This document shows, piece by piece, positions 1-52,783 of a stretch of DNA of 52,783 nucleotides. Both the position numbers and the translations under genes were made by a program. Source of the DNA: Opitutia bacterium (GTDB lineage Bacteria; Verrucomicrobiota; Verrucomicrobiia; Opitutales; T3Sed10-336); assembly GCA_003558065.1 (NCBI GenBank), contig PWMU01000105.1:1-52783 (forward strand), in the 5' to 3' direction. Each line of letters begins with the position of its first letter. Within the stretch, counting starts at the first letter, position 1. The notes beneath the pieces are model-generated. The model was not told the origin of the DNA and made no database searches. It saw only the letters and a program-made list of their open reading frames with translations.

Positions 1-10
1 CGGTATCGGT

Positions 11-106
11 ATGAAACTCTTCCAGCTCACTCGCCAGGAACAGAAAACCCTTTCGGTACTTCTGCTGCTTCTCGCCCTCGGCTTCCTCGGTCTTATCATT
101 TTGTAG
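11..106 (+). CDS. Small membrane peptide or C-terminal end of a gene cut by the window edge
   Basis: The frame reads 31 codons from an ATG to TAG. It has a short polar start (MKLFQLTRQEQK) followed by a Leu-rich stretch of about 19 residues that would span a membrane and ends at the last residue. The same frame is open to the window edge upstream of the ATG, so this may be the tail of a longer gene with a C-terminal membrane anchor rather than a free peptide. There is no clear ribosome binding site. The function is not recognised. It converges with the methyltransferase on the other strand. Confidence 0.3.
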   Translation: MKLFQLTRQEQKTLSVLLLLLALGFLGLIIL

Positions 107-215
107 CGGGGAGCACTATTTCCGATTCATCGGCAGCCCAGTGCGGGTGCTTTCCGGGTCTCAATTCCGCGGTGTTCCCTCCCGCAGGCAACCCGGCCCC
201 CGAAACCTGAACCGG

Positions 216-881
216 TTACACACGCTTGCGAAACAGCACAACCGTCCGCCCCGGCCGTTCCCATTCCCACCCGAATCGCCCGGCCAGCCACCGAAAGGTT
301 TCCCCGCGGTAAAAACAAACATGCGTCGGATCCTTCCGGTACCACCAGTCCGGAAAACTCCCTTCCTCCTCAAAGACTTCGGTCATAATTCCCAGCCACC
401 CGCCGGGTTTGAGCAGTGTGTTGAGACGGTCAAATTCCATTTGCGGCGCGTGAAAGTGTTCCGCGGTTTCGGTACAGGTAATAAAATCATAAGCACGCTC
501 CAAACACGCCGCATCCGGCGCATAGAACGGATCGTACAGGCTCACCGGAAACCCCTGTTCCTCCAGCATCACCGATAACGCGGGCCCCGGACCCGAACCG
601 TAGTCCAGTCCCCGGGCACCGGGAGGAAGCCGTTCCACCAACGGAGTTGCCAGGCGACCGAGGAACGCCCGGTACCGGGGGTCCTCCCGATCGTTTTCGT
701 GTGTCTCATAATGCGCCTTCTCGGCCGCAGGCTCCGGATAATGATACGGATCTATCGAAATCATTCGGCACCGGGAACAATCCCGGTACTCAACCTCACC
801 GGTTCCGGAGATCGCGGCAACATCCCTGTTTCCGCACAGCGGACAGGGCGCACCCGCTGTTCTCGGTTTGCCGGCGCTCAT
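216..881 (-). CDS. Class I SAM-dependent methyltransferase with N-terminal zinc ribbon
   Basis: This 221-residue protein begins with a zinc-ribbon pair, CPLCG (C13, C16) and CSRC (C35, C38). A Rossmann methyltransferase domain follows, with the SAM-binding motif GLDYGSGPGP at about 91-100. Later segments (ITCTETAEHFHAP, then LLKPGGWLGIMTEVF) fit the Methyltransf_11/23 fold. Proteins of this design often modify small molecules or sugar-linked intermediates, but the substrate cannot be read from sequence. It lies 51 bases downstream of nuoN on the same strand and may be co-transcribed with it, though it has no obvious link to complex I. It is probably cytoplasmic, as no signal or membrane segment is seen. 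Confidence 0.85.
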   Translation of the reverse strand: MSAGKPRTAGAPCPLCGNRDVAAISGTGEVEYRDCSRCRMISIDPYHYPEPAAEKAHYETHENDREDPRYRAFLGRLATPLVERLPPGARGLDYGSGPGPALSVMLEEQGFPVSLYDPFYAPDAACLERAYDFITCTETAEHFHAPQMEFDRLNTLLKPGGWLGIMTEVFEEEGSFPDWWYRKDPTHVCFYRGETFRWLAGRFGWEWERPGRTVVLFRKRV

Positions 882-932
882 TCGGGTTTCAGTGTTCCTG
901 TGAGGACAGGCCCTCCTCGCGACCCGCGCGCA

Positions 933-2471
933 TCAAAGCCGCCCGAGCCAGTCACTCAGCGGCCCCTGGAAAAACCCGAGCACCACGGTGGCAACGGCCA
1001 GCCCCCCGAGTATAAGTCGTGCAAGAGGCGCTATTTCCCGGTGCTCCCGCCGGGGTGCCTCCTGCTCGTCCTCGTCGTCAGGCGCTACCTTCCACTCCCG
1101 GAACACCGCCGTCTTGATCCATCCGAAATAATAATAGATCGACAGCACCACTCCGAAAATCGAAACCCCCAGGAGCCAGTACAGCCCGGCCTGGAAGGCC
1201 GCGATAAAAATCAACACCTTCCCGATAAAGCCAGCGAGGGGCGGAATCCCCGCCAACGACCCGAGGCCGATCACCAGCACGACCGCGAGAAAGGGGCGGT
1301 CTCTCGCGAGGTTCAGGTAGTCCTCAAGCTCATCCCCTGTTCCGTCCTCGGGCGAGAGGTGCGCCATCACACCAAAAACAGCAAACGACGCGAGCAGATA
1401 AACGAATAGATAGAACAGCACCGCCCCCTGGGCCCAAGGCACATACAGGGACGCGATCACCCCGACCAGCAGATAACCGGCATGCGCCACCCCCGAAAGA
1501 CCCATCAGCCGCTTCGTGTTTCGCTGCGTTAACGCCGCGATGTTCCCAAACAGGATCGTCAGCGTTGCCAGCACCGTCAACACCGGGACGAGCACCGCCT
1601 CCATAGGCTGGAATACCTTTAACACGAGCGTCAGTAACACCGCGAAGCCGGCGGCTTTCGACCCTACCGCCAGAAAGGCGGTCACGGGTGTCGACGCCCC
1701 CTGGTAGACATCCGGAACCCAGATCTGGAAAGGAAACGCGGCAATCTTGAAAGCGACCCCGGCGATCACCATCACCATTCCGATCAGTGCCAGACCGTTC
1801 TCCGGGTGGTTTTTCAGAAATGCATTCAAGGCCCCGAAATTCATGGCGTCGTCCGACGCGCCCGCGAGAAGGGGGCTTCCGCCAATTCCGTAAAGCAGAG
1901 CGATGCCGAACAAAAGAATGGCCGAGCTGACTCCGCTGAGAATGAGGTACTTAAGACCCGCCTCCAGGGAGATCGACTGGTGACGGAAATAGCTGACGAG
2001 CACGTAAAAACCCACCGTTACGGTTTCCAGCGAAATGAAGAACATCACAAAATGATTACTCTGGGCCAGCAGCATCAACGCCGCCGTCACCACCAGCGTG
2101 ATGTGGTAGAACTCGACTTTCGGCAGCGGCTTGCCCGCCAGAGTGATCGTCCCCAGGTACCCCACCAGCAGGGAGGTCAACAGGAAGAACACCCGCATGG
2201 CCTGCCCGAGTTCATCGTGAAAGAGCATGCCGGCAAACGTCTCCTGGCCGAGAAATCCCCCGCCATCCCGATAAAAGAGCAAAAGCCAGAACAGGACAAG
2301 CAGCTGCCCGAAGATCGCGACACCCGGAATGAGTTTCCGCCGGTGCCGCGGAAAGAGAATTTCCAATACCAGCAACGCCAGCGCGAGAACGCCCAGCGAA
2401 ATTTCCGGCAGAATGGCACTCCACTGATTGGAGGCCGCTATTTCCTTGAATGGGCTCAAAGTGTCGTTCAT
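933..2471 (-). CDS. nuoN: NADH-quinone oxidoreductase subunit N
   Basis: This is a membrane-arm subunit of complex I, one of the three antiporter-like proteins that pump protons across the inner membrane. The 512-residue product is almost wholly hydrophobic, with about 14 membrane segments and typical family stretches (LYGIGGSP near the middle, AHAGYLLVGV, and FIGKVLIFIAAF in the C-terminal third). A charged loop (DDEDEQEAPRREHRE) precedes the last helix. It is the last gene of nuoJKLMN and starts 16 bases after the nuoM stop, so it is almost certainly co-transcribed. Length is normal for the family. Confidence 0.95.
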   Translation of the reverse strand: MNDTLSPFKEIAASNQWSAILPEISLGVLALALLVLEILFPRHRRKLIPGVAIFGQLLVLFWLLLFYRDGGGFLGQETFAGMLFHDELGQAMRVFFLLTSLLVGYLGTITLAGKPLPKVEFYHITLVVTAALMLLAQSNHFVMFFISLETVTVGFYVLVSYFRHQSISLEAGLKYLILSGVSSAILLFGIALLYGIGGSPLLAGASDDAMNFGALNAFLKNHPENGLALIGMVMVIAGVAFKIAAFPFQIWVPDVYQGASTPVTAFLAVGSKAAGFAVLLTLVLKVFQPMEAVLVPVLTVLATLTILFGNIAALTQRNTKRLMGLSGVAHAGYLLVGVIASLYVPWAQGAVLFYLFVYLLASFAVFGVMAHLSPEDGTGDELEDYLNLARDRPFLAVVLVIGLGSLAGIPPLAGFIGKVLIFIAAFQAGLYWLLGVSIFGVVLSIYYYFGWIKTAVFREWKVAPDDEDEQEAPRREHREIAPLARLILGGLAVATVVLGFFQGPLSDWLGRL

Positions 2472-2487
2472 GAAAATCTTTCCGATT

Positions 2488-4125
2488 CTAAAGGCCGCCG
2501 GCCGGGCCGCGTTTCGGCGGAGAGCAACAGGAGACCGGTCCTTCCGCGCGCTCGAAAGAAACCGCCTCGAATTCGCCGTCGTCCCCGGTCACAGACGCCT
2601 CCTCTCCCGGCACAACGATCCGGTACATCGGGGAAACGCTCTCGTCGATCGAGTCGGTTAATGAACGCGGCCACAACCCCACCAGGATCAACACCACCAG
2701 CAGCACCAGCGCCGGCGTTCTCTCATGCCACTGGATGTCGGGAATTCGCTTCCCTTTCGACGCCGATTGAAACGCTTCGGTCGGCTCGCCGAAGAATATA
2801 TTTCCAACGGCACGCAATCCGTAAACGGCGGAAATCACCACTCCGAAGACCGCGGGGATAACCATCCATTCGCGGTACTGCCAGAGGCCGATAAAGACGG
2901 TCAGCTCTCCCCAGAAATTCGCCAAACCGGGACCGGGGAGCCCGATGCTCGCCAGCATGGCCGTCACAAAAAACGCTGCCAGCACCGGCGTATTCCGTGC
3001 CAGTCCCCCCATTTCCCGCATGTCAAAGGTTTCCGTGCGACGGTAAATACAATTGCCCAGCAGAAACAGCAACGCGACGGTCAATCCGTGGGCGAACATC
3101 AGGATAACCGCTCCGCCCACGCCCACCGCGGAAAGACAGGCCAGGCCAAGGAAGCAGTAGCCCATGTGCATCACGGAACTGAAACCGATCATTTGCTTGA
3201 GGTCGCGTTGCGCGACTGTCACGAACCCGATGATGATGACGTTGCCCAGCGCGAGAAGCGCCAGAAAGTACATCCAGTTCTCCGCCCCCTGGGGCAGCAA
3301 GGGAGCGCCTATCTGAATCAGCCCGTACAAGCCGAACTTCTTGAGAACTCCGGCGTGCAGCATGGCCGCCGATGTCGGAGCCGCCCCGTAACCCAGCGCC
3401 GCCCAGGTGTGGAACGGCCACAGCGAAACCAGAATTCCAAAACCGAAGAGCAACAGGGCAAAGGTGTAATTCTGCGCCACCTCGCTGATCGACTCCCCTT
3501 CCAGCGCGGCCTTCAGGCTGATAATATCGAACGACGACGCCCCGCTCTGAACGTATAGCGCGATCAGGCCCGCCAGCGAGAGCAGCGCGCCGAGGGAGAG
3601 ATAAACCGTCAGCTTCATCGCGGCATAATGCCGCTCGCGACCGCCCCAGATGCCGATCATCACGAAGGTCGGGATCAATGCGATCTCGTGGAAGAAATAG
3701 AAGAAAAACACATCGACCGAGGCAAAAACGCCCATCAGCCCTCCCTGCATAATCAGGAGCAAGGCCAGGTATTGGCGCAGGCGCTCCGCCCCGGAAACCA
3801 GCGCGTAAAAGCCCGCCGCAAATCCGACCACTCCCGCCAGCACGAACAGCGGCAGCGATATGCCGTTCAAGCCGAGTTTGAGGGAAATATCGACGATCTC
3901 CAATCCTGTGGGCACCGTGCTCAAGAATGCGTATCCGGTCACCGGATCCGGTGAAAAGGCGATCCAAAGCCAGAGCGCGACCGCAGCCGGAACGAGGAAC
4001 CCGACAAAGGCAATCCTCCGGACAAACGCCTCTCCCAGACTTCCGGAAAACAGCAACAGGATCGTCCCGAAAAGCATCGGGATAAAAATCGCCAGGTGAA
4101 GAAGAAATGGATAGCTCTCAGGCAT
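2488..4125 (-). CDS. nuoM: NADH-quinone oxidoreductase subunit M
   Basis: This is the second antiporter-like proton-pumping subunit of complex I. The 545-residue protein carries typical NuoM sequence: FFFYFFHEIALIPTF around the conserved membrane glutamate, FHTWAALGYGAAPTSAAMLHAGVL, and the conserved LKQMIGFSSVMHMGY segment. The last 50 or so residues are hydrophilic, with an unusual Cys/Pro/Gly-rich end (SCCSPPKRGPAGGL), a little longer than many homologues. It lies 19 bases after nuoL and 16 bases before nuoN. Confidence 0.95.
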   Translation of the reverse strand: MPESYPFLLHLAIFIPMLFGTILLLFSGSLGEAFVRRIAFVGFLVPAAVALWLWIAFSPDPVTGYAFLSTVPTGLEIVDISLKLGLNGISLPLFVLAGVVGFAAGFYALVSGAERLRQYLALLLIMQGGLMGVFASVDVFFFYFFHEIALIPTFVMIGIWGGRERHYAAMKLTVYLSLGALLSLAGLIALYVQSGASSFDIISLKAALEGESISEVAQNYTFALLLFGFGILVSLWPFHTWAALGYGAAPTSAAMLHAGVLKKFGLYGLIQIGAPLLPQGAENWMYFLALLALGNVIIIGFVTVAQRDLKQMIGFSSVMHMGYCFLGLACLSAVGVGGAVILMFAHGLTVALLFLLGNCIYRRTETFDMREMGGLARNTPVLAAFFVTAMLASIGLPGPGLANFWGELTVFIGLWQYREWMVIPAVFGVVISAVYGLRAVGNIFFGEPTEAFQSASKGKRIPDIQWHERTPALVLLVVLILVGLWPRSLTDSIDESVSPMYRIVVPGEEASVTGDDGEFEAVSFERAEGPVSCCSPPKRGPAGGL

Positions 4126-4144
4126 AACGCGATAATTTCAGGGG

Positions 4145-6013
4145 TTATTGAACTCCCTTCACGACAAGCCACATCAACACGACCCCCAGGAAAATCCAGT
4201 ACACGTAGACGTGCAGATTCCCGGTATGCGCGGCCCGGGCCCCGAGACTGAACAAGCCGACCAATCCCGCCGCACCTCGCACGATCAGGCCGGAAATCAG
4301 AATGTGATCAATAAAATTAAGGAGGCTGGAAAAACGCTGCTGTACGTTCACCACGTACCACTCGTAAACGTCGTCAAAGAAGAACCTGGCCGAGAGGAAT
4401 CCGTGAAGACCGGGAAACTGCTTTTCGAGACGGTCCTCCCGCGCCCCGACTCCATAAAACAGCCAACCCGCGATCAGGCCCGCCAGCAGCACCGCTACCG
4501 AAACGCCCGCCACCAACGCAAAGTCGGCGCCTTCAGCGTGTGGGACTTCCTGCATAATCCCGTCGAAGATCGCCGGGTGCATGAAGTCGTATCCGGCGAC
4601 CACCGAGAAGATCGCGAGAATCACGAGGGGCGCCGTCATGATCCAGTTGTTCTCCTTCGCGTCACGCGACGCCCTGGTCTTCGGCTCGCCGAAGAAAGCC
4701 GCCAGCCAAAGACGGGTCATATAGAACGCGGTCAATAGCGCGGTCGCCGCGAGGATGAGGAAGAGCGCGCTGTTGTTCTCCCAGGCCAGGTAAAGGATGG
4801 CGTCCTTGCTGAAAAAGCCGGCCAGACCGGGCATCCCCACCAATGCGAGAACGCCGACCGTGAAAGCGGCGAACGTAACGGGCATCTTCCGCCACAGCCC
4901 GCCCATCCGGTAAATGTCTTGCTCGTGATGGCAGGCGTGAATGACCGACCCGGCCCCGAGAAACAGCAACGCCTTGAAGAATCCGTGAGTCACGAGATGG
5001 AACATCGCCGCCCCGATCCCGGCCTGAATGGCGGTTCCGGCATCTCCGTCAATCACCAGAGAGCCCAGCCCGAAAGCCGCCACCATATAACCGAGTTGCG
5101 ATATCGTGGAATAGGCCAGGATCTTCTTGATATCCGTCTGCGTAATGGCGCACAACGAACCGAAAATAGCCGTGGCGGCCCCCACCCACATAATCCAAAC
5201 CATCGCTTCCGGAGGAATCAGGAAATAAATCCGGCACAGCAGGTAAATCCCCGCCGCCACCATCGTCGCCGCATGAATCAGGGCGGAGACCGGCGTCGGG
5301 CCCTCCATCGCGTCCGGAAGCCATACATGCAGGGGAATCTGCCCGGACTTGCCGAGCGCACTGCAGAACAGGAGCAAGCCGATCCCGACGTGCAGGATAT
5401 CCGGGTTCGCCTCCACCAGCGCGGCCATTTCAAAAAGGTTGAGCGTCTCGAAATGCCAGTAGCTCCAGATGATACCCAGCAGGAAGCCGAAGTCCCCGAG
5501 GCGATTGACGATAAACGCCTTTTTCGCCGCCTCGGAGGCCGCGGGCTTGTGGTAATAGTGGTTGATCAACAGGAACGAGCTCAACCCCACCAGCTCCCAG
5601 AAGATGAAAATCATGATGAGATTGTTCGCGAAAACAATGCCCATCATCGAAAACATAAAGAGCGATAATCCGGCGAAATAACGCGCCTTCCCCGGATCTT
5701 CCTTCATGTATCCGAGACTGAAAATGTGTATCAGAAACCCCACCACCGCGACGACGAACAACAGAAGCGCCGCCAGATCGTTGAAATAGAATCCCATCGA
5801 CACCGTGTAGTCGCCGAAGGTCATCCATTCATAGGAAAACTCCTCGCGAATGTTGCCGAATATCAGGTACAACGAACCGAGCAGAACCACCGAGGCGGCC
5901 GCGATCGACACCGCCGCGGCAATCTCATGCCGGCGGCGAAAAAAGATCCCGATGACAAGCGCCGACAAAAACGGCACCACCAGGAGGGAGACGATCAACT
6001 GTTCGTTGCTCAT
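4145..6013 (-). CDS. nuoL: NADH-quinone oxidoreductase subunit L
   Basis: This is the distal antiporter-like subunit of complex I, which in known structures carries the long lateral helix along the membrane arm. The 622-residue length is normal. Signature stretches are IFIFWELVGLSSFLLI, GKSGQIPLHVWLPDAMEGPTPVSALIHAATMV and DIKKILAYSTISQLGYM, with the conserved membrane Glu and Lys residues. The C-terminal third contains amphipathic and hydrophobic segments consistent with the lateral helix and its anchor. The gene starts one base after the nuoK stop, which suggests translational coupling. Confidence 0.96.
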   Translation of the reverse strand: MSNEQLIVSLLVVPFLSALVIGIFFRRRHEIAAAVSIAAASVVLLGSLYLIFGNIREEFSYEWMTFGDYTVSMGFYFNDLAALLLFVVAVVGFLIHIFSLGYMKEDPGKARYFAGLSLFMFSMMGIVFANNLIMIFIFWELVGLSSFLLINHYYHKPAASEAAKKAFIVNRLGDFGFLLGIIWSYWHFETLNLFEMAALVEANPDILHVGIGLLLFCSALGKSGQIPLHVWLPDAMEGPTPVSALIHAATMVAAGIYLLCRIYFLIPPEAMVWIMWVGAATAIFGSLCAITQTDIKKILAYSTISQLGYMVAAFGLGSLVIDGDAGTAIQAGIGAAMFHLVTHGFFKALLFLGAGSVIHACHHEQDIYRMGGLWRKMPVTFAAFTVGVLALVGMPGLAGFFSKDAILYLAWENNSALFLILAATALLTAFYMTRLWLAAFFGEPKTRASRDAKENNWIMTAPLVILAIFSVVAGYDFMHPAIFDGIMQEVPHAEGADFALVAGVSVAVLLAGLIAGWLFYGVGAREDRLEKQFPGLHGFLSARFFFDDVYEWYVVNVQQRFSSLLNFIDHILISGLIVRGAAGLVGLFSLGARAAHTGNLHVYVYWIFLGVVLMWLVVKGVQ

Positions 6014-6014
6014 A

Positions 6015-6320
6015 TCAGTGCCTTAAAAGGTTGAGATCCGGCAATTGCACCGTCTCGCGCCTGCGGAAAAGCGTCACTATAATCGCCAGGCCCACCGCCA
6101 CTTCGGCGGCGGCGACCGTGATAATGAAGAAAACGAAAATATTTCCGTCCATCGTGCCGTTGAAACGCGAAAACGCCACCAGCGCCAGATTGACGGCATT
6201 AAGCATCAACTCCAGGCACATGTAGACCACCAGGGTGTTGCGGCGCAGAAGGACTCCGAAAAACCCGATGGCAAACAGAAGCGCGCTGGCGACTAAGAAA
6301 TCAACGATACCGATGTTCAT
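6015..6320 (-). CDS. nuoK: NADH-quinone oxidoreductase subunit K
   Basis: This 101-residue protein with three membrane segments matches NuoK in length and pattern. It has the conserved [20 protein letters not shown] segment with its membrane glutamate and ends with a short charged tail. In complex I, NuoK links the quinone-reduction site to the antiporter subunits. It lies 41 bases downstream of nuoJ and directly abuts nuoL. Confidence 0.95.
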
Positions 6321-6361
6321 TGCGGAGACTCGCTTTCATTAAACAAAACGGCGGGGCGCAT

Positions 6362-6904
6362 TCACACCTGCGCCCGAACCTCGGATTCGTCCCGATAACG
6401 CTTACTCAGGAGGATGACGCCGATCATCGCCACAAGGAGCAGAAAGCCCGCGACCTGAAACGGAAGCATATAGGCGGTGAACAGATGGTACCCGTATTCC
6501 CTGGGCGCATCACCCACGGGCTCGGTTGTCCCGAGGGTTCGCGCCTCCCCCATACCGGGCACCACCAGGTCCGGCGAAACCGCAACCGACAGGGCTCCCA
6601 CCAACAGCAGGACCAGCGCCATCACACTGGCCACGGAGCTCACCTTCCCCGCCCGGATCCGGCGTTTCTCCCCTTCGTCCAGCAACATGATAACGAACAG
6701 AAACAGGACGACCACCGCTCCCGCGTACACCAGGACCTGAAGAACCGCCAGGAAGAAAGCCGACAGCAGCACGAAAAGCCCGGCGATCCCCACCATCGCC
6801 ACGATCAAAAACATCGCCGCATTGACGGGATTCCTGCTCAAAACGACCATTGCGGCGCTTCCCCACGTCACCGCGGTGAAAAAGTAAAATAGAAAATCCA
6901 CCAT
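6362..6904 (-). CDS. nuoJ: NADH-quinone oxidoreductase subunit J
   Basis: This 180-residue membrane protein has five predicted helices, as in NuoJ. The conserved N-terminal half includes SRNPVNAAMFLIVAMVG and the VLVYAGAVVVLFLFVIML segment, which contains the pi-bulge helix important for coupling quinone reduction to pumping. The ATG at 6904 is preferred; a TTG five codons upstream is also open. It is the first gene of the nuoJKLMN block, with a plausible promoter just upstream. nuoA to nuoI are not in the window; upstream lies a divergent gene. Confidence 0.93.
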   Translation of the reverse strand: MVDFLFYFFTAVTWGSAAMVVLSRNPVNAAMFLIVAMVGIAGLFVLLSAFFLAVLQVLVYAGAVVVLFLFVIMLLDEGEKRRIRAGKVSSVASVMALVLLLVGALSVAVSPDLVVPGMGEARTLGTTEPVGDAPREYGYHLFTAYMLPFQVAGFLLLVAMIGVILLSKRYRDESEVRAQV

Positions 6905-6924
6905 AACGGAAACAACCAAAAGAG

Positions 6925-6953
6925 GACATAGTGGGGGGCGATGGCAACGACAA
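6925..6953 (-). promoter_or_regulatory. Candidate promoter for nuoJKLMN
   Basis: Reading the minus strand, TTGTCG (6953-6948) and TATGTC (6930-6925) are separated by 17 bases and lie about 20 bases upstream of the nuoJ start codon. The match to the sigma-70 consensus is partial, but spacing and position are right. It supports independent transcription of the membrane-arm block. Confidence 0.35.
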
Positions 6954-7196
6954 ATTTAAATTTCCCGCCCCTCGACACTCCGTTGGGCAGTCGCCTCAAA
7001 ATGCTTGATCGGGCGCAAATTATGCAATCGAGCCATGCGGATTACCTCACGCGAAGGGGCGTGCCGGCACGTGCGGCCGGACCGGAACCCGGAGTGCGGG
7101 ACAGCCCCTGTTTCCGAGCACGTAAAGCCCATTCATTCACCCAACAGGAAGGCGGGACCCCGCGTGGAGCCTCGGGAACAGAAAACGAACCTCAAT

Positions 7197-7225
7197 TTGA
7201 CACAGCCGCACAAAATCCGGATAGA
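7197..7225 (+). promoter_or_regulatory. Candidate promoter for the HAD phosphatase gene
   Basis: A perfect -35 box TTGACA (7197-7202) is followed after 17 bases by GATAGA (7220-7225), a weak -10; overlapping TAGATA at 7222 is an alternative. Transcription would start near 7232, giving a leader of about 100 bases before the ATG at 7332. Confidence 0.4.
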
Positions 7226-7228
7226 TAC

Positions 7229-7247
7229 CGGGAGGGGCCGCCTCCCG
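7229..7247 (+). other. Perfect GC hairpin at the predicted mRNA 5' end
   Basis: CGGGAGG (7229-7235) pairs perfectly with CCTCCCG (7241-7247) around the five-base loop GGCCG. It falls at or just after the transcription start predicted from the upstream TTGACA box, so it could stabilise the 5' end or act in regulation. No T-tract follows, so it is not a normal terminator. Confidence 0.4.
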
Positions 7248-7331
7248 CGAACGCAGGATCCGTCATGCTTTTTCTGAGAAAATTCGGTTCCGCAACCCGC
7301 CCATGCGGCCGCCCCTCCTCTTCGTATTTCA

Positions 7332-8183
7332 ATGACGCCAGCGCTTCTTGCCACTGATCTTGACCGCACGCTTTTTCCGAACGGAAACCAGCCCGACGAC
7401 AATTCCATGGAGATCTTCCGGAAGGTCGTGGAGAGGAAGCGTCCGCGCCTCGTATTTGTCACCGGCCGAAACCTTTCGCAAATCGAAGCCGGTATTCGAG
7501 AATACGGAACCCCGTCGCCCGATTATGCCATCGCCGAAGTCGGCACCAGAATCTATCGACGCACCCCGAAAGGGTTCGAGGAAGACGGCGAGTTCTCCGC
7601 TTTTCTTGCCGAAAGCACCACGAACTGGAATATCGAAACCTTCAAGCGGGCGCTCGACGTCCTCCCGCTCCGCCTTCAGCCGATCGAACACCAAAACGAA
7701 TTCAAACTCAGTTTTTATGTCGACAACCTCGAAACCGCCGCCACGACCGTGGATCAGGCAAGAGAACGGTTACAGCGGATTTCCCCCGACACCCAACTGG
7801 TCTGGAGTATCGATGAAACGCGGAATCTGGGCCTCCTCGACGTCCTTCCGGGAAAAGCCAATAAGCTGGAGGCTCTCGAGTACCTGCGTGATCACCTGGA
7901 CCTGCCTGTGGAAGCTGTTATCTACGCCGGCGACAGCGGTAACGACCTGCTCCCCCTGACCCGCGGCTACAAAGCGATTCTTGTTGCCAATGCCATCGAG
8001 GAAATCCGCACGGAGGTGATCGGAAAATCCAGGGAAAGAAACCTTTCGAGCCGGCTCTACCTCGCCTCAGGCCAGACGGACCTTCCTCTCAACGGCAACT
8101 ACGTCTCCGGCATACTGGAAGGACTGGTCCATTTCGGAATTATTTCGCGGCGGGAATGGTCCTCGCTGAGCCAGGGAAGTTAG
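7332..8183 (+). CDS. HAD-family sucrose-phosphate phosphatase-like hydrolase
   Basis: This 283-residue HAD hydrolase has the nucleophile motif DLDRT (D9, D11), the second motif VFVTGR at about 41-46, and the metal-binding GDSGND motif at about 200-205. The wording DLDRT and GDSGND, the C2-type cap position and the length match the sucrose-6-phosphate phosphatase (S6PP) family, which removes phosphate from sucrose-6F-phosphate. Related enzymes act on other sugar phosphates such as mannosyl-3-phosphoglycerate. No sucrose-phosphate synthase lies nearby, so the substrate is uncertain. It is cytoplasmic. The start follows a 100-base leader with a promoter-like box. Confidence 0.82.
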   Translation: MTPALLATDLDRTLFPNGNQPDDNSMEIFRKVVERKRPRLVFVTGRNLSQIEAGIREYGTPSPDYAIAEVGTRIYRRTPKGFEEDGEFSAFLAESTTNWNIETFKRALDVLPLRLQPIEHQNEFKLSFYVDNLETAATTVDQARERLQRISPDTQLVWSIDETRNLGLLDVLPGKANKLEALEYLRDHLDLPVEAVIYAGDSGNDLLPLTRGYKAILVANAIEEIRTEVIGKSRERNLSSRLYLASGQTDLPLNGNYVSGILEGLVHFGIISRREWSSLSQGS

Positions 8184-8390
8184 AATCGAACCTCCGTTTC
8201 CGCGGGATCCCTACTCTCCTTTCCCGGTCGGCTGGTTCTCCGGTGACAACCACGCTGTCAGGCTCGGCGTTCAGGCGCGGGGCCCGGGCAGAGGTGCGCG
8301 CACCTGGCACGGGACCGAGTGGGCAGAAACGCAAACAATCCTGTCCCCGAAAACCTTGCCATCGGGCGGCCGATGAGGCAAAAAGCCACC

Positions 8391-10475
8391 ATGAGCCTGT
8401 GTCCGATTCTTCGCAAACTTTCCGTGGGCGGCATTCTTTTCGCGGTCGCCCTGCCAACCCTGGAATCCTCAATGTCTGAGCCCGACGTCAGTGCCGAGAT
8501 CTATCAGCCCGAAACCGTTCTAGACGCCGAACGTTTTCCTGATGCCGCCTGGGCGGAAAAGCTGAAAGCCGGGGACTCCGCCGGCGCAATCCGGGTCTTT
8601 GTCGAAGAATTGCGGAAGGGCGCCTCGCGGATCGAGCCCCGGGAAAGCATTCCATCGATCAGAAAGCGTTGGTTTGGAGTGGGCATCAATGAAGTCGGAG
8701 GCATGAACCTGGATGCGGATGCCGTGGTGGACCTGCGTTACGGAGGCGCGTACGGAATCGAACACCAGTTCGAAGACGAAATTGACTGGCACTACGACGC
8801 AAGTGAAGGACGAACCAACGAGTGGACCTGGCAATTGAACCGCCACCTGCACTGGATCAATCTTGCGGACGCCTACCGGGAAACGGGAGATGCCAAATAC
8901 GCCGAAGCCTGGGAGCGGGAATTGCGCAGTTGGCTGGCACAATGCCGGCGGCCGGAAGATTCCGGGAATTATGCCGGCAGTCCCTGGCGGACACTCGACA
9001 CCGGCATACGTGCGGGCTCGAGCTGGCCCTACGCCTTCGAGGTATTCCGGCAGAGTCCCCATGTGACCGACGAAGCTCTCTGGTTGCTCGTCTGCGCCCA
9101 GAGGGAGCAGGCCCTTCACCTGATGGCTTCGACGACCGGGGGCAACTGGAAAATCATGGAAAGCAACGGACTCGGTCATGCCGGGATGATGTTTCCGGAG
9201 CTTCGCGGAGCCCGGGAGTTCGCCGAAACCGCCATCGAAAGGGTTCAGGAGGAGATCGACCGGCAGTTTTATCCGGATGGCACGCACCAGGAATTCGCGC
9301 CTCATTATGCCGCGGCGGGCTGCATCGCGAATTTCTATGCCCTGGCAAGGATTGCGGAAAAGAACGACTTCACCCTCCCGGAATCCTTCTGGGATGACCT
9401 GGTTGTCATGACGTCGGCATTGGGCCGGATCGCAGATCCCGAAGGAGTGGCTCCCGGGGTTCACAACTCGCCCCCCATCGACATTGTTGATTTGTACCGT
9501 GACCTGGCCGCGAGTACGGGTCACTCCACTCTAAAGGAACGACCCTGGTTAAGTGAGGAGCCGGACCTGGTCCCCTGGGGAGGTTACGCGGTACTGCGGC
9601 GTGCGGACCGCTACGCGATTTTTGATGCGGGTCCGCGCGGAACCTCGCACTTTCACGACGATGATCTGCAGTTTTTCTCCTATGCTTACGGACGGCATTT
9701 TGCTATTGATCCGGCCTCGCCCCAGTACACGAACGAGCCTATCTCCCGTCATCTTCGGAGTTCCGCAGCCCACAACGTGGTCTTAATGGACGGGAAGCTC
9801 CATGCGCCGGCCGAGGAAATCCGCCGCCCTCAGGAACCGATGCCCATCACCTTTGTCAACGCCGGCGATGTCGTCGCCGCCGGGGCGAAGCGGGAGCTCC
9901 GCCTGGTGGATCAGGCCGGGACGACCTTTCACCATGAGCGTATTGTGCTGGATATTGAAGGTCTTGGCTGGCTGATCCTCGACAGGATGACACCGCCGGC
10001 GAACCAAGAGCATTCCTGGGAATGGCTCTGGAACCTGGACGTGGATTCGGTGAGCTTGAATGATGATTCGGCGGTCGCCTCCCACGAAGGGGGACCTGAA
10101 CTGTTTATTCAGGCGGCGGGCGATCGGCCGTTTTCTCTCAAGGTAAGCCAAGGCGAAAAAGAGCCCGAGATCCGCGGCTGGCTGGCCCGGGGGCAGGAAC
10201 GGACGTATACGCCAATCCCCTGCCTGAGAATCATTTCCGAACCAGCCGCCGGTGAGGTCGCCCTGTTCACCCTCAAAGTCCCCTCCCCCGCCGGTGAAAC
10301 AGCCGGAATCTCGATCCAGACGACCGAATTCCGAGACGGAGAGTGGAACGTCGTACTCGGAGGCCCGGAGCAACCGGCCTACCGGATTCATTTCTCCGGC
10401 GGCAATCGGGTCGAGCATGCGGAGGTTTTCCGGGGAGAGGAGCGCGTGGCCGCCATCTCAATGGACGCCCATTGA
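8391..10475 (+). CDS. Secreted heparinase II/III-like polysaccharide lyase
   Basis: This protein of about 694 residues begins with a signal peptide (basic n-region with RK, hydrophobic VGGILFAVALP). It has an alpha-barrel domain followed by a beta-sandwich, as in heparinase II/III-type lyases (PL12, PL15, PL17 and PL21 relatives). Family landmarks are GGNWKIMESNGLGHAG near residue 250, DGTHQEFAPHY near 290, FHDDDLQFFSYAYGRHF near 420 and AHNVVLMDG near 460. These lyases cleave uronic-acid polysaccharides such as heparan sulfate or alginate by beta-elimination. The substrate cannot be assigned and no sulfatase or transporter lies next to it. An ATG at 8373 is an alternative start. It lies about 200 bases after the phosphatase on the same strand. 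Confidence 0.85.
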   Translation: MSLCPILRKLSVGGILFAVALPTLESSMSEPDVSAEIYQPETVLDAERFPDAAWAEKLKAGDSAGAIRVFVEELRKGASRIEPRESIPSIRKRWFGVGINEVGGMNLDADAVVDLRYGGAYGIEHQFEDEIDWHYDASEGRTNEWTWQLNRHLHWINLADAYRETGDAKYAEAWERELRSWLAQCRRPEDSGNYAGSPWRTLDTGIRAGSSWPYAFEVFRQSPHVTDEALWLLVCAQREQALHLMASTTGGNWKIMESNGLGHAGMMFPELRGAREFAETAIERVQEEIDRQFYPDGTHQEFAPHYAAAGCIANFYALARIAEKNDFTLPESFWDDLVVMTSALGRIADPEGVAPGVHNSPPIDIVDLYRDLAASTGHSTLKERPWLSEEPDLVPWGGYAVLRRADRYAIFDAGPRGTSHFHDDDLQFFSYAYGRHFAIDPASPQYTNEPISRHLRSSAAHNVVLMDGKLHAPAEEIRRPQEPMPITFVNAGDVVAAGAKRELRLVDQAGTTFHHERIVLDIEGLGWLILDRMTPPANQEHSWEWLWNLDVDSVSLNDDSAVASHEGGPELFIQAAGDRPFSLKVSQGEKEPEIRGWLARGQERTYTPIPCLRIISEPAAGEVALFTLKVPSPAGETAGISIQTTEFRDGEWNVVLGGPEQPAYRIHFSGGNRVEHAEVFRGEERVAAISMDAH

Positions 10476-10497
10476 GGCCAGGGAATCGTCACGGTCC

Positions 10498-10530
10498 CGG
10501 GTTTCGGGGTTGATTTCGGGGTTTCGGGGC
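10498..10530. repeat. Short direct repeats of TTTCGGGG
   Basis: Just after the lyase stop codon the octamer TTTCGGGG occurs three times within about 30 bases, the last two directly adjacent. The role is unknown; it could be a remnant of simple-sequence expansion. Confidence 0.4.
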
Positions 10531-10596
10531 ATGAAGCTGCTCCTGCAGGGACAGGCGAGGGGCGGGTGGCAATTCGATCCGGAATTACACTGTCCT

Positions 10597-10703
10597 TCAT
10601 CAAGTTTTCGGAAAACACACCCCACCATGCTTGCGCATGGCCCCCCGCTCAAGAGGGGAATGTTCTTGCATTTGAATGGGAAAAGAATACCAAAACTTGA
10701 TGA
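10597..10703. repeat. Intergenic element bounded by a 12-base perfect inverted repeat
   Basis: TCATCAAGTTTT (10597-10608) is the exact reverse complement of AAAACTTGATGA (10692-10703). The 83 bases between hold a further hairpin, CCATGC-TTGC-GCATGG. The element fills the gap between two convergent genes (lyase and coaB). It could be a miniature inverted-repeat element, a long-range terminator or a structured RNA. There is no ORF inside. Confidence 0.45.
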
Positions 10704-10715
10704 CGCGCGGTATAA

Positions 10716-11360
10716 TTACTTGGGCCCCAGGATTGAGCGCAGGATGAATTCAGCGACGTCTGACTTGGGCGCCGGCCCGAACGACGTGCTCTCCCCTGTC
10801 CGGGAAAAGAGGCGAACGCAATTGTCATCGGCCTCCATGCCCACCCCTGCCCGGCTGACATCGTTGGCCACGATCCAATCGAGATTCTTGTCACGCAGTT
10901 TTTTCCGGGCGTGGGCGTCAACATGATCCGTTTCGGCGGCGAACCCGACGCAGAGCTGGTGTCGTTTCTCTGAAGCGAGCGCCTTGAGGATATCCCTTGT
11001 TGCCTCGAGATGAACCTCCAGGGATTCCTGTTTCTTTTTGATTTTCCGTCTCTCAGTCGATACCGGCCGGTAATCGGCCACCGCGGCACACATGATCAGC
11101 AGGTCGCATGAAGGAAATAACTGGCGGCAAGTCGATTCCATGTCGGCGGCGGTCACGACCCGGTGGAGCGACACCCCCGAGGGCGGAGCGAGGCAGACCG
11201 GGCCGCTCACCAGGTTGACGGACCACCGCCGGGCGGCGGCCGCGGAAGCCAGCGCGTACCCCATCTTGCCGCTTGAAGCGTTACTGAAGAATCTGACGGG
11301 ATCCAGATACTCGCGAGTTGGACCTGCGGTGACCAGGCAGCTGAAATTACTTGCTTTCAT
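10716..11360 (-). CDS. coaB: Stand-alone phosphopantothenate-cysteine ligase
   Basis: This 214-residue protein matches only the CoaB half of the usual CoaBC fusion. CoaB joins cysteine to 4'-phosphopantothenate in coenzyme A synthesis. Landmarks are VTAGPTREYLDPVRFFSNAS at the N-terminus, SSGKMGYALA, the dimer and active-site segment CAAVADYRP, the KIKKK loop that binds the acyl-nucleotide intermediate, and ANDVSRAGVGMEADDN near the C-terminus. The CoaC decarboxylase domain is missing and must be encoded elsewhere. The ATG at 11360 is preferred over an upstream TTG. It is divergent from the VC0807-family gene, with 66 bases between. Confidence 0.88.
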   Translation of the reverse strand: MKASNFSCLVTAGPTREYLDPVRFFSNASSGKMGYALASAAAARRWSVNLVSGPVCLAPPSGVSLHRVVTAADMESTCRQLFPSCDLLIMCAAVADYRPVSTERRKIKKKQESLEVHLEATRDILKALASEKRHQLCVGFAAETDHVDAHARKKLRDKNLDWIVANDVSRAGVGMEADDNCVRLFSRTGESTSFGPAPKSDVAEFILRSILGPK

Positions 11361-11426
11361 TGCGTTCTGGTAGAGGCTGAACAAAATTCAGACAGGAATC
11401 GAGCCGAACCCAATCCAGAATTCATC

Positions 11427-12149
11427 GTGTCGACAGTTCAAGCACCAAGCCAAGCCAAAAAGGAAAACACCTTTGTCAGCCTCGGGCTGAACATCTTCCT
11501 CCCGGCTCTCATTCTGATGAAGGGCACGCAGTGGTTCGGATTTCCGCCTGCGATGAATCTCGTGGTCGCGCTGGCGTTCCCGATCGGATACGGTTGTTAC
11601 GATTTCGTTATCCGCCGGAAGTACAACGTTTTTTCGATCATCGGATTCGTCAGCATTCTCCTGACAGGAGGCATCGGCCTGCTTGAGATGTCGCCCCAAT
11701 GGATTGCCGTCAAGGAAGCGGGCATTCCGGCCTTGCTGGGAATCGCGGTGCTGGTGTCGATGAAAACGCGGCGGCCAATCATCAAATTGCTTCTGCTGAG
11801 GGACGAGTTCATTGACGTGGAGAAGTTGAACCGGGAACTCGACGCCCGGGACAACCATCCCGCCTTTGAGCGCCTTCTCAAGCACTGCACCTACCTGCTG
11901 GCCTTTTCGTTTCTCGTAAGCGCGATCCTGAACTTCGTGCTGGCGCGCATCGTCGTTCAAAGTCCAAGCGGCACGGAAGCCTTCAACGACGAGCTCGGAC
12001 GCATGACCCTTTGGAGTCTGCTCGTCATCGTGGTGCCCTGCATGATCATCATGATGATCGCCTTGTTCCGCCTGTTCAAGGGGATCAAGGAACTCACCGG
12101 ACTCGATATGGAAATGCTGTTGCGGGACGCGCGGAAAGAAACGGGCTAG
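11427..12149 (+). CDS. VC0807-family integral membrane protein
   Basis: This 240-residue protein with about six membrane helices resembles the uncharacterised VC0807 family, which is distantly related to septation protein A (YciB)-type membrane proteins. Typical stretches are LNIFLPALILMKG, FPIGYGCYDFVIRRKYN, SILLTGGIGLLEMSPQW, FSFLVSAILNFVLARIVV and SGTEAFNDELGRMT. The start is GTG. Family members are of unknown function and often occur singly in marine bacteria. It converges with citrate synthase. Confidence 0.8.
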   Translation: MSTVQAPSQAKKENTFVSLGLNIFLPALILMKGTQWFGFPPAMNLVVALAFPIGYGCYDFVIRRKYNVFSIIGFVSILLTGGIGLLEMSPQWIAVKEAGIPALLGIAVLVSMKTRRPIIKLLLLRDEFIDVEKLNRELDARDNHPAFERLLKHCTYLLAFSFLVSAILNFVLARIVVQSPSGTEAFNDELGRMTLWSLLVIVVPCMIIMMIALFRLFKGIKELTGLDMEMLLRDARKETG

Positions 12150-12153
12150 CAGC

Positions 12154-12173
12154 CTGTCGACGGAGCCCGACAG
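12154..12173. terminator. Hairpin between convergent genes
   Basis: CTGTCG (12154-12159) pairs with CGACAG (12168-12173) around an eight-base spacer, exactly between the stops of the VC0807-family gene and gltA. No T-tract follows on either side, so this is at best a weak bidirectional terminator. Confidence 0.4.
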
Positions 12174-12177
12174 ACTC

Positions 12178-13467
12178 CTAGCGTTTGTCCATGGGCACGT
12201 ATTCCCGTTGATTCTCCCCGATATAGATCTGGCGCGGACGGTAGATTCGACCTTGAGGGTGACTGGCCACCTCTTTCCAGTTCGCAATCCATCCGGGCAT
12301 ACGTCCGATCGCAAACATGACAGTGAACATGTTCATGGGAATCCCCACAGCTCGCATGATAATGCCGCTATAGAAATCGACATTGGGGTAGAGCTTTCTG
12401 GAAACAAAATAATCGTCCTCCAACGCGGCTTTCTCGAGGTGCCGGGCAATATTCAGCAAGGGATCATCAATCCCGAGCTTTTCCAGAACCTCCTCGCAGA
12501 CACGGCCAATGATCTTGGCACGCGGATCGTAGTTCTTGTAAACGCGGTGCCCGAAGCCCATGAGGCGCTTTTTGCCGGATTTCGCATCCTTTATAAACGT
12601 GCTTCCGTCGTCACCCTCGGCGTGAATGGACTCGAGCATCCGTATCACGGCCATATTCGCCCCCCCGTGCAAGGGGCCCCAGAGCGCACAGATGCCGGCC
12701 GCGACTGATGCGAACAGGTTGGCCTCGCTGGAGGCGACCATCCTGACGGTGGACGTACTGCAATTCTGCTCGTGATCGGCGTGGAGGAGAAGAATCAGAT
12801 TGAGCGCCTTGGAAATCTCCGGTGACGGCACATGCTTCGCATAGGGCTCGGTGAACATCATGTGGAGGAAATTCTCCGCGTAGTTAAGGTCCTTCCTGGG
12901 ATAAATATACGGCAGGCCCTGACTCATGCGGTAACTCATTGCCGCAATCGTGCGCACCTTCGAGAGGGCGGCGGAGGCAACTTCGTCAAAATTCTCCAGG
13001 TCCGCCTTGTGGTTGTTGACGGCAAACTCGGGATAAAAGCAACTCAGGGAATTAATCAGGCCCGAAAGGATCGCCATGGGATGGGAGTGCGCCGGATAGC
13101 CCTCGAAAAAATGCTCCATATTGACCGGCACGGCCGCATGATGCGTCAGGCGACTGGAAAATCCCTGTAATTGCTCCCGGGTAGGGAGTTCTCCGTAGAT
13201 GATCAAGTAGGCGGTTTCGACAAAATTCGACCGTTCGGCCAGCTCGTCGATGGGGTAGCCGCGGTAACGGAGAATGCCTTTTTCACCATCGATGAACGTT
13301 ACGTCGCTCTGGCAGGAGCCCGTATTACCGTACCCCTCGTCAAAGGTGATGTAGCCGCTGTCCGCCCGTAAACTCCGGGTGTCGATCGCGTTCTCCCCCT
13401 CGGTACCGGTGATCACCGGACATTTATACTCTTTCTCACCAATAATAATTCGAGCTTCCTTTGCCAT
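12178..13467 (-). CDS. gltA: Citrate synthase (type II, hexameric type)
   Basis: This enzyme condenses acetyl-CoA with oxaloacetate to citrate, the entry step of the TCA cycle. The 429-residue length and the N-terminal beta-rich extension match the GltA type of Gram-negative bacteria. Catalytic histidines lie in [12 protein letters not shown] and [16 protein letters not shown], with [12 protein letters not shown] between. The C-terminal [16 protein letters not shown] carries the conserved aspartate. It stands alone: hisH lies 52 bases upstream, but in a separate functional set. Confidence 0.95.
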
Positions 13468-13519
13468 AGTTGATAAACCTAATACGAAAATAAAAGCGCG
13501 GTAAAGAAAAGTTAATCAA

Positions 13520-14182
13520 CTAGGTGCGAATTTTCTCGGTCAGTGAGACAAAATTCCGGTAAAGCCTCAACCCCTGTTCCTGGCTCTTCTCAGGGTGAAA
13601 CTGGGTCGCAAAGCAATTGCCCCGGGCGATACCGCTGACGAATGGTCCCCCGTAGTCGGTCTCAAAGAGCGTCAGACTCGGGTCCTCCGGAACGACATAA
13701 TAGCTGTGAACGAAATAGAATTGCTCTCCGGATGGCCTCAACCCCCGAATCAGGGGACATGCGGGCTGGCAGGAACGGGCCTCGTTCCAGCCCATATGGG
13801 GAATCTTGAACCCGGGCGGGAGCCGGAATCGCAGCACCTTCCCGGGAAACAGGTCCAATCCCGGGGTCTCGCCCTCCTCCGAAAAGCCAAACAGAGCCTG
13901 CAGTCCGAGGCAGACGCCCAAATAGGGCCGGTCGTCCCGTATCCAGGCCTTCAATGCCTCCGCCATTCCGCCGGCCTCAAGGCTGGCAACGCAATCCCCC
14001 AGACCGCCCTGTCCCGGAAAAACCACCCCGTCGAAACCGGCGAGGACAGCGGGATCGGTCACCACCCGCGCGCGGGCTCCCTCGTGCTCGAGCGCCTTGC
14101 ACACGCTGCGCAGATTCCCCATGCCGTAATCGATGACTGCAATTCTGACCGGGTTGTCGTGTTTCTCGGAAGCTTGAGCCAT
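13520..14182 (-). CDS. hisH: Imidazole glycerol phosphate synthase, glutaminase subunit
   Basis: HisH releases ammonia from glutamine and channels it to HisF in histidine synthesis. The 220-residue protein is a class I glutamine amidotransferase with the nucleophile in YLGVCLGLQ (C91) and the His-Glu pair in FATQFHPEKSQ near the C-terminus. It has the HisH-specific start IDYGMGNLRSVCKAL. HisF is not in the window. It ends the hisD-hisC-hisB-hisH block, with about 100 bases separating it from hisB. Confidence 0.94.
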   Translation of the reverse strand: MAQASEKHDNPVRIAVIDYGMGNLRSVCKALEHEGARARVVTDPAVLAGFDGVVFPGQGGLGDCVASLEAGGMAEALKAWIRDDRPYLGVCLGLQALFGFSEEGETPGLDLFPGKVLRFRLPPGFKIPHMGWNEARSCQPACPLIRGLRPSGEQFYFVHSYYVVPEDPSLTLFETDYGGPFVSGIARGNCFATQFHPEKSQEQGLRLYRNFVSLTEKIRT

Positions 14183-14280
14183 GGAAAATCGTCGTGTTCG
14201 AAGCGCTCTGAATAAAAGAAGGATTCAGGCCCGCCTGGATTGCCGCTGCAACCCCATATAGCCTCGCCCGGCAGGCGGAT

Positions 14281-14880
14281 TCAGGTCAGCATCCCCTTGG
14301 TGGACGGCAATTCGCCGGGCATGCGGGGATCCCGCTCGCAAGCCTGGTCCAAAGCCCGTCCCAGGCACTTGAAAAGGGATTCCGCCACATGGTGGGGTTC
14401 GTCCCCATATTTCAGTTCCGCGTGCAGGTTGGCGCCCGCGGCGTTGGCAAAAGCCTGGAAAAACTCCCGGACCAACGCGACATTGAAATCACGCACGTAG
14501 CCCGGCGCGGGCGGCACCCGGTAAACCAGAAACGGGCGGTTGCTCAGGTCGACGGCAATACCGGCCAGGCACTCGTCCATGGGAAGGAGAAAAAAGCCGT
14601 ATCTCCGGATCCCCTTCTTGTCGCCAAGCGCCCGCTTGAATGCTTCCCCGAGAACGAGCCCGACATCCTCGACGGTGTGGTGGTAGTCCACCTCGATGTC
14701 GCCTTTCGCGCGCAGGTTGAGATCGATGAGCCCGTGCCTGGAAAAGAGCGTCAGCATGTGATCGAAAAACGGGATGCCGGTAGCCACGGAACTCTCCCCC
14801 TTTCCGTCCAGCGCCAGCCTGAGCGCGATGTCGGTTTCGCGCGTTTTTCTCTCCACCTCGGCTATTCGTTCTCCGCCCAT
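14281..14880 (-). CDS. hisB: Imidazoleglycerol-phosphate dehydratase
   Basis: This enzyme catalyses the sixth step of histidine synthesis, dehydrating imidazole glycerol phosphate. At 199 residues it is the single-function form, without the histidinol phosphatase domain found in E. coli HisB. Metal-binding repeats are clear: [17 protein letters not shown] and [17 protein letters not shown], with [13 protein letters not shown] near the start. The start codon overlaps the end of hisC by 19 bases, which implies translational coupling. Confidence 0.95.
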
Positions 14881-15968
14881 GATTCGATTGTTTCGCTGAG
14901 TGCGAGCATCTCCGCCTCACTGCCGACACTGATGCGCAGAAACCCGGAGGTCAAGGCATGTCTTGGGAAGTGCCGGACCAGCACACGGTTGCGGAAAAGA
15001 TGGTCATAAAGTGAACGGGCGGTTTCCGGCCCCTTTTCACCGGATTTCCCGACGGGCTCGGTAAACAGGAAGTTGGCCTCGCTTTCGTAGGTGAACCATC
15101 CCCGTTGCCGAAACTCGCGCTGATAGTAGTCCCGGGTGCGCTTGATCTTCCCCAGAATCGCCTCAAAGTACCGTTGATCCTCCAATGCCGCGAGGGCCGC
15201 CGCCTGGGAAATGCGATTGACGTTGTAGCTGTCGCGCACCCGGTCGAGCAACTCGATGATGCCGGGGGAGGCTAGCGCATAGCCCACGCGCAGGCCCGCC
15301 AGGGAGTAGGACTTCGAAAAGGTCCGCGTGATGCAGAGGTTGGGGTGTTCGTGTACGAGGCCCACAGCGTTTTCCTTGGCAAAATCGGCATAGGCCTCGT
15401 CGACGACCAGGACCCCCGGAAACCGTTCAGCCAGTTCGGCGATACGTGATGCGGGAACCCTCACCCCGGTCGGGGCATTGGGGGAAGTGAGAAAGAGGAG
15501 TCCGCCCTCCTCCGAGGCCGCCAGGCGGTCGACGTCAAGTTCCATACGCCGGTCAAACTCCCACACGGTCGTTTTCCCGCCCCGGATCGCAATCAGAACC
15601 GGATACAGGCTGTAGCCGGGAACGGTCAGGACGGCTCCATTCCGGTCATTGCAAAACACCCGCACCAGAAGATTGAGAATGTCGTCGGATCCGTTCCCCA
15701 CGCAGACATTCTCCTCCGCCAGCCCGTGGTGCCGGCCCAGGGCGGCGCGGAGTTCCGTGCTGCGCGGTTCCGGATAAAGGCGCAACCCGCCGCATTCGGC
15801 CTCACGGCGAATCGCGGCTTCGACCGAAGGACTGGGCGGGTACGGGTTTTCATTGGTGTTAAGCTTGACCCACCCCGGCCCTGACGGCTGTTTCCCAGGT
15901 GTGTAGGGAGTCAGACCGGGAATGTGAGGCCGTGCAACGTCGCTGGCGGAAAAGGTACGGTGACTCAT
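14862..15968 (-). CDS. hisC: Histidinol-phosphate aminotransferase
   Basis: This PLP-dependent class II aminotransferase transfers an amino group from glutamate to imidazole acetol phosphate in histidine synthesis. The 368-residue protein has [13 protein letters not shown] at the N-terminus, [14 protein letters not shown] in the cofactor-binding region, VVDEAYADF with the PLP-ring aspartate, and the Schiff-base lysine in [18 protein letters not shown]. The ATG at 15968 is preferred over an in-frame TTG upstream. It overlaps hisB by 19 bases, while 174 bases separate it from hisD. Confidence 0.93.
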
Positions 15969-16142
15969 GTGAGCGAGAAAGTTTTCGGGTTTCAAATTTC
16001 GGGATTCAGGGAAGCCGCTTTCCCGGAAGACCGGCGCCCCGTCCTCCCAAAGGCGGAGGAGCGCACTGTAGTTGTTAAGCCCCTGGTCCGGATGCCGTGC
16101 GGCTGGTCGAGGAACCGGCGTTGACGCTGAAAGGAGGTCCGG

Positions 16143-17447
16143 TCAATCCCCGGCCTGCGAAAAGCGGATCGCGGCTGAAGCCCCGTGAGCGTCCAGATCC
16201 TCCAGCTCGCTGAATGTCTTCACGACGGAAAGGGCCTTTTCGAGACTCTTCTCATCGTAGGCAATCCGGCTGGTACGACGCATGAAATCGTCCACCCGGA
16301 GTCCGCTGAAAAACCTTCCGGCGCGCCCGGTCGGAAGCACGTGGCTCGGGCCCGCCGTAAAGTCTCCCAACACGGTGGGAGTCCACGGCCCCTCGAGGAC
16401 GGCGCCGGCGGTCGTAATGGAGCGGCGGTAACGCATGATCCACTTCTTCGTAACGTGAAGCTCCAAGTGTTCCGGGGCGACAAAGTTGGCAACCTCGGCC
16501 GCCTGCTCGCAATCGCCCACTCGAATGGCGAAAAAATTCTCGCTCAGGGTGGACTCGATCGTTTTCCTGTGACGGAGCCCCCGTGACTGGCGGCGCAGTT
16601 CGGTCGCAACCGCCTGAATCAGGTCCGGAAAGGGAGTCACCAGGAAGATCCTGCCCCCGTGGCCGTGTTCGGCCTGCGAAAGCAGATCCGCGGCGACCCA
16701 TTCCGGCCGGGCGGATTCATCCGCAATCACCATGACCTCGCTGGGCCCGGGAAGAAGGTCCACCCCCACGCGCCCGAAGACCTGGCGCTTGGCTTCGACA
16801 ACGTAAGCGTTGCCGGGGCCGAAAATCTTGTCGACGGCCGGGATTGTCCGGGTCCCCACAGTCATGGCGGCGATAGCCTGAACTCCGCCGACCCGGTAAA
16901 CCTCGGTCGCTCCGGCCAGCGAGATTGCGGCCAGGGTGCCGTCCGGCAGCTTGCCCTCCGGACCGGGAGGAGTGAAAGCGGCGATTTCGGGAACCTTTGC
17001 GATTTTGGCCAGGGTTAGGGTCATAATCGCGGTGGACAGCAAAGGCATCCTCCCGCCCGGAACGTAGACGCCGACGCGCTGGATCGGGAAAAAGCTTTCC
17101 CCGACCCAAGCCCCGTGAGGATTCCGCGCCGTCCAACGCTTCGGCAGGTTGCGGCGATTGTAGTCCTTGACGCAGGCGATCGCCTCGCGCAAAGCCCGTC
17201 TCTCCGCAGGGGCGAGCGCGCGAAGGCCCGCAAGAAGCTCATCCCTTCCCACACGAAAGCGGCCGGGCGCAAGCCGGACCCGATCGAATTTCTCGGTATA
17301 TTCGGCGACGGCGCGATCCCCATCCTTTTCGACGCCGCGGATAATACCTCGCACGTCATCGGCGAGGCGATCGCCGCGGGTATCCGACCGTAGCGTTACT
17401 CCGAGGCGCTTGAAGAACCCCCTGGAAGCAAAATCCAACCGCTTCAT
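16143..17447 (-). CDS. hisD: Histidinol dehydrogenase
   Basis: This zinc-dependent enzyme oxidises histidinol to histidine with two NAD. The 434-residue length is normal. Conserved blocks are VPGGRMPLLSTAIM, KIFGPGNAYVVEAKRQVFG, GVDLLPGPSEVMVIAD, the zinc-site segment LLSQAEHGH, and VAPEHLELH with the catalytic Glu-His pair. It is the first his gene of the block. Its ATG overlaps the stop of the upstream secreted-protein gene by four bases (ATGA). Confidence 0.95.
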   Translation of the reverse strand: MKRLDFASRGFFKRLGVTLRSDTRGDRLADDVRGIIRGVEKDGDRAVAEYTEKFDRVRLAPGRFRVGRDELLAGLRALAPAERRALREAIACVKDYNRRNLPKRWTARNPHGAWVGESFFPIQRVGVYVPGGRMPLLSTAIMTLTLAKIAKVPEIAAFTPPGPEGKLPDGTLAAISLAGATEVYRVGGVQAIAAMTVGTRTIPAVDKIFGPGNAYVVEAKRQVFGRVGVDLLPGPSEVMVIADESARPEWVAADLLSQAEHGHGGRIFLVTPFPDLIQAVATELRRQSRGLRHRKTIESTLSENFFAIRVGDCEQAAEVANFVAPEHLELHVTKKWIMRYRRSITTAGAVLEGPWTPTVLGDFTAGPSHVLPTGRAGRFFSGLRVDDFMRRTSRIAYDEKSLEKALSVVKTFSELEDLDAHGASAAIRFSQAGD

Positions 17448-18286
17448 GGTTGTTCAGGAACAGCCGGAGGAATATCCATAAGATCCTCCTCGGCGGGCTG
17501 CGGCAGCCGGCCGGAAGCATCGGGAGCCATTGAGGGAACATCGAACTTGTCGTCGTCAAACTCGCGGTTCACCTCGATCTCTTCGAACTGGATCCGATTC
17601 CTGACATCGTCCTCCTGGGACATGGTGATGCTCTCGGGAAAGAGAATTCCATCCACCCGATTTTCGCCCTGCTCGCGAATCTGGCCGCCTGATGACGCTT
17701 CAGTCATGAGAAGTCGTCCGCTCTGAGGATCGAAATAACGGTCGAAGTGAATATTGCCCGGATGACGAAAGGTGAGTTTGACCGCCGATTCGCCCTCGAA
17801 ATTCACCAAACCGTGGTTTTCGATACGTCCGCGGCGACGCTCGATATTCTTGAAAAAATTGAGATTTTCCCAGGTATTGGCCTGTAATTCGCGAATCTGG
17901 TCGGCATCGAGGAAAACGATGGTCCAATTCGAATCGTTGCCTCGCTGAGTCACCTTGCGCCAGCCGTCGTAATAACTGAGGGCGGTCACCTCCTCGAGAT
18001 CGTCCATGACGGTCTTCACCCTTTGGAACAGCGGCTTTTTGAAGATGATCTCAATTTCGCCCACCCGGCCGTCTCCGCTCTCAAACGTACCCCGGTAATA
18101 GATGGACTGTACCGCATCGAGGGCTTCATCCCCTCCGAGGTACTCCCGGGCCTTCGCAATCACCTCTTCGGTGGACGGCTCCGCCAGCGCGGCGGGAACG
18201 CACCAGAAAAGAACAAGCGGGCCCAGCAAGGACAAGTAGCCACGGCCTTTTATTCGAAGCGAGGGAATCATTGGCTTAACCTTCAT
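17444..18286 (-). CDS. Secreted LolA-like protein upstream of hisD
   Basis: This 280-residue protein has an N-terminal signal peptide (basic start, GYLSLLGPLVLFWCVPAALA, likely cleaved near AEP). It is followed by a beta-rich domain whose pattern recalls LolA/LppX outer-membrane lipoprotein-sorting relatives: AREYLGGDEALDAVQSIYYRG at the N-terminus, alternating short strands, then FDRYFDPQSGRLLMTE. The last 40 or so residues are Pro/Asp-rich and probably disordered. Export to the periplasm is inferred; the ligand is unknown. An ATG five codons in (18271) has a better-placed AAGG ribosome binding site. The stop overlaps the hisD start by four bases, so an envelope protein is translationally coupled to a histidine gene. 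Confidence 0.7.
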   Translation of the reverse strand: MKVKPMIPSLRIKGRGYLSLLGPLVLFWCVPAALAEPSTEEVIAKAREYLGGDEALDAVQSIYYRGTFESGDGRVGEIEIIFKKPLFQRVKTVMDDLEEVTALSYYDGWRKVTQRGNDSNWTIVFLDADQIRELQANTWENLNFFKNIERRRGRIENHGLVNFEGESAVKLTFRHPGNIHFDRYFDPQSGRLLMTEASSGGQIREQGENRVDGILFPESITMSQEDDVRNRIQFEEIEVNREFDDDKFDVPSMAPDASGRLPQPAEEDLMDIPPAVPEQP

Positions 18287-18317
18287 TTAATAATTTGTGA
18301 CCTTTTTAGTTTGAACA

Positions 18318-19856
18318 TTATTCCCACTCAATAGTTCCAGGCGGTTTTGAGCTGATGTCGAGGCAAACCCGATTCACGCCCTTCACTTCGTTAATAATGC
18401 GCGTGGAGACAGTCTGCAGAATTTCATAGGGAAGTCGAACCCAGTCGGCGGTCATGGCATCAAGACTTTCGACCACCCGCAGGACAATCACATTTTCGTA
18501 GGTGCGCTTGTCACCCATCACGCCGACCGAACGCACCGGCAGAAAAACCGCGAACGACTGCCAGACTTTGTAATAGTACCCCGAGCTCACCATCTCCTCG
18601 TTAAAAATGGCATCTGCTTCCCGCAATACCTTCAGATTCCGGGCCGTAATCTCCCCGATCACCCGGACACCCAGCCCCGGACCGGGAAACGGCTGCCTCA
18701 GCAGGACTTCTTTGGGGAGGCCGAGCTCGCGGCCGAGCACGCGCACCTCATCCTTGAAGAGAGCCCGCAACGGCTCGAGCAGCTTCAGTTTCATCCGCTT
18801 CGGAAGCCCCCCGACATTGTGGTGACTCTTGATGAGGGAGGCCGGATTTCCGTCGATAGCCACGCTCTCAATCACATCGGGATAGAGCGTCCCCTGGGCC
18901 AGGAAATCAACCGGTCCGGTGGATTTCACGACATCGTCGAACACCTCGATAAACGTTTTCCCGATGATCTTGCGCTTCCTTTCCGGGTCGGTCACGCCGC
19001 GAAGCTTGTTAAGAAACAGCGAGGCCGAGCGGACCACACGGAGATTCATTTGGAAATTCCGCCGGAACAGGTTCACGACAGCGTCACGCTCATGGAGGCG
19101 GAGCAGACCGTTGTCCACAAACACGCACTGGAGGCGGTTTCCGATTGCCCTGTGAATCAAAGCGGCCGCGACTGAAGAATCGACTCCCCCGCTGAGGCCC
19201 AGAATGACCCGTTTGTCCCCGACTGTCTCGCGGATGCTCTCAAGGGATTGCTCCAGGTAATCAGACATGGACCAGTCGCCGTGGCAGCCGCAAATCTTGA
19301 GGAGAAAGTTCTGAAGGATGAGGATCCCCTGTTCGGTGTGGGAGACCTCGGGGTGAAACTGCAGCCCGAACAGCTTCTTTTTCCGGTGCTCGATCGTCGC
19401 ATAACGCGAGTTGGGCGTCTTCGCTGTCCCGCCAAACCCCTTCGGAAGCTTGATAACCTTGTCGCCATGGGAATTCCACACCCGGATATTCCGCGAAATC
19501 CCCGCCAGCAGCAGGCTCTTCTCCGAGACTTCCAGGGTGGAATGGCCGTACTCCCGGCGATCGGTCTCTTCAACGGTTCCGTCTAGCAGGTGAGTCATGA
19601 CCTGAAGGCCGTAACAGATCCCGAGCACGGGGACCCCCAGCTCGAAGATGCGCCGGTCGGGAACGGGAGCGCGCCTGGAAAAAACGCTGGAGGGACCGCC
19701 GGACAAAACAATCCCGCACACCTTGTCCCGCTTGAGAACGGACGCCTTGGTCGTGTAATGGTAGATCCTGGAGTAGACGTTGCATTCCCGGATCCTTCGG
19801 GCGATCAACTGAGTGTACTGGGAACCGAAGTCAAGAACGGCAATCGTCTCATGCAT
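18318..19856 (-). CDS. guaA: GMP synthase (glutamine-hydrolysing)
   Basis: GuaA converts XMP to GMP with ammonia taken from glutamine. The 512-residue protein has an N-terminal class I amidotransferase with nucleophile C81 in LGICYGLQ and the histidine in [11 protein letters not shown]. The ATP-pyrophosphatase domain follows, with the PP-loop [13 protein letters not shown] near 225, then the dimerisation domain ending GTIEWE. An ATG 16 codons upstream is open but would overlap the preceding gene; [14 protein letters not shown] fits the family start. It begins five bases after the small zinc-ribbon gene. Confidence 0.96.
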
Positions 19857-19861
19857 AGACA

Positions 19862-20095
19862 CTAAAACCTCAGGCGGGAGTTGACGAAACCGCAACGGGG
19901 ACATCCGGAGATTTCGGTGCCCGCCTTGTTTGAATAAATTTTATCACACTTGATGCAATGAAATATGATTTTCTTTCGCTCCGCCTCGTACAAATTCTTG
20001 TCGCGAAAGTCCGTGTAAAACCAAAGCGCCAGGATGAGACCCACGGCACTGAAAAGATAAACGAGAGCTCCGAACGTTAGATCAACGATAAACAC
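19862..20095 (-). CDS. Small membrane protein with C-terminal zinc ribbon
   Basis: This 77-residue protein has a single membrane helix at about residues 5-28 and a short charged linker. It ends in a zinc ribbon made of CIKC (C47, C50) and CPRC (C65, C68). Similar zinc ribbons can lead to HypA-like annotations, but no hydrogenase genes are present here and the match is only to the ribbon. The ribbon should lie in the cytoplasm at the membrane surface. It precedes guaA by five bases, so the two are probably co-transcribed. Function unknown. Confidence 0.65.
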
Positions 20096-20245
20096 GACCC
20101 CAGAATTTCGGTCTTCAAGATTCCAATAGCCGGAACGGCGCGAAAACGATGTCTTCCTTCGAGGCGATCATCTGCCGGAGTTGAGTTACCCGGCCACCGA
20201 CCGGGGAAATCCCCCGGTGTTGCCTCTCCCTGTTCTCGAAATTTT

Positions 20246-20283
20246 AAACACAAAGCGCGTCTGCTAAAACGAGAAGACGCGCC
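20246..20283 (-). terminator. Rho-independent terminator ending the ribosomal cluster
   Basis: On the minus strand GCGCGTCT (20282-20275) and AGACGCGC (20262-20255) form a perfect eight-base stem. The transcript then reads TTTGTGTTT and is T-rich. It lies about 35 bases after the rplQ stop and matches the expected end of the cluster. A second stem (ACCGGGG 20200-20206 with CCCCGGT 20212-20218) lies further downstream without a T-tract. Confidence 0.75.
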
Positions 20284-20316
20284 TGGCAACGGCAAATCGG
20301 AACCGTCGACTGAAAA

Positions 20317-20925
20317 CTATTGCTCCTCCTTCTTCTTTTCCGAATCGCCGGATTCATCCGAATCCCCTTCCGCGGCAGGCGCATCGCCCCCGGGCTGTTC
20401 GGCTGACTCTTCCACGGGCTCCTCGGCAGCCTGTTGGGCAGCCGCCGGGCCTCCCTCTTCGGGCTGCTCCGATTCAGCAGTAGCGGTCTCCGCCTGCTCC
20501 GTCGGAGCGGCGGCGGATTTCGCCTTGCCCCCGCCTTTCTTCCGGCGAGTGGATTTGTAGCCCTCGTCCTCGGGGCCGACCCACTCGATGATCGCCATTT
20601 CAGCGGCGTCCCCGATACGGTTACCCAGCTTGTAGATCCGGGTGTACCCGCCCTTCCTCTTCGCAAAGTCGGCTGCCTTATCGTCGAAAAGCACCTGGAC
20701 GGCCTCCTTATCCCGCAGCCGGGCAACAGCAATACGACGATGGTGGAGGGTACCCTTTTTCGCCAGGGTCACCATTTTTTCAGCGAACGGCCGGATGGCT
20801 TTCGCTTTTTTGAGCGTGGTGGTGATCCGGCCTTCCTTGATGAGGGCGGAGGCGAGATTCGCGGTCAAAGCAAGCCGATGCTCTTTTTTGACCCCGAGTT
20901 GATTCTTGTGCTTCTGGTGGCGCAT
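20317..20925 (-). CDS. rplQ: 50S ribosomal protein L17 with long acidic tail
   Basis: The first 118 or so residues are a normal L17, which lies near the exit side of the large subunit (RHQKHKNQLG, ANLASALIKEGRITTTLKKA, DAAEMAIIEWVG). After that comes an 84-residue extension of Ala, Glu, Gly, Pro and Ser with almost no hydrophobic residues, ending DSEKKKEEQ. Family members are usually 115-130 residues long. The tail is probably disordered and exposed. It is the last gene before the terminator, 21 bases after rpoA. Confidence 0.95.
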   Translation of the reverse strand: MRHQKHKNQLGVKKEHRLALTANLASALIKEGRITTTLKKAKAIRPFAEKMVTLAKKGTLHHRRIAVARLRDKEAVQVLFDDKAADFAKRKGGYTRIYKLGNRIGDAAEMAIIEWVGPEDEGYKSTRRKKGGGKAKSAAAPTEQAETATAESEQPEEGGPAAAQQAAEEPVEESAEQPGGDAPAAEGDSDESGDSEKKKEEQ

Positions 20926-20946
20926 GGGTGCGAAGACGGTTGAAAA

Positions 20947-21948
20947 TTAAACGTCGTTTTTTCGATCGAGCAGGCGCTCGTCTATTTTCATCCCCAAAGA
21001 CAAGCCGAGCTGTTCCAGCTTATCCTTGATTTCATTGAGGGATTTCTTGCCGAAATTGCGGTATTTGAGCATCTCCTGCTCGGATTTCATTGCGAGCTCG
21101 CCCACCGTGGTGATATTGGCATTATTCAGGCAATTCGCCGCGCGAACCGAGAGCTCGATTTCGTTGACGCTCATATTCAGCAACTTCCGGAGGCGATTCT
21201 GCTCTTCACTGGCCTCGGAACCCTCGTCATCGAACTCGACCTCCTCTTCCGATACCTGGTCAAACACACTGAGGTGGTGTTTGAGGATGGCGGCGGATTG
21301 TTTGAGGGCTTCCTCCGGAGTCACCCGTCCGTCGGTCCACACCTCTAGGATGAGTTTGTCGTAATCGGTGATCTGCCCGACACGGGTGTTTTCGACCGCG
21401 TACTTGACGAGCTTGACCGGGCTGAAGAGGGAATCAATGGCGATCTCGCCGATCGATTGATCCTCCTCCTTGTTGTCATCGCCGGGGCAATACCCCCGCC
21501 CGACCCGGATCTCGAGTTCAGCCAGGAAACGCCGGCTCTTGCTCAACGTGCAGATATGCTGCTCGGGGTTGATCACCTTGATGCCGGTCTCCTCCTGAAT
21601 ATCGGCGGCGGTTACGGGTCCCTCGCGGTTTACGTCGATAATAAGCCGGTTGGACTCGCGACGCTCGGAGACAATCAGAACCTTCTTGAGGTTGAGAACC
21701 ACATCGGTGACATCCTCCACCACTCCGTCCATACTCTGAAACTCATGGTTGACCCCTTCGATTTTCACCGAAGAGATCGCGGCGCCCTCGATTGAACTCA
21801 TCAGGACCCGTCGCAAAGAATTGCCGATTGAATGACCATACCCGGTTTCGAAGGGTTCGGCCGTGAATTTGCAATAAGTATCCGTTGCACCCTCCTCTGA
21901 TTTGATCAGGCGGTTGGGCAACTCAAATTTACCTAGACGTCTTGGCAT
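20947..21948 (-). CDS. rpoA: DNA-directed RNA polymerase subunit alpha
   Basis: The alpha subunit dimerises to start assembly of RNA polymerase. Of the 333 residues, the first 230 or so form the N-terminal assembly domain (ETGYGHSIGNSLRRVLMSSIEGAAI). An acidic linker (EEVEFDDEGSEASEE) leads to the C-terminal domain with ELSVRAANCLNNANITTVGEL and NFGKKSLNEIKDKL, which contacts promoter UP elements and activators. Length and order are normal. It follows rpsD, as in alpha operons. Confidence 0.97.
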   Translation of the reverse strand: MPRRLGKFELPNRLIKSEEGATDTYCKFTAEPFETGYGHSIGNSLRRVLMSSIEGAAISSVKIEGVNHEFQSMDGVVEDVTDVVLNLKKVLIVSERRESNRLIIDVNREGPVTAADIQEETGIKVINPEQHICTLSKSRRFLAELEIRVGRGYCPGDDNKEEDQSIGEIAIDSLFSPVKLVKYAVENTRVGQITDYDKLILEVWTDGRVTPEEALKQSAAILKHHLSVFDQVSEEEVEFDDEGSEASEEQNRLRKLLNMSVNEIELSVRAANCLNNANITTVGELAMKSEQEMLKYRNFGKKSLNEIKDKLEQLGLSLGMKIDERLLDRKNDV

Positions 21949-22008
21949 AATTCCAAAGCTGTAGACAGTTGTTAGGACCCTCCAAAGGGAAGGGTCCGGT
22001 GAGAGAAA

Positions 22009-22617
22009 TCAGCGGCTGTAAAACTCGACGATCAACTGCTCGTTGACGAGCGGCTGAATATCGTCGCGCTCAGGCAGCCGGTTGACAGTGGCCTTGAGAG
22101 CGTCTTCCTGAAGCGTGAGCCAGGAAGGAACGGTCCGTATGCGGGTTTCCTCCAGATTGCGCGTGGCAAGCTGACGGGACGAAGTGGCGGGCTTGACTTC
22201 GATTTCATCGCCGCTCTTCACCGTATAGCTGGGAATATCCACTTTGTGACCGTTCACCCTGATGTGGCCGTGGTTCACAAACTGGCGAGCCGCATTCCGG
22301 CTGCGAGCCAGTCCGAGCTGATAAACGACATTGTCCAGACGCGTCTCGAGCAATTGGAGAAACCGGTCGCCGGTAACCCCGCGCTCGCGTTTGGCGCGCT
22401 CGAACAAGCGCCGAAACTGCTTCTCCATGAGGCCGTAGGCGTAACGGAGCTTCTGCTTTTCGTTGAGCCCGATCGAGTACTCGGAGATCTTCCGTCGCAG
22501 CCTTGGGCCGTGGATCCCGGGTGGATAACTCTTTTTTTCAAAGGATTTGTTGCTGCCCATAATGGGCTGGCCAAATCGCCGGCTGATTCGAGTGGTTGGT
22601 CCTGTATAACGAGCCAT
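22009..22617 (-). CDS. rpsD: 30S ribosomal protein S4
   Basis: S4 is a primary 16S rRNA-binding protein that nucleates assembly of the 5' domain. The 202-residue protein has the usual N-terminal segment and the S4 RNA-binding fold (TRLDNVVYQLGLARSRNAARQFVNHGHIRVNG). It lacks the N-terminal zinc cysteines of the C+ form, so it is the zinc-free type. In many bacteria S4 represses the alpha operon by binding its mRNA; I could not confirm such a site here. Confidence 0.96.
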   Translation of the reverse strand: MARYTGPTTRISRRFGQPIMGSNKSFEKKSYPPGIHGPRLRRKISEYSIGLNEKQKLRYAYGLMEKQFRRLFERAKRERGVTGDRFLQLLETRLDNVVYQLGLARSRNAARQFVNHGHIRVNGHKVDIPSYTVKSGDEIEVKPATSSRQLATRNLEETRIRTVPSWLTLQEDALKATVNRLPERDDIQPLVNEQLIVEFYSR

Positions 22618-22670
22618 GAGTCGTGATGCTTCTTTCTGATGGTGGACGGAACGCGTGGCGGGCGGAAAGC

Positions 22671-23213
22671 CTACACGCGCCGGCGCTTGGGAGGGCGGCA
22701 GCCGTTATGTGGAACCGGTGTGGTATCAACAATCGCGGTAACTTCCAGTCCGACTGCCTGAAGGGCGCGAACGGCGGAATCCCGCCCCATTCCGGGCCCC
22801 TTCACATGCACGACGACCTCCTTGAGACCGTGAGCCATGGCGGCTTTTGCGGCGTCCTGGGTCACGATCTGGGCGGCGTACGCGGTCGATTTACGGGAGC
22901 CGCGGAAATTCATTTTGCCGGCGCTCGACCAGGAAATGATATTTCCCCTCTGGTCGGAAATGGCCACTTTGGTGTTGTTGAAGGTGGCGAGAATATGCGC
23001 GACCCCCGAAGCGATGTTCTTGCTGCCCTTGGCCTTGCGGACCTTGACCGCACCGACATCCGCCTTGAGCAGATCCTGGGCGGTGACCTCTTTCTTGGGA
23101 GCCTCCTCGCTTTTCGCCTCCTCTTTGGGTTGCGCCACGGCCTCGGGCTGTTCCTCGGCGGCGGGTTTCTTATCGTTTTCCGGAGACGGATTTTCTTCTG
23201 TAGCCATGGTCAA
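22671..23213 (-). CDS. rpsK: 30S ribosomal protein S11 with charged N-terminal extension
   Basis: S11 forms part of the 30S platform near the Shine-Dalgarno helix. The conserved body starts at about residue 58 and includes [35 protein letters not shown] and [11 protein letters not shown]. Ahead of it is an extension of about 50 residues rich in Glu, Lys, Pro and Ala, roughly doubling the usual N-terminal tail. An ATG two codons in is an alternative start, but the extension remains either way. It lies 12 bases after rpsM. Confidence 0.95.
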
Positions 23214-23225
23214 ATCGTTCTGTGT

Positions 23226-23600
23226 TTATTTTTTCTTCATCACACCGACGGTACGGCGGGCACCCTTGCGGGTTCGGGCATTCGTGCTGGTCCGCTGGCC
23301 CCGCACGGGAAGACCCCGGCGGTGACGAACCCCGCGGGAGCAATTGATCGCCTGCAAGCGCTTCATATTGGCGGCAATCGACCGTCGCAAATCACCTTCC
23401 ACCAGGTAATTGCGGTCAGTAATCACGCCGGTCAGCTTGTTGAGCTGCTCTTCGGTCAGATCCTGGGCACGGGTCACCGGATCGATCCCAGCTTCAGCCA
23501 CGACCGCTTGTGCACGGGTCGGCCCGATTCCGTATATATAACGGAGGGCGTATTCAACTTTTTTGTTGTTCGGAATGTCAACTCCAAGTAAGCGCGGCAT
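23226..23600 (-). CDS. rpsM: 30S ribosomal protein S13
   Basis: S13 lies in the head of the 30S subunit and touches the P-site tRNA and the 50S bridge. The 124-residue protein shows [23 protein letters not shown], the helix-two-turns-helix region, and the basic tail [18 protein letters not shown]. It follows map directly; the usual infA and rpmJ genes ahead of rpsM are missing. Confidence 0.96.
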
Positions 23601-23671
23601 AAGTCTTTGCGATTATGAGTAGGAAAGTGTGGAAACAGGACAAAATAGATAGGAGGCGTGGGGTTTGGCAA

Positions 23672-24439
23672 TTATTTTTTTAATAAAGTCAGAATTTCCG
23701 GTTGATCCTCGGTAATCAGCACGGTGTGTTCGAAGTGTGCCGAGGGTCGGCGATCCGAAGTGACCACGGTCCAGCCGTCCTCCATGACCTGGACTTCTGG
23801 CCGTCCGAGATTCACCATCGGTTCGATGGCGAGAACCATGCCCGGTTTCAGTTTGGCGCCGGAATTTCTCCGCCCAAAATTCGGGATCTGGGGTTCTTCG
23901 TGCATCGCGGCTCCCACTCCGTGCCCGACGAATTCGCGAACAATCGACAACCCATTGGACTCCACGTACTTCTGGATGGTACTCGAGATGTCGCCCACAC
24001 GGTTGCCCGGCCGGGCGATCCGGATCCCCTCGATCAGTGCCGCCTCGGTCACCTCCACCAGGCCGGCGACTTCTGAGGACACCGGTTCCACCTTGACGGT
24101 GCTCGCGTTGTCGCCGACGTAGCCGTCGTAATGAACCACGACATCGAGCGCGACGACATCGCCCGGCCGAATCACCCGTTTCAAAGAGCCGATTCCGTGA
24201 ACCACCTCTTCATTGACCGAGATACAGCTGTAACTGGGAAACCGCAGAGAGCCGATCTGATAGTTGTGGCAGGCGCTTCGCGCACCGCGTTTCGCGATCT
24301 GCTCCCGCGCCAACTGGTCGAGGTCGTAGGTATTCATGCCGGGAGCCACCCGGCTTTTCAGGACATCGAGCACTTCGGCGGCGATGCGGCAAACGGTGCG
24401 CATTTTCTCGATCTCTTCCCTGGTCTTGATCGGAATCAT
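23672..24439 (-). CDS. map: Methionine aminopeptidase, type I
   Basis: This enzyme removes the initiator methionine from new proteins. The 255-residue enzyme has the metal ligands in order: VALDVVVHYDGYVGDNAST (two Asp), GHGVGAAMHEEPQIPN (His), LAIEPMV (Glu) and FEHTVLIT (Glu). Although 42 more codons are open upstream, the ATG at 24439 fits the family start (MIPIKTREEIEKM) and overlaps the adk stop by four bases (ATGA), a common coupling. Confidence 0.95.
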   Translation of the reverse strand: MIPIKTREEIEKMRTVCRIAAEVLDVLKSRVAPGMNTYDLDQLAREQIAKRGARSACHNYQIGSLRFPSYSCISVNEEVVHGIGSLKRVIRPGDVVALDVVVHYDGYVGDNASTVKVEPVSSEVAGLVEVTEAALIEGIRIARPGNRVGDISSTIQKYVESNGLSIVREFVGHGVGAAMHEEPQIPNFGRRNSGAKLKPGMVLAIEPMVNLGRPEVQVMEDGWTVVTSDRRPSAHFEHTVLITEDQPEILTLLKK

Positions 24440-25149
24440 TCCGGCACAGGGGTCAGGCCAAACGTGTGGAGAACCTTTTCGGACAGCGCCTTCGGCGCGA
24501 CATCCGCGGAAAACTCGAACAGGAGTCCCTGATTCCGGTAATGCTCGGCCAGAGGGTGAGCCCATTGCTGGTAAAGGAGGTACCGGCGCCGGACGACGTC
24601 CTCATGGTCATCCTCCCGTTGAACGAGGTCCCCTCCGCAGGCGTCACATTTCCCATCGGTTCGGGGCGGCTTGTACTCGAGGTGGAAGACGGACCCATCC
24701 ACGGGACAGATGCGCCTGCGGGAAAGCCGGTCGATCGTCGCCTGTTCGCTGAGTTCGAGCAAGAGGCAACCGGTCAGCACCTCATTACGCGCGTCCATCC
24801 ACTCGTCGAAACAGCGGGCCTGCATCAAGGTTCGGGGGAAGCCGTCGAGGATAAATCCTTGCGACGGCCGCCGGCCCCAGAACCATTTGCGCATGAGGCT
24901 GATCGTGAGATCGTCCCGAACGAGCTCGCCGCGTTTGATGGTGTCCTGAATCTTCACCCCAAGCGGAGTACCGCCGTTGATTTCCTGGCGAAAAAGCTCC
25001 CCGGAAGAAATGTGCTCTCTCTTTGAAGTACGCAGGTTCGCCGCCAGCGTGCCCTTGCCCGCACCCGGCGCACCCATCAGGATAAATTTAACCCTGGAAT
25101 CGTTTGGTTTGGAATGATCGATGGAACAGTAGTCGGCTTCTGCCCGCAT
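24436..25149 (-). CDS. adk: Adenylate kinase
   Basis: Adenylate kinase converts ATP and AMP to two ADP. The 237-residue product, from the ATG at 25149 just past the secY stop, has the P-loop MGAPGAGKGT near residue 25, the AMP-binding segments and DGFPRTLMQA. The LID is long, with three cysteines and a nearby histidine or aspartate (ICPVDGSVFH, then CDACGG), consistent with a variant metal-binding LID. The 20 or so residues before the P-loop are longer than usual. The order secY-adk-map is the common spc-operon arrangement. Confidence 0.93.
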   Translation of the reverse strand: MRAEADYCSIDHSKPNDSRVKFILMGAPGAGKGTLAANLRTSKREHISSGELFRQEINGGTPLGVKIQDTIKRGELVRDDLTISLMRKWFWGRRPSQGFILDGFPRTLMQARCFDEWMDARNEVLTGCLLLELSEQATIDRLSRRRICPVDGSVFHLEYKPPRTDGKCDACGGDLVQREDDHEDVVRRRYLLYQQWAHPLAEHYRNQGLLFEFSADVAPKALSEKVLHTFGLTPVPE

Positions 25150-25172
25150 ACCTTGAAAAGGCGGCGGGGGAG

Positions 25173-26672
25173 TTAAAACTGCTGTAATGCCCATGCGGCT
25201 ATTCCCACAACCAGGAGAATTCCCAGCACGGTCCACAAAATGCCGACACTCTTAAGCTCGGACGTGTCGACCGCGCGCGTCGTCTCGCGGCGGGTGCTTC
25301 GGCTGCGGATCCTTCCCTTCCGGAGGAAACCGTCATAGTGTCGCTGCAGGAGGTGTGTTTCCACCTGTTGCATCAACTGGAGAACCACCCCGACGGCAAT
25401 CAGCATGCCCGTGCCGCCGAAGAACATCGCTATCCGGCCCGGCACATTGTAGGTAAAGAGGGCCACATCGGGCATCACTGCAATGATGGTCAGGAAGATA
25501 CCACCGGCCAGCGTGAGCCGGGTCATGATAAAGTCCAGGTACTTCGCCGTCGGCTCGCCGGGACGTACCCCTGGAATATACCCGCCGTACTTCTTCAGGT
25601 CGTCGGCGATCTGAATGGGTTTGAACATGATCGAGACCCAGAAATAACTGAAGCCCATGATCAGACCGCCCATCACCAGGTAATAGGTCATGGTGCCCCG
25701 CCTCATATACTCGGCAAAATCGATCAAAAATCTCAGGTCGAGCGCGGCGCCCAGCTGCGAAAGGACCTTCTGCGGAAACATCAGGATGGCACTGGCGAAG
25801 ATGACCGGCATCACGCCGGAATAGTTGACCTTCAGCGGGAGGTAGGAGCTCTGTCCGCCGTAGACCTTGCGGCCCACCACTCGCTTGGCGTAGTGAACCG
25901 GAACCTTCCGCTGGGCCTGCACCACGGCGACAATGGCTGCGATAACGCCGATCAGGAGGCCGAACATCAGGATTCCCTGGCCGACCCCGAGGCTCTCGAC
26001 TCCCACGGGAGCGAAGAACAGCCGGTAGGTTTGCGCCGCAGCGCCGGGAAGGTCCGCCAGGATGCCCACGGTAATGAGCAGCCCGATTCCGTTGCCCACG
26101 CCCTTCTGGGTGATCTGCTCACCGAGCCACATCAACAGCACGGTGCCCGCGGTCAGAAGGAGCGTGCCCGTAATTAAAAACCACGTTCGGCTGATGATGA
26201 TGATTTCGCCGTACTCCTCGACGCTGTACCCCTGGAACAGGCGGCCCGGATTCTCCAGAGCGAGAATCAGGAGAACTCCCTGGACCAGGCAGATGGCGAC
26301 CGTGGCGTAGCGGGTGTACTGGGTGATCTTCTGCCGGCCGACGTCGCCCTCGCGCTGGAGGCGCGACAGACTCGGTACCACCGCCGTCATCAACTGGAAA
26401 ATAATGGCCGCGCTGATATAGGGCATGATCCCGAGAGCCGCCACCGCTCCCATGAGCAAGGCCCCCCCGGTAAACATGTTATAAAGGCCGAGAAGATCTC
26501 CCGCCCCGCCCTGGCCGGCCTGGTCCTCGAAGAACAGCTGCAGTGGAAGAGGATCGAGTCCCGGGAGCGGTATATTCGCGGCGACCCTCGCCACGAAGAG
26601 CAGGCCCAACGTGAAGAGGATCTTCTGGCGAAGATCGGGAATCTTAAGGCAATTGGTAAAGGCGGACAGCAT
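25173..26672 (-). CDS. secY: Protein translocase subunit SecY
   Basis: SecY is the channel of the Sec translocon in the inner membrane. The 499-residue protein has about ten membrane helices, the plug region after IPLPGLDP, LGIMPYISAAIIFQLMTAV (helix 2), QYTRYATVAICLVQG and a basic cytoplasmic tail loop (RRETTRAVDT) before a last hydrophobic segment. At 499 residues it is longer than E. coli SecY (443), mainly in loops and the C-terminus. It starts 53 bases after rplO. Confidence 0.96.
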   Translation of the reverse strand: MLSAFTNCLKIPDLRQKILFTLGLLFVARVAANIPLPGLDPLPLQLFFEDQAGQGGAGDLLGLYNMFTGGALLMGAVAALGIMPYISAAIIFQLMTAVVPSLSRLQREGDVGRQKITQYTRYATVAICLVQGVLLILALENPGRLFQGYSVEEYGEIIIISRTWFLITGTLLLTAGTVLLMWLGEQITQKGVGNGIGLLITVGILADLPGAAAQTYRLFFAPVGVESLGVGQGILMFGLLIGVIAAIVAVVQAQRKVPVHYAKRVVGRKVYGGQSSYLPLKVNYSGVMPVIFASAILMFPQKVLSQLGAALDLRFLIDFAEYMRRGTMTYYLVMGGLIMGFSYFWVSIMFKPIQIADDLKKYGGYIPGVRPGEPTAKYLDFIMTRLTLAGGIFLTIIAVMPDVALFTYNVPGRIAMFFGGTGMLIAVGVVLQLMQQVETHLLQRHYDGFLRKGRIRSRSTRRETTRAVDTSELKSVGILWTVLGILLVVGIAAWALQQF

Positions 26673-26725
26673 CGAGACTGGTAAATTCTGGCAGGTGTAA
26701 ACGTCGGAGAAAGGAGCGCGCCCGT

Positions 26726-27169
26726 TCAGGCAACGATCGCCTCACCCCCGGCCGCTTCAATTTTCCGCTTCGCCGCGGCGGAGAACTTGTCCGCCTTGAT
26801 CTTGACGGCACGTGAAATCCCGCCGTCGGCAAGTATCTTGATCGGTCCGGCATTCGAATTCACCAGGCCCTTGTTCACCAGCACCTCGCGGTCAATCTCG
26901 TCGACTCACTCCAGGCGCTCGATCACGCTCAGGTTGATGTGCGCGTATTCCTTGCGAAACTTTTTATTATTGAACCCGCGCTGTGGAAGCCGGCGGTAAA
27001 GGGGCATCTGTCCCCCCTCAAATCCAGGCCGGATGCTGCCGCCGGAACGGGCGGTCTGCCCCTTGCCGCCGCGCCCGCAGGTCTTGCCCCGGCCCGAGCC
27101 TTCACCACAACCCACCCGCTTGCGGCGGTGGGTCGCGCCTTTCGTGTTTTTCAGAGAATGCAACCTCAT
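26726..27169 (-). CDS. rplO: 50S ribosomal protein L15, reading frame interrupted by an in-frame TGA
   Basis: The start ([20 protein letters not shown], then the Gly/Arg-rich RNA-binding arm) is a normal L15. The frame stops at a TGA (26908-26906) after 87 codons, but the same frame continues for 59 more residues to a second TGA at 26726. The continuation matches the L15 C-terminal domain ([22 protein letters not shown], then KIEAAGG). The stop thus replaces one residue, probably Gly or Arg, between IERLE and VDEID. No base is gained or lost. A sequence error is the simplest explanation; real readthrough or a truncated L15 would be remarkable. The flanking genes rpsE and secY are intact. Confidence 0.9.
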
Positions 27170-27181
27170 CGAATGAACTCC

Positions 27182-27703
27182 TTATTGCTGATTGTCGGCG
27201 GTTTCCCGCAGAACGCGGATGTCTTCGGCCGAACGCAGCTGCCGCAACCCGTCGAGGGTGGCGTTGACCACGGCGACGTGATTATTGGAACCGAGGGATT
27301 TCGAAAGAACGTTTTTGATTCCCGCCGCTTCGAGAACGGCTCGGACGCCCCCGCCCGCAATAACGCCGGTACCTTCGCTCGCGGGCCGCAGCAGGACGCG
27401 TCCGCCGTCGGCCTCACCCATTACCCGATGGGGAATGGTGTCTCCCTTGAGCTTGATGGCGACCAGGTTCTTATGGGCCCGCTCGGTCCCTTTGCGGATG
27501 GCTTCGGGCACCTCGTTGGCCTTGCCGTAGCCGACACCGACGCGTCCCTTGCCGTCGCCGGTCACAACGAGCGACGAAAAGCTGAAACGGCGGCCGCCTT
27601 TCACGACCTTGGCGCAACGATTGATGTTGACGACTTTGTCGGTGAATTCGGTTTCCGCCTCTTGTTTGGCGCCGCCTTGAAATGATGATCTGAATTGGCT
27701 CAT
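27182..27703 (-). CDS. rpsE: 30S ribosomal protein S5
   Basis: S5 sits at the back of the 30S body near the mRNA entry channel and affects decoding accuracy. The 173-residue protein has the double-stranded RNA-binding N-domain ([24 protein letters not shown]) and [23 protein letters not shown], then [21 protein letters not shown] and [15 protein letters not shown]. The usual rpmD gene (L30) is absent between its stop and rplO, which starts only 12 bases on. Confidence 0.96.
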
Positions 27704-27711
27704 GGTGACCT

Positions 27712-28074
27712 TTAAAACTTGAGTCCCGCCTCCCGGGCGGCGTCGGCGAACATTTTCACTCTTCCGTGATAACGACGGCCCCCGCGGTCAAAAACCACGG
27801 TTTCCACACCGGCGGCCTTCGCCTTTTCCCCAAACAGTTTTCCCAGCTTTTCGGCGCCTGCAATTGTGGGCGAGAGCTTTTCCTCCCGCAGATCTTTGGA
27901 AAGCGACGAGGCGTAAACCAGCGTGCGGCCGGCATCGTCGTCGATACACTGAGCGTAAATATGTTTTCCGCTGAAGTGGATCGCCAGCCTGGGGCGTTCG
28001 GCAGTACCGCTGACCTTGCGGCGGATACGCCAGCGACGCTTCTGCCGGAGCGAATTTTTTGTTTCGAGTTTCAT
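27712..28074 (-). CDS. rplR: 50S ribosomal protein L18
   Basis: L18 binds 5S rRNA in the central protuberance. The 120-residue protein shows [41 protein letters not shown] and the C-terminal [17 protein letters not shown]. Its start lies 29 bases after rplF and its stop nine bases before rpsE. Confidence 0.96.
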
Positions 28075-28103
28075 GCTGAAAAGTTTTCTCCCGGGAATCG
28101 GGT

Positions 28104-28640
28104 TTAGGAAACCGTCTTTCCTTCCTTGCGAACGACGGTTTCGCCGAAGATGTGAATGCCCTTACCCTTGTAGGGCTCGGGCGGATAGAACCGTTTGATG
28201 TCGGCCGAAACCGCCCCTACCTTCTGTTTATCGATACCTTCGACTTTGAGCTTCGTGTTCTCGGCCACGGTCACAGTGACTTCCTCCGGAATCGTGTACT
28301 GGATCGGATGCGAGTACCCCACGGCCAGATCCAGAACGTTGCCTTTCAAGGCGGCACGAAAACCGACGCCCTTGATCTCGATATCTTTGCTGAAGCCCTC
28401 GGTGACGCCCCGGATCATATTGGAAATGATCGAGCGGGCGGTGCCCTGCATCGCATCGGCGAAACGCCCGGAATTCGTGGGCTTCACCAGCACGCCGTCG
28501 TCGCCGACGACGATCTCCACCGCGGGCGCAAAGGTTTTGCTCAGCGTCCCCTTGGGACCTTCCACGGTGACGGTCGTCTCCGAAACGGAAACGTTGACCT
28601 TTTCAGGAATGGTTACGGGTAATTTGCCTGTTCTGCTCAT
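28104..28640 (-). CDS. rplF: 50S ribosomal protein L6
   Basis: L6 lies near the factor-binding site of the large subunit. The 178-residue protein starts [17 protein letters not shown] and consists of two repeated domains. It includes [30 protein letters not shown] and the C-terminal [22 protein letters not shown]. An upstream GTG/ATG-type start would overlap rpsH; MSRTGK is the family start. Confidence 0.96.
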
Positions 28641-28657
28641 AGTACGTTCTCCTGTGC

Positions 28658-29050
28658 TTACCAAACCGTGCAGACCAGTTCGCCACCCAGCCGGTTGCGC
28701 CGGGCCTCGCGGTCCTTCATCAAACCCTTCGAAGTGGTCAAAATCCCCACGCCGAGCCCCTCAAGCACGCGCGGAATGTCGTCCGCTTTATAATACATGC
28801 GGCGACCCGGCTTGCTCAGGCGCTCGATACCGGCAATAGCGGGCGTGCTGTCGACGTACTTCAGGTCGACCACCAGCAGCTTGTGTCCGCGCTCGTCGGA
28901 CTCTTCCCGGAAGCCGCGAATAAAGCCTTCGTCCTTGAGAATGGAGGCGATCCCCGCCTTCATTTTGGAATGTTGGGCCCGGCACTCGAATTTGCCGGCG
29001 CTGCTGGCATTGCGAATACGGGTTAAAAAATCACTGATCGGATCGTTCAT
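28658..29050 (-). CDS. rpsH: 30S ribosomal protein S8
   Basis: S8 binds the central domain of 16S rRNA early in assembly. In E. coli it is the translational repressor of the spc operon. The 130-residue protein reads NDPISDFLTRIRNAS at the start and GVGILTTSKGLMKDREARRNRLGGELVCTVW at the end, both typical. Spacing to rplF is 17 bases. Confidence 0.96.
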   Translation of the reverse strand: MNDPISDFLTRIRNASSAGKFECRAQHSKMKAGIASILKDEGFIRGFREESDERGHKLLVVDLKYVDSTPAIAGIERLSKPGRRMYYKADDIPRVLEGLGVGILTTSKGLMKDREARRNRLGGELVCTVW

Positions 29051-29104
29051 AAAAGAGTGGTGCGTAAAAGGAGTTGGATGATATCCGGACTTCCAACCGA
29101 AGAA

Positions 29105-29410
29105 TTACCAGGAGGATTTGGTCACTCCGGGAATCTTCCCGGAAAGGGCCAGCTCGCGGAAGGTGAGACGGGAAAGGTCAAAACGACGCATGTATGCGCG
29201 GGGGCGGCCGGTGGCGCAGCAGCGATTATGGACCCGGACCGGAGACGAATTGCGCGGAAGTTTCGCGAGTTTGCGCTGCGCATCGAAGAACGCCTCGTCG
29301 GTCGTGTTCGGATCGGCCAGGACCTTCTTCAGTTCGGCGCGTTTGGCGGCGTACTTCGCCACCAGGCGTTTTCTTTTCAGGTTTCTCTGTATTGCGGAAG
29401 CGTTAGCCAT
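29105..29410 (-). CDS. rpsN: 30S ribosomal protein S14, long zinc-independent form
   Basis: S14 is in the 30S head near the decoding region. At 101 residues this is the long form: the C-terminal RNA-binding part ([30 protein letters not shown]) lacks the four-cysteine zinc site of the 61-residue form. A zinc-free S14 with a zinc-free S4 suggests ribosomes that need little zinc in these two proteins. Confidence 0.95.
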
Positions 29411-29438
29411 GGTTGTTTAATCTGTAATCGTTGACGGT

Positions 29439-30014
29439 TCAGGCGGTCGCCGCCTCGGTCGCCGCGGGCGTGTCCGGCCGGCGAAACGGCATTCCGAAAT
29501 GCCTGAGGAGTTCACGGGCGGTTTCATCGTCTCGGGTAGTGGTCACGATGGTGATGTCCATTCCGACAACCCGTTTGACATTGTCGATGGAAATTTCCGG
29601 GAAAATGGTATGGTCGCCGATGCCGATGGTGTAATTCCCGTTTCCGTCAAGACGGCTCGAAACACCGCGAAAATCGCGGATCGTCGGAAGCGCGATCGAG
29701 ATCAGGCGGTGAAGAAACTCGTACATACTGACGCCGCGAAGGGTCACTTTCGCCCCGATGGGCATATCTTTCCGCAGCTTGAACTGGGCGATGCTCTTGC
29801 GCGCCCTGGTCAGGATCGGGCGCTGCCCGGCGATATTCGCGATATCCTGCAGGGTATCGTTCAGCGCCGCCTTGTCGATGGAGGCGTCCATACCCGTATT
29901 GATCACAACCTTTTCGATTGCGGGAACCTGGTGTGGATTCTTGAAGCCGTGACTTTTCATCAGGGCCGGCGCGACGGACTCGCGATAATGCTTTTTGAGA
30001 ATGGGCTCGTACAT
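29439..30014 (-). CDS. rplE: 50S ribosomal protein L5
   Basis: L5 binds 5S rRNA and contacts the 30S head. The 191-residue protein shows HYRESVAPALMKSHGFKNPHQVPAIEKVVINTG, RARKSIAQFKLRKDMPIGAKVTLRG, and the C-terminal VGMDITIVTTTRDDETARELLRHFGMPF. A short Ala/Thr tail follows the family end. It has an unusually long 128-base upstream gap with a promoter-like sequence and a hairpin. Confidence 0.96.
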   Translation of the reverse strand: MYEPILKKHYRESVAPALMKSHGFKNPHQVPAIEKVVINTGMDASIDKAALNDTLQDIANIAGQRPILTRARKSIAQFKLRKDMPIGAKVTLRGVSMYEFLHRLISIALPTIRDFRGVSSRLDGNGNYTIGIGDHTIFPEISIDNVKRVVGMDITIVTTTRDDETARELLRHFGMPFRRPDTPAATEAATA

Positions 30015-30027
30015 GATTTCTGAATTC

Positions 30028-30048
30028 GGCCGGATTTCCGTCCCGGCC
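30028..30048 (-). other. Hairpin in the rplE leader
   Basis: GGCCGG (30028-30033) pairs with CCGGCC (30043-30048), ending 13 bases before the rplE ATG, where a ribosome would bind. It could mask initiation or serve as a binding site for a ribosomal protein. No such regulator is established for this position. Confidence 0.35.
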
Positions 30049-30085
30049 AGGTTTTACGCACGCTTGTCGATGTGAAAAAGGAATG

Positions 30086-30114
30086 ACTATGAGACGATTT
30101 TCAACGGGTGGCAA
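30086..30114 (-). promoter_or_regulatory. Candidate internal promoter upstream of rplE
   Basis: On the minus strand TTGCCA (30114-30109, five of six to consensus) is followed after exactly 17 bases by CATAGT (30091-30086, four of six). Transcription would begin near 30079, about 65 bases ahead of rplE. The 128-base gap is unusual in this tightly packed cluster and supports a real internal start. Confidence 0.5.
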
Positions 30115-30142
30115 GTCGTGAAGTGAAATCGGAAGAAAACGG

Positions 30143-30421
30143 TCAGCTTTTCGCCTCCCCTTCCCGGTTCTGGGCAGCGCCGGCCGTCTCGGCCTTCTCG
30201 ACCAGCTTGAGATTCGACATGTGAATCGAGGCCTCGCGTTCGATAATGGCTCCCTCGGGATTGTCGCGGTCCTTGCGCTGGTGTTTCTTGATCATCGCAA
30301 CCCCTTCGACAATCGCACGGTCCTTTCCGGGAATGACCTGCAGAATCCTCCCCTGTTTGCCGCGATGGCTGCCGCTGATCACGAGTACCTGGTCGCCTTT
30401 CTTGATGTGCTTCGAAGCCAT
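30143..30421 (-). CDS. rplX: 50S ribosomal protein L24
   Basis: L24 starts assembly of the large subunit and sits by the exit tunnel. The 92-residue protein has the KOW motif (KKGDQVLVISGSHRGKQGRIL) followed by VEGVAMIKKHQRK and the conserved NPEGAIIEREASIHMSNLKLV. A charged Ala/Glu-rich tail of about 17 residues ends it. The ATG shares one base with the rplN stop (TAATG). Confidence 0.95.
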   Translation of the reverse strand: MASKHIKKGDQVLVISGSHRGKQGRILQVIPGKDRAIVEGVAMIKKHQRKDRDNPEGAIIEREASIHMSNLKLVEKAETAGAAQNREGEAKS

Positions 30422-30786
30422 TACAACACCTCCGGTGCTAAAGAAATGATTTTCATAAACTGCTTCTGGCGCAGCTCACGGGGAACCGGGCCGAAAATCC
30501 GGGTTCCGCGCGGGTTGTTGTTCGCATCGATGATCACGACCGCGTTGCTGTCGAAGCGAAGGTAGCTCCCGTCCGAGCGTCGGATCGGCGCCTTGGTCCG
30601 AACGACCACGGCCCGGACCACCTCACCCTTTTTGACGTTGGCGTCGGTCGCACTGTCCTTGATATTTATGACGATAACATCCCCGACATGGGCGGTTTTC
30701 TTCAGTTGCCCGAGGCGGCGAATCATCTTCGCTTTCCGGGCGCCCGTATTGTCGGCGACATGTAGACTGCTGAGAAGCTGTATCAT
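30421..30786 (-). CDS. rplN: 50S ribosomal protein L14
   Basis: L14 forms an intersubunit bridge and is among the most conserved ribosomal proteins. The 121-residue product reads [39 protein letters not shown] and [28 protein letters not shown], all typical. Many bacterial L14 proteins read QxxT in the first line; here it is QLLS. It overlaps rplX by one base. Confidence 0.96.
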
Positions 30787-30818
30787 AACGGCAAAAAGGC
30801 TTTAAAATGGGTCCCCGG

Positions 30819-31124
30819 TCAGGAAGCCGCGGATGGTGTTTCCTCCGCCGGCACGCCCACCACCGGCGCGGCGCCAACGACCCGAAGAATGCGCCATCGC
30901 TTGAGTTTGCTCAGGGGACGGGTCTCCATGACCTCCACTTTATCCCCTGTCCTGGTTTCGTTCTTCTCATCGTGCGCGTGTACGACCGTCTTGCGGTTGA
31001 TCGTCTTGCGGTAACGAGGATGAGGGATCTTGTACGGAATGGTCACCTTTACGGATTTCTCGCCGGAACGGGCGGTCACAAATCCGGTATAAGTCTTACG
31101 TTTATTGCGCGTTTGTTCGCTCAT
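30819..31124 (-). CDS. rpsQ: 30S ribosomal protein S17
   Basis: S17 is an early-binding 30S protein with an OB fold. From the ATG at 31124 (MSEQTRNKRKTYTGFV) the product is 101 residues, with KSVKVTIPYKIPHPRYRKTINRKTVVHAHDE and the conserved GDKVEVMETRPLSKLKRWR. A further 27 codons are open upstream, but these would overlap rpmC and do not look like S17. The last 20 residues form an Ala/Pro/Glu tail beyond the family core. Confidence 0.94.
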   Translation of the reverse strand: MSEQTRNKRKTYTGFVTARSGEKSVKVTIPYKIPHPRYRKTINRKTVVHAHDEKNETRTGDKVEVMETRPLSKLKRWRILRVVGAAPVVGVPAEETPSAAS

Positions 31125-31149
31125 GGTCTCTTCGGGTACGGGTTTGGCC

Positions 31150-31347
31150 TCACTCGGCAGGGGCGGCCTTTTGGGCCAGTACGGTCTCGCAGCGGGCAAC
31201 GTCACGTCGCAGCAACTTGATCTCGTGAGTCTTCTCGAGCTGCCCCTGCTGTTGGCGCAGTTTGAGGTCGAGCAGTTCCTGGCGGGAATCGCGCAACTTC
31301 TTGGAAATTTCTTCGACGGATAATTCTCTGATCTGTTCGGCTTTCAT
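31150..31347 (-). CDS. rpmC: 50S ribosomal protein L29
   Basis: L29 is a small two-helix protein by the exit tunnel that helps dock trigger factor and SRP. The 65-residue product shows the pattern MKAEQIRELSVEEISKKLRD, then LLDLKLRQQQGQLEKTHEI and a second helix with ARCETVLAQK. It sits in the standard order rplP-rpmC-rpsQ. Confidence 0.95.
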   Translation of the reverse strand: MKAEQIRELSVEEISKKLRDSRQELLDLKLRQQQGQLEKTHEIKLLRRDVARCETVLAQKAAPAE

Positions 31348-31374
31348 TGGAAAAAATTTAAACCCGGCGTTCGC

Positions 31375-31788
31375 TCATTCTTCCCGCGAGATAAAGCGGC
31401 AGCGGAACGGCAGTTTGGTGTCGGCGAGCCGGAGCGACTCCTTCGCCACGGTGGCTGAAACGCCCGAAACCTCAAAAAGCATGGTTCCGGGCTTGATCAC
31501 GGCAACCCAGAACTCGACGCCCCCCTTGCCTTTTCCCATACGGGTTTCGGCCGGCTTTTTGGTTACCGGTTTGTGCGGGAACACGCGGATCCAGACCTTG
31601 CCTTTACGCTTCATGTTGCGGGTGATCGCAACACGGGCGGCCTCGATCTGAGACGAGGTCATCCACCCGCGTCCGAGGGCCTGGATACCGAACTCGCCAA
31701 ACGAGAGGGTGTTTCCGCGGGTCGCATTGCCCGCCCGGCTTCCCCGGTGGACTTTACGGTACTTGGTTCTGGAAGGAAGTAATGGCAT
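31375..31788 (-). CDS. rplP: 50S ribosomal protein L16
   Basis: L16 helps shape the A-site region of the large subunit. The 137-residue product has [20 protein letters not shown], the conserved Ser/Gly-rich [24 protein letters not shown] and [19 protein letters not shown]-like sequence (here [19 protein letters not shown]). Length and position are normal. Confidence 0.96.
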
Positions 31789-31842
31789 GACTCAAGAAAA
31801 ATCGTTTTGTTTATCTGACTGAATGGAAGACTCGACCGGGCC

Positions 31843-32481
31843 CTAGCTGCTGTTGTCGGAATCACCGGGCGCACAAATCCAGCACTTCACTCCGATAATC
31901 CCGTACATCGTGCGGCCTTCGGCAAAACCGTAGTCAATCTCCTCCCTCAGGGTGTGAAGCGGGACACGCCCGTAACGCTGCGATTCGGTGCGGGCAATAT
32001 CGGCGCCGCCGAGACGGCCGGAAATCTGGATTCGGATTCCTTCGGCACCGAGACTGACCGCGATCTGAACGGCTTTCTTCATGGCCCTGCGGAAGGAAAT
32101 GCGCCGCTCAAGCTGCAGGGCGACATTCTCCGCCACCAACTGCGCGTCGAGTTCGGGCTTTTTCACCTCCTGAATGTCGAGGAGGATGTCGCGGCCGGTC
32201 ATCTTCGAGAGATCCTCTTTGATCTTTTCGAGCTCCCCGCCCTTGCGCCCGATGACGATTCCCGGGCGGGCGGTGAAAATTTTCACGCGAACCCGATTGG
32301 AAGCCCGTTCGATAAAGATGCGCGGAACCGCGGCGAATTTCAGCTTCTCATGCAGGCGCTCGCGGATCAACTGGTCCTCCCGCAAGAGTCTTCCAAAGTC
32401 TTTCTTGCTGGCATACCAGCGGGACTGCCAGTTGCGGCGGACGGGAAGGCGGAAGCCGATTGGATTTATTTTTTGACCCAT
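31843..32481 (-). CDS. rpsC: 30S ribosomal protein S3
   Basis: S3 forms part of the mRNA entry tunnel and helps helicase activity. The 212-residue product begins [20 protein letters not shown], has the KH domain with [18 protein letters not shown], and shows [16 protein letters not shown] and [25 protein letters not shown]. It ends with the short tail [14 protein letters not shown]. It is six bases from rplV. Confidence 0.96.
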
Positions 32482-32487
32482 GACTGA

Positions 32488-32832
32488 TTACTTGGTTGCG
32501 GGCTCGTCGCTGAGAACAATGCGGATATGACTGGTGCGTTTGCGGTAAGGCTTGGCCATCCCGCGAGCCCCGGCGCGGAAACGCCGAAATGCGGGGCCCT
32601 GCTCCACCACGGCTTTTTTGATGACCAGATCGTCGGAGGAAAGATTGTTGTTGTTCTCCGCGTTGGCGACGGCGGACTTGAGCGTCTTCGCAACGAGCCG
32701 GGCGGACTTCCGCGGAATGAAGGACAACAGTTCGAGGGCGGCGGACGGATTCCGGCCCTGAATCTCCATCACGATCTCCCGGACCTTCTTGGGAGACATT
32801 CTGGCGTACTTGGTTAAAGATTGGACTTCCAT
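32488..32832 (-). CDS. rplV: 50S ribosomal protein L22
   Basis: L22 lines the narrow part of the nascent-peptide exit tunnel through its long hairpin. The 114-residue product shows VQSLTKYARMSPKKVREIVMEIQG, the hairpin tip FRRFRAGARGMAKPYRKRTSHIRIVLSD, and ALELLSFIPRKSARLVAKTLKSA. Its upstream neighbour is not rpsS, as is usual, but an inserted secreted-protein gene. Confidence 0.96.
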   Translation of the reverse strand: MEVQSLTKYARMSPKKVREIVMEIQGRNPSAALELLSFIPRKSARLVAKTLKSAVANAENNNNLSSDDLVIKKAVVEQGPAFRRFRAGARGMAKPYRKRTSHIRIVLSDEPATK

Positions 32833-32844
32833 GTTTAGATACTG

Positions 32845-33270
32845 TTAATGCTGCACGGTTTTTACGCGGATAAGGTCACCCGGCTCGATGATCTGTTCGG
32901 GAGAAAGACCCACTATCACAGCGGCGCTGACCTGGTCGCGGACCTCAACCATCATGATCTCCGCAACCTGGCTCTCGTCGCGGGTAACGCGGAAAACCAT
33001 TCCCGGCCGATAACCGGAGGCGTAGCCGGCTGGAACCAGCACAAGATCGGTGATTTCAGTGGAAACCACATCGTGTATCCTGGCTGGAATCACGCTCCCC
33101 TGGTCGCGATGGACGAAGTCCGGGCGGGCCGGCGGGGACGCGGCCTCTTCAGCCGCCAACACTCCCGCTCCCAACCCCGACGCAACCACCGCCGCACAGG
33201 CCGGAACGCTTCTTTTCAAACCCGAAAGAATGCCGGAAAACGCTGCTAAACTGTGCGTGGCGGAGGTCAT
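32845..33270 (-). CDS. Secreted protein of unknown function inserted between rpsS and rplV
   Basis: This 141-residue product is not a ribosomal protein. Residues 1-40 look like an export signal: basic KR at 19-20, the hydrophobic ACAAVVASGLGAGVLA, and a likely cut near A39-A40. Then comes a polar linker, then a compact beta-rich domain (about 55-141): VLVPAGYASGYRPGMVFRVTR, VAEIMMVEVRDQVSAAVIVGL, and the ending EPGDLIRVKTV. This Gly-x-x-pGM-F-x-V-x-R pattern recalls small SH3-like repeats in periplasmic proteins of this phylum, but I cannot name a family. It starts 19 bases after rpsS and ends 12 before rplV, so it must be co-transcribed. Thirty-six more open codons upstream would overlap rpsS and read as its shadow. 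No strong ribosome binding site is seen. Confidence 0.72.
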   Translation of the reverse strand: MTSATHSLAAFSGILSGLKRSVPACAAVVASGLGAGVLAAEEAASPPARPDFVHRDQGSVIPARIHDVVSTEITDLVLVPAGYASGYRPGMVFRVTRDESQVAEIMMVEVRDQVSAAVIVGLSPEQIIEPGDLIRVKTVQH

Positions 33271-33289
33271 TGAAAGGACAAAGCCGTCG

Positions 33290-33559
33290 TTATTTCTTCG
33301 TGTGGGATCCGTGTCCCTTGAAGTTTCGTGTGAGGGCGAACTCGCCGAGTTTGTGTCCCACCATGTTCTCGGTGACATGCACCGGGACGAAGGACTTCCC
33401 GTTGTGGACGTTGAAAGTCAGACCGACAAAGTCGGGCGTAATCGTGGAGCGGCGCGACCAGGTCTGCACGGCTTTGCGGCCCCCGGCTTGCTGGGCCTGC
33501 TCGGCCTTGTCCTGCAGGGACGGATCGACGTAAAATCCTTTTTTGATCGAACGTGCCAT
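33290..33559 (-). CDS. rpsS: 30S ribosomal protein S19
   Basis: S19 lies in the 30S head and contacts the A-site tRNA and 50S bridge. The 89-residue product has [18 protein letters not shown], then [43 protein letters not shown] and [10 protein letters not shown]. It lies five bases after rplB and 19 before the inserted secreted-protein gene. Confidence 0.96.
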
Positions 33560-33564
33560 AACCT

Positions 33565-34410
33565 CTATTTCTTCTTAACTTTAGTGCCGTCCCGGCGAAC
33601 CAGGATAAAGGCGTTGGAGGGTTTCGAACGGCGGCGGGTCGGAAAGCCCTTGGCCAATTGGCCCCAGGGAGACACCGGATGTCCGCCTCCGGACGTGCGG
33701 CCTTCGCCGCCGCCCATGGGGTGGTCGATCGGGTTCATGGCGACACCGCGGACCCGGGGACGGCGCCCCTTCCACCGTCGGCGGCCCGCCTTGCCTTCGA
33801 TGACACTGCCGTGTTCGTGATTGCCGACTTCTCCGATGGTGGCCCGGCAGCGCGAATGCACCACGCGGATTTCGCCGGAGGGCAGCTTCACCGTCGCGCG
33901 GTCGCCGTCGACGGATACCAGCTGTGCGGTCATTCCGGCGGATCGGGCTATCTGGGCACCCTTGCCGGGAAGCATTTCGATCGCGTGGATCTTGGTGGAG
34001 GGAGGAATGACAGCCAACGGCATACAGTTGCCTGGATCGAACGCCGCCTTGTCGGCGGTCACCAGTGTATCTCCCTCGCGGATTCCCCGGGGTGCGAGGA
34101 TGTAACGCTTTTCTCCGTCGCGGTAAGCGAGAAGAGCCAGGTTCGCGGAGCGGTTCGGATCGTACTCGATCGCCTGGACCGTGGCCGGAATATCCTTCTT
34201 GTCACGCCGGAAATCGACCGTTCGGTAAAGGCGTTTATGCCCGCCTCCGCGACGGCGCGAAGTGACCCGGCCGTAACAATTCCGTCCGTTTGTACGGCGC
34301 TTCGACCTGGACAATTGCTTTTCGGGACGTTTCTCGGCCAGGTCCGGCTGCGGGTTCAGCAGCAGGTACCGCTGGGTCGGCGTCAATGGTTTGTAGCTCT
34401 TTAAAGACAT
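33565..34410 (-). CDS. rplB: 50S ribosomal protein L2
   Basis: L2 is needed for subunit joining and peptidyl transfer. The 281-residue product includes [22 protein letters not shown], the RNA-binding domains with [18 protein letters not shown], and the conserved loop [23 protein letters not shown] with its essential histidine. Length is normal. Confidence 0.97.
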
Positions 34411-34437
34411 GTCTGAATTCAGTCGGTGCTTTTACGG

Positions 34438-34725
34438 TTAGGCGATTTCGATCTTATCGCCCTCCTGGAGGGTGACGATGGCCTTCTTCATCCCGCTCTT
34501 ACGGCCCATTTTCCCGGTTCGCATGTTGCGCGAAACCCGTGGCTTGGTGCGCATCACGTTGACTCGTCTGACAGTCACTTTGAAGACCTTCTCCACCGCC
34601 TGTTTGATAGAAATCTTGTCGGCATTCTCGAAAACTTCGAATGTGTACTGCCCCGTGTTGGCCGACAGCTGAGTCGACTTTTCGGTCAGGCGCAGGGCTT
34701 TGATAACCTGGTCGGGCGTCTTCAT
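34438..34725 (-). CDS. rplW: 50S ribosomal protein L23
   Basis: L23 is at the exit of the peptide tunnel and docks trigger factor and SRP. The 95-residue product has VIKALRLTEKSTQLSANTGQYTFEV, the helix DKISIKQAVEKVFKVTVRRVN and the basic loop. The start overlaps the rplD stop by four bases (ATGA), implying coupled translation. Confidence 0.95.
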   Translation of the reverse strand: MKTPDQVIKALRLTEKSTQLSANTGQYTFEVFENADKISIKQAVEKVFKVTVRRVNVMRTKPRVSRNMRTGKMGRKSGMKKAIVTLQEGDKIEIA

Positions 34726-35360
34726 GATTGTTTACCTCCGTTCAAACGTTCCAGCAGCCGCGCGAGCGCCTTCTCTGAAATCAGGATGTTTTGGTGAAGC
34801 GCGAGATCGTACGTGTTTATCGTATCCGCTTCCTGGAAAGCGACCCGGCTGATATTCCGTCCGCCCATGATGGTCTCGTCGGTGAACGATTCGTCGACCA
34901 GGAGCAGGCGGCCTTTGGGAACGATTTTCCCGAGAATCTCCGCGAAGGTTTTGGTTTTGACCGGGGAAAAGGAGAATTCCTCGATGACCTGGAGCCCGCC
35001 GGCGCTGGCGAGATCAAAGAACGCGCGGCGCAGTGCCAGGGCCTTGACCTTCCGGTTGACCTTTTTGGAATAGTCGCGCGGGCGCGGTCCGAAAACAATA
35101 CCGCCGCCGACCCAGATGGGCGATCGCCGGCTTCCGGCGCGGGCGTTGCCCGTCCCTTTCTGGCGCCACGGCTTGCGGCCTCCGCCGCTGACCTCGGCGC
35201 GGGTCTTGGTACTGGCGTTGCCCTGGCGCGCGTTGGCGCGGTAGGCCGTGATGACGTCCTTGACCGCCTGCGCGCCCGATTCACCCTCGAAGCCGGGAAT
35301 ACCGTCGAATTCCTTTTCCCGGCTCGACGAGCCGTCTGCTGTGTAAACTTTTAATTTCAT
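34722..35360 (-). CDS. rplD: 50S ribosomal protein L4
   Basis: L4 reaches into the exit tunnel, and in E. coli it also represses the S10 operon. The 212-residue product shows [35 protein letters not shown], the extended loop, and [23 protein letters not shown] good AGGAGG ribosome binding site lies nine bases ahead of the ATG, one of the few strong ones in this cluster. Confidence 0.96.
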
Positions 35361-35377
35361 CGCTCAATTCCCTCCTG

Positions 35378-36028
35378 TCAGGCTGCCTTGGCTTTCTGGC
35401 GGGCTTTCTTTGCCGCCCGGATGAGAACGGTCTCACCGTTGGCTCCCGGAATACTGCCACGGATAAGCAGCAGATTTTTCCCCTCGTCGACCTTGACCAC
35501 GCGGAGATTCTGGATGGTGCGGCGGACCGAGCCCATGTGGCCCGGCATGATCTGATTCTTGAAAACGTGGCCGGGCGTCTGGCAAAGCCCGATGGAACCG
35601 ACCCGGCGGTGTGTCATGGAACCGTGGGTGGCGGGACCGCCCCTCACACGATACCGCTTCATGACGCCCTGGAAGCCCTTCCCCTTGGTGGTCCCGACGA
35701 TGTCAATCAACTCGCCTTCGCTGAACAGCGATACACCGAGGATATCCCCCTCTTTTTGATCCGGGGGACCGGGGAGACGGATTTCCCGCAGCTGGGAAAC
35801 CGGATCGACCTTCGCTTTCTTCAGGTGCCCCAGTTCGCCCTTGGAGAGGCGGGCTGGCTTCTGCGACGAAAAGCCGATCTGAATGGCGTTGTAGCCGTCC
35901 TTTTTCGCATTTTTGACCTGGACGACAGGACAGGGACCCGCCTCGATAACCGTAACCGGAACGAGTTGGTTGTCGCCATTATAGACCTGGGTCATGCCCA
36001 GCTTTCTTCCTAATAGTGCTAGTTTCAT
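35378..36028 (-). CDS. rplC: 50S ribosomal protein L3
   Basis: L3 starts large-subunit assembly, with a loop near the peptidyl transferase centre. The 216-residue product begins MKLALLGRKLGMTQVYNGDN and has TKGKGFQGVMKRYRVRGGPATHGS plus HRRVGSIGLCQTPGHVFKNQIMPGHMG, which includes the conserved region around the Gln methylated in some species. A 128-base gap separates it from rpsJ. Confidence 0.96.
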   Translation of the reverse strand: MKLALLGRKLGMTQVYNGDNQLVPVTVIEAGPCPVVQVKNAKKDGYNAIQIGFSSQKPARLSKGELGHLKKAKVDPVSQLREIRLPGPPDQKEGDILGVSLFSEGELIDIVGTTKGKGFQGVMKRYRVRGGPATHGSMTHRRVGSIGLCQTPGHVFKNQIMPGHMGSVRRTIQNLRVVKVDEGKNLLLIRGSIPGANGETVLIRAAKKARQKAKAA

Positions 36029-36156
36029 AGTGCTAAGCGGTAGGTGGAGGAAAGAATCCCCCGTTTCAGACAGCAGGACCTACATTAGACGATTGTTGTC
36101 GTGGCTGTATTCTTCGTCGCGCGGAATTCCGGTCAGATTAAAATGAGTGATTACCC

Positions 36157-36465
36157 TCAGACGTTAATGGTGATATCGACGCCGGCCGGCAGATTGAGTT
36201 TCTTCAGTTCATCCACCGTCTGAGCGGTGGGATCAAGGATATCGATGAGCCGCTTGTGCGTGCGCATCTCAAACTGGTCCATCGACTTCTTATCGACGTG
36301 CGGCGAGCGGTTGATCGTGTACTTCACGATACGGATGGGCAATGGCACGGGACCGGAGACGCGGGCGCCCGAACGCTTCGCCGTCTCGACGATCTCCGAG
36401 GCCGATTGGTCGATTACCCGGTAATCGTAGCCTCTGAGTTTGATTCTGATTTTCTGATCGCTCAT
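36157..36465 (-). CDS. rpsJ: 30S ribosomal protein S10
   Basis: S10 belongs to the 30S head and also acts as NusE in antitermination complexes. The 102-residue product shows [70 protein letters not shown]. It starts 18 bases after fusA, where tuf would lie in a standard str operon. A weak AGGTG site precedes the ATG. Confidence 0.96.
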
Positions 36466-36483
36466 ATCACACCTGCGAAAGGT

Positions 36484-38646
36484 TTAGGTTCTCGCCGGGG
36501 CGCGAGAGGAGGTTTCCACAATGTTGTCCAAAAGGCTGGCGGGAACCGGCTCAAAGTGCGACGGCTCCATCGAGTAACTGGCGCGGCCTTTACTGAGCGA
36601 ACGAACGTCGGTGGCGTACCCGAACATCGTCTCCAACGGCACCTGGGCATTGATGATGCAGACGTTGCCCTTGCTGCCCATCTCCTGGATCCGGCCCCGG
36701 CGGCGATTGAGGTCGCCCATAATGTCGCCCTGGTATTCCTCGGGCGTGGTGACCTCCACCTTCATGATCGGCTCGAGCAGGGCGGCTTTCGCCTTTTTCA
36801 TGGCCTCGCGAAAGGCGAAGATCCCGGCCATCTTAAAGGCCATTTCGGAGGAGTCGACTTCGTGGAAGCTGCCGTCGAAGATCTCGACCTTGAAATCGAT
36901 GACCGGATACCCGGCCACAACCCCGTTGTTGGCAGCTTCGAGAATCCCTTCCATCGTCGGTTTGATGAATTCCTTCGGGATGACCCCGCCGACAATCTTG
37001 TTGACGATTTCGGGCCCCTTGCCACTTTCGTTCGGCTGGAGTCTGATCACACAGTGCCCGTACTGGCCGCGCCCGCCGGACTGGCGGATGAATTTACCTT
37101 CCGCCTCGGCGGGAGCGGTGACCGTTTCGCGGTAGGCGATTTGCGGCTTGCCGGCGTCGGCTTCCACCTTGAACTCACGGAACAGGCGGTCGCGAATGAT
37201 CTCGAGGTGCAGTTCGCCCATACCGGCGATAATGGTCTGGCCCGTCTCCTCGTTGGAGCTGACCACAAAAGTCGGGTCTTCTTCGGCCAGGCGCTGGAGT
37301 CCGTTGGACATCTTCTCCTGGTCGGCCTTGGTCTTGGGTTCGATTGACATCGAGATGACCGGCTGCGGGAAGGAGGGGGGCTCGAGGCGGATATCAAAGC
37401 CGGGTTTCGCCAGGGTGTCTCCCGTCGAGACGTCCTTGATACCGATCACGGCACAAATATCCCCTGAGTACACAACGTCCACGTCCTCGCGGGCGTTGGA
37501 CTTCATCAACATCAGGCGGCTGACCCGTTCCTTTCTGCGCGTGCGGGGATTGAACACCTCGTCGCCCTTCTTGAGGGTCCCGCTGTAGACACGAACAAAG
37601 ACGAGCTTGCCGACATAGGGATCGCTCGCCAGTTTGAATGCGAGCGCGGTAATGTTGGCGGAGTCATCGGGTTTGACTTCAACCGCCTCACCTTCGCTGT
37701 CGGTCCCCTTGACCGGGGGCAGATCCACGGGAGAGGGAAGATAGTTCACGACCGCGTCGAGAACGCGCTGCACCCCTTTGTTTTTAAACGCCGAGCCCGG
37801 AACGACCCCGACGAAATCGAGCGAAATCGTCGCCTTTCGAATGGCGGTCTTGAGCTCGTTTTCACTGAACTCGCCGCCTTCGAGATATTTTTCCGCCACG
37901 ACATCATCGTAGTCGGAAATCGCTTCGATCAACGCATCCCGGTACTGCCGTGCCTCGTCCTTGAGCTCGTCCGGGATCTCCTTGATGTCGTATTTGACGC
38001 CCAGGGGATCGCTTTCGTCGTAATAGTAAGCCTTCATGTTAACGAGATCCACGAGGCCTATGAATTTTTCTTCCGCACCGATCGGCAGATACAGCGGATG
38101 GGCATTGGCGCCGAGTTTTTCGCGCATGTCTTTCACCGCCGCAAAGAAGTCGGCACCGGTCCGGTCCATCTTGTTGACCAGTGCGATGCGCGGGACGTTG
38201 TACTTGTCGGCCTGACGCCACACCGTTTCAGACTGGGGCTGAACTCCCGCCACGGCACAGAAAACCGCGACGGCTCCGTCGAGCACCCGAAGTGAACGCT
38301 CGACTTCGGCGGTGAAATCCACGTGCCCGGGTGTGTCGATGATGTTGATCTGGTGCTGGATGTCCGCGTAGGGACCGGTGGCGTTCATCCAGTTGCAGGA
38401 AATGGCGGCGGAGGTAATGGTGATTCCGCGCTCGCGCTCCTGATCCATCCAGTCCGTCACGGCATTGCCGTCGTGAACCTCGCCCACCTTGTGAACGACA
38501 CCGGTGTAGTAAAGGATTCGCTCGGTGGTGGTGGTTTTTCCCGCGTCGATGTGGGCCGCAATACCAATATTGCGGGTGAACTCCATCGGGAACTTGCGGC
38601 TCTTGCTATTGGCCGCGGCAATTTCATGTTTTACTGAACTCGACAT
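36484..38646 (-). CDS. fusA: Elongation factor G
   Basis: EF-G is the GTPase that moves tRNA and mRNA on the ribosome. The 720-residue product has G1 [10 protein letters not shown], switch sequence [12 protein letters not shown]3 DTPGH, G4 NKMDRTG, then domains II-V, including [13 protein letters not shown]-type sequence in domain IV and [17 protein letters not shown] in domain V. The ATG at 38646 lies 13 bases after rpsG. A start at 38586 (MEFTRNIGI) is closer to the family N-terminus; neither has a clear ribosome binding site. Confidence 0.96.
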
Positions 38647-38659
38647 AACAAAACAAAAT

Positions 38660-39133
38660 TTACCAGCGCAGGTGCGCGAAGGCGCGGTTGGCCTGGGCCA
38701 TACGGTGAGTGTCTTCACGCTTCTTCACCACGGCCCCGGTGTTGTTGTAGGCATCCACGATTTCGTCGGCGAGGGCATCGCGCATCGGCGTGCCTTTGCG
38801 GCCCTGGGCCGACTTGATCATCCATCGGAAAGCGACGCTCTGCTGCCGGTCGAACGGAACCTCGACCGGCACCTGGTAGGTGGCGCCGCCGACACGGCGG
38901 CTCTTCACTTCCAGGCGGGGACGAATGTTCTCCATGGCCCCCAGGAGGAGATCGATCGGATCGCCTTTGCCCAGCTTCTCGCTGACCCGTTCAAACGCCC
39001 CGTAAACGATGCGCTGAGCGGTGGACTTCTTACCGTCAACCATGATGATATTGATGAGCTGCGTCACCAACGTACTGTTGTGACGGGAATCGGGAATGAT
39101 CGTTCTGCGAACGGCTTTTCGGCGACGTGACAT
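38660..39133 (-). CDS. rpsG: 30S ribosomal protein S7
   Basis: S7 nucleates the 30S head and touches the E-site tRNA. In E. coli it represses the str operon. The 157-residue product shows [41 protein letters not shown], the Met/Trp segment, and [20 protein letters not shown]. Six bases separate it from rpsL, and AAGGA sits just before the ATG. Confidence 0.96.
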
Positions 39134-39139
39134 GATCCT

Positions 39140-39514
39140 TTATTTTTTCGGACGTTTGACTCCGTATTTCGAACGGCTGCGGCGGCGTTTTTCCACACCC
39201 TGGGTGTCGAGCGCGCCGCGAACGATGTGATAACGCACCCCCGGCAAATCCTTCACACGGCCTCCGCGCACCAGCACAATGCTGTGCTCCTGGAGGTTGT
39301 GCCCCTCGTCGGGAATGTAGGAGATGACCTCGGTCCCGTTGGTGAGTCGGACTTTCGCCACCTTGCGGATGGCGGAATTCGGCTTCTTGGGCGTACGCGT
39401 CATCACCTGGACACACACACCACGCCGGAACGGATTCCGGTCCAGGGCCGGTGATTTGGTCTTGGTTTTGACGGCTTTGCGGCCTTTGCGTACGAGTTGA
39501 TTAATCGTGGGCAT
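39140..39514 (-). CDS. rpsL: 30S ribosomal protein S12
   Basis: S12 lies at the decoding centre and sets accuracy; changes in it give streptomycin resistance. The 124-residue product shows [48 protein letters not shown] and the conserved loops with [33 protein letters not shown]. The lysines that are mutated in resistant strains (in KKPNS and GRVKDLPG) are wild-type here. It is the first gene of the cluster. Confidence 0.97.
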
Positions 39515-39888
39515 GTGAAAATTGAATGACGGTTAATCGGTGAAAAGAGACCAAAATGAGCACTGCCCCAATGGCGGGCAAGCCCTTTTTTTGATTTTCT
39601 AAACTTTTTTCAGGAACGGCACTGGACAAAATCCGACGTGCCGGCTGAACACGACCCGGAACCCGGAACTTCCCCGCAGGCTCACATGGCCGTTTTCGGG
39701 AACACCCGAAACAAGATAATTTGTGGGAAATTGGGTTTTGGTGCAAGTCCGAATGAGAGGAAATAGCGGCGACGTCGAGGGTCGGACGTGCAGGCACTGG
39801 ACCCCGCGGGCCACAGGGACAAGCCGGCGAAGCGGCAAAAGGGGTACGCGTTTCATTCAGGAGGGCCCGCGAATCGGCGGGTTCCCTC
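39515..39888. other. Region upstream of the ribosomal cluster
   Basis: These 374 bases between miaA and rpsL contain the probable main promoter of the cluster near rpsL. Near miaA, beyond its stop, is an imperfect GC-rich stem (GAGGG..CCCGC with GCGGG..CCCTC, about 39861-39888). It could end miaA transcription, but no T-tract follows directly. I see no gene. Confidence 0.5.
39553..39581 (-). promoter_or_regulatory. Candidate promoter of the ribosomal cluster
   Basis: On the minus strand TTGCCC (39581-39576) and CATTTT (39558-39553) are separated by 17 bases, with an A-rich tract just upstream of the -35 that could act as an UP element. Transcription would start about 30 bases before rpsL. 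The -10 match is weak. Confidence 0.4.
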
Positions 39889-40803
39889 TCAGAACAACAC
39901 TTCGGCGCTCGCTTCCTCCCCGCTCAACCAACGCGCTTCGGAAAGCTGCCCCCGAAACCAGGTTCGCTGCTTCTTTACCAGTTTTCGAGTGTTCGCGGCA
40001 ATTTCGGCGACGAGGTCCTCCGTGGATCCCGGGTTCGGGGCATCGAGCCAGGCCAGGGTTTCCCGGTAGCCGATTGCCCGGGCGGCGGCCGGGTTGCGCT
40101 CGATACCCGCTTCACGCAACCGGCGAACCTCGTCGATCAATCCCCGCTCGATCATTTGCCGCGCGCGGGTCTCGATTCGCCGGTTGAGCTCGGCGGGGTG
40201 GCGGTCGAGTACAGTGACTTGCTTGTCAAACCCGGCAAAAGGGATCGGCTGCCGGCGAAAGGCGGCCTGCAGTTCCAACAAAGTCCGTCCGCTCGCCCAA
40301 CACCGCTCCAGCGCGCGGGCCACCCGCTTCGGATTAGCCAGATCGAGAGTCCCCACCCCTTCCGGATTCAGACGCAGGAGCTCTTCGGTCATCCGTTTCA
40401 GGCCGCCTTCACGTTTCACCCGCATCACCCGTTCGCGCGTCCCCGCGTCTACCGCCACCTCGTCCACCACCGGCTCGAAGAAGCTTTTCAAGTAAAACCC
40501 GCTCCCCCCGACCACCAGGATCCGTTTTCCCCGGCCGAGAATTTCCTCAACCGCGTCCCGGGCCAGCGGCACGTAGCGTCCGACACTGAAGGTCTCCCCT
40601 GCCGCCACCAGGTCGATCATGTGGTGCGGCACACGCGCCTGCTCCTCCGGGGTCGGCTTTGCCGTCCCGATGGTCATTCCCCGGTAAAAGAGCATCGAGT
40701 CGCAGGACAGGATCTCCGCCCCGAACCTTTCCGCCCACTCCAGGGCGAGCGCCGTCTTCCCGGCCGCGGTACACCCTGTTAATAGTCGAAGCGTCTTATC
40801 CAT
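39889..40803 (-). CDS. miaA: tRNA dimethylallyltransferase
   Basis: MiaA adds a dimethylallyl group to A37 of tRNAs that read codons starting with U. The 304-residue product has the P-loop at the N-terminus (TGCTAAGKTALA, where most relatives have GPTASGKT). It also shows CDSMLFYRGMTIGTAKPTPEE, the GSGFYLKSFF segment, AARAIGYRE and the C-terminal RKLVKKQRTWFRG. The Cys and Ala in the P-loop are unusual but keep the GKT. It lies upstream of, and in the same direction as, the ribosomal cluster. Confidence 0.93.
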   Translation of the reverse strand: MDKTLRLLTGCTAAGKTALALEWAERFGAEILSCDSMLFYRGMTIGTAKPTPEEQARVPHHMIDLVAAGETFSVGRYVPLARDAVEEILGRGKRILVVGGSGFYLKSFFEPVVDEVAVDAGTRERVMRVKREGGLKRMTEELLRLNPEGVGTLDLANPKRVARALERCWASGRTLLELQAAFRRQPIPFAGFDKQVTVLDRHPAELNRRIETRARQMIERGLIDEVRRLREAGIERNPAAARAIGYRETLAWLDAPNPGSTEDLVAEIAANTRKLVKKQRTWFRGQLSEARWLSGEEASAEVLF

Positions 40804-41250
40804 CGGTTGCTGATTGCCGAAAAGAATGGAATCCTACTACGGCGTTCCCGGTCGAGAAAACCCTTTTCCGAGCAGTCCGCCCGGCCTGGGTTTTCGGAAA
40901 TCGTCGAAAATTCCGGAACATTCGGAAGGCCGGTGACTTTTACTGGGATTTCGACGGACTGCCAACGGTGGTTTTTTCAGATTGCGGCAAATCCCCGGGT
41001 CTTGTCTTTGAATGTTGGCGCCAGCCGGCCCTGCGAGGGTCTTTTTCACCGGTTTCGGCATTTCTGAAGCCAATGCTCCGCCTTCCCGTGTACGAATACG
41101 GGCGAGATGGAACAGCCGCTTCATTTCCTCCAACGATCACCTTGCCCCCAATTTGGCAGCCTGGCGCTCCTGAAATCGGCTTGCCTCCTTCCCCCCTGCA
41201 ATCTTTTCATGGTCGCTCTTTTAGACCGATCACCGGAATCCGCCACGCTC
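40804..41250. other. Divergent intergenic region miaA / glycerophosphodiesterase
   Basis: About 450 bases lie between two divergent genes. Several short open frames cross it, but none has protein-like character. The glycerophosphodiesterase frame is open back to 41107 and also has an ATG at 41209, so part of this region may be coding. A run TTGCCC near 41141 could be a weak -35. Nothing else is seen. Confidence 0.5.
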
Positions 41251-42048
41251 ATGGAACCCGACACGAGGCCAGCACGGAAACCCGATTGGTGCCGGATCCG
41301 TCACGGCGCCCCGCGGGTAATCGCTCACCGGGGCCACGCCGAACGGTTTCCGGAAAACACCTTGATCGCGTTCCGCGCCGCCGTCGAGGCCGGCGCGGAA
41401 ATGGTTGAGCTCGATTACCGCGCCACCTCCGACGGCAGGCTCGTGTGCGCTCACGACGACACGACGGAACGCTGTGTCGACCTGAAGCGCAGCCCGGAGT
41501 CCAAAGGCAGGAAAATCTCCCGCTCGACCACCGAAGAGATTGCCCGATGGCCCCTCCTTCACAAAGGTTTCAAAACCTCCGCCGACGCGTTCGTCCCGAC
41601 CCTCGAACAGGCGGTCGGCGAGATCAGGCGCGGCGGCGCGGTGCCGGTCCTGGAGCGCAAGACGGGCACGCCGGAACAAACCATCGCCCTCCTGCGCCGC
41701 CTGGACCTGATCGGACAAGTCTGTCTCCAGGCCTTCGACTGGGAGTTTCTCCGTGCCGTCCGCGCCGCCGAACCCGTGACCCCCCTGGCCGCCCTCGGGA
41801 AAGGCGCCTTTTCCCGCAACCTATTGCCGGAGATACGGAAAATCGGCGTCGATGTGATCAACTGGGATTATTACGGCCTGACCGCCGGCGACATACGCCA
41901 CCTTCATCAGCAGGGATTCCCGGTCTGGACCTGGACGCTGAACCGCGAGCTTGAGTTTCACGACGCGGCGTCGATGGAGATCGACGCCATCACCACCGAC
42001 GCCCCCGATCGACTCCGGAGTTTCCTTGACGCAAACGGTCCCGCCTGA
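41251..42048 (+). CDS. Glycerophosphodiester phosphodiesterase family protein
   Basis: The 265-residue product has the GDPD TIM-barrel signature: IAHRGHAERFPENTLIAF near residue 25, then VELDYRATSDGRLVCAHDDTTERC with the metal-binding acidic residues and second histidine. Later come PVLERKTG, and the closing strand GFPVWTWTLNRELEF. Family enzymes release glycerol-3-phosphate from phospholipid head groups, and some act on other phosphodiesters. No signal peptide is seen from this start, so it appears cytoplasmic. The frame is open 48 codons further upstream. The carbohydrate gene set follows 100 bases on. Confidence 0.83.
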   Translation: MEPDTRPARKPDWCRIRHGAPRVIAHRGHAERFPENTLIAFRAAVEAGAEMVELDYRATSDGRLVCAHDDTTERCVDLKRSPESKGRKISRSTTEEIARWPLLHKGFKTSADAFVPTLEQAVGEIRRGGAVPVLERKTGTPEQTIALLRRLDLIGQVCLQAFDWEFLRAVRAAEPVTPLAALGKGAFSRNLLPEIRKIGVDVINWDYYGLTAGDIRHLHQQGFPVWTWTLNRELEFHDAASMEIDAITTDAPDRLRSFLDANGPA

Positions 42049-42148
42049 AGCGCGGGGGGAACTTTATGCAACGTGTAAACTCTTTTTCCCATAGACAAAC
42101 CGGGCGGATGCGGCGTAGTCCTATCGTACATCCAATCCTACTGAAATC

Positions 42149-43303
42149 ATGGACAAAGTACGTCTCGGAATAATCGGAATCGGAAACATGGGCACGGCCC
42201 ACGCCAAAAGCGTCCTCGACGGCAGGATCCCGGGCTGCGAGCTCGGGGCGGTCTGCGACGAGGACCCGGAGGCGCTGAAGAAGTTTCCCGACATCAAAGG
42301 GTACACCGACAGCGCCGAGCTGATCCGTTCCGGCAAGGTGGACGCCATTCTGGTCGGCACTCCCCACTATTCGCACACCACCATCGGCGTCGACGGTCTT
42401 GAAAACGGACTGCACGTTCTGCTCGAAAAACCGATTTCGGTGCACAAGGCGGATTGCGAGCGGCTCATCGACGCTCACAAAAAGAACCCTGAACTGGTCT
42501 TCGCCGCCATGTTCAACCAGCGGACCGTCCCCTGCTACCGGAAGGTCCGCGAACTGATCACCGGCGGGGAGCTTGGTCAGATTCGCCGCATCAACTGGAT
42601 TATCACTACCTGGTTCCGCACCGAAGCCTACTACGCCTCGGGCGGCTGGCGGGCAACCTGGAGCGGCGAAGGCGGCGGTGTGCTGCTCAACCAGTGTCCG
42701 CACCAGCTCGACCTCTTTCAGTGGATTTTCGGCATGCCTGAAAAAATCACCAGCCACTGCGGATTCGGAAAATACCACGACATCGAAGTCGAGGATGATG
42801 TCACCGCTTACATGGAATACGCCGACGGAGCCACCGCGGTTTTCATCACCAATACCGGAGAGGCCCCGGGCACCAACCGTCTCGAGGCGGTCGGCGAACG
42901 CGGGAGGCTCGTCGTCGAAAACGACCGGCTGCATTTTCTCCGCAACGAGGTGCCCATGTCCGAGTTCAGTCGCACCTCTGAAAGAGCGTTTGCCAAGCCG
43001 CCCCTGTGGGACGTCTCGATCCCGGTCTCCCAGGAGGCCGGACAACATAACGAAATCATCCGGAATTTCGCCGACGCGATCCTGACCGGAAAGGACTTGA
43101 TCGCCCCGGCCGAAGAGGGGATCCACTCGGTCGAATTGGCCAACGCCATGCTCTATTCCGCGTTTCAAGACAAACCGGTCAGCCTCCCGCTCGACGGGGC
43201 GGCGTACGAGGCCGCGCTGCGGGACAGGATCAAGAACTCCACCTTCGAGAAAAAAGTGGTCAAGAAGGCCGACGAGGACCTCGCCTCCTCCTTCAACGGC
43301 TGA
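42149..43303 (+). CDS. Gfo/Idh/MocA-family NAD-dependent oxidoreductase
   Basis: The 384-residue product starts with a Rossmann NAD(P)-binding fold (LGIIGIGNMGTAHAKSV) and has the family lysine in VLLEKPISVH. The C-terminal alpha/beta domain includes GGWRATWSGEGGGVLLNQCPHQLDL with the catalytic histidine. Family members oxidise or reduce hydroxyls of sugars, inositols or glycosides. With the next two genes it resembles gene sets for oxidising sugars to 3-keto or inosose intermediates. It is the first gene of a three-gene run and has no signal peptide. Confidence 0.88.
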   Translation: MDKVRLGIIGIGNMGTAHAKSVLDGRIPGCELGAVCDEDPEALKKFPDIKGYTDSAELIRSGKVDAILVGTPHYSHTTIGVDGLENGLHVLLEKPISVHKADCERLIDAHKKNPELVFAAMFNQRTVPCYRKVRELITGGELGQIRRINWIITTWFRTEAYYASGGWRATWSGEGGGVLLNQCPHQLDLFQWIFGMPEKITSHCGFGKYHDIEVEDDVTAYMEYADGATAVFITNTGEAPGTNRLEAVGERGRLVVENDRLHFLRNEVPMSEFSRTSERAFAKPPLWDVSIPVSQEAGQHNEIIRNFADAILTGKDLIAPAEEGIHSVELANAMLYSAFQDKPVSLPLDGAAYEAALRDRIKNSTFEKKVVKKADEDLASSFNG

Positions 43304-43340
43304 GACTCCCGAACCGCTTCATACCGTCCAACGTCGCCTT

Positions 43341-44114
43341 ATGAATATCGACCAAGTCGCCCTGCAGACCTACAACATCCGCCAGCACACCAAAACGCCG
43401 GCCGACATCGCCGCCTCGCTGAAAAAGGTAAGCAAAATCGGCTATCGAGCCATTCAGGTGAGCGCCATGGGGCCGATCGACGAGGCGGAACTGGTGACGA
43501 TCACCGGGGGCGAGGGCCTGACGATCTGCGCCACTCACGAACCCTCCGACACGATCCTCGAACAACCGGAAAAAGTCGCGGAACGGCTCAAAAAGCTCGG
43601 GTGCCGAATCACGGCCTACCCGTCGCCGAAAGGGATTGATTTCACCTCCCGCGAGGCGGTCGATTCCTGGCTGAAGAAACTCGACCGGGCCGGCAAGGTT
43701 CTTCACGACGAGGGCCTGGTCCTCGCCTATCACAACCACCATCACGAATTCCAGCACCTCGACGGCAAGTGCATCTACGAGCTGATCTTCGAGAAAACCG
43801 ACCCCCGCCATCTCCAGGGTGAAATCGACACCTACTGGGTCCAGTACGGCGGCGCCAGTTCGCTGGAATGGTGCGAGCGGCTGGCCGGCCGACTCCCCGT
43901 CCTTCATCTCAAAGATTACAAAATCACCCCGGAACTCAAACCGGATTTCGCCGAGATCGGTAACGGCAACATGAACTTCCCGGCCATCATCGCCGCTGCC
44001 GAGAAAAGCGGCTGTCAATGGTTTGCCGTCGAACAGGACACCTGCCCCGGCGACCCGTTCGACTCCGCCAGGCAGAGCTTCGAGTACCTTCGCGACCATC
44101 TTTGTCAATCATGA
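43341..44114 (+). CDS. Sugar phosphate isomerase/epimerase (AP endonuclease 2-type TIM barrel)
   Basis: The 257-residue TIM barrel shows the metal-binding pattern of the xylose-isomerase-like superfamily: VLAYHNHHHEFQHLD, EIDTYWVQYGGA, VLHLKDYK, FAEIGNGNMNFP and WFAVEQDTCP. Members isomerise or epimerise sugars and inositol derivatives, or cleave 3-keto-glycosides. Substrate unknown. It follows the first oxidoreductase by 37 bases, and its stop overlaps the start of the next gene by four bases (ATGA). Confidence 0.87.
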   Translation: MNIDQVALQTYNIRQHTKTPADIAASLKKVSKIGYRAIQVSAMGPIDEAELVTITGGEGLTICATHEPSDTILEQPEKVAERLKKLGCRITAYPSPKGIDFTSREAVDSWLKKLDRAGKVLHDEGLVLAYHNHHHEFQHLDGKCIYELIFEKTDPRHLQGEIDTYWVQYGGASSLEWCERLAGRLPVLHLKDYKITPELKPDFAEIGNGNMNFPAIIAAAEKSGCQWFAVEQDTCPGDPFDSARQSFEYLRDHLCQS

Positions 44115-45190
44115 GCTCAAAAGACGGAATGAACTACGCCCCGGAAGGGAAGCCGGACCCGGTCGTCGGGAAAGGTGACTTTCCATTCGCAGCAAGCCGC
44201 CTCGACCACGGCCACATCAACGGCCAGTGCCGGGGGCTGATCGAAGCCGGGGGGGAACTCCGGTATGTGTACGATCCGGACCCCGCGAAGGTGAAAGCCT
44301 TCTGCGAGAAGTATCCCGAGGTGAAACCGGTGAATTCCGAGGAGGAAATTCTCAATGATCCGGAAATCAAACTCGTGGCCGCGGCGGCCATCCCCAACGA
44401 ACGGGGGCCTCTCGGGCTGCGGGTCATGGACGCGGGCAAGGATTACTTCACCGACAAAACCCCGTTCACCTCGCTCGACCAGCTCAATGCGGCACGAAAG
44501 AAGACCGCCGAGACCGGGCGGAAGTACATGGTCTACTACGGCGAACGCCTGCACAACGAGGCCGGCATGTTCGCCGGCGACCTCGTCGACCAGGGCGCGA
44601 TTGGCCGGGTTCTCCAGGTTGTCGGTTTCGGCCCGCACCGGATCGGAAACCCGAAGAACCGGCCCGACTGGTTTTACAAAAAAGCCCGGTACGGCGGAAT
44701 TCTCAGCGATATTGGCAGTCATCAGTGCGAACAGTTCCTTCACTACACCGGAGCCCGGGACGCGGTGGTCAACTCCGCCCGGGTCGAAAACTTCAATCAT
44801 CCGGACTACCCGGAGCTTGAAGACTTCGGCGAAGCCTCCCTGGAGGCCGATAACGGCGCCTCGTTCTACTTTCGCGTGGACTGGTTCACCCCGGAAGGTC
44901 TTCGCACCTGGGGCGACGGACGCACCTTTATCCTCGGCACCGAGGGTTACATCGAATTGCGCAAGTACATCGACGTCGCCACCGACCGCATGGGCGACCA
45001 GCTCTACCTGGTCAACGGCGACGGAGAAAAGCACATGGACCTCCATGGCAAAGTCGGCTTTCCCTTCTTCGGACGGCTGATTCTCGACTGCCTCAACCGC
45101 ACCGAAAACGCCATGACCCAGGAACACGCCTTTAAGGCGGCGGAACTCTGCCTCAAAGCCCAGGACCTGGCCGAGAACCGCCGGGCGTAG
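44111..45190 (+). CDS. Gfo/Idh/MocA-like oxidoreductase with atypical N-terminal motif
   Basis: From the ATG overlapping the upstream stop the product is 359 residues. The C-terminal domain resembles the family (GGILSDIGSHQCEQFLHYTGA). The N-terminal Rossmann region is unusual: in place of the glycine-rich GxGxxG loop it reads SRLDHGHINGQCRGLIEAGG, and the EKP motif is replaced by TDKTPF. This DHGHI subgroup may bind the cofactor differently or act on a phosphorylated or glycosidic substrate. Further upstream the frame only shadows the isomerase. A GC hairpin follows the stop by about 90 bases. Confidence 0.82.
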   Translation: MSSKDGMNYAPEGKPDPVVGKGDFPFAASRLDHGHINGQCRGLIEAGGELRYVYDPDPAKVKAFCEKYPEVKPVNSEEEILNDPEIKLVAAAAIPNERGPLGLRVMDAGKDYFTDKTPFTSLDQLNAARKKTAETGRKYMVYYGERLHNEAGMFAGDLVDQGAIGRVLQVVGFGPHRIGNPKNRPDWFYKKARYGGILSDIGSHQCEQFLHYTGARDAVVNSARVENFNHPDYPELEDFGEASLEADNGASFYFRVDWFTPEGLRTWGDGRTFILGTEGYIELRKYIDVATDRMGDQLYLVNGDGEKHMDLHGKVGFPFFGRLILDCLNRTENAMTQEHAFKAAELCLKAQDLAENRRA

Positions 45191-45282
45191 GCGGCTTCAA
45201 GGCCCGGGGGGTCACCCAGGTGCGGCCTCGCCCGGGAATTTCAATCCTCCAACCGTCGCTGCACGATCCCGAAGCTTTGACT

Positions 45283-45309
45283 GTTGAGGCGCGTTGCGCC
45301 CGCCTCAAC
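45283..45309. terminator. Bidirectional hairpin between convergent genes
   Basis: GTTGAGGCG (45283-45291) is perfectly complementary to CGCCTCAAC (45301-45309) with a nine-base loop. The right arm includes the stop codon of the ThuA gene. It sits between convergent transcription units, as a shared terminator would, but lacks a strong T-tract. Confidence 0.55.
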
Positions 45310-46069
45310 GCTTCCCCGCCGTCCAGCGGATGCCGCCGAGGAGGTGTTCGCGAAACTCGGGCTCGCTGTAGCTCTCCTCCGTGTGGCCGCCGCCGGTGTA
45401 CCAGGAGCGGCCTCCGTCAAATTCGCGGCACCAGGCGATCGGATGGTCTTCCTCCATCCCGCTGCCATCGAAGGTCTCCGGGTCCAACGTCAGCAGCACC
45501 TCGACCTCGTCGCGCGGATTGCGCCGGTAATTGTACCATTCGTCGCGCCGCTCCCAGCGTTCCGGCAAATGCCGCGTCGAAGGATGATCACGGTCCTCCA
45601 CGTCGATCACAGCCTCCTGGACGGGAGGGTGGTTCTCAAACCAGGCGCCGACCAGCTCGCCGTACCACGGCCAATCGTATTCCGTGTCGGCGGCCGAATG
45701 AACGCCGACATAACCGCCGCCGGACCGTATATACCCCTTGAGCGCGACCCGCTGGTCTTCGTCAAATAGCGTTCCCGTCGTATTGAGAAAAACGATCGCC
45801 GCGTAACCGGCGAGATTTTCGTCGGTAAAGACCGCGGCCTCCTCCGTCGCCTCGACGGCGAACCCGTGCTCCCTTCCCAGCTCCTCGATCGCCTCGATAC
45901 CGGCGGGAATCGACCCGTGACGAAACCCTTCGGTCTTTGAAAAGACCAGCACTTCGAACTCCTTCTCCGCATCCGTCTCGCCGCCGACCGGCACGATGAA
46001 AACGATCAGGGCCGCCAGAGCGGCCAGGGATAAAGCAACGGGCGTCGTCAATCGGGCGGTTCGGTTCAT
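45305..46069 (-). CDS. Secreted ThuA-like domain protein
   Basis: The 254-residue product has a signal peptide (MNRTARL, then VALSLAALAALIVFIV) and a ThuA/trehalose-utilisation fold, related to glutamine amidotransferase-like folds. Landmarks are VLVFSKTEGFRHGSIPAG at the domain start, GYAAIVFLNTTG, IRSGGGYVGVHSAADTEYDWPWYGELVGAWF, DRDHPSTRHLPERW and PIAWCREFDGGRSWYTGGGHTEESY. ThuA proteins are common beside sugar catabolism genes, but their reaction is not settled. Export to the periplasm is inferred. The ATG at 46069 gives the signal peptide; an upstream ATG at 46162 is also open. Confidence 0.85.
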   Translation of the reverse strand: MNRTARLTTPVALSLAALAALIVFIVPVGGETDAEKEFEVLVFSKTEGFRHGSIPAGIEAIEELGREHGFAVEATEEAAVFTDENLAGYAAIVFLNTTGTLFDEDQRVALKGYIRSGGGYVGVHSAADTEYDWPWYGELVGAWFENHPPVQEAVIDVEDRDHPSTRHLPERWERRDEWYNYRRNPRDEVEVLLTLDPETFDGSGMEEDHPIAWCREFDGGRSWYTGGGHTEESYSEPEFREHLLGGIRWTAGKR

Positions 46070-46176
46070 GGCTGAAGTCAGGGTTGAGTTTTCCCCGAGC
46101 ATGCCGTCCCTGGCTGTGAGGTCAAGCCGTTGCGTGCTTGACCCCCCGCCCGAAACCGCCAATGGATTGAGCGCTT

Positions 46177-47682
46177 ATGGCCACGGACAAATCAACCGCT
46201 CCTTCCATGGAGTCCATCGTCTCTCTCTGCCGCCGCCGCGGCTTTATTTTTCAATCATCCGAAATTTACAGCGGCATCAACGGCTTTTTCGACTACGGGC
46301 CAATGGGCGTGGAACTGCGCCGCAACATCAAGGACGCCTGGTGGAAGGATTTCGTGCAGCGGCGCGACGACATCGTCGGTCTCGACTCCAGCATCATTCA
46401 TCACCCGAAGACCTGGGAGGCCTCGGGCCATGTCGACAACTTCACCGACCCGCTCGTGGACTGCAAGGTCTCCAAACAGCGCTACCGCGCCGATCAGCTC
46501 TTCTTCGCGCCGGTCGTCGTGGACGGCCGGACCGCCGGTTACGTCTCGGCGCTCGAAAGCGACAACGTCGAGGCGGAACTGCGGGAAGCCGCGGAAAAGT
46601 TGAAACGCAAAAAGGCGATCCAGGGGGAACTCGGGCCCGTCCGGCCGCGCGAGTTCACCGAAGCCACTCCCGAAGAGATTCGCCTGATCCCCTCCCCCGC
46701 CACGGGCGAGCCGGGCAGCCTCACCCCGCCCCGCTCGTTCAACATGATGTTTGAAACGCAGGCAGGGGCCCTCCGGGACGGTTCGGGTCTGGTCTATCTC
46801 CGCCCGGAGACGGCCCAGGGGATTTTCATCAATTTTAAGAACGTCGTCGACAGCGGCAGGTCCAAAATACCCTTCGGTATCGCCCAGATCGGAAAAGCCT
46901 TCCGCAATGAGATCAATCCCCGGAACTTTATTTTCCGCTCGCGCGAGTTCGAGCAAATGGAGATTGAATACTTCATCTCGCCCGACGAGGACTGGCAGAG
47001 CCGGCACCGCGAGTGGATCGATACCGGCAACTCGTGGCTGGAAAGTATCGGCATTCCCGCATCGGCCTTGAGCGAGTACACCCATCCGAAGGAAAAGCTG
47101 TCTCACTACTCCAAGGGGACGGTGGACATCATGTACGCGTTCCCCTTCGGCGTCCAGGAACTGTGGGGGTTCGCCGCACGGGGCGATTTCGACCTGATGC
47201 AGCACCAGAAGTTCAGCGGCAAGTCGATGGAAATCTTCGACGAGGCTTCGAAGAAAAAATTCATCCCTCACGTCATCGAACCGAGCGTGGGCGTGGACCG
47301 GATCCTCCTGGCCGTCCTCTGCTCGGCTTATGCCGAGGAGGAGGTCGGGGGTGAAAAGCGGACGATCCTCAAATTCAGCCCCCGGGTCGCGCCGATCAAG
47401 GTGGCGGTTTTCCCGCTGGTCAAGAATAAGCCGGAACTGGTCCGGCTCGCCGAGGAGCTTTACCGGAAGCTCCAGCGCCACTACAACGTGTTTTTCGACA
47501 CCTCGGGCGCCGTGGGCCGGCGTTACCGGCGCATGGACGAAGCGGGCACGCCGTATTGTGTCACGTTCGATTTCGACTCCCTCGAAGACGGTTCCTTCAC
47601 GCTGCGCGAGCGCGATACCATGGAGCAGAAGCGGATGAACGAGGAGGACCTCTTCCGCCTGCTCGACGAGACCGTTTACTGA
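46177..47682 (+). CDS. glyQS: Glycyl-tRNA synthetase, dimeric (alpha-2) type
   Basis: This class II synthetase charges tRNA-Gly. The 501-residue protein is the single-chain form found in many bacteria, archaea and eukaryotes, not the alpha/beta type of E. coli. Motif 2 region: [16 protein letters not shown] and [28 protein letters not shown]. Motif 3 region: [15 protein letters not shown]. The C-terminal anticodon-binding domain shows [18 protein letters not shown] and ending [13 protein letters not shown]. No T-box leader is visible. A terminator-like stem with eight T follows. Confidence 0.94.
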
Positions 47683-47758
47683 GGGCAAACGCACGGGCAC
47701 CCTGCCGGAAGAGTGCCTGCAAGGGTCTGCTCACCAACGGACGGGCGCCCCCCTCCTT

Positions 47759-47790
47759 TGAATCCTTATGGGAAGATTCACATTTTTTTT
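47759..47790 (+). terminator. Rho-independent terminator after glyQS
   Basis: TGAATC (47759-47764) pairs with GATTCA (47775-47780) and is followed by CA and eight T (47783-47790). The stem is short but the T-tract is strong. It lies about 75 bases after the synthetase stop. Confidence 0.6.
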
Positions 47791-48079
47791 AATCAGGACC
47801 GAAACGCCGGCAACGCCCTTGATCCCGCTGTTCAGGCCGTTTTCGGGAATTCATTTAAGGGAAACCCCTACGGCTCCGGACCGCGCCAGGCACCCGCTTT
47901 CACCCTTGACCGCAAAATATTTGTATAAGAGTCTCTTACACTGAATCAACAAGTCCAAGCTTTCCCGCCGGCAGTCGAGGTAGCCGGCAATCCGATACAG
48001 GCAGCTGTTCCACGAGGCTATTGCCTATCGCCTGCAGGGCTCGTGTAATGATCGAAAAGCAGGTCCTCAGTTCATTAAC
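47791..48079 (+). promoter_or_regulatory. Leader region of the ParA-like gene set
   Basis: About 290 bases precede the ATPase gene. An A/T-rich patch holds TTGACC (47906-47911) and TATAAG (47924-47929), but they are only 12 bases apart, too close for a standard promoter. A TACACT at 47937 is another possible -10. The next 140 bases include a GCCGGC / GCCGGC hairpin (47967-47988). No ORF or tRNA is recognised. Confidence 0.35.
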
Positions 48080-48970
48080 ATGGCGCGTAAAATCAGTTTT
48101 CTCAATTACAAGGGAGGAGTAGGCAAGACTTCTCTGATCGTAAACCTCGCCTCGTGTCTCGCGTTGGAAGGCAAGCGTGTCTTGTTGTTCGACCTGGACA
48201 CACAGTCGAACGCAAGCATCTGGCTGCTGCGTCTGGACCGCTGGAACCAGATCAACAGCTCGGGAGAGGGAGCGGTTTATTCCATTTTCAATCCCGGAAC
48301 CACCACCATCGCCGATTGCCTCGTGCGGGACGTCGTCGAGAACAAAGACGGCGAAAAACTGATTCCGGGGCTGGACCTCATCCCCACCACCTTCAATCTT
48401 GTCGACCTCGAAAGCGATCTGGAGACCGGGAATCCGGAACAACCCCCGTACTCCATTTTCCGGGAACAGCTTGAGGAAATCGAGGATGAGTACGATTTCA
48501 TCCTCTTCGACTGTCCGCCGAACATCCTCCGGGCTTCTCAGTGCGGTGTCTACAGCAGCAACGAGATCTACGTGCCCTCCAACCCGGACGCCCTCAGTCT
48601 GATCGGATTCACCCTGCTCGTCGAGAAGCTGCAGAAATTCCACCGGGCCTCCGCGAGTTTCCGGAAAAGCGGAATGGGCGTTCCCGCGGAGATCCGGGGC
48701 ATCATCTTCAACTCCATCAAGGGCAACACCGATATCGAGGTTCCCAAGATCAGGATGCAGCTGCGCATGAACCAGTTTCGCAGCCAGAAGAAGGTCTCTT
48801 CCCAGGCGAAGATTTTCAGTACCCAGATCCGGGATGCCAACATCGTCCGCAGAGCGGTCACTCTCGGTCTCCCCGTTCCGCTCGTGGGTGAACAGCGAAG
48901 TGAAGGCGAGAGCGTCATCACCGACTACAAGAAACTCGCGTTGGAATTGATTGATCACGAACCCAATTAA
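48080..48970 (+). CDS. Orphan ParA/MinD-type ATPase
   Basis: The 296-residue product is a deviant Walker-A ATPase: KGGVGKT at 11-17 with the signature Lys11, the A' box LFDLDTQSNAS at about 36-46 and Walker B DFILFDCPP near 135-142. Such proteins dimerise on ATP, bind DNA or membrane, and position plasmids, chromosomes, chemoreceptors or carboxysomes. There is no ParB, no parS repeat and no plasmid gene beside it, so it is not a normal partition locus. It lacks the MinD-like amphipathic C-terminal helix; its end is KKLALELIDHEPN. The next gene starts 10 bases after its stop, implying one transcript and related function. Confidence 0.88.
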   Translation: MARKISFLNYKGGVGKTSLIVNLASCLALEGKRVLLFDLDTQSNASIWLLRLDRWNQINSSGEGAVYSIFNPGTTTIADCLVRDVVENKDGEKLIPGLDLIPTTFNLVDLESDLETGNPEQPPYSIFREQLEEIEDEYDFILFDCPPNILRASQCGVYSSNEIYVPSNPDALSLIGFTLLVEKLQKFHRASASFRKSGMGVPAEIRGIIFNSIKGNTDIEVPKIRMQLRMNQFRSQKKVSSQAKIFSTQIRDANIVRRAVTLGLPVPLVGEQRSEGESVITDYKKLALELIDHEPN

Positions 48971-48980
48971 CCTTCCTGCC

Positions 48981-50036
48981 ATGTCCGAATCAGAGGATCC
49001 TAAGTCCAAGAAGTACACTCCGGCCCATTGGGACAAACTGCGTGCCAGCTTCCAGAGCTCCATGCTCGTTGACACACGCCTTTCCAGCCTGGCTGAAAGC
49101 CTGGATACGGAAAGCTGGCCCCTGAAGGGAAAAGATGAAACCCCCGCCAAGTACATCGATCTTTCGTTTGAAGAGCTTGAGGAAACCCAGGAACTGGCGG
49201 GGCACCCTCACCGTATCGAGCTCCTCATCGACATTCTGGACGGCACGCTTGCTTTCGACGATCCGTTCGGCGACATGGTTCAGGCTGAAGAAGCCAGCGC
49301 TTCAGAAGACAACGACGTCCTGAAGAACCTCGCCCGGTTGCAGATTCCCCCGGAATACCCGATTTCTCTGACGAATCTCTCGAAAGAGTCGCTCCGCCTC
49401 TGCGAGAACCAGCAACTGAAGACCCTGCAGGAATTCGCCGATTTCTCGCAGAACATGGCCCAGCATATCGTCCTCGCCGGAGACTTCCGCAAGTTGCTGA
49501 ATTCCCTCATTTACGTTGACGAGAATACGATCGCCACTTTCCTGCCGTTCCGCCCCGGGAGCAAGGGCCTCCACCTGGCTGAAGCGATCGGGTTCGCCAT
49601 TAACAACGTCGAAACCGAAGAACGCCTCGCCCTGTACCGAAAGTACGGGGGACGACTTGAGGAGGATGAGCAAGGCCTCGCGGCAAAGGTGCCCGGTCAG
49701 CGAGTCGGCGAGGTCGAGAAGGATTTGAAACAACAGGTCCGAACCCTGTTCGAGTGGTTTGATAAAGAAAGGGAAGACCTCGAATCAATGATCCACTACG
49801 GCCAGTCGCTCGATCGTTTCTTTATTCCGATCAATGACCCCGTCAGGGAATTGATTGCCACCCGAATCGTCGGTGATTCTCTGAAGAAACCGGCCGGACC
49901 CGCGAGACCGGAGGCCCCTGCCGAATCAAAGACCCCGCAGGGGTCGGCCGGAGGAGCTTCGGAGGGTCTTCTCGATAAAGTGACCGGCTTCTTCAGGAAA
50001 ACCGCCGAGTTCTTCAGAACACTTCTCCGGAAATAG
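48981..50036 (+). CDS. Unknown protein with amphipathic C-terminal helix, partner of ParA-like ATPase
   Basis: The 351-residue product matches no family I recognise. The first 110 or so residues are acidic and polar; about 115-300 looks like a folded alpha-rich domain (LARLQIPPEYPISLTNLSKE, FADFSQNMAQHIVLAGDF, EERLALYRKYGGRLEEDEQG). A Pro/Ala/Ser-rich linker then leads to the last 23 residues, GLLDKVTGFFRKTAEFFRTL followed by LRK. Those alternate Phe/Leu with Lys/Arg as membrane-binding amphipathic helices do. No signal or true membrane segment is present. Its place 10 bases after the ATPase suggests it is an adaptor or cargo that couples the ATPase to the membrane. An ATG at 48951 within the ATPase end is possible but less likely. 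Confidence 0.72.
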   Translation: MSESEDPKSKKYTPAHWDKLRASFQSSMLVDTRLSSLAESLDTESWPLKGKDETPAKYIDLSFEELEETQELAGHPHRIELLIDILDGTLAFDDPFGDMVQAEEASASEDNDVLKNLARLQIPPEYPISLTNLSKESLRLCENQQLKTLQEFADFSQNMAQHIVLAGDFRKLLNSLIYVDENTIATFLPFRPGSKGLHLAEAIGFAINNVETEERLALYRKYGGRLEEDEQGLAAKVPGQRVGEVEKDLKQQVRTLFEWFDKEREDLESMIHYGQSLDRFFIPINDPVRELIATRIVGDSLKKPAGPARPEAPAESKTPQGSAGGASEGLLDKVTGFFRKTAEFFRTLLRK

Positions 50037-50057
50037 CCTGTCGCCGCTTTGTTGTTG

Positions 50058-50089
50058 GGATTTTTTGATTTCCAAGTATAATGGAGACT
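50058..50089 (+). promoter_or_regulatory. Promoter with perfect -10 box, possible leaderless start
   Basis: TATAAT (50077-50082) is a perfect -10 box. A weak -35 (TTGTTG, 50052-50057, spacing 19) lies upstream. Transcription would begin at about 50089-50090, which is where the ATG at 50090 begins. The coiled-coil gene may therefore be read from a leaderless mRNA independently of the two genes before it. Confidence 0.5.
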
Positions 50090-50695
50090 ATGAACAGCCG
50101 GCCATTGCCTCCACTGAAGCGTAAGCTAAGCCTCCCCAGGCTGGCGGATTACTCGGCGCAGCTCACGCGCGAGTCCCGGCGCTCGGTCGAAACCATCCGG
50201 TCCCTGACCCGCTCGGAGCTGGGAGAAGCCAAGCCTTTGGCTTCGACGGATCTCGAAGCTCTTGAATCGTCGCTCAGGGAGCTTGAAGATACCCTGAACG
50301 AACGGGAAAAGGCTCTCCAGGAATCCGAAGCCCGCCTTCAGGAGAAGGAACGGGACATCTGGGAAACCGAAGCGTTGATCAAAGCCCGCGAAAAGCTTCT
50401 CCAAAGCAACCAGCAAAACGCTTCATCGGGCACGGGCGAGCTCTCGCAGGAGTCAAAACAGGCCATCGAGGAATGGAAAGCCGAACTGGAGAAACAGGAA
50501 AAAGTCCTCCAGCAATCCAAGGCCTCGCTCAAGGAGCGTGAAGAATTTCTCGACGCCAGCGAAAACACTCTCTTCGACAAATTCCAGCAGCAGCAGGAAG
50601 AGGAAACCCGCCTGGAACAGATGAGGGAGGAATTGGAGTTCCGCAAACAGGAACTCGACCGCCGCGAAAAGGAACTGGCCGAGCGGGAAAAGTAG
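50090..50695 (+). CDS. Coiled-coil protein with basic N-terminus
   Basis: The 201-residue product begins with a basic, Pro-rich tail (MNSRPLPPLKRKLSLPRL) and then, from about residue 50 to the end, is an almost unbroken coiled coil rich in Glu, Lys, Gln and Leu. A related pattern occurs twice (EREKALQESEARLQEKER, then EKQEKVLQQSKASLKERE), suggesting an internal duplication separated by a short Asn/Ser/Gly hinge. An ATG three codons upstream (50081) lies inside the -10 box. Proteins that activate ParA-like ATPases often do so with a basic N-terminal tail, so this could be the ATPase stimulator or a scaffold of the same system. Function is inferred only. Confidence 0.72.
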   Translation: MNSRPLPPLKRKLSLPRLADYSAQLTRESRRSVETIRSLTRSELGEAKPLASTDLEALESSLRELEDTLNEREKALQESEARLQEKERDIWETEALIKAREKLLQSNQQNASSGTGELSQESKQAIEEWKAELEKQEKVLQQSKASLKEREEFLDASENTLFDKFQQQQEEETRLEQMREELEFRKQELDRREKELAEREK

Positions 50696-50837
50696 AAGCG
50701 GGTTTGCCGCGCGCTGCTTGCGGGCCAGGGCCTGCCGGCTTTTTTCCCCCGCAGCTCCCTCCGGACAAAGGAACTCCTGAATCGTCCGCGGCAGGTCCGG
50801 CGCAGCATATCCCGCGTAGAGCCCGGGCCGGCCCGAC

Positions 50838-50958
50838 GCACGGCTTTTTCATTTGGCCTCTGAAGGCCGCATGAAAAAGCATTTCAGATCCTGAATTTGA
50901 AATTTGAGATTTTTGGTTAAAAAAAGCGGATTAAAGCTTGCAAATGAAAAGACCGTGC
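50838..50958. repeat. Inverted-repeat-bounded intergenic element
   Basis: An 18-base arm (50838-50855, GCACGGCTTTTTCATTTG) and its near-perfect reverse complement (50941-50958; 16 of 18 match) frame about 85 bases. Nested inside is a second strong hairpin: GCTTTTTCAT (50843-50852) with ATGAAAAAGC (50871-50880), and GGCCT with AGGCC at its tip. The middle is A/T-rich (GAATTTGAAATTTGAGATTT). The words GAGCCCGG and GGCCCGACG occur on both flanks as direct copies. It resembles a miniature inverted-repeat element; the inner hairpin could also end transcription of the coiled-coil gene. Confidence 0.55.
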
Positions 50959-50986
50959 GGCCCGACGAGCCCGGATCAGCCTTTTC

Positions 50987-50992
50987 TTGACA
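50987..50992 (+). promoter_or_regulatory. Candidate -35 box for lactate permease
   Basis: A perfect TTGACA lies about 120 bases upstream of the permease ATG, but no good -10 box is seen 17 bases on. The leader after it carries several GCCGGC palindromes (51022-51065) able to fold. Confidence 0.25.
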
Positions 50993-51110
50993 TTTCCCCC
51001 TCTTCTGATTCTCCTCTCACAGCCGGCCCCCGCTTTCGGCCGGCAGTCGCTGTCAGGCCGGCTTTCTCGTCACCATAACCACCTCCACGGAACGCTTTCG
51101 CCCTGAACGC

Positions 51111-52783
51111 ATGACTCTCCTGTTCCAGACATTCCTCGCGCTGATCCCGATACTCTCGGTCCTGTTTTTCCTCGTTATCCTGCGCTGGCCCGCGACCCGG
51201 GCGATGTCTATCGCCTTCGCGGTCACGGCGCTCGTGGCCCTGACCCTTTGGGGCGTCCCCTTCGTCCGGGTGGCCGCATCCACGGTGGAGGGACTGATTA
51301 TCGCCCTCTCGATCCTGTACATCGTCTTCGGCGCCGTCCTGCTCCTCAACACCCTGAAGGAATCGGGCGCGGTAAGCGCCATCCGGCGAGGGTTGCTCGA
51401 CGTATCTCCGGACCGCCGCATTCAGGCCATCATCATCGCCTGGCTCTTCGGCGCCTTCATCGAAGGCGCCTCCGGATTCGGCACGCCCGCGGCGGTGGCC
51501 GCCCCCCTGCTGCTTGCCATCGGTTTCCCCGCGATGGCCGCGGTGATGGTCGCCCTCATCATCCAGAGCACCCCGGTCTCCTTCGGTGCCGTGGGCACGC
51601 CCATTCTGATCGGCGTGGCAACGGGCCTCGGCGAGGCCTCGATCGTCGTCGAGCGGATTTCCCAGCTCGGGCTCACCCAGGCCGAGTACATCTATGGCAT
51701 CGGCGTACGCGTCGCCCTCTTCCACGGCATCATCGGCACCTTCATTCCCCTGGTCATGGTGGCCGCGCTTACCCGCTATTTCGGCGAGAGAAAATCGTGG
51801 CGGGAAGGCTTTGCCATCTGGCGCTTCGCCCTCTTTGCCGGGCTTTGTTTTACCGTGCCCTACATGTTGACCGCCCTCGTGCTCGGTCCCGAGTTTCCCT
51901 CCCTTCTCGGCGGCCTCATCGGGCTGGCCCTGGTCGTGACGGCGGCACGCAAAGGCGTTCTCAAACCCGAAAAAAACTGGGATTTCCCTCCCAGGGAAAC
52001 CTGGCCCGCTCTCTGGATGGGAACCCTGAGCGGGGAAGTCTCCGCGGGCCGCAACAACATGAGCCTGATACGCGCCTGGTTCCCCTACGTGCTCGTGGGC
52101 CTCCTGCTCGTCCTCACCCGTCTCGAAGCGCTTCCGGTCAAGGGGTGGCTCCAGGCGGGCAATATCCGGTGGCCGGAGATTTTCGGAAGCGACATCTCCG
52201 CCGCGATCAACCCGCTCTACCTGCCCGGCGCGGTCTTCGTCACCGTCGTGCTCCTGACGTTCTTCATCCAGAAAATGAATCTGCGGGAACTCGGGTCCGC
52301 CGCCGGGGTTTCCGCGAAGACCCTCCGCGGCACCGCCCTCGCCCTCGCGTTCGCCGTGCCGATGGCACGGGTCTTCCTCAACTCCAACGTGGAAGCCGAA
52401 GACATCGCCAGCATGCCCATCGTGCTGGCCGAAGGCATGGCCGCCCTGGCCGGGGGCACCTGGCCCCTGTTCTCGCCGATCGTCGGCGCCCTCGGCGCGT
52501 TCATCGCCGGCAGCAACACCATCAGCAACATGATGTTCTCCCTCTTCCAGTTCAGCACCGCGGAACAGATCGGCATTTCAGGGGCGATCATCGTCGCCCT
52601 CCAGGCGGTCGGGGGCGCCGCCGGCAACATGATCTGCGTGCACAACGTCGTTGCCGCCTCCGCCACCGTCGGACTCAACGGCCGCGAGGGCTCGCTCATC
52701 CGCATCGTGCTCATCCCCATGACCTACTACCTCCTCGCCGCCGGCCTGCTCGGCACCCTCGCGATCTACGTGCTGGGACTGAG
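51111..52783 (+). CDS. L-lactate permease, cut by window edge
   Basis: The frame is open for 557 codons to the window end. It encodes a highly hydrophobic protein with about 12-14 membrane segments, matching the LctP/GlcA family that imports L-lactate, D-lactate or glycolate with protons. Family stretches include [91 protein letters not shown] and [22 protein letters not shown]. Family length is 550-600 residues, so only the C-terminal tip should be missing. It may depend on nearby regulators outside the window. Confidence 0.92.

Follow-up and report, generated by a model that had tools for sequence, protein, structure and literature searches.

Few bacterial gene orders are as well conserved as that of the S10 cluster, and the question raised by this locus is why a gene for an apparently exported protein should stand inside it, between rpsS and rplV. 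The window, the whole stretch of 52,783 nucleotides that was analysed, carries all three genes on one strand, and its genome holds a single copy of the middle one in the S10 operon. The arrangement set out in the original prediction, an exported-protein gene lying between the two ribosomal genes in the same direction with gaps of 12–19 nt, agrees with the coordinates and with the Pfam identification of both neighbours (Table 1). A scan of the coding strand detected no promoter-like site between rpsS, the ORF and rplV, and the terminator-like sites found there were not above chance and none was convincing. Like many others in the operon, the inserted gene has no Shine-Dalgarno sequence, and several of the operon's start codons are preceded by pyrimidine-rich stretches.

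Table 1. Positions of the exported-protein gene, its parts and its neighbours in the window (feature, position, strand, remarks).
Exported-protein gene (short form, 141 aa)	32845..33270	-	ATG at 33270, stop at 32845; signal-like N-terminus and C-terminal barrel
rpsS (uS19), upstream neighbour	33290..33559	-	Pfam Ribosomal_S19, E 1.4e-34
rplV (uL22), downstream neighbour	32488..32832	-	Pfam Ribosomal_L22, E 1.2e-34
rpsS-to-ORF spacer, 19 nt, pyrimidine-rich, no Shine-Dalgarno sequence	33271..33289	-	
ORF-to-rplV spacer, 12 nt	32833..32844	-	
Residues 1-40, predicted signal peptide region	33151..33270	-	Hydrophobic stretch; AF2 pLDDT <50 for most of residues 1-44
Residues 61-139, FlgT_C-like six-stranded beta barrel	32854..33090	-	AF2, fold searches, Pfam

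Within the order Opitutales the gene, where present, keeps its position. By tblastn the gene was found in 17 of 36 relatives, every time in the S19-L22 slot, and a profile search of 223 Opitutales genomes gave 108 positives, 7 of which have longer paralogues only. All 47 gene-bearing genomes that were checked in detail have a homologue in the rpsS-rplV slot, with S19-L22 spacers of 342–558 nt. They include family f17, whose copies are missed by tblastn because their sequence is so diverged (class, order and family labels such as f14, f17 and f76 are codes of the genome set used). In 57 genomes without the gene the S19-L22 spacer measures -4 to 218 nt, mostly less than 50 nt, and contains no homologous ORF. 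The spacers of several gene-less genomes of family f14 (L069, L070, L090, L092, L106) are unusually long, 81–218 nt, and are possibly relics of the gene. The check proposed with the original prediction, a search for the gene at the same place in relatives, thus shows the position kept far beyond the genus.

Other families of Verrucomicrobiae encode proteins of about 200–300 aa in which, as read from sequence, an export signal is followed by a coiled-coil-like region and the same C-terminal domain. The rpsS-rplV slot holds this long form in another 20 genomes of the class (13 of 13 loci and 7 more), and 20 loci in other classes of the phylum have it between S19 and L22. About 20 more loci, from family f76 and from other families outside the class, have no S19 near L22, so that the S10 cluster appears broken; the gene there comes immediately before rplV, placed as if it headed an rplV-rpsC-rplP block (L198-L202, L204-L210, L221, L222, L233, L234, L239). 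Since the gene still stands directly before rplV where S19 no longer adjoins L22, the pairing with rplV has survived the break-up of the operon. In 60 loci from beyond Opitutales the gaps have medians of about 24 nt after S19 and 12 nt before L22, values that rest partly on guessed start codons. Where no strong match was found outside the order, S19 and L22 are separated by 1–98 nt in 18 cases. In G245 (L241) and G237 (L243), both of them genomes reduced to about 0.9 Mb, S19 and L22 lie 313 and 148 nt apart, respectively, with no homologous ORF between them; these spacers are probably decayed copies of the gene. The carriers, judged from how the genomes group, probably include the gut bacterium Akkermansia (family f30, genus g85) and Verrucomicrobium (f53, taken to be Verrucomicrobiaceae). 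For Verrucomicrobium spinosum, genome-wide transposon (TraDIS) essentiality data exist (PMC12283558).

To follow the history of the gene we used a ribosomal-protein tree (FastTree, 113 genomes), many inner branches of which are weak. Presence and absence on this tree need 11 changes. The gene is present in all 18 tree genomes outside Opitutales, which were picked for having matches. Because of this choice, and because gene-less genomes exist outside the order, ancestral presence followed by roughly ten losses inside Opitutales is the likeliest history, probable rather than proven. The Opitutales gene is then probably a shortened form of a phylum-wide ancestral gene, the coiled coil probably having been lost on the long branch to the order. 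What the original prediction took for an insertion in the S10 operon is instead a phylum-wide and probably ancestral gene, not one special to this operon.

A hydrophobic stretch stands at the N-terminus of all 17 aligned homologues, in most of them after basic residues; in the window protein the basic K19 and R20 are followed by ACAAVVASGLGAGVLAA (residues 24–40), and the sequence suggests signal peptide cleavage near residues 40–41. The N-termini of the long forms differ: some look like cleavable signals, others like uncleaved anchors, and at least one, that of L192, contains by eye a lipobox-like motif (VLVAAC). An AF2 model built with seven sequences shows a six-stranded barrel at about residues 61–139 with a pLDDT of about 95 (strands 67–70, 75–79, 92–97, 100–110, 115–122 and 133–138), the N-terminus falling below 50. 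The description of the product as exported and beta-rich is therefore upheld by the model and by the hydrophobic N-termini, and the structure prediction that had been proposed for the C-terminal domain gave a confident AF2 barrel, closest to FlgT by VIA-align and Foldseek. The product does not fit a ribosomal protein, as the window protein matches no ribosomal-protein family in Pfam or NCBIfam and all 17 homologues have the export-like N-terminus.

The AF2 model of the domain has the fold of the FlgT C-terminal barrel (PF16538). In VIA-align the domain model matched FlgT structures 8z5n and 3w1e with Z of 11.2 and 11.0 (rmsd 2.7–3.0 over 81 residues) ahead of the next rows at 9.3, and the full model also placed FlgT first, with Z of 11.6 and 11.1. 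Foldseek with the domain model again ranked FlgT first (E 3.8e-3 and 4.5e-3, TMq 0.54–0.63). Of the Pfam families, FlgT_C was matched most often by the aligned domain sequences (7 of 24, best E 1.7e-6). The window protein itself gave no FlgT_C match at E up to 10, and whole proteins stayed below the gathering cut-off of 27, the best long form reaching 23.8 bits. The barrel is likely a distant relative of FlgT, judging from a modelled similarity at the fold level (Foldseek E above 1e-3). The sequence identity is only about 10%, and the Verrucomicrobiota gene lies in a ribosomal operon, with no flagellar context. A generic small barrel is possible instead, because N-terminal barrels of F1-ATPase (Z 9.9 and 9.3) and MreC 7eft (Z 9.1) rank only 2 Z units lower in VIA-align. 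The best match of the profile in PDB was to the TsaP C-terminal region (3jc8, E 0.033) and was not significant. TsaP (3jc8, 6ve2) is described as a LysM-domain protein, whereas no LysM domain was matched in the window protein or in eight related proteins; TsaP was also not among the fold-search matches listed, which we do not count against a relation.

Taken with the position, these features lead us to a tentative reading, in which our confidence is somewhat short of even: the gene may encode a Sec-exported envelope adaptor or scaffold that has been part of the S10 operon since before several classes of Verrucomicrobiota diverged. Most likely the protein would work as an adaptor or scaffold in the periplasm. 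The mRNA would be read through from rpsS to rplV and the protein exported via Sec. The long form would be anchored in the membrane, its barrel projecting on a coiled-coil stalk, whereas in Opitutales the barrel would be free or only lightly tethered. Just as the FlgT barrel docks in the H/T ring of the flagellum, this one could dock onto a ring or other machine of the periplasm, and the docked protein would then serve as adaptor or scaffold in envelope building. A paralogue in the window genome (L211:6408-7193, G000:C44) has a membrane anchor, a long coiled coil and the same barrel; such anchored coiled-coil paralogues occur elsewhere in the genomes and point to a family of envelope proteins. 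The L211 paralogue sits downstream of ORFs resembling ilvD and glucose-6-phosphate isomerase, as in a relative of the same genus (L133), and its neighbours, read by eye, gave no functional hint.

Encoded in the S10 operon, the protein would be made roughly in step with ribosome output, with a translation yield below that of the ribosomal proteins, and so unusual a place points to a link between ribosome making and envelope building, one that seems not to have been examined before. We found no description of the gene in the literature on Verrucomicrobia rpsS/rplV, PVC signature proteins, Akkermansia locus tags, the outer-membrane proteome or TsaP/FlgT, supplements excluded. A non-ribosomal membrane or export gene among ribosomal-protein genes has a precedent in secY, which lies in the spc ribosomal operon. 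Both are membrane- or export-tied genes inside a ribosomal-protein operon; however, secY is near-universal and its function is known, while the present gene is uncharacterised and, in the genomes tested, confined to one phylum. An exported non-ribosomal protein kept in the S10 cluster over phylum-level distances is a rare marker, and the gene offers a testable handle on the coupling of growth and envelope.

For a link of the gene to growth, synteny speaks in favour, and codon adaptation and frequent loss speak against. Codon adaptation to the ribosomal set is 0.585 for the gene, below all 18 ribosomal genes (0.634–0.736) and towards the bottom of the range of 13 other genes of the window (0.524–0.666). 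The original prediction had it expressed with the ribosomal proteins and took its retention in so constrained an operon to suggest a growth-linked role; a comparable level of expression is not borne out by these values, nor is a growth-linked role, as low codon adaptation and about ten losses in Opitutales argue against a central one. Many lineages can do without the gene. That the envelope protein is co-encoded so that envelope building tracks ribosome synthesis, or that its signal peptide draws S10 polysomes to the membrane, we regard as rather unlikely. It is quite possible, if less probable than the adaptor reading, that the gene entered an ancestral S10 operon by chance and was kept because its excision would disturb rplV, its envelope function being unrelated to growth. 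The codon adaptation, which resembles that of ordinary genes, is consistent with position without regulation, as are the losses, which show that the slot tolerates removal, the gaps left measuring from a few nt up to about 100 nt. On the other hand, about 20 genomes keep the gene directly before rplV though S19 no longer stands beside L22.

The succession of anchor, coiled coil and barrel is common to the long form and MreC (PF04085), and their barrels are similar, which raises the alternative of a divergent MreC-like cell-shape protein. Besides the structural match to 7eft, long forms gave weak NCBIfam MreC matches (E 5.5e-4 and 1.6e-3), and the Akkermansia-like genomes G308 and G360 have the gene and no detectable MreC. 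This account is nevertheless improbable, as FlgT scores higher and the S10-operon protein has a single barrel, not the MreC core. Pfam MreC was not matched by the window protein and was matched by one of eight related proteins, at 14 bits against a cut-off of 28. Moreover, of 19 genomes tested, 17, among them that of the window, encode a separate true MreC above the Pfam cut-off; the S10-operon protein is therefore not the cell's MreC, and an MreC orthologue was set aside. In addition to the operon copy, G308 and G360 (family f30, genus g85) carry two barrel-family paralogues that look like a tandem pair.

Selection on the gene was estimated from dN/dS (NG86), which in close pairs is mostly 0.11–0.26 at dS of 0.1–1.5. 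One almost identical pair gave 0.5 from tiny counts, and distant pairs gave higher but saturated values. The gene is under purifying selection. These ratios also bear on an action in cis, whereby translation of the ORF would guide S10 polysomes to the Sec translocon, or serve as a SecM-type export monitor, and so control rplV. An export signal just upstream of rplV, short spacers and a phylum-wide adjacency to rplV would suit such a role, which we nonetheless judge more improbable still than an MreC-like protein, since selection extends across the whole protein and the long forms comprise 160–400 aa with structured domains. A SecM-like arrest peptide in particular was set aside, the barrel being conserved throughout while the last residues vary and form no conserved C-terminal arrest motif. 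The likelihood of a chance ORF or annotation artefact is negligible: as a single sequence the 141-aa protein matches nothing in Pfam, NCBIfam or PDB, and the gene has no Pfam or NCBIfam family name at cut-off, but the slot is kept in 47 Opitutales genomes and in about 60 from beyond the order, the gaps are short where the gene is absent and dN/dS in close pairs is well below 1. A lack of homologues or of a conserved position, which the original prediction took as the sign of such an ORF, is clearly not what we observed, homologues holding the slot across the order and beyond; from its occurrence in the same place across much of the phylum, the gene is real and ancient.

Follow-up and report, generated by a model that had tools for sequence, protein, structure and literature searches.

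Three adjacent genes of an Opitutia bacterium, named here A, B and C, form a conserved set that on balance probably constitutes an order-specific, three-component positioning system of the ParA/MinD type, with A as the ATPase, C as activator and scaffold, and B as membrane adaptor. The genes lie in a stretch of 52,783 nucleotides (the window, meaning the whole stretch analysed), which is contig C138 of a 4.1-Mb draft genome (G000). All three are arranged head to tail on the forward strand, with 10 bases between A and B, as the original prediction had noted, and 44 between B and C; the set is flanked on one side by the gene for a class II tRNA synthetase (46177-47682) and on the other by that for an L-lactate permease, starting at 51111 (Table 1). 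For B the ATG at 48981 was taken as the start; the mechanically defined reading frame begins upstream, at a TTG (48951). The terminator-like stem behind C is a pattern match only, and the 5 such sites around it, against a shuffle mean of 5.4, represent no excess. Elsewhere in the window, three genes for proton-antiporter/complex I membrane subunits follow one another on the reverse strand (936-6013), and the first 8 kb carry a strong AT skew. ParA-like ATPases with diverse unknown partners are already a known kind of system, and in the excerpted text of PMC10241942 many of them are termed orphans for want of an identified partner. Three features of the present set look new: the family to which B belongs, the order-wide module itself and the MinD-like tail on the partner; in a literature search covering titles and the beginnings of abstracts, no description of an A/B/C module was recognised.

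Table 1. Coordinates of the three genes and associated features (window numbering, except where a locus is given)
Feature	Position	Strand	Description
Gene A	48080-48970	+	ParA/MinD-superfamily ATPase, 296 aa, KGGVGKT
Gene B	ATG 48981 to 50036	+	351 aa, all-helical (AlphaFold2), family limited to the order in the genomes sampled
C-terminal amphipathic / MinD-like tail of B	49974..50033	+	predicted helix 332-350
Gene C	50081-50695	+	coiled-coil protein, 204 aa
N-terminal region of C, residues 1-56	50081..50248	+	net +5, includes RPLPPLKRKLSL; candidate ATPase-activating peptide
Terminator-like stem directly 3' of C	50720..50735	+	pattern match only
Protein C7	L051:8667-9554, L054:10167-10868, L059:7771-8505, L060:11252-11986

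The conservation of the set was assessed at 80 loci encoding B, the best 80 of 94 relatives obtained by scanning species genomes with one peptide pattern. Gene A was located directly upstream of B at 77 of these best 80 loci (partial and frame-broken copies of A counted), the exceptions being one locus at a contig edge and two (L178, L179) without A in the fetched stretch. Gene C was directly downstream of B at 67 of the same 80, with B standing at a contig edge at 5 more, and was undetected at 8 of the 75 loci having sequence there (L163, L166, L168, L171, L172, L177, L178, L179). One of these eight loci (L166) belongs to Coraliomargarita, and four are labelled Puniceicoccaceae. At L178 and L179, both from metagenome genomes labelled Puniceicoccaceae, B was found with neither A nor C alongside. 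This conservation of gene order, for which the original prediction had proposed a check in related genomes, exceeds chance by far; with C undetected in 8/75 and A undetected in 2/79, the parts are nevertheless not strictly inseparable. The cultured species Cerasicoccus maritimus and C. frondis are among the carriers of the module (L108, L109).

Within the order, B was present in 20 of 53 genomes (that of the window and 52 relatives), and each of the 21 B genes in these carriers had A directly upstream. A sample of 387 genomes from the phylum contained B in 41, every one of them from the order of the window (Opitutales). Matches to A at E <= 1e-20 occurred in 21 of the 53 genomes, namely the 20 carriers of B and one further genome (G051), whose matching protein scores 9.1e-51 with AAA_31, a level typical of canonical ParA genes. 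Paralogues of A without B were seen at four loci (L049, L050, L053, L067). The mean pairwise difference across 57 loci was 0.30 for A, 0.57 for B and 0.59 for C, and the divergence of the three was correlated (r 0.83-0.87); vertical inheritance alone would produce such a correlation, which limits its weight as evidence for joint function. A plasmid origin of the module was dropped, since a search of 72,556 plasmid records with B gave zero matches at E 0.01. Clustering of the neighbouring genes at the best 80 of the 94 loci returned recurrent neighbours in up to 36 loci and none that was constant; we infer that their recurrence reflects relatedness of the genomes. No cargo gene common to all carrier families was found beside the module. 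A protein of about 433 amino acids, with a signal-like N-terminus and without a Pfam match (for example L162:7686-8978, forward strand), is encoded on the same strand at a median of 0.8 kb after B at 32 of the best 80 loci, and may be an additional part of the operon in one family.

Gene A encodes the deviant Walker-A ATPase that had been recognised from the sequence at the outset, and it matches the Pfam family AAA_31 (1.8e-36). Its active site comprises a deviant Walker A motif (K11-GGVG-K16-T17), the aspartates D38 and D40, and the Walker B residue D144; K11, K16, T17 and the three aspartates are among the residues that never vary in an alignment of 40 A proteins (39 from the 71 extracted and the one from the window). 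The presence of KGGxGKT, of the D-x-D pair and of the Walker B aspartate places A, by sequence, in the ParA/MinD superfamily. In sequence comparison its best matches among solved structures were Soj/ParA, and the PHROG model 'ParA-like partition protein' covered residues 1-292 of 296 (4.1e-45); a match of residues 3-43 to the PADLOC model PDC-M28B (2.2e-7) was read as the shared P-loop and discounted. Net charge in the aligned proteins had a median of +6 over residues 196-275 and -3 over residues 1-195, and the positive region fits DNA binding, without proving it. No MinD-like tail was detected on A by the loose pattern described below (0/71, two of the 71 being frame-broken).

A is distinct from the housekeeping ParA. 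A tree built from 62 proteins set 31 A-type sequences (23 of the 71 A proteins, the one from the window, and seven that are paralogues or diverged copies) apart with support 100/99 from 30 canonical ParA proteins of the order (AAA_31 at 1e-45 or better, one per genome from 30 genomes), the separating branch being long and the root a midpoint only. At the site where the canonical ParA of the same genome has IPRSIRLSESPSFGK, A has IRDANIVRRAVTLGL. Besides A, 19 of the 20 carriers contain an AAA_31 match of 1e-45 or better, the exception (G006) being 67% complete. The description of A as an ATPase without ParB held for its neighbourhood; elsewhere in the genome, ParB was found on contig C84 (one match) and the canonical ParA on contig C179. 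ParB was likewise found in 19 of the 20 carriers and was missing from one genome that is 82% complete (G001), indicating that the module is additional to ParABS. Around parB at L210, L211 and L212 (genomes G000, G041 and G027) there was no KGG-type P-loop ATPase within 5-7 kb; the parAB pair seems to be split in these three genomes, with a canonical ParA match elsewhere.

A second A-type gene in the genome of the window (G000:C58:546) is 62% identical to A, has no adjoining B and groups in the tree with A genes from the family to which the window belongs. By sequence, this B-less second ATPase is a lineage-specific duplicate in that family. The B-less A-type genes at L049:546-1484 (on G000:C58), L050:9021-9968 and L067:8788-9729 encode proteins with a common ending, VAGF or ASGF, and no neighbour was common to all three. 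A further protein without a Pfam match, C7, occurred in 4 of the 53 genomes and always adjoined an A-type gene; it carries MRKFKVST or a similar motif near its start and ends near LPTIDDL, and in L051 and L054 its gene stands between a diverged A-B pair and a protein-kinase gene, the latter recognised by Pfam in L051 and by similarity in L054.

The assignment of the second protein to no recognised family was upheld. B had no match to Pfam, PHROG or PADLOC models, and its only NCBIfam match was the TagK domain NF033419 (E 0.0023, 18.7 bits against a cut-off of 40), which across 74 B proteins matched 4 at E up to 0.1, the best at 0.002. A T6SS link through TagK was rejected on this sub-threshold score and on the finding of VipB in 0 of the 53 genomes of the order, which also rules out T6SS as an obligatory cargo. 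A Pfam scan of the 74 B proteins returned 16 scattered families, the best of them T2SSF (5.5e-4, 4 members) and HEAT_2 (0.011, one member), which were taken as noise, as were the designed armadillo proteins that the B profile matched in the PDB at E 0.18 or worse. AlphaFold2, run with 74 sequences, predicted an all-helical protein (mean pLDDT 89.1, pTM 0.64) with confidence over approximately residues 14-300; residues 1-205 modelled alone reached a mean pLDDT of 75, below that of the full-length model, a drop suggestive of B folding as a single unit. Foldseek comparison with the PDB, using either the whole model or residues 1-205, gave no match at E <= 0.001, nor did a comparison of B with viral proteins, and VIA-align returned a best Z of 3.4 over 46 residues and no Z of 5 or more. 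That no similar solved structure emerged from these comparisons does not prove a new fold. At one locus (L175) a single reading frame of 469 amino acids spans B and C; a fusion was discarded there, the tail and stop codon of B being present in another frame, which points to a frameshift or sequence error.

Beyond a linker, B ends in short basic-aromatic tails such as KKKGFFGRFFGR or KKTGFLGKLFGR. The C-terminal end of MinD is its membrane anchor, and E. coli MinD, which ends in EEEKKGFLKRLFGG, fits the strict pattern derived for these tails. Among 76 tails (75 of the 80 loci plus the window; the B proteins of the other five loci were excluded, two as broken or fused and three as cut), 41 matched the strict pattern and 55 the loose one, both patterns having been composed after the tails had been seen. 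Neither pattern occurred in 343 control reading frames; these controls come from clustering the ORFs at the same loci, C proteins among them, and probably contain shadow ORFs too. The tail of the window's own B is a longer amphipathic helix and matches the loose pattern only. In hydrophobic moment, however, only 19 of the 76 tails exceeded their own shuffles at 0.05; by a lipid-binding score used without a control, all 76 lay above the lower mark and 46 above the higher. The likeness to the MinD end argues, with fair strength, that the tail may bind the membrane. It is short in most members, and a short tail could bind protein rather than lipid.

The third protein proved to be of the coiled-coil sort, as proposed. 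Its NCBIfam matches were weak and of coiled-coil type (FlbB at 1.7e-4, 21.5 of 110 bits; SMC at 0.0013), and a PADLOC match to JetC (0.002) was read as coiled-coil likeness; neither B nor C reached the cut-off of a known unrelated family, whereas reaching one would have spoken against the original prediction. The hydrophobic periodicity of C peaked at 102 degrees in both halves, a level reached by 18 and 17 of 1000 shuffles. In an alignment of 38 of the 66 extracted C proteins plus that of the window, the N-terminal part was net positive in 35 of 39 and the remainder net negative in all 39. According to the excerpted text of PMC7993993, a basic N-terminal stretch is common to activators of the ParB, MinE and ParG types and to PomX, and N-terminal enrichment in positive residues is also noted for TlpT and McdB; the same text describes PomY, a second activator of PomZ, as lacking a basic N-terminus, so this mark of activators is not universal. 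By analogy, C is likely an activator of A.

In gene make-up the module resembles PomXYZ, which positions the division site in Myxococcus xanthus and in which, as the excerpt of PMC7993993 has it, a well-conserved ATPase acts with two diverging partners, one of them a coiled-coil protein whose N-terminal peptide is basic. The module shares the conserved ParA/MinD ATPase and the two diverging partners, with C corresponding to the coiled-coil partner by its charge and helical periodicity and, by analogy, perhaps in activation; the likeness is one of gene make-up and charge layout, and the MinD-like tail on B sets the module apart. That tail recalls MinCDE, yet it sits on the partner and not on the ATPase. 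McdAB, which positions carboxysomes and other microcompartments, likewise pairs a ParA-like ATPase with a cargo partner, and the McdB N-terminal extension is described as rich in positive residues (PMC7993993, excerpt). The chemoreceptor-array systems PpfA/TlpT and ParC also have a ParA-like ATPase outside ParABS with a partner of its own, as far as the excerpts of PMC7993993 and PMC10241942 go. With ParABS itself A shares superfamily and active site, whereas no ParB lies beside A, B and C match no ParB model, the canonical ParA and ParB are encoded elsewhere in the genome, and the A-type proteins fall outside the canonical group. The module would work like Pom or Mcd, which does not imply membership of either.

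In the proposed mechanism, A would be an ATP-switched ATPase that is probably bound to the nucleoid, a location suggested by its ParA active site, its net-positive C-terminal region and its lack of a membrane-anchor-like tail. C would act as activator and as scaffold of a cluster, its coiled coil presenting the basic N-terminal peptide to A, an arrangement that has been reported for PomX, ParB and MinE. B would serve as the helical adaptor: its MinD-like tail would hold it at the inner membrane, and through contacts among the three proteins it would connect A and C with a cargo or site associated with the membrane. The layout of ATPase, activator and adaptor raised by the original prediction thus gains sequence support from the N-terminus of C and the tail of B, while two of the cargo types it named can be discounted as obligatory, namely chemoreceptors and carboxysome-like microcompartments. 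The eight genomes of the family to which the window belongs, its own included, yielded no CheW, and the gene was found in 7 of 20 carriers against 12 of 33 non-carriers, so that it is absent from 13 of the 20 carriers. For microcompartments the nearer set gave a strong contrast: among the 53 genomes, 18 of 20 carriers and 8 of 33 non-carriers had BMC shell genes, the genome of the window had one such gene, and the contrast agreed within families f3, f5 and f11; the two carriers without them (G009, G029) have a diverged B only. A system that places microcompartments in the manner of McdAB would account for this, yet it is a highly improbable explanation of the module: in the larger sample of 387 genomes BMC genes were found in 25 of 41 carriers and PF00936 was lacking in 16, single-contig genomes among them (G136, G168, G183, G311, G314), and in the 18 BMC-positive carriers the BMC matches lay either on a different contig or at a distance of over 22 kb. 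Five genomes of the order have BMC genes without B, one of them (G189) in f11. The patchiness of BMC and CheW indicates that neither microcompartments nor chemoreceptor arrays are an obligatory cargo. The co-occurrence of module and BMC genes in the nearer set is strong and non-obligatory, and perhaps reflects genome size or lifestyle.

Division or other envelope machinery is a first guess at the cargo, since MinC was found in 0 of the 53 genomes of the order, that of the window included (6 of 14 controls were positive), and the alternatives tested are patchy or absent. In a narrower form of the positioning reading, a special case of it, the module would regulate the division site or nucleoid occlusion: a nucleoid-bound A and a membrane-bound B would sense where chromosome and membrane meet and place or restrain the FtsZ ring, in a Pom-, MipZ- or Noc-like way of working that does not imply homology to the partners in those systems. 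The missing MinC, the pairing of one component that looks DNA-bound with one that looks membrane-bound, and the Pom-like combination of ATPase, coiled coil and second partner (PMC7993993, excerpt) all favour such a regulator, but no division gene was recognised next to the module, and in 33 of the 53 genomes neither MinC nor B was detected, which shows that the module does not replace Min generally in the order; we regard this form as rather unlikely. An accessory role in chromosome segregation, in which A would be a second ParA acting on ParB/parS while B and C fasten the origin at the membrane or pole, would suit the Soj/ParA and PHROG matches of A; the separate canonical ParA in the same genome, the presence of canonical ParA in genomes without the module, and the exchange of the canonical sequence motif for that of A all weigh against it, and its probability is low. 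It is lower still for an old operon whose products act separately and share no machine. The loci with B and no A, those without detected C and the B-less paralogues of A would be explained in this way, yet the A-B pair is adjacent in all carrier families seen, diverged copies too, which is hard to maintain without shared function.

The positioning system outlined above remains the preferred reading. Its most specific version is tentative and, as a whole, doubtful: an undescribed machine in which a nucleoid-riding ParA drives membrane-anchored B and C, with the MinD-type anchor on the partner, and places a division or polar envelope machine in the MinC-less Opitutales. A defined set of three genes, one of them without a recognised family, offers a testable entry to cell organisation in an order in which none of the 53 genomes searched yielded MinC. 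Moreover, nucleoid-based and membrane-based positioning would be joined in one system if the partner of a ParA-type ATPase bears a tail of the membrane-anchor kind.
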